The notes below the pieces were generated by a model. The model worked only from the letters and a program-made list of their open reading frames with translations, was not told where the DNA came from and searched no databases. The position numbers were made by a program, and so were the translations under genes. From a virus: a stretch of 22,626 nucleotides of DNA. Every line of letters starts with the position of its first letter. The first letter of the stretch is position 1. The stretch covers positions 1 to 22,626 of the IMG/VR virus record IMGVR_UViG_3300035698_002815; one strand, written 5' to 3'. Of the stretch, positions 1 to 22,626 are shown in pieces.

Positions 1-93
1 GACGCAGTCGATGGCAACCACCAGAGGGAGGACGGGAGCGAAGACCAAGAAGAGGACGAGAGTCACGATAGCGACCCATTTGGACAGACTCAT
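1..93 (-). CDS. Partial gene for a small membrane or exported protein, N-terminal 31 residues
   Basis: Read on the minus strand, an ATG at 93-91 opens a frame without a stop to the left edge. A good ribosome binding site, AAAGGA (complement of 101-106), lies 7 bases upstream of it. The visible peptide begins MSLSKWVAIVTLV and continues as an almost uninterrupted hydrophobic stretch of about 23 residues with one Lys near the N terminus. This is the pattern of a signal peptide or N-terminal membrane anchor. The rest of the gene is outside the window, so no function can be given. It is transcribed away from the structural genes and therefore belongs to another transcription unit, which makes 94-400 a divergent control region. 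Confidence 0.6.
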   Translation of the reverse strand, partial: MSLSKWVAIVTLVLFLVFAPVLPLVVAIDCV

Positions 94-203
94 GATAGAG
101 TCCTTTCCGCCAGCTAGTGCTGGCTAGAGCCCGATAGTAGTAGTAAGCGACGGGGTGGGCTCCGAACCCAGCCGCAAAGGAGTCCCAAAGGAAAACCCAT
201 ATA

Positions 204-231
204 TTGTGATCCAACGATGAGCCTATATATT
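204..231 (+). promoter_or_regulatory. Candidate sigma70-like promoter overlapping a small dyad
   Basis: TTGTGA (204-209) and TATATT (226-231) are spaced by 16 bases and match the sigma70 consensus at 4 of 6 and 5 of 6 positions. The -10 hexamer lies between the arms of an inverted repeat, GCCTA (221-225) and TAGGC (232-236), a place where a repressor could bind. The distance to the first start codon (401) would give a leader of about 160 bases. This is a pattern match only; phage late promoters often do not follow the host consensus. Confidence 0.3.
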
Positions 232-344
232 TAGGCATAAAGCCCCTATAGCGTGTGCAAAAATTTTCACTACAAAAAAAAGGGCCTTAAAGCGATAGCA
301 TATAGTACGCATAAAATATTCACTCGTATTTTATGGAATACTAC

Positions 345-365
345 TACGGGGCCCTAGGGCCCGTA
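345..365 (+). promoter_or_regulatory. GC-rich dyad just upstream of the first structural-operon gene
   Basis: The 21 bases form a nearly perfect inverted repeat: arm TACGGG, one unpaired G, the self-complementary core CCCTAGGG, then CCCGTA. A short T-run (375-379) follows 9 bases later, then GAGGAG (385-390), the ribosome binding site of the gene at 401. It could be a leader-RNA hairpin, a weak attenuator or terminator, or a protein operator. The T-run is too far from the stem for a standard intrinsic terminator, so the role is left open. Confidence 0.45.
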
Positions 366-400
366 CCACTAAACTTTTTCCCCCGAGGAGCACGAGTAGT

Positions 401-742
401 ATGAGTAACGACGACCTAAAGAACTCTATAGGCGGCAACGCCGACTTGAACCCGACCGAACAAAAAGGGTACGCCCCGGTCCACCTGGTAAACCTAGCGG
501 ACGTAGGGTCTGGCCCTGGGTGTGACCCCAGAGACGCATACGCAATGTACATCTGTTTGGCTGGCATCCCTGGTTACGGCTCAGCGAAGGGCCCGGTAAT
601 CCTGCCCCAGCAACCTGCTTTACTGGTGTCGGCCGCTACTAAAGTAGAGCTCCGAGATCGTGTAATAGCTATGTTGGATCACGTAATAGACCAGACCGAG
701 CTAGCCGAGTCGTCTGGTAAACCCAAAATAGCGCGGGTGTAG
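401..742 (+). CDS. Small protein of unknown function, 113 aa
   Basis: This is the first gene of the rightward operon. The ATG at 401 is preceded by GAGGAG at 385-390. The product starts MSNDDLKNSIGG and is soluble-looking. Residues 1-30 are polar and probably flexible. The middle (about 26-75) has hydrophobic and Gly/Pro/Asp-rich segments with three Cys-free loops and one Cys pair region (PGCDPRDAYAMYICLAG). Residues 80-105 look like an amphipathic helix (VELRDRVIAMLDHVIDQTEL). I do not recognise a family. The stop at 740-742 lies 3 bases before the ATG of a mini-ORF, so translation may be coupled onward. Coding status rests on the clean start, the strong ribosome binding site and the lack of any competing frame. 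Confidence 0.7.
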   Translation: MSNDDLKNSIGGNADLNPTEQKGYAPVHLVNLADVGSGPGCDPRDAYAMYICLAGIPGYGSAKGPVILPQQPALLVSAATKVELRDRVIAMLDHVIDQTELAESSGKPKIARV

Positions 743-745
743 TCA

Positions 746-787
746 ATGAGATATGCCACCGAACTCCGACTCAAGGAGGAAACATGA
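746..787 (+). CDS. 13-codon mini-ORF whose first seven residues match the start of the gene at 834
   Basis: ATG at 746 opens MRYATELRLKEET and stops with TGA at 785-787. The first seven residues, MRYATEL, are identical to those of the 86-aa gene at 834, yet the DNA differs at 4 of 22 positions and every change is synonymous (AGA/CGC, GCC/GCT, ACC/ACG). That pattern suggests the peptide was kept by selection after duplication, or that both starts are real. Its codons contain the AAGGAGG that serves the next mini-ORF, and its TGA overlaps that ORF's ATG (ATGA at 784). No ribosome binding site of its own is visible; translation would depend on the stop of the preceding gene, 3 bases away. It may be a leader peptide, a decayed duplicate, or chance. 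Confidence 0.35.
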   Translation: MRYATELRLKEET

Positions 788-834
788 GGTATTTTTGTGT
801 AACAAAAATTTTAGCGCTACGGAGCGATAAATAA
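784..834 (+). CDS. 16-codon mini-ORF with a strong ribosome binding site, stop overlapping the next start
   Basis: ATG at 784 opens MRYFCVTKILALRSDK and ends with TAA at 832-834, whose last A is the first base of the next gene's ATG (TAATG). It has a full AAGGAGG at 773-779, only 4 bases before the ATG. It begins with MRY, like its two neighbours. The product is short, basic and mildly hydrophobic. The placement suggests a leader or coupling ORF feeding ribosomes to the gene at 834, or a real small peptide. Without expression data it cannot be separated from a chance ORF, but the ribosome binding site is among the strongest in the window and would otherwise have no purpose. Confidence 0.4.
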   Translation: MRYFCVTKILALRSDK

Positions 835-1094
835 TGCGCTATGCTACGGAACTCCACCAAGGGCTGTCTATCTGTGTTAGGTACGACGCCGCCCCGTCTC
901 CTCAGCTCCACGTCGATTTCGACGCCGTGGTTAGGGTGCTGGCTAGGCACGAGTTGCTGGTAGCCCAGTCCGTTTTTGGGTCGTTGCTGTCGGAGCGGCT
1001 CGACGGGCTGATAGGAGCCCCGAACGACCACACGTCTATATTAAAAGCTTTAGACGTAATAATAGCGACAGCTAGCGAGTGTATAGCGAGATGA
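834..1094 (+). CDS. Small protein of unknown function, 86 aa, starting MRYATEL
   Basis: ATG at 834 overlaps the stop of the preceding mini-ORF as TAATG; GGAG at about 821-824 can act as ribosome binding site. The stop at 1092-1094 overlaps the ATG of the next gene (ATGA). The product has a polar, Pro-containing N-terminal third and a C-terminal two-thirds that looks like three amphipathic helices (about residues 28-56 and 67-85), with no membrane segment and no metal site. I do not recognise it. Overlaps on both sides make it a probable translated member of the operon. Its start is duplicated upstream at 746, the most notable thing about it. Confidence 0.6.
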   Translation: MRYATELHQGLSICVRYDAAPSPQLHVDFDAVVRVLARHELLVAQSVFGSLLSERLDGLIGAPNDHTSILKALDVIIATASECIAR

Positions 1095-1837
1095 GCACGA
1101 GCGGCGCGAGCGGCGCCCCACCGGCGTTGGTCGGTGCAGGCGCTATCAGTGAGCTAGGGGTTCCGCTGGACCCTAGTATGTTTTTGTTAGAGCAGTTAGC
1201 TCGATATGAAATCGAGGTTCCCACTGCTGCTGGGGCCCACCTGGCTAGCTTCATGCAACGCGCCGTGCGGGGACACGTTTCCGCACTGCCTATGCAGTGT
1301 AAAGGCGCTAAGTGTAAATTTAAATCTATGTGCAGTTTGCTGTCGGCTGGGTTGGAACCGCCCACCGGACGGGTGTGCCCTATTGAAATGGCTCTGGTAG
1401 AGGCCTGGATAGCTAAATTCCGAGCAGCCACGGGGTTGGATACCGTAACCCTAGACGCTACCTCCATAGACCAAATGGAATTAATTTACGAAATAGTTGG
1501 GTCTGAGCTATTACGATATCGTGCATCGGTCCACCTACACGATACGCCGGAGCTAGTAACAGATCGTATAGTAGGGTACAGCCCGCAGGGCCAACCTATC
1601 TGGGACTTTAGGATTAGTCCTAGTCTATTAATTAATGAGAGACTTACTAAATTAATATTAAAGTTGAAAAAATCACTACTAGCTACGCCCGAGTCTCAGA
1701 TTAAAGCTGGCCGTTCTGCCGGAGACGCGTCGACCAATGCCGCAAAATTAAGAGAGAAAGCTCGCGAGGCGTCTGAGCGCCGTCGGGGCGAGATCAAAGA
1801 GGCAGATTTTGAAGTAGGTCCTAGCGAGCCTACCTAA
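1091..1837 (+). CDS. Four-cysteine, probably metal-binding protein, 248 aa; possible packaging partner
   Basis: I chose ATG at 1091, which overlaps the previous stop as ATGA; an in-frame GTG at 1079 would add 4 residues. The centre holds C70-x4-C75-x5-C81-x14-C96 (MQCKGAKCKFKSMC, then GRVCPIEMALVEAW), typical of a Zn or Fe-S site. It is followed by a helical region with R142/R144 and, at 197-240, a highly charged Lys/Arg/Glu tail likely to be a coiled coil. No nuclease, ATPase or HTH motif is seen. No classical small terminase is recognisable in this window, and this charged, helical, metal-binding protein upstream of the packaging genes is a candidate for that or another DNA-handling role. 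That is inference from position only. The ribosome binding site of the next gene, AAGGAGG, overlaps this gene's stop. Confidence 0.65.
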   Translation: MSTSGASGAPPALVGAGAISELGVPLDPSMFLLEQLARYEIEVPTAAGAHLASFMQRAVRGHVSALPMQCKGAKCKFKSMCSLLSAGLEPPTGRVCPIEMALVEAWIAKFRAATGLDTVTLDATSIDQMELIYEIVGSELLRYRASVHLHDTPELVTDRIVGYSPQGQPIWDFRISPSLLINERLTKLILKLKKSLLATPESQIKAGRSAGDASTNAAKLREKAREASERRRGEIKEADFEVGPSEPT

Positions 1838-1850
1838 GGAGGCTAGCATA

Positions 1851-3194
1851 GTGGCTATACGAGGACGAGGACCGCGTCGCCCCCGGCCTATTCATAAATG
1901 GCCGTATCAGGGTGGATTCGACCGTTATTATAACTGGGCATTTCCTACCTATCATAGGCGCGACTTCCTGCGGGGGCTGCCTCATAGCAAAACTACACTA
2001 GAGTCGGCTACCAGCCACTATAGAGCTAGGGGTAAGCCCATTCGCTACTCCGACACTTTCAAAGGTCGTGAACATGCTATTAAAAACTTTGTTAGAGAGG
2101 CTAACTTTAGGTTTCAAACTAGGAAGCCTCTGATCCCTACCGACGTCGGTTCCGGGGTTGGACTAACAGCGCGTAAGATAGCACCTACTGGTGCAGTACT
2201 TAAACTGCTGACGGCCACCCCGGAGTACCAATCCGTAACAGCCATAGGTCAGTTTATGGATTCTATGGGCCGTGTGGCCGCGCGTCCCGCAGCCCGTGCT
2301 GCGTCCGCTCGCGCCTGGAGCGCCGCGCTAGGAGGCTCGAACCGATTGGTCGGAGGAGCAGCCATAGGAGTAGGCGCTGTTTTAGGACTATACGCTGCTA
2401 GTCGCGTGTTTGGTTGGCTCGGCGGGCCGTCTCATAAAAATACCGTAGCGGCTAGTTTAATAGGGCAGCGCGGAGATCGACTACTAGAGTACCTAAAAAT
2501 AGCTCCGGACGACGGATCTGATCCAGCCATACTAGCTATTGGTACTGCTACGCACGAAACGATACAGCAGCAGATGTTGCAGGCCGGCCTAGCTGATTCA
2601 GTAGAGTACGAGGTGTTAGATACTACTTTAGGCATCAAAGGTTCCGTAGACGTCGTGCTGCCCGGAGGTATTCCCCTAGAACTAAAAACTACCAGCGCGA
2701 CGGCTATAGCCGCACTAGCTAAGCCCCGAGAGTCTCATGCATCGCAGGTTAACTTTTACGCACACGCCCTAGGCGCTCCGTTCGGTATCATTAGGTACAT
2801 AGACCGAGACGACCCCGAATCAACCGTAGAGTTTAGGGTTCCGTACCAACCCGGCCGATTAATATCTGATGTGCGTGAGGTCGCGCAAACTGTGATGCAA
2901 TACTCCAAATGGGCCCCTAGTAGGTACCTAAACTGGGCCACCCAGATAATTAATCCCGGCCTACGTAGCTCGGCCGGCGGGCTGTCCTCGTGGGAGTCCT
3001 TAAAACCACGTCCAGGGTGGGGCGGCGGACGAGATGATTCTCTAAAGCAGGTAGCTGACGCTCCTGTCACGCCAGCCACGCGCCTAAAAAACGTATCTAT
3101 TCGGGACTTAGGGCCCTTAGACCTGCACGCTCAGCGCATAGGTCATGGCTTACGCAATCAAAGTGTAAGGAGTAGGCCCAGAGGTACCCGATGA
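1851..3194 (+). CDS. PD-(D/E)XK (Cas4/RecB-type) nuclease with a hydrophobic segment, 447 aa
   Basis: The start is GTG at 1851, 8 bases after a perfect AAGGAGG (1836-1842). The N-terminal 45 residues are Arg/Pro/aromatic-rich. Residues 141-160 are Ala/Arg-rich and about 166-184 (GGAAIGVGAVLGLYAA) could cross or lie on a membrane. Residues 230-305 carry the full motif set of RecB/Cas4-family exonucleases: GTATHE with H235, GSVDVV with D267, ELK with E277 and K279, and QVNFY with Q299 and Y303. The catalytic site therefore looks intact. The C-terminal 80 residues are basic and low-complexity. No cysteine is present, so the Fe-S cluster seen in Cas4 and AddB is absent. It probably cuts or trims DNA. 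The position among virion genes and the hydrophobic segment suggest a membrane- or virion-linked nuclease rather than a replication enzyme; that part is inference. Confidence 0.8.
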   Translation: MAIRGRGPRRPRPIHKWPYQGGFDRYYNWAFPTYHRRDFLRGLPHSKTTLESATSHYRARGKPIRYSDTFKGREHAIKNFVREANFRFQTRKPLIPTDVGSGVGLTARKIAPTGAVLKLLTATPEYQSVTAIGQFMDSMGRVAARPAARAASARAWSAALGGSNRLVGGAAIGVGAVLGLYAASRVFGWLGGPSHKNTVAASLIGQRGDRLLEYLKIAPDDGSDPAILAIGTATHETIQQQMLQAGLADSVEYEVLDTTLGIKGSVDVVLPGGIPLELKTTSATAIAALAKPRESHASQVNFYAHALGAPFGIIRYIDRDDPESTVEFRVPYQPGRLISDVREVAQTVMQYSKWAPSRYLNWATQIINPGLRSSAGGLSSWESLKPRPGWGGGRDDSLKQVADAPVTPATRLKNVSIRDLGPLDLHAQRIGHGLRNQSVRSRPRGTR

Positions 3195-3712
3195 AACAAT
3201 CTATTATATGGAATCTAGTGCAGGAACTATTTTACTCGTTACGGCACCGCATCGGACCCGCAGCAGCCGGCGCGGTTGAGCACGGCACTCCTTTAATTAA
3301 ATCTGTAGGCCGGAGTCTGCCCGACGCACTGCTTACGCCTGGGGCGCGGGCAGCAGTAAAAACTCATATTCCTATAGCAGCCGAGTCAGTAATAGGTATG
3401 TTTGAAAAAGAACAGCGCAGTAAATTAATGCCCAGCATTCGTAAATATTTCGACGACCCCGTACACGGCGGGCTACGCACCGCAGCAGCTTATGGTGCTG
3501 GCGGCGTAGGAGCAGCTAACCTACTAGGGGTTGATCCAGGAGGTGTAGTATCTGATTACGTAAATCCTGGACTAGCGCTAGGAGCCCACGCTCTGTTAGG
3601 TCGTAGTGTAATAGGTATGGGCGGTACCGCGTCTCGTTTACTAGGTACTGGCTATTTGACACTAGCTGGCCTAAATACTCTTAGGTCTGGCGACCAGTTA
3701 GGGCCGATGTAA
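3191..3712 (+). CDS. Gly/Ala-rich hydrophobic protein, 173 aa, unknown function
   Basis: ATG at 3191 overlaps the nuclease stop (ATGA), with AGAGG 7 bases or so upstream. The N-terminal 25 residues form an amphipathic, aromatic-rich helix (IIWNLVQELFYSLRHR). Residues 65-90 are charged. Residues 97-118 and about 125-165 are long Gly/Ala/Leu stretches (AAAYGAGGVGAANLLG; LALGAHALLGRSVIGMGG) that could be loose membrane helices. No Cys is present. The composition resembles phage proteins that insert into membranes or lie inside the capsid, but no family is recognised. Tight overlap on both sides implies joint expression with the nuclease and the next gene. Confidence 0.65.
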   Translation: MKQSIIWNLVQELFYSLRHRIGPAAAGAVEHGTPLIKSVGRSLPDALLTPGARAAVKTHIPIAAESVIGMFEKEQRSKLMPSIRKYFDDPVHGGLRTAAAYGAGGVGAANLLGVDPGGVVSDYVNPGLALGAHALLGRSVIGMGGTASRLLGTGYLTLAGLNTLRSGDQLGPM

Positions 3713-4731
3713 TGAGCATCCTAAGTAGAATGCTAGGCGGACTATCTCGTATACCTACCAAAAGGTATCTTAGAGGACTAACCAACCGTGCAAACACCGC
3801 CGCTCTAGCCGCCCGAGCGGCTGTTAGAAATAGTCTACCTAACAAATTAGTTAATAGTGGGCTGGCTAATCGCGCTAGTAGAGCAGCTGGGTCACTAGTT
3901 GGAATGACCCCCGGTCGTATGCCTAATATGAGATTAGGTGGAGGAGCTCTACCGTATTTAGCCGTCGGGGCCCCTATAGCAGGTGGGGTAGCGTCCTCAG
4001 CTATGGGTTACGCGGCCGAGCGCTATCGTCGACACCAATCAGTAATGTATGGAGTGGACGACGCTAACACTAGTGCGTTTAGTATGGTAGGCGGCGTAGC
4101 TCTAGCCGCTGGGTTGGTCGTAGGAGCCGGCGCTCTGCTAAAAGCTGCCGCGCCGGGTCTAAGACTATCCGCTACTAACCGAGGGGCCGTCCAGGCCGCA
4201 GTAAAACGCGGCGGGCCGGTTAGTATGGCGCCCACCCCAGGATTCGTAGCTAGCGAGCAATCCGTATTAGCGCGTAGGGCCCTAACTCGTAAAGGCATTG
4301 GAGTTACTAGTGCTAGACCTGGTGTTATGGGCCCTCATCCCCAGGGCCCCTTAAAAATAGTCGGCCGCTCGGCGCAGTCTATTTCCGGGTCTGTAGTTAA
4401 CACTACGGGCAGGTTAGCAGGAGCTATAGGCGCCACGGGTGCACGAGGCGTACGAGGCATCACTCGCAAAGCTCTAAAGCCCGCTACGTGGGCTGTTGCT
4501 CAAACCTACCGCTCAGCCGCTTTTAGGCCTGGAGGGTGGCCTAACCTATTTTATGGCGGCGTAGCCGGGCTAGCTGCGGGGGCTTTACAGCCCACCCGTA
4601 GGCCCCACGTAGGGTCTCTTACACACACCGACGAGGGCCGGGCTGCTCGGGCTCGACTCCGGCGCAGCACCAATCAAACAGCACTAGGCTCGCACTACGG
4701 CCGCCGTCGTAGTTCGATGGGAGCACTGTAA
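3712..4731 (+). CDS. Basic Gly/Ala-rich putative membrane or internal virion protein, 339 aa
   Basis: ATG at 3712 overlaps the previous stop (TAATG). The product is rich in Ala, Gly and Arg with very few acidic residues, so it is strongly basic. Hydrophobic segments lie near residues 80-98, 123-148 (FSMVGGVALAAGLVVGAGAL) and 279-293 (LFYGGVAGLAAGAL). Between them are Arg/Lys-rich linkers that could bind DNA or phospholipid. The C terminus ends in a cluster of Arg (GRRRSSMGAL). It has no Cys, no catalytic motif, and no family that I recognise. Possible roles include an internal head protein ejected with the genome, a membrane-channel component, or a membrane partner of the nuclease two genes upstream. 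Confidence 0.65.
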   Translation: MSILSRMLGGLSRIPTKRYLRGLTNRANTAALAARAAVRNSLPNKLVNSGLANRASRAAGSLVGMTPGRMPNMRLGGGALPYLAVGAPIAGGVASSAMGYAAERYRRHQSVMYGVDDANTSAFSMVGGVALAAGLVVGAGALLKAAAPGLRLSATNRGAVQAAVKRGGPVSMAPTPGFVASEQSVLARRALTRKGIGVTSARPGVMGPHPQGPLKIVGRSAQSISGSVVNTTGRLAGAIGATGARGVRGITRKALKPATWAVAQTYRSAAFRPGGWPNLFYGGVAGLAAGALQPTRRPHVGSLTHTDEGRAARARLRRSTNQTALGSHYGRRRSSMGAL

Positions 4732-5318
4732 TGGCCCGTACTCTAAACGACGTGATAGACTCTGGACACGAGTCGGTATTCCACTCCATACCTGCTTGGT
4801 TGACTACTGAGTTAGGCGGGCACGTACTGGCCCCTAAATCCGGTGGCATACTAGGAGGCCGGTTAGGCCGAGGCCTATTAGACCGGCTAAAGACGGCAAC
4901 CCCGATTACGGCTACTCTAGGTATGCGTAGGGTTGAAGCAGCCCTAACCGCTAATCCTACACTAACCGAGGGCATGAGAAATTCACTTCGTAGACTAACC
5001 CGTAGCACAGACCCTGTGGCAGCACGTGCAGCTAGGGACGCTCCTTTCGACCTGGCTAAAAAACGCGTGGGTAGAGTAGCTAAACTGTTTAATACTTTCA
5101 TGGTATTAGAACTAGCGTTTAGTGCCGGTGCCGGAATAGCAGGATGGGCCAGTACTACCGCTCAGTCCGCCGCGTATACCAGATATCAGTCCCCTCCACC
5201 TGCTCTGGCGGGCGGCGCTGCTTATACACAACGTCAGCGAGCCATCGCTGCCATCCACCAATCCCAACTAACCACCAGAGCCATTATAGGCCAAGAAGCA
5301 TCCTACATGCATGGGTAA
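4731..5318 (+). CDS. Basic protein with one hydrophobic segment, 195 aa, unknown function
   Basis: ATG at 4731 overlaps the preceding stop (TAATG), with GGGAG upstream. The N-terminal 25 residues are soluble-looking (DSGHESVFHSIPAWL). Residues 39-115 are Arg/Leu/Ala-rich and probably helical. Residues 121-142 form one clear hydrophobic segment (FMVLELAFSAGAGIAGWA). The C-terminal 35 residues are polar with many Gln and Ala (AIHQSQLTTRAIIGQEAS). There is no cysteine. This is the last of four consecutive genes that share lack of Cys, positive charge and Gly/Ala-rich hydrophobic segments, which suggests the products act together. No family is recognised. Confidence 0.65.
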   Translation: MARTLNDVIDSGHESVFHSIPAWLTTELGGHVLAPKSGGILGGRLGRGLLDRLKTATPITATLGMRRVEAALTANPTLTEGMRNSLRRLTRSTDPVAARAARDAPFDLAKKRVGRVAKLFNTFMVLELAFSAGAGIAGWASTTAQSAAYTRYQSPPPALAGGAAYTQRQRAIAAIHQSQLTTRAIIGQEASYMHG

Positions 5319-5324
5319 TTCGTA

Positions 5325-5591
5325 ATGCCACCAGCAAAAACCAACGGTAATAGTAAATTGTTAATTGGAATCCTACTAGGGATACTTGGTACTGTCGTAC
5401 CCGGCATCGTAGTAGGTCAGACTGTAATAGCTCATCAAGCCAAAGTTATTAAAAAGGAGTTGTGCCTGGAAATGGAGGCCCACTATTTTTGTAACGATAA
5501 AGGAGATGCCCTCAGAGACTTGCTGATACGTATCGACCGTAGGCTGGTTGTTATCGAAACTATGTTGAAGGCCTCTAAAAACCCTCGGTAG
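5325..5591 (+). CDS. Small single-span membrane protein, 88 aa
   Basis: The product has a short polar N terminus, a strong membrane helix at about residues 11-33 (KLLIGILLGILGTVVPGIVV) and a charged, probably helical or coiled-coil tail (RDLLIRIDRRLVVIETML). Two cysteines (C47, C56) lie just after the helix region. The layout, one N-terminal anchor plus a charged tail, resembles accessory lysis proteins or small membrane anchors. No lysis gene lies nearby, so the role is open. The start at 5325 has no good ribosome binding site; translation may depend on the preceding gene, which ends 6 bases upstream. Confidence 0.6.
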   Translation: MPPAKTNGNSKLLIGILLGILGTVVPGIVVGQTVIAHQAKVIKKELCLEMEAHYFCNDKGDALRDLLIRIDRRLVVIETMLKASKNPR

Positions 5592-5600
5592 GAGCTATTA

Positions 5601-6479
5601 ATGGACTTAGAAAAATTTGATCAGTTAGTGGAACAAGGTTATGGCCGCAGACGACTGGCGGCAGCACTGGGAGTTAGCGAGTGGTCTATTAGAAAACATA
5701 CTGCCGCGTCTCCTGTTAAACCTAGTGGATTTCGTAAGGGACCTAACAAAATATTGTGTTTTGGAGATACACACATACCGTACCAAGATGATCAGGCCAT
5801 ATCAATTCTTAAACAGTGGATACCTATATATAAACCAGATACTATAGTTTTACTAGGAGATATGATAGATGTATGGCAGTTATCGAGGTTCGTTAAAGAT
5901 AGTTCGCGCGCGTTTACTTTACAATCCGATATAGACCTAACCATAGAGTTTTTGCGTTCCATTAGGACCATAGCAGGTCCTGCCACCACTATATATTTTC
6001 TAGAGGGCAATCACTGCCGGAGGATGTCTACTTACCTACAGTCTCGCGCGTCTGAGCTTTATTCACTCAAAGCACTAGCACTACCTATCATCCTGGAGCT
6101 GGAATCCATGGGCATAACCTGGGTACCTAACCATGATATGTTACATATAGGCCCGATACTATTTAGTCACGGTGAGGTAGTACGTAAATGGGCTGGGTAT
6201 ACTGCCCACGCTATGCTGGAAAAATACCAGCAATCCGTGGTTATGGGCCACGTGCACCGACTAGCCGCTTCCTACCAACGCGTTAGGGATGAAGCCTGCG
6301 TAGGCATTGAGTCCGGATGTCTGTGCTCTTTAGACCAAGAGTATTGTAAGCACCCTAACTGGCAACAAGGCTGGGTTACCATAGACTTATTGGACGATCT
6401 AGATTGGTGTTGGCAGCTCTACCACGTAAATCACGGTAGACTGGCCACTCCCCAAGGGGTGATCTATGGCAAAAACTAA
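5601..6479 (+). CDS. Calcineurin-like metallophosphoesterase with N-terminal helix-turn-helix, 292 aa
   Basis: ATG at 5601 follows GGAG. Residues 1-35 read as a small helix-turn-helix (YGRRRLAAALGVSEWSIRKH). From residue 50 the metallophosphoesterase motifs appear in order: GDTH (D56, H58), GDMID (D87, D90), GNH (N137, H138), SHGE (H190) and GHVH (H217, H219). All metal ligands of the di-metal site are therefore present. The family hydrolyses phosphomono- or diesters, including nucleic acid and cyclic nucleotides; the substrate here cannot be read from sequence. The HTH suggests it is directed to DNA. It lies just before the terminase and overlaps the next small gene by 14 bases, so a role in packaging or end processing is possible but unproven. 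Confidence 0.85.
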   Translation: MDLEKFDQLVEQGYGRRRLAAALGVSEWSIRKHTAASPVKPSGFRKGPNKILCFGDTHIPYQDDQAISILKQWIPIYKPDTIVLLGDMIDVWQLSRFVKDSSRAFTLQSDIDLTIEFLRSIRTIAGPATTIYFLEGNHCRRMSTYLQSRASELYSLKALALPIILELESMGITWVPNHDMLHIGPILFSHGEVVRKWAGYTAHAMLEKYQQSVVMGHVHRLAASYQRVRDEACVGIESGCLCSLDQEYCKHPNWQQGWVTIDLLDDLDWCWQLYHVNHGRLATPQGVIYGKN

Positions 6480-6651
6480 TTATTTAAGGTGCCCCAAGCT
6501 AAAAATTACAGTAATAGAAGTATCAGATACGGGGGACATTAAAGTGTCTGAGCAGTTTTCAGACTGCTACCGTAAATACTGTAGTGCTTGGGACGCTGAT
6601 ACCAAAAAGTGTTTGATCTACCACACTGACGCCGAGGAAGAGGATGAGTAA
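6466..6651 (+). CDS. Small Cys-containing protein, 61 aa
   Basis: ATG at 6466 lies inside the end of the phosphoesterase gene, and the stop at 6649-6651 overlaps the terminase start by 8 bases. Four cysteines (C9, C34, C39, C49) and a C-terminal His (H53), in CPKLK, DCYRKYCSAW and KKCLIYH, suggest a small Zn-binding fold. The C terminus is very acidic (DAEEEDE) and also supplies the GA-rich ribosome binding site of the terminase gene. I do not recognise a family. The overlaps on both sides make it probably translated and coupled to terminase. It could be a terminase partner, since terminase itself has an N-terminal Cys cluster. Confidence 0.6.
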   Translation: MAKTNYLRCPKLKITVIEVSDTGDIKVSEQFSDCYRKYCSAWDADTKKCLIYHTDAEEEDE

Positions 6652-8542
6652 CGATACTATAGTATCTAAAGGGTATATACCAGAGCGAGACTACCCAGCA
6701 GTAGACTATCAACCTATAGGGCCTCGTCCAGGCGGGTGTAAGAACCAGTGCAGAGACTGTCGCGCGTATTATTGTATGCTAATGGAGCTAGGTATTACTA
6801 ATAGGGTTATGCCTCCTAAATGCCGTGGATTGGTAGTAGAGAACCTGGACTTCGTACACGAAGCCGATTTCGATTCTACTACGGAATATGAGGACGCGCT
6901 AATCCTAATGGATCCCGTAGCATGGGCTGCTCGTGAACTAGACTGGACTCCTAGGTGGTACCAGTCTGAGATCCTGGACTGCACCGCGCAGTTCAAAGTG
7001 CTCCGAGCCGGACGTCGGGTAGGCAAATCAGAAGCCATGATGGTATATACGCTGTACAAAGCAGCTACGTGCTCTAAGTTTCCCATACTAGTAATAGCTC
7101 CGTACGAAGCCCAGGTAACTATGTTGTTTGACGTAATGGCTAGGATGATATCCGAGTCAGCTACTCTGCAGGGCTCTATTAAGCGTTTTACGCAAAACCC
7201 ACATCGTATAGAGTTCTTAAACGGGGCTCGTATACTAGGGTTCACCGCTGGGGCTAAATCCGGTGCTAGGTCAGACAAAATCCGTGGTCAAGACGCCAAA
7301 CTAATCGTTTTCGATGAAATCGATTTTATGGATTCTATAGAGCTAGAAGCCATCCTAGCTATCCTAACGTCTCATCCTGACTGTGAGTTAATGGCTAGTT
7401 CTACGCCTACTGGCGAGCACAAAATGTTCTTTTCGTGGTGCGTAAATAAGAATCTAGGTTTCAAAGAGACCCATATCATTAGTATGGAATCTCCTACGTG
7501 GACTGCTGAAACAGAGGCCACAGTACGAGGCGCGTATTCGTCTATAGGATTCGAACACGAGTTTTTGGCTGAGTGGGGTACGTCTGAGCATGGCGTGTTC
7601 CGTAACGCTGACATAGACGGTTCCCTCAGCAACTATGACATGTCCGAGTGTAAACCCAATCCTAACTGTACTTATATAGTTGGAGTAGACTGGAACAAAA
7701 ACGCTGGTACCCACATAATAGTTACCGAGTGGAACGGTACAGTTTTCCGTCCTGTATATAAATCTATTATACAGTCCGATGAGTACTCTCAAACTCTAGC
7801 TATAGAAAAAGTCGCACAGGCCTTTACTGACTGGAGTGCGTCCTGGATCTACGCAGACGCTGGATATGGCCAGGTTCAAATAGAAACCCTAAAAAAGCTG
7901 GGCCAGACCAACCCCGGTACTAGGCTGTCTGGACGGGTAAAAGGCATAGCTATGGGCTCTCAAATCCTAATACGGGACCCAGACACTAACCTAGAAGTCA
8001 AAAAGCCTGCTAAACCTTTCATGGTCAACATATCTGCGCTACAGGTCGAGGAGTCCCGAGTCCAGTTACCAGCATCAGAGGATACTCACGTAACATCTGA
8101 TGACGATGGGTCTGCACAGCACGGTCTAGTGCAGCAAATGCGCAACTTTAAAGTAGACCGCGTGTCCGCCCTAGGGTTGCCAGTATACTCTCAAGGCCAG
8201 GAACATACTCTAACAGCTTTTATGTTGACTTTGATGGGCTTCATATTGGAACTGTCCGACTTAACTAAAGGCACTCCAGACTCTAGGGTACTATCGTGTG
8301 GTCCTAAGGAAGCTACCACTACAGTAAAACAGGAGTCCCTAGACGAGCGCAAAAATCGCATTATGGGCACCACCAGTAGGGACTTAGCCGATTCATCTAT
8401 CACTCGTTCCCCTGGACTGAGTGATCTAGCACGATCTACTAACTATCGTAGTAGACAGCGTACGGCTACGCGTACTAATTTGTCCGATTATTTAAAAAAT
8501 CGTCGGCGTGACCTAGGTAGTGGCTCTAGGAAATCATTCTAA
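6644..8542 (+). CDS. terL: Terminase large subunit with an N-terminal cysteine cluster, 632 aa
   Basis: This is the DNA packaging motor: an ATPase that pumps DNA into the prohead and a nuclease that cuts the concatemer. The Walker A motif is RAGRRVGKSEA at 121-131 (K128), Walker B is LIVFDE at 220-225, and the coupling motif SST is at 252-254. The RNase H-like nuclease begins with GVDW (D349), then YADAGYG (D405), with a late GQEHTL that may give the third acidic ligand. The N terminus has C32-x3-C36-x2-C39-x4-C44 and C60, a probable metal site not typical of large terminases. The C-terminal 60 residues are Arg/Ser-rich and flexible. It overlaps the preceding gene by 8 bases and the following one by TAATG. 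Confidence 0.93.
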   Translation: MSNDTIVSKGYIPERDYPAVDYQPIGPRPGGCKNQCRDCRAYYCMLMELGITNRVMPPKCRGLVVENLDFVHEADFDSTTEYEDALILMDPVAWAARELDWTPRWYQSEILDCTAQFKVLRAGRRVGKSEAMMVYTLYKAATCSKFPILVIAPYEAQVTMLFDVMARMISESATLQGSIKRFTQNPHRIEFLNGARILGFTAGAKSGARSDKIRGQDAKLIVFDEIDFMDSIELEAILAILTSHPDCELMASSTPTGEHKMFFSWCVNKNLGFKETHIISMESPTWTAETEATVRGAYSSIGFEHEFLAEWGTSEHGVFRNADIDGSLSNYDMSECKPNPNCTYIVGVDWNKNAGTHIIVTEWNGTVFRPVYKSIIQSDEYSQTLAIEKVAQAFTDWSASWIYADAGYGQVQIETLKKLGQTNPGTRLSGRVKGIAMGSQILIRDPDTNLEVKKPAKPFMVNISALQVEESRVQLPASEDTHVTSDDDGSAQHGLVQQMRNFKVDRVSALGLPVYSQGQEHTLTAFMLTLMGFILELSDLTKGTPDSRVLSCGPKEATTTVKQESLDERKNRIMGTTSRDLADSSITRSPGLSDLARSTNYRSRQRTATRTNLSDYLKNRRRDLGSGSRKSF

Positions 8543-10281
8543 TGACTGACTATATTAATCCAGGGCATCGTAAACCACGTAACATAACCGAGGCTCCTAG
8601 TCCCGAGCCAGTGGTACCAGCAGCTGACGTAGGGCTGGATGAGTCTGAGGCCCTGGCCATATTCGACGACATAGAATCAGTAATTGATAAAGGCGTGGCC
8701 CTACTAGATGGACTACGGGCCTATGATACTGGGGCATACGTGCCAGTACGGGACGACGATCTAGTTCGGATGGCGGTACGCAGACTAACTGATTCCACTG
8801 GCGAGCGTATTTACTACACTGAGTTTACTGCAGCAGTAGACTGGGTTGCTGCGTATCAGGCCGATTTAGAGTCACGTATCTCCGATGAGATAGACGCTAT
8901 ACCTGGTATAACACCAGACCAAATAAACGAGATAGTAAAGAAAAGTAGTTCCGGAGACGATCTGTGGAGCCTAGTAAAAGGCGGCGTTAGTCTCGTAACT
9001 CTATATCTAACAGCTAAACTAACCAACTTTTTCAACGGGCCTAATAACTCTACCCTAGTGCTGGAGGAGCCTTTCAAAGGCGCGCTGCTACTAGACGGGG
9101 CCGTAGGCATAGCTACGTACCTACTATTTACTGGGCGATATAGTGACTTAGATCGAGCACGTACTATAGCTCCGGAGTTAGCACCAGTAATAGACCAGTT
9201 GTCTAACATGGACATAAACGAGCTGATACGTCAGTCCGGGCTAGATCCAGCTGAGTTCCGCCGGGCTGCCCACTACGACGACGCTCAGTTAATGATTCAG
9301 TACGCACTAACATGGATAGGGTCTAACGCGGACGGTAACCATAATTTCGATCATTGGATTATGTACGTAGACACTGTTACCAAGCAAGCCCAGTTCCTAC
9401 ACTCTAGGCGCGCGATGCGTGAGTACCGAGCCACGGCCGACCGACGCTCCGGGACCACTGGAGCCAGCGGGGGCTCACGCAAATGGTTTATGGGAGCAGC
9501 CGCTGCTGGGTACTTTAAGTATCTGAGTACTGCTGGTACCCACTATTACGACTCTATATTTACTGCATTAGGAGTAAACGTAAACAGTGCTATACCAGGC
9601 GTGAACATAGATATATGTTGTGTGTGGTCTATAATTAAAGAGTTCACTGGTGACATAAACACCGACCCATTAAACCAGATAGCCCGCGTGCTCCGTATGG
9701 CGGCCACCGATCCTCAGGCCATCCTAGGCAGCATTATTAATAGCATACTAAATAAATTACAGTCCAACCTACACTTCTTGCTATCTAAAATGATAGCTAT
9801 GTTTGATGCTCGGCTACGAGAGTTCGAGGAAGATTTATTCACTCTGTTTAAGTTCCCCTCCGGACGCACAATAAAAAATTGTGTAGCACTAGATATGATA
9901 CTGGTAGGCATCAGGCAGGCCATGCGTAGGCTCAAAAAGTTCGTAATAGACCTAGCCATGCAACTAGCTGAGCTACTAGGAGCCAACATCAGTTATCTAG
10001 CTGTTACTGCTGAAAAGAGAATCTGGTTGCAACTAGCTAACATATTAGAAATGCTAGCAGATGATTTAGTCAACGCTGAAATAACGTGTGGGACCGACGA
10101 TGCCCTAGGTTCGGACCAAGCCCGGTGGCTGACCGACCAAATCGCGGAGGCCACAGCTTTTTCTAACATCGCAATAAATACAGACGACTTAACAAAATTT
10201 AGGGACACCGATATATTAGCGCCCCTAGGAGTCAAACTCAGAGCCAACGATTCCGTGTGGCCTGTATTAAATATTGAATAG
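8542..10281 (+). CDS. Large protein of unknown function between terminase and portal, 579 aa
   Basis: The start overlaps the terminase stop (TAATG), with AGGAAA upstream. No known family is recognised. Residues 1-35 are polar and Pro-rich. Hydrophobic segments occur near 146-165 (GGVSLVTLYLTAKL), 178-197 (FKGALLLDGAVGIATYLLF) and 315-335. A CC pair at 359-360 is followed by long amphipathic helices to about residue 520 (for example NSILNKLQSNLHFLLSKMIAMF is spread over 400-421). The C terminus is acidic and loop-like. A gene of this size in this slot is expected to be a virion component, perhaps a portal-associated or internal head protein, but this is position only. The three hydrophobic stretches make membrane contact during genome entry possible. 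Confidence 0.7.
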   Translation: MTDYINPGHRKPRNITEAPSPEPVVPAADVGLDESEALAIFDDIESVIDKGVALLDGLRAYDTGAYVPVRDDDLVRMAVRRLTDSTGERIYYTEFTAAVDWVAAYQADLESRISDEIDAIPGITPDQINEIVKKSSSGDDLWSLVKGGVSLVTLYLTAKLTNFFNGPNNSTLVLEEPFKGALLLDGAVGIATYLLFTGRYSDLDRARTIAPELAPVIDQLSNMDINELIRQSGLDPAEFRRAAHYDDAQLMIQYALTWIGSNADGNHNFDHWIMYVDTVTKQAQFLHSRRAMREYRATADRRSGTTGASGGSRKWFMGAAAAGYFKYLSTAGTHYYDSIFTALGVNVNSAIPGVNIDICCVWSIIKEFTGDINTDPLNQIARVLRMAATDPQAILGSIINSILNKLQSNLHFLLSKMIAMFDARLREFEEDLFTLFKFPSGRTIKNCVALDMILVGIRQAMRRLKKFVIDLAMQLAELLGANISYLAVTAEKRIWLQLANILEMLADDLVNAEITCGTDDALGSDQARWLTDQIAEATAFSNIAINTDDLTKFRDTDILAPLGVKLRANDSVWPVLNIE

Positions 10282-10289
10282 GTAGTAAT

Positions 10290-12218
10290 ATGGGATTAAA
10301 ATCCTTTTTTAAGCAGCTGTGGACGGGCCAAGACGTAAAACTAGCTACGCCCCGTCGGTCCGTCCCAGTAGAGCCAGCCATCAAAGCACAGCGTAGAGTG
10401 TACGGGCCTCCTTTAGGGTACGAGTATGCTGGGCCTTACGTAGACCGTAACTCAGGATTTAAGCCTCCTGTGTACGACCTAGCTGAAATAGCTCGTGCGG
10501 CGGACGTAGAACCATATGTTTTACAGTCTATTAGAAAACATAGAGAGCAAATACTAAAAGAAAACTGGTTTATTAGTGGCCCTAAAGATCGTGTAGATTA
10601 TATTAATCAGCGGCTGTTCGAAATAGCCCTGATGTCCGGAGTATCTACTGATTCTTTCGTACGAGAGTCCGTCACTAGTATCATATCATATGCTACATTT
10701 TTCCTAGTCTTTAGGCGTGACGCAGCCAAATCATCGGGCCGACACATACTATTTCATGGAAAAGTGCTGCCTCCTATAGCCGGCGTTTTTCCTATGGACC
10801 CCACGTCAGTATCAGTAAGAGTTAACTCTTCATGCCGGCCTACTAGTTGGAAACAAACCGTGTCCTCTGCTAATGGAGGACGTAACGAGGTAATTTTTGA
10901 GGCGTCAGACGTAATAAATGCTACTATAGACAAAAAGACCGGGTACAGTTTTGGTACACCTTACATACTACCTGTATTAGATGATATCAGAGCCCTACGT
11001 AAACTCGAAGAAATCGCGGAAATAACTAGTTTAAAATACGCGTTTCCTCTAGTGCACCACCAAATAGGTACCAAAGAGCAGCCACTGTCTGCCTTCGATG
11101 GTGGCTCCTCAGAGCTAGACCTAGTCAGAGCTATGATAGATACCATGCCTCTAGAGGGCGACTTCATTACCTCCAATCGCCACACTATTAAAATATTAGG
11201 TACTGAAAATAAAGTATTAGATCTGTCTGACTATCTAACTTACTACGAAGCTCGTGTGTTAGCTGGACTACGGCTATCCCCAATAGACTTGGGCCGTGGT
11301 GGTACTAGCAACCGATCCACCGCTGGAGTGATATCTAAGTCTTTACAGGACGCAGCTAGAGACATACAAGAAGTTATATCCTCAGCACTGACCTACCAGT
11401 TGCTACTACCGCTGTTACTAGAAGGTGGGTACGAAGTAACTGAGGACTCCATGGTACGGTTCGCTTTTCCAGACATAGATCGGGAAGAACTAAGAGCCCA
11501 TCAAAACCATGGTATGCAAGCTTATATGCAGAACGTGATCACCCGTACCGAACTACGTAATGAATATTTCCGTATCAACTCTTTAGAGGACGAAGCTGAT
11601 ACTCAGCGGCAGCAAGAAGCTGTAATAGAGTCCAAACTACAGGCCGAGGCTGCTACGCAGGCCAAAGCTCAGGCCGTAGCAACTAAAGCGGTAGCTAACA
11701 AAGCCAAACCAGCCAACCAGCACGGCAGTAAAATTAAAAAGAGTGTAAAGAACTCACTAGACTCTATCATAAGCGATCTACGGATCGACCTCGCTGACGG
11801 AGCGCCCACCAAATCTAGGATAGTAGACCAGCTGGTATTACTAATACGACCACATATATTAGCCGCTTATGCTCTAGCAGACTACGATATGCCTATCAGG
11901 GCACAGCAAAAGTTTGAGCGCAACTTCATACGTGTCAATTGGACTAAGTCCCTAGATCGTGTGTGGGATGACCTAGATACCGACGACCTTACTAAAAGGA
12001 ACGTGCTACTAGCTAGACTTACTGATCTATTAGTGTACGCAGCCGAGATCCAGCTAGATGTAGCATACAAACTAGCTTATTGTAAACAAGCGTACGCCCA
12101 GGGCCACACTACTGTAGCCATAGGCGATGCTATCATAGACGTTAGCCGCAGAGCTATTAGGTACTCTAAACTAGTATCTTTAGGTTCCACTATCGGACCA
12201 GTACCAGACGATGATTAA
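10290..12218 (+). CDS. Portal protein, 642 aa
   Basis: The portal is a dodecameric ring at one head vertex, nucleating head assembly and passing DNA. Features of the family: a basic N terminus, the DxEPYVLQSIRKHREQI region (about 71-88), a beta-rich wing (about 130-215, with FPMDPTSVSVRV), the helix-rich stem/clip with GTPYILPVLDDIRAL (about 225-240), and the crown-side segment LAGLRLSPIDLG followed by TSNRSTAG near 326-345. Residues about 435-475 are Gln/Ala/Lys-rich coiled coil. A further 160 C-terminal residues form a helical domain longer than a minimal portal. It starts 9 bases after the preceding stop with only a weak ribosome binding site (TAGGTAG), which suggests translational coupling and low copy number. 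Confidence 0.9.
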   Translation: MGLKSFFKQLWTGQDVKLATPRRSVPVEPAIKAQRRVYGPPLGYEYAGPYVDRNSGFKPPVYDLAEIARAADVEPYVLQSIRKHREQILKENWFISGPKDRVDYINQRLFEIALMSGVSTDSFVRESVTSIISYATFFLVFRRDAAKSSGRHILFHGKVLPPIAGVFPMDPTSVSVRVNSSCRPTSWKQTVSSANGGRNEVIFEASDVINATIDKKTGYSFGTPYILPVLDDIRALRKLEEIAEITSLKYAFPLVHHQIGTKEQPLSAFDGGSSELDLVRAMIDTMPLEGDFITSNRHTIKILGTENKVLDLSDYLTYYEARVLAGLRLSPIDLGRGGTSNRSTAGVISKSLQDAARDIQEVISSALTYQLLLPLLLEGGYEVTEDSMVRFAFPDIDREELRAHQNHGMQAYMQNVITRTELRNEYFRINSLEDEADTQRQQEAVIESKLQAEAATQAKAQAVATKAVANKAKPANQHGSKIKKSVKNSLDSIISDLRIDLADGAPTKSRIVDQLVLLIRPHILAAYALADYDMPIRAQQKFERNFIRVNWTKSLDRVWDDLDTDDLTKRNVLLARLTDLLVYAAEIQLDVAYKLAYCKQAYAQGHTTVAIGDAIIDVSRRAIRYSKLVSLGSTIGPVPDDD

Positions 12219-12251
12219 TAAGTTTTTAGTGTCCACCAATCCTTTATAGAA

Positions 12252-12272
12252 TAATAACTAGAGAGATTATTA
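12252..12272 (+). promoter_or_regulatory. Small hairpin presenting the ribosome binding site of the protease-scaffold gene
   Basis: TAATAA (12252-12257) can pair with TTATTA (12267-12272), leaving the purine-rich loop CTAGAGAGA, which contains the only Shine-Dalgarno-like bases before the ATG at 12274. The 55-base gap from the portal stop is one of the largest in the operon. A sequence like TATAGAATAAT (12245-12255) could also be part of a -10 element, but no convincing -35 is seen. A role in tuning translation is an inference; the stem is weak and AT-only. Confidence 0.3.
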
Positions 12273-12273
12273 C

Positions 12274-13785
12274 ATGAGATTTAAAGAAAACATTTACTTC
12301 AAGCATCTACCTATTAAGGATATAGTAGACTCTGAACTATTAGGCGGGTCTAATAGCCTTAAAGTAAAAATTCGCGCGACTCATTCAGGTTATATAATAA
12401 ATAATAGAGTGTATCCTGGTACAGCAGTAAAAAAATCGCACGGGTCTTTTTGCTCTGAAGCCAACGGCGGCACCTCAGAATACGACCGTCCAGTACTTAC
12501 GCACCATAACTCCTATAGTGATCCTATAGGTAGGGTGGTCGGTAGCTCGTTCGTAAAGCTCAAATCTGGCCGAGATTTTACCAAAGACTACCTTAGCCCA
12601 GATTATGATAAATCAGGTCAGGGCAGTGGTTACGTTTTGATAGACGTTGAAATCAAAGACCCAGACGCTATAGCCAAAATATTAGACAACCGGTACACCA
12701 CTGTATCAGTTGGTATGAGACCGAGCGCCTATTACTGTTCTATATGTGGCCAAGACTGGATGACCGTAGACTGGGATGAGCACTGTAACCACGTCCCAGG
12801 TAAAACCTACGCACTAAACGAAGACTCCAAAGAAAAACATCTGTGTTACGGAATAACTGGGTTACTGGATTATAGCGAGGTATCCTTCGTTAATATTCCT
12901 GCTCTACCCAAAGCACAGGTGGTTGCTGTATCAGATGCTATACAAAATGATAAAGAAATGGTATCGGACGTCACGTGCCCATCAGCCATAAGTTCTTTGG
13001 TACTAGTGGATTCCGTAGGTACCGAGACTGAGTGTATAAAATCTACTACACGTGGAAAAAAGATAAAGACCGCCTCATGCGTGGAGGATCAAGTAGTGGT
13101 CAAAACAGGCCACGACTTCGTAGATCCATATGAAACGCAAGATAATAAGCCCGAAACTACCAGGACTCGGGCACCAGCTGCTAGAGCGGAATTGCCAGAA
13201 GTTGTTGTGGACCTGACGACTCCTACCAAAGCAGCGGATAATACACCAGAAAAATCGCCTATAACTGTTACTAAGGAGACGACCGTGAAAACTGAACCAG
13301 ACAAAACGGAACTAACTAGTGCCGCTTTGAATGCTTCTCTAGAGTCTCTAACGAAGGATGTTGAGCAGGCCCGTAAAGATTGTGCCGATGCGGCCTCAGA
13401 AATTGAGAGCCTTAAATCCACGATCACCGAAAAAGACAGTGAGCTGGCTAGAGTAACTGAGATCACAGACAGTCTAAGGACTGAAATGTCTCTGATACTT
13501 GCAACAGCTTTACTTAACGACCGTGTCCTGCTCAAAAAGCCTGATGTCAGGGATCTCTCTTCTGTAGAAGAGCTAGACGCCGTAAAAGCCCAGTACGCTG
13601 AACGTACGATTGAGTCTCTAAAAGACGCAATCAACGACCTAGCTTCTGAGCTTTTGGAACTTAAAGCTAAACCAGCTCCTAAAGTCGTGCTAAACCCAGT
13701 AGATAAGGTCGAAGACCCTACTATAGGTAAGCATGGTACAGTCGAAGAGACTGCTAAGAGTGGCTTAGATAAACTTTTTGAATAA
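12274..13785 (+). CDS. Head maturation protease fused to a scaffold-like C-terminal domain, 503 aa
   Basis: Residues 1-215 resemble phage prohead serine proteases: a likely catalytic His in RPVLTHHNSYSD (H77 or H78) and a likely catalytic Ser in TTVSVGM (S145), followed by a strand-rich end (DYSEVSFVNIPALP). Inserted after the Ser is a treble-clef-like Zn site, C155-x2-C158 and C171-x-H173 (YYCSICGQDW, CNHVPGK). Residues about 285-480 are Thr/Glu/Lys-rich and then long coiled coil (LTKDVEQARKDCADAASEI; KDAINDLASELLELKAKP), the character of a scaffold. The family is known to shape the prohead and then cleave scaffold and capsid. The fusion makes a separate scaffold gene unnecessary, and none is seen. 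There is no strong ribosome binding site. Confidence 0.85.
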   Translation: MRFKENIYFKHLPIKDIVDSELLGGSNSLKVKIRATHSGYIINNRVYPGTAVKKSHGSFCSEANGGTSEYDRPVLTHHNSYSDPIGRVVGSSFVKLKSGRDFTKDYLSPDYDKSGQGSGYVLIDVEIKDPDAIAKILDNRYTTVSVGMRPSAYYCSICGQDWMTVDWDEHCNHVPGKTYALNEDSKEKHLCYGITGLLDYSEVSFVNIPALPKAQVVAVSDAIQNDKEMVSDVTCPSAISSLVLVDSVGTETECIKSTTRGKKIKTASCVEDQVVVKTGHDFVDPYETQDNKPETTRTRAPAARAELPEVVVDLTTPTKAADNTPEKSPITVTKETTVKTEPDKTELTSAALNASLESLTKDVEQARKDCADAASEIESLKSTITEKDSELARVTEITDSLRTEMSLILATALLNDRVLLKKPDVRDLSSVEELDAVKAQYAERTIESLKDAINDLASELLELKAKPAPKVVLNPVDKVEDPTIGKHGTVEETAKSGLDKLFE

Positions 13786-13796
13786 CGAGGAATATA

Positions 13797-14675
13797 ATGA
13801 CTTTTAGAACCCCTAGAGGGTATGGAGTTAAACGGCCTTACTACCAGGAAATCTGTGGGGGCATTCGCCCTACTCCACAGGCAATGCCTATGGAGGCTTG
13901 GACTGGACTTCCTGCCACTAGTATCGACGAGCTACACCACGACCCTATCGTAATCGAAGCTGGTACCGCTGTAGGTATCTGCCCAACTGGAAATGCCAGC
14001 GTCGCATATAATGCTGCCGGTAAAATAGTTCCTGCTACCAGAGCCACTGGCGTAACGTGTACTGCGTACACTAGCCAGAACACTAACTGGGGCATCACTG
14101 AGTCCTACACTGAGCAAGATTTTGGTGTTACCAAACCTATTGGTGTTGTTTTCTCACCTACATACAGTTTCCAGCTACAGTCTACGTACACCAACTACAA
14201 ACGTAGTCATAACGTAGGTGTCGTAACTGATTATGTAGTCCAGATTCCTTGTGTATGGTCTGGTGAATTCGGTATCAATCCAGGTGATATAATCGTAGTC
14301 GCTAGTGGTGCTGTATACCGCAGTGACGCTATGACCTATAGTTTTACGACTGCCACAGCTGGTCGCTACGAAGCGTGGGATAAATCTTCCGTCGCACACC
14401 TAGAGTATGCTATCGGTAGATGTCTAACTACACATACTTTTGCTACAGCTGCCACTGCTGAGGGAACCCTGTTCTCTACTAATATGGTTGCTACTACTAC
14501 TCCTACCGTCTCTACTACGACTACAGATGAGTTTGGTGGATTAGACAAAGTACAAACGGTTCCAGGCTTAAGTACCGCAGGATCTGCGACACTAGGCATA
14601 CCTGGATGGCTGTTGGGCGCTCGCGCTGACGCATCGTTGCAGTATAAAGCCCTAACCATCCTGGTAAGGCTATAA
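13797..14675 (+). CDS. Putative head decoration or other virion protein, 292 aa
   Basis: ATG at 13797 has a GAGGAA ribosome binding site and the gene sits between protease-scaffold and major capsid. The product is beta-rich: many Val/Ile/Thr alternations, few charged residues, and long Ser/Thr stretches (TTTPTVSTTTTDEFGG near 245-262). The N-terminal part has a PVVIEAGTAVG-like segment (DPIVIEAGTAVGICPTG, about 49-65), a pattern seen in capsid decoration proteins. Codon use shifts toward ATC/GTC/CTG-type codons, as in the capsid gene, which suggests high expression. Identity as a decoration or cement protein is an inference from position, composition and expression pattern. Confidence 0.65.
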   Translation: MTFRTPRGYGVKRPYYQEICGGIRPTPQAMPMEAWTGLPATSIDELHHDPIVIEAGTAVGICPTGNASVAYNAAGKIVPATRATGVTCTAYTSQNTNWGITESYTEQDFGVTKPIGVVFSPTYSFQLQSTYTNYKRSHNVGVVTDYVVQIPCVWSGEFGINPGDIIVVASGAVYRSDAMTYSFTTATAGRYEAWDKSSVAHLEYAIGRCLTTHTFATAATAEGTLFSTNMVATTTPTVSTTTTDEFGGLDKVQTVPGLSTAGSATLGIPGWLLGARADASLQYKALTILVRL

Positions 14676-14686
14676 GGAGCGTACTA

Positions 14687-16102
14687 ATGAGTAAACTAAA
14701 AGACTTTGAGACTTATCTTACTAGTAAGGTACAGGACTCAGAACAACGAGAAGTAATGCTTGGCCTAGCGGCGCACTTAAGAGAAGTCGCTGCAGAACAG
14801 ACCGCCAAGGATGTTGCTGCTGCTGTTGCAGCTATTAAAACAGACGCTGGGGATACGGACCTTTTCAAAAAGGACTCCCGGCAGGTTCGGCTAGAGAGTA
14901 ATGTTAGGTCTGCTGCACACGTATGGCGTAACAACGGCATCGTAGACGGCGTGGCCGAACAAATCACGTATGAAGATCTGTGTCGAAAAGATATTCAGTT
15001 CGCTCGTGACTTTACCTCTACTGACCACCCGCTGTTAATTCCTCGGGTAATCAGTGAACAGGTTAAAGAAGCTATAGAACCTAATATCGTGTTGACTGGG
15101 CTGTTACAGAGGATTAATTTCTCTACCGGCACCCAGCTAACTTTCCCGGCAGTCGGAGCTATGGCAGCTGCGGATATCGCTGAAGGTGACGAATATCCAG
15201 AACGCTCTTTGGAGTTCTCTGGTACGGTCGTTGCCACGATTGGAAAATCTGGTATAGCAGTTAAGATGACTGCTGAAATGATCAGATACTCCATGTTTGA
15301 TATCATGAGTATGCACTTACGTGCTGCTGGCCGCGCCCTAATCCGCTGGAAAGAGCAAAAGGTTGCTCGTATGATGTTAGCTGATGCTCAGGTGCTGTTC
15401 GATAACAACGCCACTTCAGCATCCTCAACCACAGGTCGTAGTGCTTCCGGTGCCTACAACGGTACTCTAACACTTAATGATCTGTTCCGTGGTTGGGCCG
15501 TTATGGTCAACCGTGGCTTCATGCCCAATACTATCATCATGAATCCTTTCGGATGGATGATTTTTGCTCAGGACTCTCTAGCCCGTCTATTCGGTTTCGA
15601 ACACGGCGGACAGCTATGGGGTCAAATGCAGGGTCAGCTCGGTAGTGCCTCTCAGTGGGGCGCCGGTAACCCAATGCAGAAAATGACTCTGCCTACTAAA
15701 CCACAAATGCTTAGTACGCAGTACTCCAACGTGCCCAGTATGTTCCCCGCTACCTTTAATATCGTAGTAAGTCCTTACATGACTTACAGTGCTACTGCTA
15801 GTACTACTGATTTCATTCTGTGTGACATCAATGAAGTTGGTATTATCGTGGTAGACGAAGAAGTCGTAACCGAGGACTTCGACGATCCAGCACGTGACAT
15901 CCGCAAGGTCAAACTCCGCGAACGTTACGGACTAGCCTCTATAAACGAAGGTTATGGTATGGGTCTATTCAAGGGTGTCAGTATCGAACGTGGCTTCGAT
16001 TTCGCCGAGAAACTCGCAGCTTCCTACGATCTTGGTGGTAATGAGTACCTTACTGGTTCTCAGGCACTATCTGGTGACGCTGATTATACAGCCGTTATCT
16101 AA
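14687..16102 (+). CDS. Major capsid protein, HK97 fold, 471 aa
   Basis: This is the shell-forming protein. ATG at 14687 follows AAGGAG. The N-terminal 60-110 residues are helical, Ala/Glu/Lys-rich (HLREVAAEQTAKDVAAAVAA), like the delta domain that acts as an internal scaffold and is often cut off by the head protease. Residues from about 115 match the HK97 type: LIPRVISEQVKEAIEPN, then the beta strand TQLTFPAVGAMAAADIAEG, the E-loop-like segment, a long spine helix (FDIMSMHLRAAGRALIRWKE), and the axial domain with TIIMNPFGWMIFAQD. Isoleucine codons are 3 ATA, 8 ATT and 16 ATC by hand count, unlike the ATA-rich neighbours. An intrinsic terminator follows at 16113-16151. The cleavage site cannot be assigned. 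Confidence 0.92.
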   Translation: MSKLKDFETYLTSKVQDSEQREVMLGLAAHLREVAAEQTAKDVAAAVAAIKTDAGDTDLFKKDSRQVRLESNVRSAAHVWRNNGIVDGVAEQITYEDLCRKDIQFARDFTSTDHPLLIPRVISEQVKEAIEPNIVLTGLLQRINFSTGTQLTFPAVGAMAAADIAEGDEYPERSLEFSGTVVATIGKSGIAVKMTAEMIRYSMFDIMSMHLRAAGRALIRWKEQKVARMMLADAQVLFDNNATSASSTTGRSASGAYNGTLTLNDLFRGWAVMVNRGFMPNTIIMNPFGWMIFAQDSLARLFGFEHGGQLWGQMQGQLGSASQWGAGNPMQKMTLPTKPQMLSTQYSNVPSMFPATFNIVVSPYMTYSATASTTDFILCDINEVGIIVVDEEVVTEDFDDPARDIRKVKLRERYGLASINEGYGMGLFKGVSIERGFDFAEKLAASYDLGGNEYLTGSQALSGDADYTAVI

Positions 16103-16112
16103 ACTATATAAT

Positions 16113-16151
16113 AATAGCCCTCACAGTACTCATGCTGTGGGGGCTATTTTT
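16113..16151 (+). terminator. Intrinsic terminator after the major capsid gene
   Basis: AATAGCCC (16113-16120) and CACAG (16122-16126) pair with CTGTG (16135-16139) and GGGCTATT (16141-16148), with one unpaired base on each side and an 8-base loop. The stem leads straight into a T-run (16147-16151). The position 10 bases after the capsid stop is typical for ending most transcription after an abundant message. Confidence 0.85.
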
Positions 16152-16200
16152 ATAGATAGTAGATAGAGACCAACCGCAATTACTAATAGAGAGGCGTGCC

Positions 16201-16824
16201 ATGAGTAACCACCCGTTGATAGGCCGAACAGTAAGCATTAACTTAAAGAGTACCACATACTTTGGTATAGGTAGTTTGTGGCTTACCCCAGAAGTCTACT
16301 ACGACGTAGTACCAGATGATCTGACTGAGCAGGAAATCGAGATAATAAAATCGGCAGTACTGTCCGGACAACTAATAATGGGCCGGCATAAAACTGCGGC
16401 CGTAGATCGGGAACCAGAGGTGCTAGCTGGGTATCTAGCTGAATTAAAAGTTAGTGATGGACTATCAAAAGATATAAAGTCCACCATAGTACGTATTACC
16501 AGGTCACCTATGATAGGTGGCTATACCTCACGCGAACTACTGACCCATATGCTAAAGGCAGAGCGCAATGGTAAGTGTAGGGATAGAGTAGTAAAATTTT
16601 TGGATGAGGCCCACGATATAGTTACTAGAGAGTTTCCAGACTACCTAGTTCCACTAGATGGTGAAGACGACGACTCGTACCAAGTTAGCGTAGACACTAC
16701 CACAGGTAAAGTAGTATCTACTGATCGTGAGCCTGAAAAGGTAGCCTCACCACCAAAGCCAACCAAAGGCCGTCCCAAAGGTAGTAAGAACAAAAAACAA
16801 GCACTGGATGATCTGATAAACTAG
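16201..16824 (+). CDS. Putative head-neck protein with a C-terminal AT-hook-like motif, 207 aa
   Basis: ATG at 16201 follows GAGAGG. Residues 1-140 look like a compact alpha/beta fold (for example RTVSINLKSTTYFGIGSLWL; DLTEQEIEIIKSAVLSGQL) and probably the structural part. The C terminus changes to a flexible, Pro/Lys-rich tail, with a canonical AT-hook core (KGRPKGSKNKK, about residues 189-199), a minor-groove DNA-binding element. The location right after the capsid gene fits a head-completion or connector protein. The tail could touch packaged DNA at the portal vertex. Known AT-hooks bind AT-rich DNA; binding here is inferred only. As the first gene after a terminator it must depend on read-through or a promoter in 16152-16200, where I see no clear consensus. 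Confidence 0.65.
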   Translation: MSNHPLIGRTVSINLKSTTYFGIGSLWLTPEVYYDVVPDDLTEQEIEIIKSAVLSGQLIMGRHKTAAVDREPEVLAGYLAELKVSDGLSKDIKSTIVRITRSPMIGGYTSRELLTHMLKAERNGKCRDRVVKFLDEAHDIVTREFPDYLVPLDGEDDDSYQVSVDTTTGKVVSTDREPEKVASPPKPTKGRPKGSKNKKQALDDLIN

Positions 16825-16834
16825 GAGTCCACAC

Positions 16835-18229
16835 ATGGCATTAGGATTTGTTAGCTCTAGCCCCGCATCTGGCGCTATAGGAATATTTTTAAATAATACT
16901 TTTAAAGTAAAATTTGACGACGCCCTATTAGCTAGCAGTGTAACACCTAGTGCTTTTGTATTGAGAGACTCAGCTAGTAACAGGATAGTAGAGGCCGACG
17001 TCTCCATAGATCCCGCCGATACTACCCAGTCCATAGTAACTCCAGTGGTGTCTCTAAAGCAGTACACCTCGTATAAATTATCTGTTATAGGCGTAGACAT
17101 AAATACGTCTAGGTGCCTACAGGGCGTAACAAATGGTACTCTAACCACTACTCTAACATTTTCTTTTACTACTGGCGACAAACTTTATTCTCACGACGTG
17201 TTAATCGAACAGAAAACTTCTGGGGATTACACAAGAGAAGGCGATCTTTTTCTCCCCAGTAATGTAAGGGTTATGGCAGAGCTGCCAACTATTACTAAGT
17301 TGGCTCCGGCTAGAGAATCTCATGGTAAAAGTTATGCCACCATAGACCTAACTTTTAATAAGCCAATTACCAGTGGGTCGCTCGATTACATAGACATAGA
17401 ATTCATACCTATGATGGATTCTACTGACTACGTCTATGCTTACGATGGGTCAGCATCTAGTGGTTATCTGTCCCCCGATGGTACAACTTTTACTGGGTAC
17501 CATCAACCTTCCGGCGCTTTTACTCTGATTACTGACGACACCAACATACGGTGGACTATGTGGTCTGGGTACTCAGGACAGTACCCGTTCAGAAATCTCT
17601 ACGTGGAACTAACCCTAGGTACTGGCATAGTTGCTGTATCTGGAGATCCCTTCATAGGCATGACGTACGGGTTTAATGGGCCAGTATATCCAGAGGTAGG
17701 TGTAGGATTACACTCACTTAAAAGAGAAATCCCTGCTGTAGTGTCCGAAGTTCGAGACGATTACATGGGATTTTTGATGGTTAAAAATAGTATTTATTGC
17801 TGGGAGTTGTGCGGGCACGCATTTGCTTTAGGAAGCCCAACTTTTTCAGTTTTAAAATATGTGACTAACTCTACCATAGTAGATATTATAGAAGATCAAG
17901 ATCTAGAGAAATCTCTAGTAGCCGGCACTCGTAGGCAACTAGGGGACCTAAACGTGTCGGTAGATTCTCTAATAGGCCGCGCAGCATTAAAGTACACTAG
18001 AGCTAAAAAGGCTGCTGAGGTATCTTTGGCTAGCATAATAAAAGACCCAGGCATCAGAATAGCTCGTATAGGATTCCCAGATTCTGTGTACTGGAGCAGT
18101 AGGCTATGGTGGGGCGCCTCAGACAAATACAGAACTATATACGATATGTATCGGCAAGATAACGTACCAGTGTCCAACACATCCGTAAATAGGCAAGCCA
18201 AAGTACCGCCTAACATGTACTTCTTATGA
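16835..18229 (+). CDS. Ig-like (Big_5-type) domain structural protein, 464 aa
   Basis: Residues about 3-115 match the pattern of bacterial Ig-like domain 5: an SSPASGA start, FKVKFDDAL, VTPSAFVLRD, the strand-rich YTSYKLSVIGVDI and the end TLTFSFTTGD. A second similar segment (about 150-190) repeats PTITKLAPARES...IDLTFNKPITS. Residues 290-464 form a different domain with Trp/Tyr-rich loops (YWSSRLWWGASDKYRTIYD) that I do not recognise. Placed between the capsid and connector genes, it is likely a neck, portal-vertex or head-fibre protein. Ig-like domains on virions are known to bind weakly to surface glycans. The gene starts 10 bases after the previous stop with GGAG, and overlaps the next as ATGA. 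Confidence 0.7.
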   Translation: MALGFVSSSPASGAIGIFLNNTFKVKFDDALLASSVTPSAFVLRDSASNRIVEADVSIDPADTTQSIVTPVVSLKQYTSYKLSVIGVDINTSRCLQGVTNGTLTTTLTFSFTTGDKLYSHDVLIEQKTSGDYTREGDLFLPSNVRVMAELPTITKLAPARESHGKSYATIDLTFNKPITSGSLDYIDIEFIPMMDSTDYVYAYDGSASSGYLSPDGTTFTGYHQPSGAFTLITDDTNIRWTMWSGYSGQYPFRNLYVELTLGTGIVAVSGDPFIGMTYGFNGPVYPEVGVGLHSLKREIPAVVSEVRDDYMGFLMVKNSIYCWELCGHAFALGSPTFSVLKYVTNSTIVDIIEDQDLEKSLVAGTRRQLGDLNVSVDSLIGRAALKYTRAKKAAEVSLASIIKDPGIRIARIGFPDSVYWSSRLWWGASDKYRTIYDMYRQDNVPVSNTSVNRQAKVPPNMYFL

Positions 18230-18774
18230 AAAAAATATCTTGGATAGACCTCAGGAAAACTATCGATGAGTTAAGCGCAGCTACTGGATTCGTTTGGATG
18301 GCACTACGCCACGCTGATCTAACTAGACAGTGTGACTGTATGTCCGAATCCAACGGCTCCGTAGCAGCTGCACCTAATTGTGCTAGATGTTTCGGTACCG
18401 GGCACAAATTTACTGATCATTTCGTTAAAGGTTTTATTTGGATAGGGTCTCCAGGAGTAGAGTTTAGGACTGAGGTAGGACTGCTGTCTACTAAAACTAC
18501 CTACTGTGTAGTTAAGTGGAACGAATCAGTCAGTGACCATGACTATATATTTAGGCTTAAACTAGACCCGGAATCTGGCGATCCTACTAGGCCCTTCCAA
18601 ATAGTAGAGTCATCCAAAGTACAGGAATGCTATCCTCTGCACGGGGACTCAGGCCGCACCGAGTTTTGGAAACTAGTAATAGAGGAACGCACCGTTACTA
18701 AAGGCAAAACAGGGTCCATAGGTACTGCACAGCACGGGCTGCCTGATCGTATCTACCCAGGAGGAGGGTTATAA
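18226..18774 (+). CDS. Head-tail connector-like protein with a CxxCxGxG zinc site, 182 aa
   Basis: The N-terminal domain contains C36-x-C38 and C52-x2-C55 followed by G57-x-G59 (QCDCMSES; NCARCFGTGHKF), a Zn-binding arrangement like those found in tailed-phage head-completion proteins and DnaJ. After residue 65 the protein is beta-rich (FIWIGSPGVEFRTEVGLL; YIFRLKLDPESGD) with a last strand-rich segment. In the gene order it sits where neck connector proteins are found. The start at 18226 overlaps the previous stop by 4 bases and has no visible ribosome binding site, so coupling is likely. Assignment to the neck is from motif plus position. Confidence 0.7.
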   Translation: MKKISWIDLRKTIDELSAATGFVWMALRHADLTRQCDCMSESNGSVAAAPNCARCFGTGHKFTDHFVKGFIWIGSPGVEFRTEVGLLSTKTTYCVVKWNESVSDHDYIFRLKLDPESGDPTRPFQIVESSKVQECYPLHGDSGRTEFWKLVIEERTVTKGKTGSIGTAQHGLPDRIYPGGGL

Positions 18775-19817
18775 TGACTGATTTTCCTAGGTTTGATGAC
18801 TACTATTTTAGTGAGTACGATCCGTACGCGCAGTCTATTCTAATAAGGCCTATGTCTACTAGGGACGGTAACCTTTCACTAGAGGGTACTGTTGATGCCC
18901 TAGCTGGTTTGCTAGCAAAATATCAAAGTACTTTACATAGAACGCAAGATAAAAGGACGATTTGGATGCCTCATATGTTCATAGCTCCAGAACCTGGCGC
19001 TACTTTACGAGGATCCAATGACGAAATATATACTATAGTTGAGCTCATTGAAAATCCAGAAACAGAAAGATGGGAAGGTTGGTTACAATTAGACAGAGTA
19101 TTACCTGGTGATATTGAACTGACGTTTGTTACAGACGAGTATTACATCGACTTTTCCCACGATGCCCCTAGGAACGCAGTAGGAACCTTATCTGCAGAAA
19201 GCAACGAAAGATCCCTGCCTCCTATGAAACCTACAGTGACTTGGACCTTAGTGGAACGGACACCAGCTAAACTAGATGGTAGGTCGTCTCCAAAGAGTGC
19301 CAAAACAGAGCTGAAATCGCGCCACCGTGAATATTTTAAAGATGAAAGAAATCCTGGTTATACTATAGAAGTAAGGGGTCAGCGATTTGATAACACTGTT
19401 CAGTTCGACTGTTGGTCTACTGATGCGTACTCCGCAGGTAGGTTAGTAGTATGGTTTGAGCAGTTTATAAACAGCAACACTTGGATTTTACAATCCTATG
19501 GCACCGACCAAATTCTGTTTAAAAAGCGCACTAGAGACGAAGTAGTCACGAAGTGGCGCCAAGACATAATAGTAAGGAGCACACAATACTTGGTTAGGAC
19601 AGAAACACTAACTATTTTTAACAGAAAAGACTTTTCTAAAATTGATGTCATAGTTGATACGATGTCGGGACTTCCAGTTAGCTCTGAGCCTAGATATATA
19701 GCAGGCCAGTATGTAACAGGAGAGTTAACCCACACAGAGTATGCACAACTATTCAAAGATTTATCAGGTAACTACCTATTTGGTAGTATTCATGTTCGAG
19801 ATTACGGAGGTATGTAA
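18774..19817 (+). CDS. Neck or tail-completion protein (possible tail terminator), 347 aa
   Basis: The start is TAATG at 18774, preceded by AGGAGG. Residues 1-150 are mixed beta/alpha (for example SILIRPMSTRDGNLSLEG; IYTIVELIENPETERWEGWL). Residues about 195-290 contain the pattern VQFDCWSTDAYSAGRLVVWF and EQFI, a strand-plus-helix reminiscent of tail terminator proteins that cap the tube and sheath, followed by WRQDIIVRSTQYLVRTETL. This gene lies directly before the tail sheath, the expected place of such a protein. Its codon use looks somewhat more AT-rich and less CTA-biased than its neighbours. I cannot exclude a neck or collar role. Confidence 0.6.
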   Translation: MTDFPRFDDYYFSEYDPYAQSILIRPMSTRDGNLSLEGTVDALAGLLAKYQSTLHRTQDKRTIWMPHMFIAPEPGATLRGSNDEIYTIVELIENPETERWEGWLQLDRVLPGDIELTFVTDEYYIDFSHDAPRNAVGTLSAESNERSLPPMKPTVTWTLVERTPAKLDGRSSPKSAKTELKSRHREYFKDERNPGYTIEVRGQRFDNTVQFDCWSTDAYSAGRLVVWFEQFINSNTWILQSYGTDQILFKKRTRDEVVTKWRQDIIVRSTQYLVRTETLTIFNRKDFSKIDVIVDTMSGLPVSSEPRYIAGQYVTGELTHTEYAQLFKDLSGNYLFGSIHVRDYGGM

Positions 19818-21424
19818 TGACTAGCTACCTACCTGGACTGGATGTAACGCTCAATGACTACGGTCTACGAGTTTTCCCTCCTGCTGCAGGAACTAAGGTT
19901 ACCCTCCTAGGCTATGTATCCAATACAGGTATAGCTCTAAATGAGCCTATTGCCGTTACTAATGTAAGCCAGGCTATTAAGACCGTGGAGTTTGTTACTC
20001 CAGCTAGCGGTTTTAAGATGCCGGGTGAATTAGGTTTAGCTTTGGAGCAAGTAGCTGATGGTGGAGTAACTAATATCGAGATAGTAGCTATTGGATATAC
20101 TAATACTATAGCTGGGGCCGAGAGCATCACTGGTGCTACTGGTCTGGCTTCTATGTATGTCCCTAGCGTAACTAATGAAGCTGCGCGTTATCTAGCACTA
20201 TCCGGTGCGTATGACGTACTAATAAACACCCCAGTAGACATCGTAGTTCCAGTAGGCGCTAGGATGGATGCTTCAGGAGCTAACTTCGGAAAACAGTTAG
20301 CCAATTTCTGTCACCAAGCTACGTTGGCGGGCAACGCTGCTATAGGCTGTATAGGTACGTATACTCCAATGGAGTGGGCGTTTACCCATCTGAACTATGG
20401 AGTGGAAGACGCTGGCGCTATTACTGGGCTAAGTGTTGCCATCAGTGGTGAACTGACAGCCCTTTTCCCCAGCGGCCAGGACCCAAAAACTACCGCTAAA
20501 AATCTGTTCTTTTCTGTGCCTAGTAGCGCACTAGCTGGATGGTACGTAAAGTATCACAGCACCCCAGACTTAGCTAATTGGGGTCTAGCACCGGCCGCCA
20601 CCATAGACGCAGTAATGCCTACGTATTACTCGTACTGGCTATCTGGCGCAGTAAGTAGCGACGGTAACTATCGTGCCGCCGCAGTTAGCGATTCCACGCT
20701 AGCCACAGTTTACTGGAACGCTACTCATGGGTGGCAAGCAGTTAACACAGATGCATCTGTTGCAGTAGATGATTTGGGTAACCGAATCGATGCAGGAGCT
20801 TTCCTTAGTGTGCTAACTACGCTAACCGCTTATGGCAGTTCCTTAACATATGCTATGTCTGCAGCCTTAGGAGGCTCACTAGCATACACCACGTTAAATA
20901 TGACACCAACCGCTGCTTATGCCGGCAAAGCCGCCGCTCTGCCAGCTCAGTCAGCACCAACTAACAAGTCCCTAGAGAACGTGTTTGCATTGAAATCCAT
21001 CTCTGCAACACAGGCTAGTAACTTAGTTAGCTTCCGACACGTCACCATGTTCCAGCGGGCTATCGGTTATACGATTGCCAAAGATGTAACTGGTGCACAC
21101 AATGTGAACAGGTATCTACGTAGCGATTATGTACTACTAACTACTATGCAAATAACTCAGTTAGTGGTAGAAGAAATCAAAGCAGCGGCCGAGGCGTATA
21201 TTGGCGAACCCAATACTACACCACAGCGTAACGCTATGCATACTGACATAGATCAGAAAATGCTTGGGTTACAAAGAGACGGTGCCCTACAGTCATATCA
21301 GTTCGTTATTACAGCTACCGCAGACCAGCAGGTTCTAGGTGAAGCAGACATCGCAATTAGTATTATACCAGCTTTCGAGCTAACTAATATTAATTTAGTA
21401 GTCAGCTTAGCTAAGAGCATCTAA
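19817..21424 (+). CDS. Tail sheath protein, 535 aa
   Basis: The sheath is the contractile outer tube that drives tail insertion. ATG at 19817 overlaps the preceding stop (TAATG) with GGAGG upstream. The N terminus (PGLDVTLNDYGLRVFPPAAG, about 6-25) and the Gly/Ala-rich, repeated Thr/Ala beta segments are typical. The C-terminal domain carries the family signature: RHVTMFQRAIGYTIAKDVTGA and an RYLRSDYVLL segment (about 412-440), then the last strands with LQSYQFVITATADQQVLGEA and the hydrophobic AISIIPAFELTNINLVV end. Its presence assigns the phage to the contractile-tail type. The next gene is the tube. Confidence 0.9.
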   Translation: MTSYLPGLDVTLNDYGLRVFPPAAGTKVTLLGYVSNTGIALNEPIAVTNVSQAIKTVEFVTPASGFKMPGELGLALEQVADGGVTNIEIVAIGYTNTIAGAESITGATGLASMYVPSVTNEAARYLALSGAYDVLINTPVDIVVPVGARMDASGANFGKQLANFCHQATLAGNAAIGCIGTYTPMEWAFTHLNYGVEDAGAITGLSVAISGELTALFPSGQDPKTTAKNLFFSVPSSALAGWYVKYHSTPDLANWGLAPAATIDAVMPTYYSYWLSGAVSSDGNYRAAAVSDSTLATVYWNATHGWQAVNTDASVAVDDLGNRIDAGAFLSVLTTLTAYGSSLTYAMSAALGGSLAYTTLNMTPTAAYAGKAAALPAQSAPTNKSLENVFALKSISATQASNLVSFRHVTMFQRAIGYTIAKDVTGAHNVNRYLRSDYVLLTTMQITQLVVEEIKAAAEAYIGEPNTTPQRNAMHTDIDQKMLGLQRDGALQSYQFVITATADQQVLGEADIAISIIPAFELTNINLVVSLAKSI

Positions 21425-21435
21425 GGAGGTAGATG

Positions 21436-22059
21436 ATGGCTAACGAGAGTGTAAGGAGAACCTATAACTCTTTCTCTGGTGCGGACATGATCTGCACCTT
21501 TGGGGGTAAGGTTATAGGCGAGATACAAGGCGTATCCTATACAGTTCAGCGTGAAAAGGCTCCTCTGTATACTATGGGCAGTGCCAGTCCACGCGGCTTT
21601 AGTCGCGGTAAACGTGGTATTGCTGGATCGCTAGTATTTCTAGTGTTTGATCGTTCGGCTTTAGTGGACACACTAAAGACTACTAGTTGGAGTTGGTACC
21701 TAACGTCTAGGTCAGACGTACGTGGTGACCAGGTCAGTAAACCGTCTTCTATATCTGTGGATGGGTCAGCAGGATCGGTAGGTAGTGTTAGAACCCAGGG
21801 AGCAATCGCTGGTATAACATTGGACCGCTCATGGGCTCGACCACGGTTTGTAGATCAGCTTCCGCCTTTTAACATTACCATTACTGCTGCCAATGAGTAC
21901 GGTGGTTATGCTAAAATGGATCTGATAGGTGTTGAAATCATGAACCAGGGTTCCGGTATGTCTATAGACGACATCACGACTGACGAAGCTTGCACCTTTG
22001 TATGTCAGGACCTTTCTCCATGGTCAGATCAGCAGACCGTAGCTAAACCAACTGCATAA
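21436..22059 (+). CDS. Tail tube protein, 207 aa
   Basis: The tube is the inner tail channel beneath the sheath. Two ATGs lie in a row (21433 and 21436). I chose 21436 because it sits 6 bases after GGAGG (21425-21429), against 3 for the other. The product shows the beta-rich tube pattern: ADMICTFGGKVIGEIQGVSY at 16-35, RGKRGIAGSLVF at 57-68 and LPPFNITITAANEYG at 142-156. The last two segments recur in the next gene. It directly follows the sheath, as in most myoviruses. A strong GC hairpin lies just after the stop. Confidence 0.85.
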   Translation: MANESVRRTYNSFSGADMICTFGGKVIGEIQGVSYTVQREKAPLYTMGSASPRGFSRGKRGIAGSLVFLVFDRSALVDTLKTTSWSWYLTSRSDVRGDQVSKPSSISVDGSAGSVGSVRTQGAIAGITLDRSWARPRFVDQLPPFNITITAANEYGGYAKMDLIGVEIMNQGSGMSIDDITTDEACTFVCQDLSPWSDQQTVAKPTA

Positions 22060-22067
22060 ACCAAAAC

Positions 22068-22089
22068 GCGGGGAGCACTAGCTCCCCGC
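22068..22089 (+). terminator. Strong GC hairpin after the tube gene; terminator or processing hairpin
   Basis: GCGGGGAGC (22068-22076) pairs perfectly with GCTCCCCGC (22081-22089) around an ACTA loop. Outer bases AACC (22059-22062) and GGTT (22092-22095) may extend the stem. No U-run follows directly, only GGTTTAGG, so it may be a leaky terminator or a stabilising or processing structure between two tube genes. The AGGAG of the next gene lies 8 bases beyond the stem. Confidence 0.6.
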
Positions 22090-22105
22090 TCGGTTTAGGA
22101 GTAAC

Positions 22106-22626
22106 ATGAGTATAATAGGTGGGCTAACCAACTCAGCAGCACGTGACGATGCCATACGTCGCTCCGTGACATCCCCTATCGAACACAACACAGTTGACCA
22201 CCAATACTCGTCTGTTGCTGGGTCTGACATAAAATGCTATATATCTATTTCACAACTAGAGGCAGTGGATAATGGAACGCCAGGAGGCACCGCTTTTAAA
22301 GAATGGGCGTCCCTACAAACTATCAGTGTATCGTCTACTAGGTCTGTAGTACAGTGTAGAGCTATAGGCAGCTCTGATCCCATCGGAATCACTAGAGGGG
22401 CCCGTACATGGGCCGGCAGTTTAATATTTGCCCTAATTAATCATGACATACTAAACCAGGTATTACAATACGTATACCCAGTTTCGGCTAAAAATGCGTT
22501 AGTAACCTATGACCAGCCTGTAGCCGACGCGCTACCACCTTTTAATATATTAGTAATTGGGGCCAATGAGTACGGCCAAACCGTGTCACAAGTAGTATAT
22601 GACGTAGTGCTAACTAACTACGGAAC
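22106..22626 (+). CDS. Second tail-tube-like protein, partial (first 173 residues, cut by the window edge)
   Basis: ATG at 22106, preceded by AGGAG at 22097-22101, opens a frame that stays open to the right edge. The product starts MSIIGGLTNSAARDDAI, and its region from about residue 39 aligns with the tube protein: GSDIKCYIS against GADMICTFG, RGARTWAGSLIF (97-108) against RGKRGIAGSLVF, and LPPFNILVIGANEYG (143-157) against LPPFNITITAANEYG. It has an extra N-terminal stretch of about 35 residues. This makes it a paralogue of the tube, possibly a tube-end, baseplate-hub-proximal or minor tube protein, or a second tube subunit. The stop and the C terminus lie outside the window. Confidence 0.8.
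   Translation, partial: MSIIGGLTNSAARDDAIRRSVTSPIEHNTVDHQYSSVAGSDIKCYISISQLEAVDNGTPGGTAFKEWASLQTISVSSTRSVVQCRAIGSSDPIGITRGARTWAGSLIFALINHDILNQVLQYVYPVSAKNALVTYDQPVADALPPFNILVIGANEYGQTVSQVVYDVVLTNYG

Follow-up and report, generated by a model that had tools for sequence, protein, structure and literature searches.

A cysteine-free gene cassette with an exchangeable nuclease upstream of the phage terminase, a candidate ejection module

Our analyses place four overlapping cysteine-free genes (A to D), found in a viral DNA of 22,626 nucleotides (the whole stretch analysed, hereafter the window), in a cassette that is conserved upstream of the terminase in a large group of tailed phages. We consider it likely, with a probability of about 0.7, that this block constitutes a virion-internal ejection cassette, whose products B, C and D would be ejected and act on membranes, with A as a swappable, membrane-tethered effector. 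The ejection reading draws its support from comparison, namely the conservation of the cassette 5' of the terminase, its sustained freedom from cysteine, and the presence of the same trait in known ejection proteins.

Results

Architecture of the four-gene block

The four ORFs (1851-5318; Table 1) overlap by 4, 1 and 1 nt (A/B, B/C and C/D, respectively) and code for 1154 residues in total without a single cysteine, whereas the flanking proteins contain 4 and 2, in agreement with a first-pass annotation made from the letters alone. All four products are basic (pI 10.4, 9.7, 12.0 and 11.0 for A, B, C and D), with a Gly+Ala content of 22-32%. A 19-residue window scan identified a clear hydrophobic segment in A (residues 166-184), C (from residue 125) and D (from residue 119), but none above the cut-off in B. 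Consequently, the earlier description of three basic, Gly/Ala-rich, hydrophobic partners holds for charge and composition and for the segments of C and D, while "membrane-like" fits B only in part. The C-terminal tail of C in the window is a divergent version of the family tail. The predicted model of D is all-helical (helices 107-153 and 167-194), but because it is of low confidence (pLDDT 68, pTM 0.33) and a search found no PDB match, no fold is claimed for this protein; OrfX2 matches to D (E 0.2 and 3.8) were taken as chance.

Table 1. Positions of the cassette genes, their main features and the flanking genes in the window
Feature	Position	Strand	Description	Evidence
Z	1079..1837	+	252 aa, 4 Cys (C-x4-C-x5-C-x14-C); conserved 5' neighbour of the cassette	alignment of five homologues, four Cys invariant
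A	1851..3194	+	slot protein, 447 aa; hydrophobic segment, then RecB/Cas4-type PD-(D/E)XK domain; 0 Cys	
A, hydrophobic segment	2346..2402	+	single, Gly/Ala-rich, residues 166-184, LVGGAAIGVGAVLGLYAAS	Kyte-Doolittle mean 1.76 over 19 residues
A, nuclease motifs	2541..2759	+	G231-x3-H235, D267, E277-x-K279, Q299-x3-Y303	alignment with relatives
B	3191..3712	+	173 aa, basic, 0 Cys	equivalent position in relatives
B, C-terminal tail	3674..3709	+	NTLRSGDQLGPM; family form NxxRxGDNxGPF	comparison of B C-termini
C	3712..4731	+	339 aa, 0 Cys; Gly/Ala-rich and very basic (+40), with a single strong hydrophobic segment	equivalent position in relatives
C, C-terminal tail	4663..4728	+	TNQTALGSHYGRRR; weak match to family form STxGLTxALHxxR	comparison of C C-termini
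D	4731..5318	+	195 aa, 0 Cys; basic and helical, better conserved than the other cassette proteins	
D, C-terminal tail	5226..5315	+	TQRQRAIAAIHQSQLTTRAIIGQEASYMHG; family signature	T166, R168 and E189 invariant in 37 sequences
88-aa protein	5325..5591	+	N-terminal hydrophobic segment, 2 Cys; in the D-terminase gap, outside the Cys-free block	
Metallophosphoesterase	5601..6479	+	7 Cys; optional gene in the D-terminase gap, outside the Cys-free block	PF00149 2.7e-8, phrog_221 1.6e-44
Terminase large subunit	6644..8542	+	12 Cys; conserved 3' landmark	phrog_2 5.8e-32

Distribution and gene order in related phages

Relatives were gathered through the terminase, used as a 3' landmark; a direct search with A as a query, and a tblastn search of D against known phages, found none. 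The recurrent gene order in these loci was Z, slot A, B, C, D and terminase, with Z lying directly 5' of the cassette in most of the loci that extend far enough (GM2-activator matches to Z, E 0.037, were taken as chance). Both in the window and in the relatives, the block lies within a late head and packaging cluster, directly upstream of the terminase, portal and capsid genes. The gene content of the gap between D and the terminase varies, and the inserts found there (phosphoesterase, HNH) retain cysteines. D was present in 52 loci according to a strict C-terminal motif, being Cys-free in 51 of them, and was recognised by eye in further loci. The carriers belong to a large group of tailed phages, mostly uncultured. 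Its cultured members include Bacillus phage vB_BauM_KLEB27-3 (gp006-gp009), Acinetobacter phage vB_AbaM_ME3 (gp011-gp012) and Moorella phage MTATph1 (CDS0251-0253). The annotation of ME3 implies that the cassette of phage 0305phi8-36 sits between p112 and the terminase, an interval whose genes are not discussed in the comparative paper on that phage. We found no published virion proteome of any cassette-bearing member. The proposed link among the four genes is supported by the survey of gene order, both the position upstream of the terminase and the freedom from cysteine being conserved.

Protein A as a predicted PD-(D/E)XK nuclease

The assignment of A to the PD-(D/E)XK nucleases, with a hydrophobic segment, was supported by its motifs, by a profile match to phrog_1706 (E=2.6e-18) and by a confidently predicted core (pLDDT 93-98), for which Foldseek returned Cas4, lambda exonuclease and MGME1; among PDB profiles, A matched Cas4 4r5q (E=6.5e-5). 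G231, D267, E277, K279 and Q299 are invariant in all 15 aligned relatives, N301 and Y303 are kept in at least 90% of them, and H235 in most. With intact motifs and a confident fold, the nuclease is predicted to be active. A shares the fold and the GxxxH, D, ExK and QxxxY motifs of Cas4, RecB-family and lambda-exonuclease-like nucleases, but differs from them in its hydrophobic segment and its lack of cysteine. In Cas4, four cysteines bind an Fe-S cluster; having no cysteine in 447 residues, A possesses none of these ligands, and identity with CRISPR Cas4 was accordingly rejected. No cas-like proteins (cas1/cas2 context) were seen among the searched proteins of the 22.6-kb fragment.

Exchange and loss of the slot protein

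Slot A is occupied by a RecB/Cas4-like PD-(D/E)XK nuclease in the window and, in relatives, by a DEDDh 3'-5' exonuclease, a staphylococcal nuclease (SNase), combinations of these, a VanY peptidase or nothing, while B, C and D stay. The nuclease is missing from KLEB27-3, L069 and L087; the slot of L062 holds a VanY/M15 peptidase of the wall-degrading type, and the cassette of ME3 includes a TnsA-like nuclease that bears a head-completion annotation. The slot gene of ME3 codes for a DEDD exonuclease. On a tree of 31 terminases, the slot label changed at least nine times, and two sister loci (support 100/99) already differ, one coding for DEDD plus PD-DExK (L010) and the other for DEDD plus DUF4406 without PD-DExK (L032). 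The ExoI motif of the DEDD domain is present in L032, L045 and L049. Some slot proteins are longer and multidomain, combining DEDD exonuclease, DnaJ-like, HExxH and kinase-like domains (L080) or HAD-like (by eye), DEDD and PD-DExK domains (L049). A Gly/Ala-rich segment comparable to that of A was the top-scoring window in most of 20 slot-A proteins, either preceding the second nuclease or following the DEDD domain; exceptions include L052 (top window inside the nuclease) and L061 (near the C-terminus). This comparison corrects the view of the nuclease as an obligatory partner in one complex: since slot A is swapped or lost while B, C and D are kept, the nuclease is better described as cargo than as the centre of a constant assembly.

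Exclusion of cysteine

The 136 non-redundant cassette proteins contain 8 Cys in 45,649 residues (0.18/1000), compared with 8.99/1000 in 300 downstream virion proteins of the relatives and 5.57/1000 in their Gly/Ala-rich subset. Nine ORFs of the cassette interval (evident insertions, flanking genes and doubtful ORFs) were excluded from this count; adding them back gives 45 Cys in 47,323 residues (0.95/1000), still about nine-fold under the downstream genes. As about 10 Cys would be expected in the window block at the downstream rate, and about 6 at the Gly/Ala-rich rate, their absence is unlikely to be due to chance, which the family-wide count excludes. TGT/TGC triplets occur 0 times in frame in the window block and 26 and 38 times in the other two frames; across the family, there are 8 in frame per 58,709 codons and 1207 and 3021 off frame. 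Cysteine is the sole residue so depleted (ratio 0.02; next residue 0.56), while Gly, Ala, Met and Arg are enriched. These Gly/Ala-rich controls, off-frame codons and residue ratios led us to reject a composition artefact as the cause. Cassette proteins are also net basic in 130 of 136 cases, versus 55 of 300 downstream.

Discussion

A possible route into the host

In the ejection reading, B, C and D, which are small, basic and partly hydrophobic, would be packed within the head, where their conserved C-terminal tails probably dock them at the portal or prohead, and would exit with or ahead of the DNA to insert into the host envelope. A would ride on this core as an exchangeable effector, anchored by its one Gly/Ala-rich hydrophobic segment, and its nuclease would be delivered at the entry site, most likely against nucleic acid of the host or of rivals, or else to trim the incoming DNA. 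Packaging, ejection, membrane insertion, tail docking and the nuclease target are all inferred. We propose that the exclusion of cysteine keeps disulfides from blocking the passage of these proteins, which would have to cross the tail tube flexible or unfolded and, where the host is Gram-negative, also traverse an oxidising compartment. Among ejected-protein controls, T7 gp15 and gp16, P22 gp7, gp16 and gp20, and the N4 virion RNA polymerase (vRNAP) contain no Cys and T7 gp14 contains one; the trait is not specific, as the scaffolds T7 gp9 and P22 gp8, the P22 gp26 needle and 41 of the 300 downstream proteins are also Cys-free. Contractile-tailed phages have no obvious need for an extra conduit, and a nuclease close to the entering DNA could damage the phage itself.

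Other explanations

The block adjoins the terminase, and B, C and D might instead form a prohead core or scaffold removed at maturation, with A clearing branches or trimming ends of DNA at packaging inside the virion-producing cell. The Cys-free scaffolds of T7 and P22 and the head-completion annotation in ME3 would fit, but scaffolds lack a conserved hydrophobic segment and swappable DEDD, SNase or VanY domains, they are expected 3' of the portal and protease, and an essential packaging nuclease should not vanish from three loci in which B, C and D persist; we regard this explanation as unlikely. Less probable still is an unpackaged, membrane-bound complex that is produced late in infection and serves superinfection exclusion or host-DNA degradation, as the hydrophobic segments and nuclease types familiar from defence systems (Cas4-like and SNase-LTD matches in PADLOC) might suggest: it gives no reason for the near-total loss of cysteine in four different proteins, whose genes sit within the head and packaging cluster.

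The lack of cysteine could also be a by-product of the low-complexity composition of proteins rich in Gly, Ala, Met and Arg, and so say nothing on delivery. This is very improbable, given that Gly/Ala-rich downstream proteins retain cysteine at the rate stated above while cassette proteins with less than 20% Gly+Ala contain 0.31/1000, that folded enzymes of 1496-1795 aa have none, and that Trp, Phe and His are not depleted.

Relation to known systems

The first-pass annotation knew of no named system with this exact make-up, and the cassette indeed matches no ejection or polyvalent protein family, although related ideas have been published. The N4-type vRNAP is known to be Cys-free, with a published rationale for N4-like enzymes (PMC3915230, PMC3715699, PMC2784036). 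With N4 vRNAP and the T7 and P22 ejection proteins the cassette shares (near) freedom from cysteine, late virion genes, several products per cluster, hydrophobic segments and variable enzymatic cargo (polymerase and transglycosylase in those systems). It differs in its conserved C-terminal tails, its swap slot upstream of the terminase and its nuclease cargo in phages with a tail sheath, and no sequence or fold relation was detected, searches of Pfam, PHROGs and PDB having matched B, C and D to none of the known ejection proteins. Polyvalent proteins, described from phages and conjugative elements, are multidomain effectors for which injection along with the DNA has been proposed (Iyer et al. 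2017, PMC5512222; by text search, SNase, DEDD, transmembrane and cysteine do not occur in this paper). The long multidomain slot proteins of relatives (L080, L049) and their late-gene context resemble them, whereas A of the window has one catalytic domain, several relatives having two or more, and the small B, C and D partners fall outside that concept. The phiKZ-type inner body, whose head-internal, co-injected proteins derive from clustered genes (review PMC13282480), is likewise clustered but, judged from its description, belongs to another phage lineage, with no similarity detected. The cassette would work like ejection and polyvalent proteins yet matches none of those families, and what is new is a nuclease-armed, Cys-free cassette.

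Implications

A broader proposal, to which we give slightly less than even odds, is a general virion-based effector delivery, with a conserved B-C-D core carrying C-terminal sorting tails and a slot of nuclease, peptidase, kinase-like, DnaJ-like and other domains connected by a recurrent linker, [YF][ND]xIxGIxPSG...DFGSG, all Cys-free. If true, phages would possess their own equivalent of polymorphic effector systems, and ejected proteins could be predicted in phage genomes at large from the absence of cysteine. To our knowledge, the cargo injected with DNA by large contractile-tailed phages is mostly unknown. The cassette yields a definite prediction of which proteins are injected, DNA-cutting enzymes included, in a widespread and mostly uncultured phage group, and the existence of cultured members makes this prediction open to ordinary virion proteomics. 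Sustained exclusion of cysteine from large late proteins suggests a sequence rule for ejected proteins that homology searches miss, and the C-terminal tails may load cargo into phage heads.

A cysteine-free gene block upstream of the terminase

The 22.6-kb IMG/VR viral record carries head and packaging genes of a contractile-tailed phage. The first-pass annotation had described four overlapping genes (here A to D) lacking cysteine; all four are real, with successive overlaps of 4, 1 and 1 nt, and the count was borne out, with 0 Cys in 1154 residues and cysteines present in the flanking genes.

Features of the window and of related loci found through the terminase (L-numbers)
Locus	Position	Feature	Basis or remark
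Window	1079-1837	Z protein, 252 aa	four Cys
Window	1851-3194 (+)	A, slot protein, 447 aa	
Window	3191-3712 (+)	B, 173 aa	
Window	3712-4731 (+)	C, 339 aa	
Window	4731-5318 (+)	D, 195 aa	
Window	5325-5591	88-aa protein, hydrophobic N-terminal segment	2 Cys; in variable gap between D and phosphoesterase
Window	6644	terminase	
Window	10290	portal	
Window	14687	capsid	position and relatives
Window	19817	tail sheath	position and relatives
L010	9941-13126	terminase gene	enlarged by intein-like insertion
L011 (MTATph1, Moorella)	12331-13155	PhoH-like gene	2 Cys; within cassette interval
L013	5296-8250	terminase gene	enlarged by intein-like insertion
L014 (ME3)	4078-5373	Z protein	apparent intein-like insertion
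L014 (ME3)	5459-5911	additional TnsA-like endonuclease (PF08722 5.1e-14)	Cys-free; between Z and DEDD slot protein; annotated head completion protein
L014 (ME3)	9152-11434	terminase gene	enlarged by intein-like insertion
L049	1967-7354	slot protein, 1795 aa	0 Cys
L062	1266-2420	VanY/M15 peptidase in slot position	Cys-free; PHROG endolysin matches (1.7e-27)
L080	3417-7784	slot protein, 1455 aa	Cys-free
L088	6302-9919	1205-aa protein, D-type tail at end	Cys-free; long N-terminal part, repeated or charged
L091	6739-9498	919-aa protein, D-type tail at end	Cys-free; long N-terminal part, repeated or charged

Conserved gene order and C-terminal tails

Direct searches with A or D as query returned no relatives, and related loci were gathered via the terminase. 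In these, slot A, B, C and D fill the interval between the conserved four-cysteine Z protein and the terminase. A strict motif picked out D at 52 loci, where its gene almost always directly precedes the terminase or has optional genes in between (e.g. a metallophosphoesterase or an HNH gene); further proteins resembling D can be seen in L025, L041, L058, L062, L072, L078, L080, L083, L088, L090 and L091. Members in culture comprise phages of Bacillus (KLEB27-3), Moorella (MTATph1) and Acinetobacter (ME3), and two genome contigs bear the names Paenibacillus and Clostridium in their titles; hosts therefore include both Gram-positives and Gram-negatives. The Z protein, which matched no known family, keeps an invariant C-x4-C-x5-C-x14-C in all members compared, and its position ahead of the terminase would be in keeping with a role as small terminase or metal-binding assembly factor.

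B, C and D each carry a conserved C-terminal peptide on a divergent body (NxxRxGDNxGPF, STxGLTxALHxxR and TxRQRAxxAIHNSxxxxRxALGNEAxxxH, respectively), and these tails may serve in docking. D is predicted to be helical, in a weak model.

Exchange of enzymes in slot A

Slot A holds PD-(D/E)XK alone in the window, L005, L066 and L089 (L005 and L066 being incomplete at the contig end), a DEDDh exonuclease in L003 and ME3, DEDD plus PD-(D/E)XK in L010, L017, L021, L027, L052 and others, DEDD plus staphylococcal nuclease in L050, L061 and L077 (PF00565 3.3e-9 to 2.8e-15), and DUF4406 plus DEDD in L032; the DEDD call is supported by Pfam, PHROG and PDB in L003/L021-type proteins and consists of motifs read by eye in several long proteins. 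No enzyme was recognised in the slot of KLEB27-3, L069 and L087. The VanY/M15 peptidase occupying the slot in L062 is likely a wall-degrading ejected enzyme. A tree of 31 terminases implies nine or more changes of slot class, and the sisters L010 and L032 differ; the slot thus turns over as B-C-D persists.

A Gly/Ala-rich hydrophobic segment recurs among slot proteins, and many long ones contain an interdomain linker, [YF][ND]xIxGIxPSG...DFGSG, present in at least four copies in L080. The L080 protein combines a DEDD-like start, a HELGH motif, a DnaJ-like part (PF00226 8.9e-4, phrog_13942 1.8e-9) and a kinase-like C-terminal part, divided by DDxYNTIEGLRHGG...DFGSG repeats. In L047 and L049 a single chain unites DEDD-like and PD-(D/E)XK domains with a HAD-like motif recognised by eye (LVDIDSTLL).

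The window's own slot protein matched phage exonuclease families (phrog_1706, 2.6e-18), and its profile led to Cas4 4r5q in PDB. Alignment with 14 relatives showed no variation at G231, D267, E277, K279 and Q299 and almost none at N301 and Y303, with H235 common to most. The AlphaFold2 model reached pLDDT 93-98 in the nuclease core, with low confidence elsewhere, and Foldseek retrieved Cas4 SSO0001 (7.5e-8), MGME1 and lambda exonuclease; the hydrophobic segment lies N-terminal to the nuclease domain. Unlike Cas4, whose Fe-S cluster is held by Cys ligands, A lacks these cysteines; identity with Cas4 was therefore rejected, and sequence and model indicate a RecB/Cas4-like nuclease distinct from it.

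Cysteine exclusion

Non-redundant cassette proteins (n=136) contain 8 Cys in 45,649 residues, against 8.99 per 1000 in downstream proteins of the same loci and 5.57 in their Gly/Ala-rich subset. This depletion is independent of excluded ORFs, the rate with these added back being 0.95 per 1000. TGT/TGC occurs 8 times in frame versus 1207 and 3021 times out of frame, and no other residue is depleted to a ratio below 0.56. No cysteine is present in slot proteins 1496, 1516 and 1795 residues long. Six cassette proteins do contain cysteine, a single one in four of them and two in L010 and L089, located at or close to the C-terminal end.

Discussion

The simplest reading of the cassette is a putative set of proteins carried inside the virion and ejected along with the DNA, with B-C-D as the core and A as a tethered effector. 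This reading would account jointly for the lack of cysteine, the basic charge and hydrophobic segments of the proteins, the gene position and the exchange of enzymes. The cassette shares its cysteine-free trait with known ejection proteins: T7 gp15 and gp16, P22 gp7, gp16 and gp20, and N4 vRNAP (3500 residues) have none, T7 gp14 has one, and most other virion proteins of these phages contain some. In N4-like vRNAPs this absence has been noted and attributed to tail passage or an oxidising periplasm (PMC3715699, PMC3915230, PMC2784036). The trait is not limited to ejection proteins, two scaffolds and a tail needle being equally cysteine-free, and the main rival to ejection is that B-C-D constitute a prohead core.

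Under the ejection reading, host or rival nucleic acid is our first choice for the target of the A nuclease, because unrelated nucleases, including staphylococcal nuclease, substitute for one another; end processing of incoming DNA comes second. In the related phage-like region BtI1, outside the window, a staphylococcal nuclease domain on a baseplate hub protein was left unexplained by the authors who found it (PMC2147016), and the staphylococcal nucleases in slot A of relatives may be connected with it.

A literature text search, with most subscription papers outside its scope, found no description of the cassette. Injected multidomain 'polyvalent proteins' are an already published concept (PMC5512222), which some slot proteins of relatives fit.
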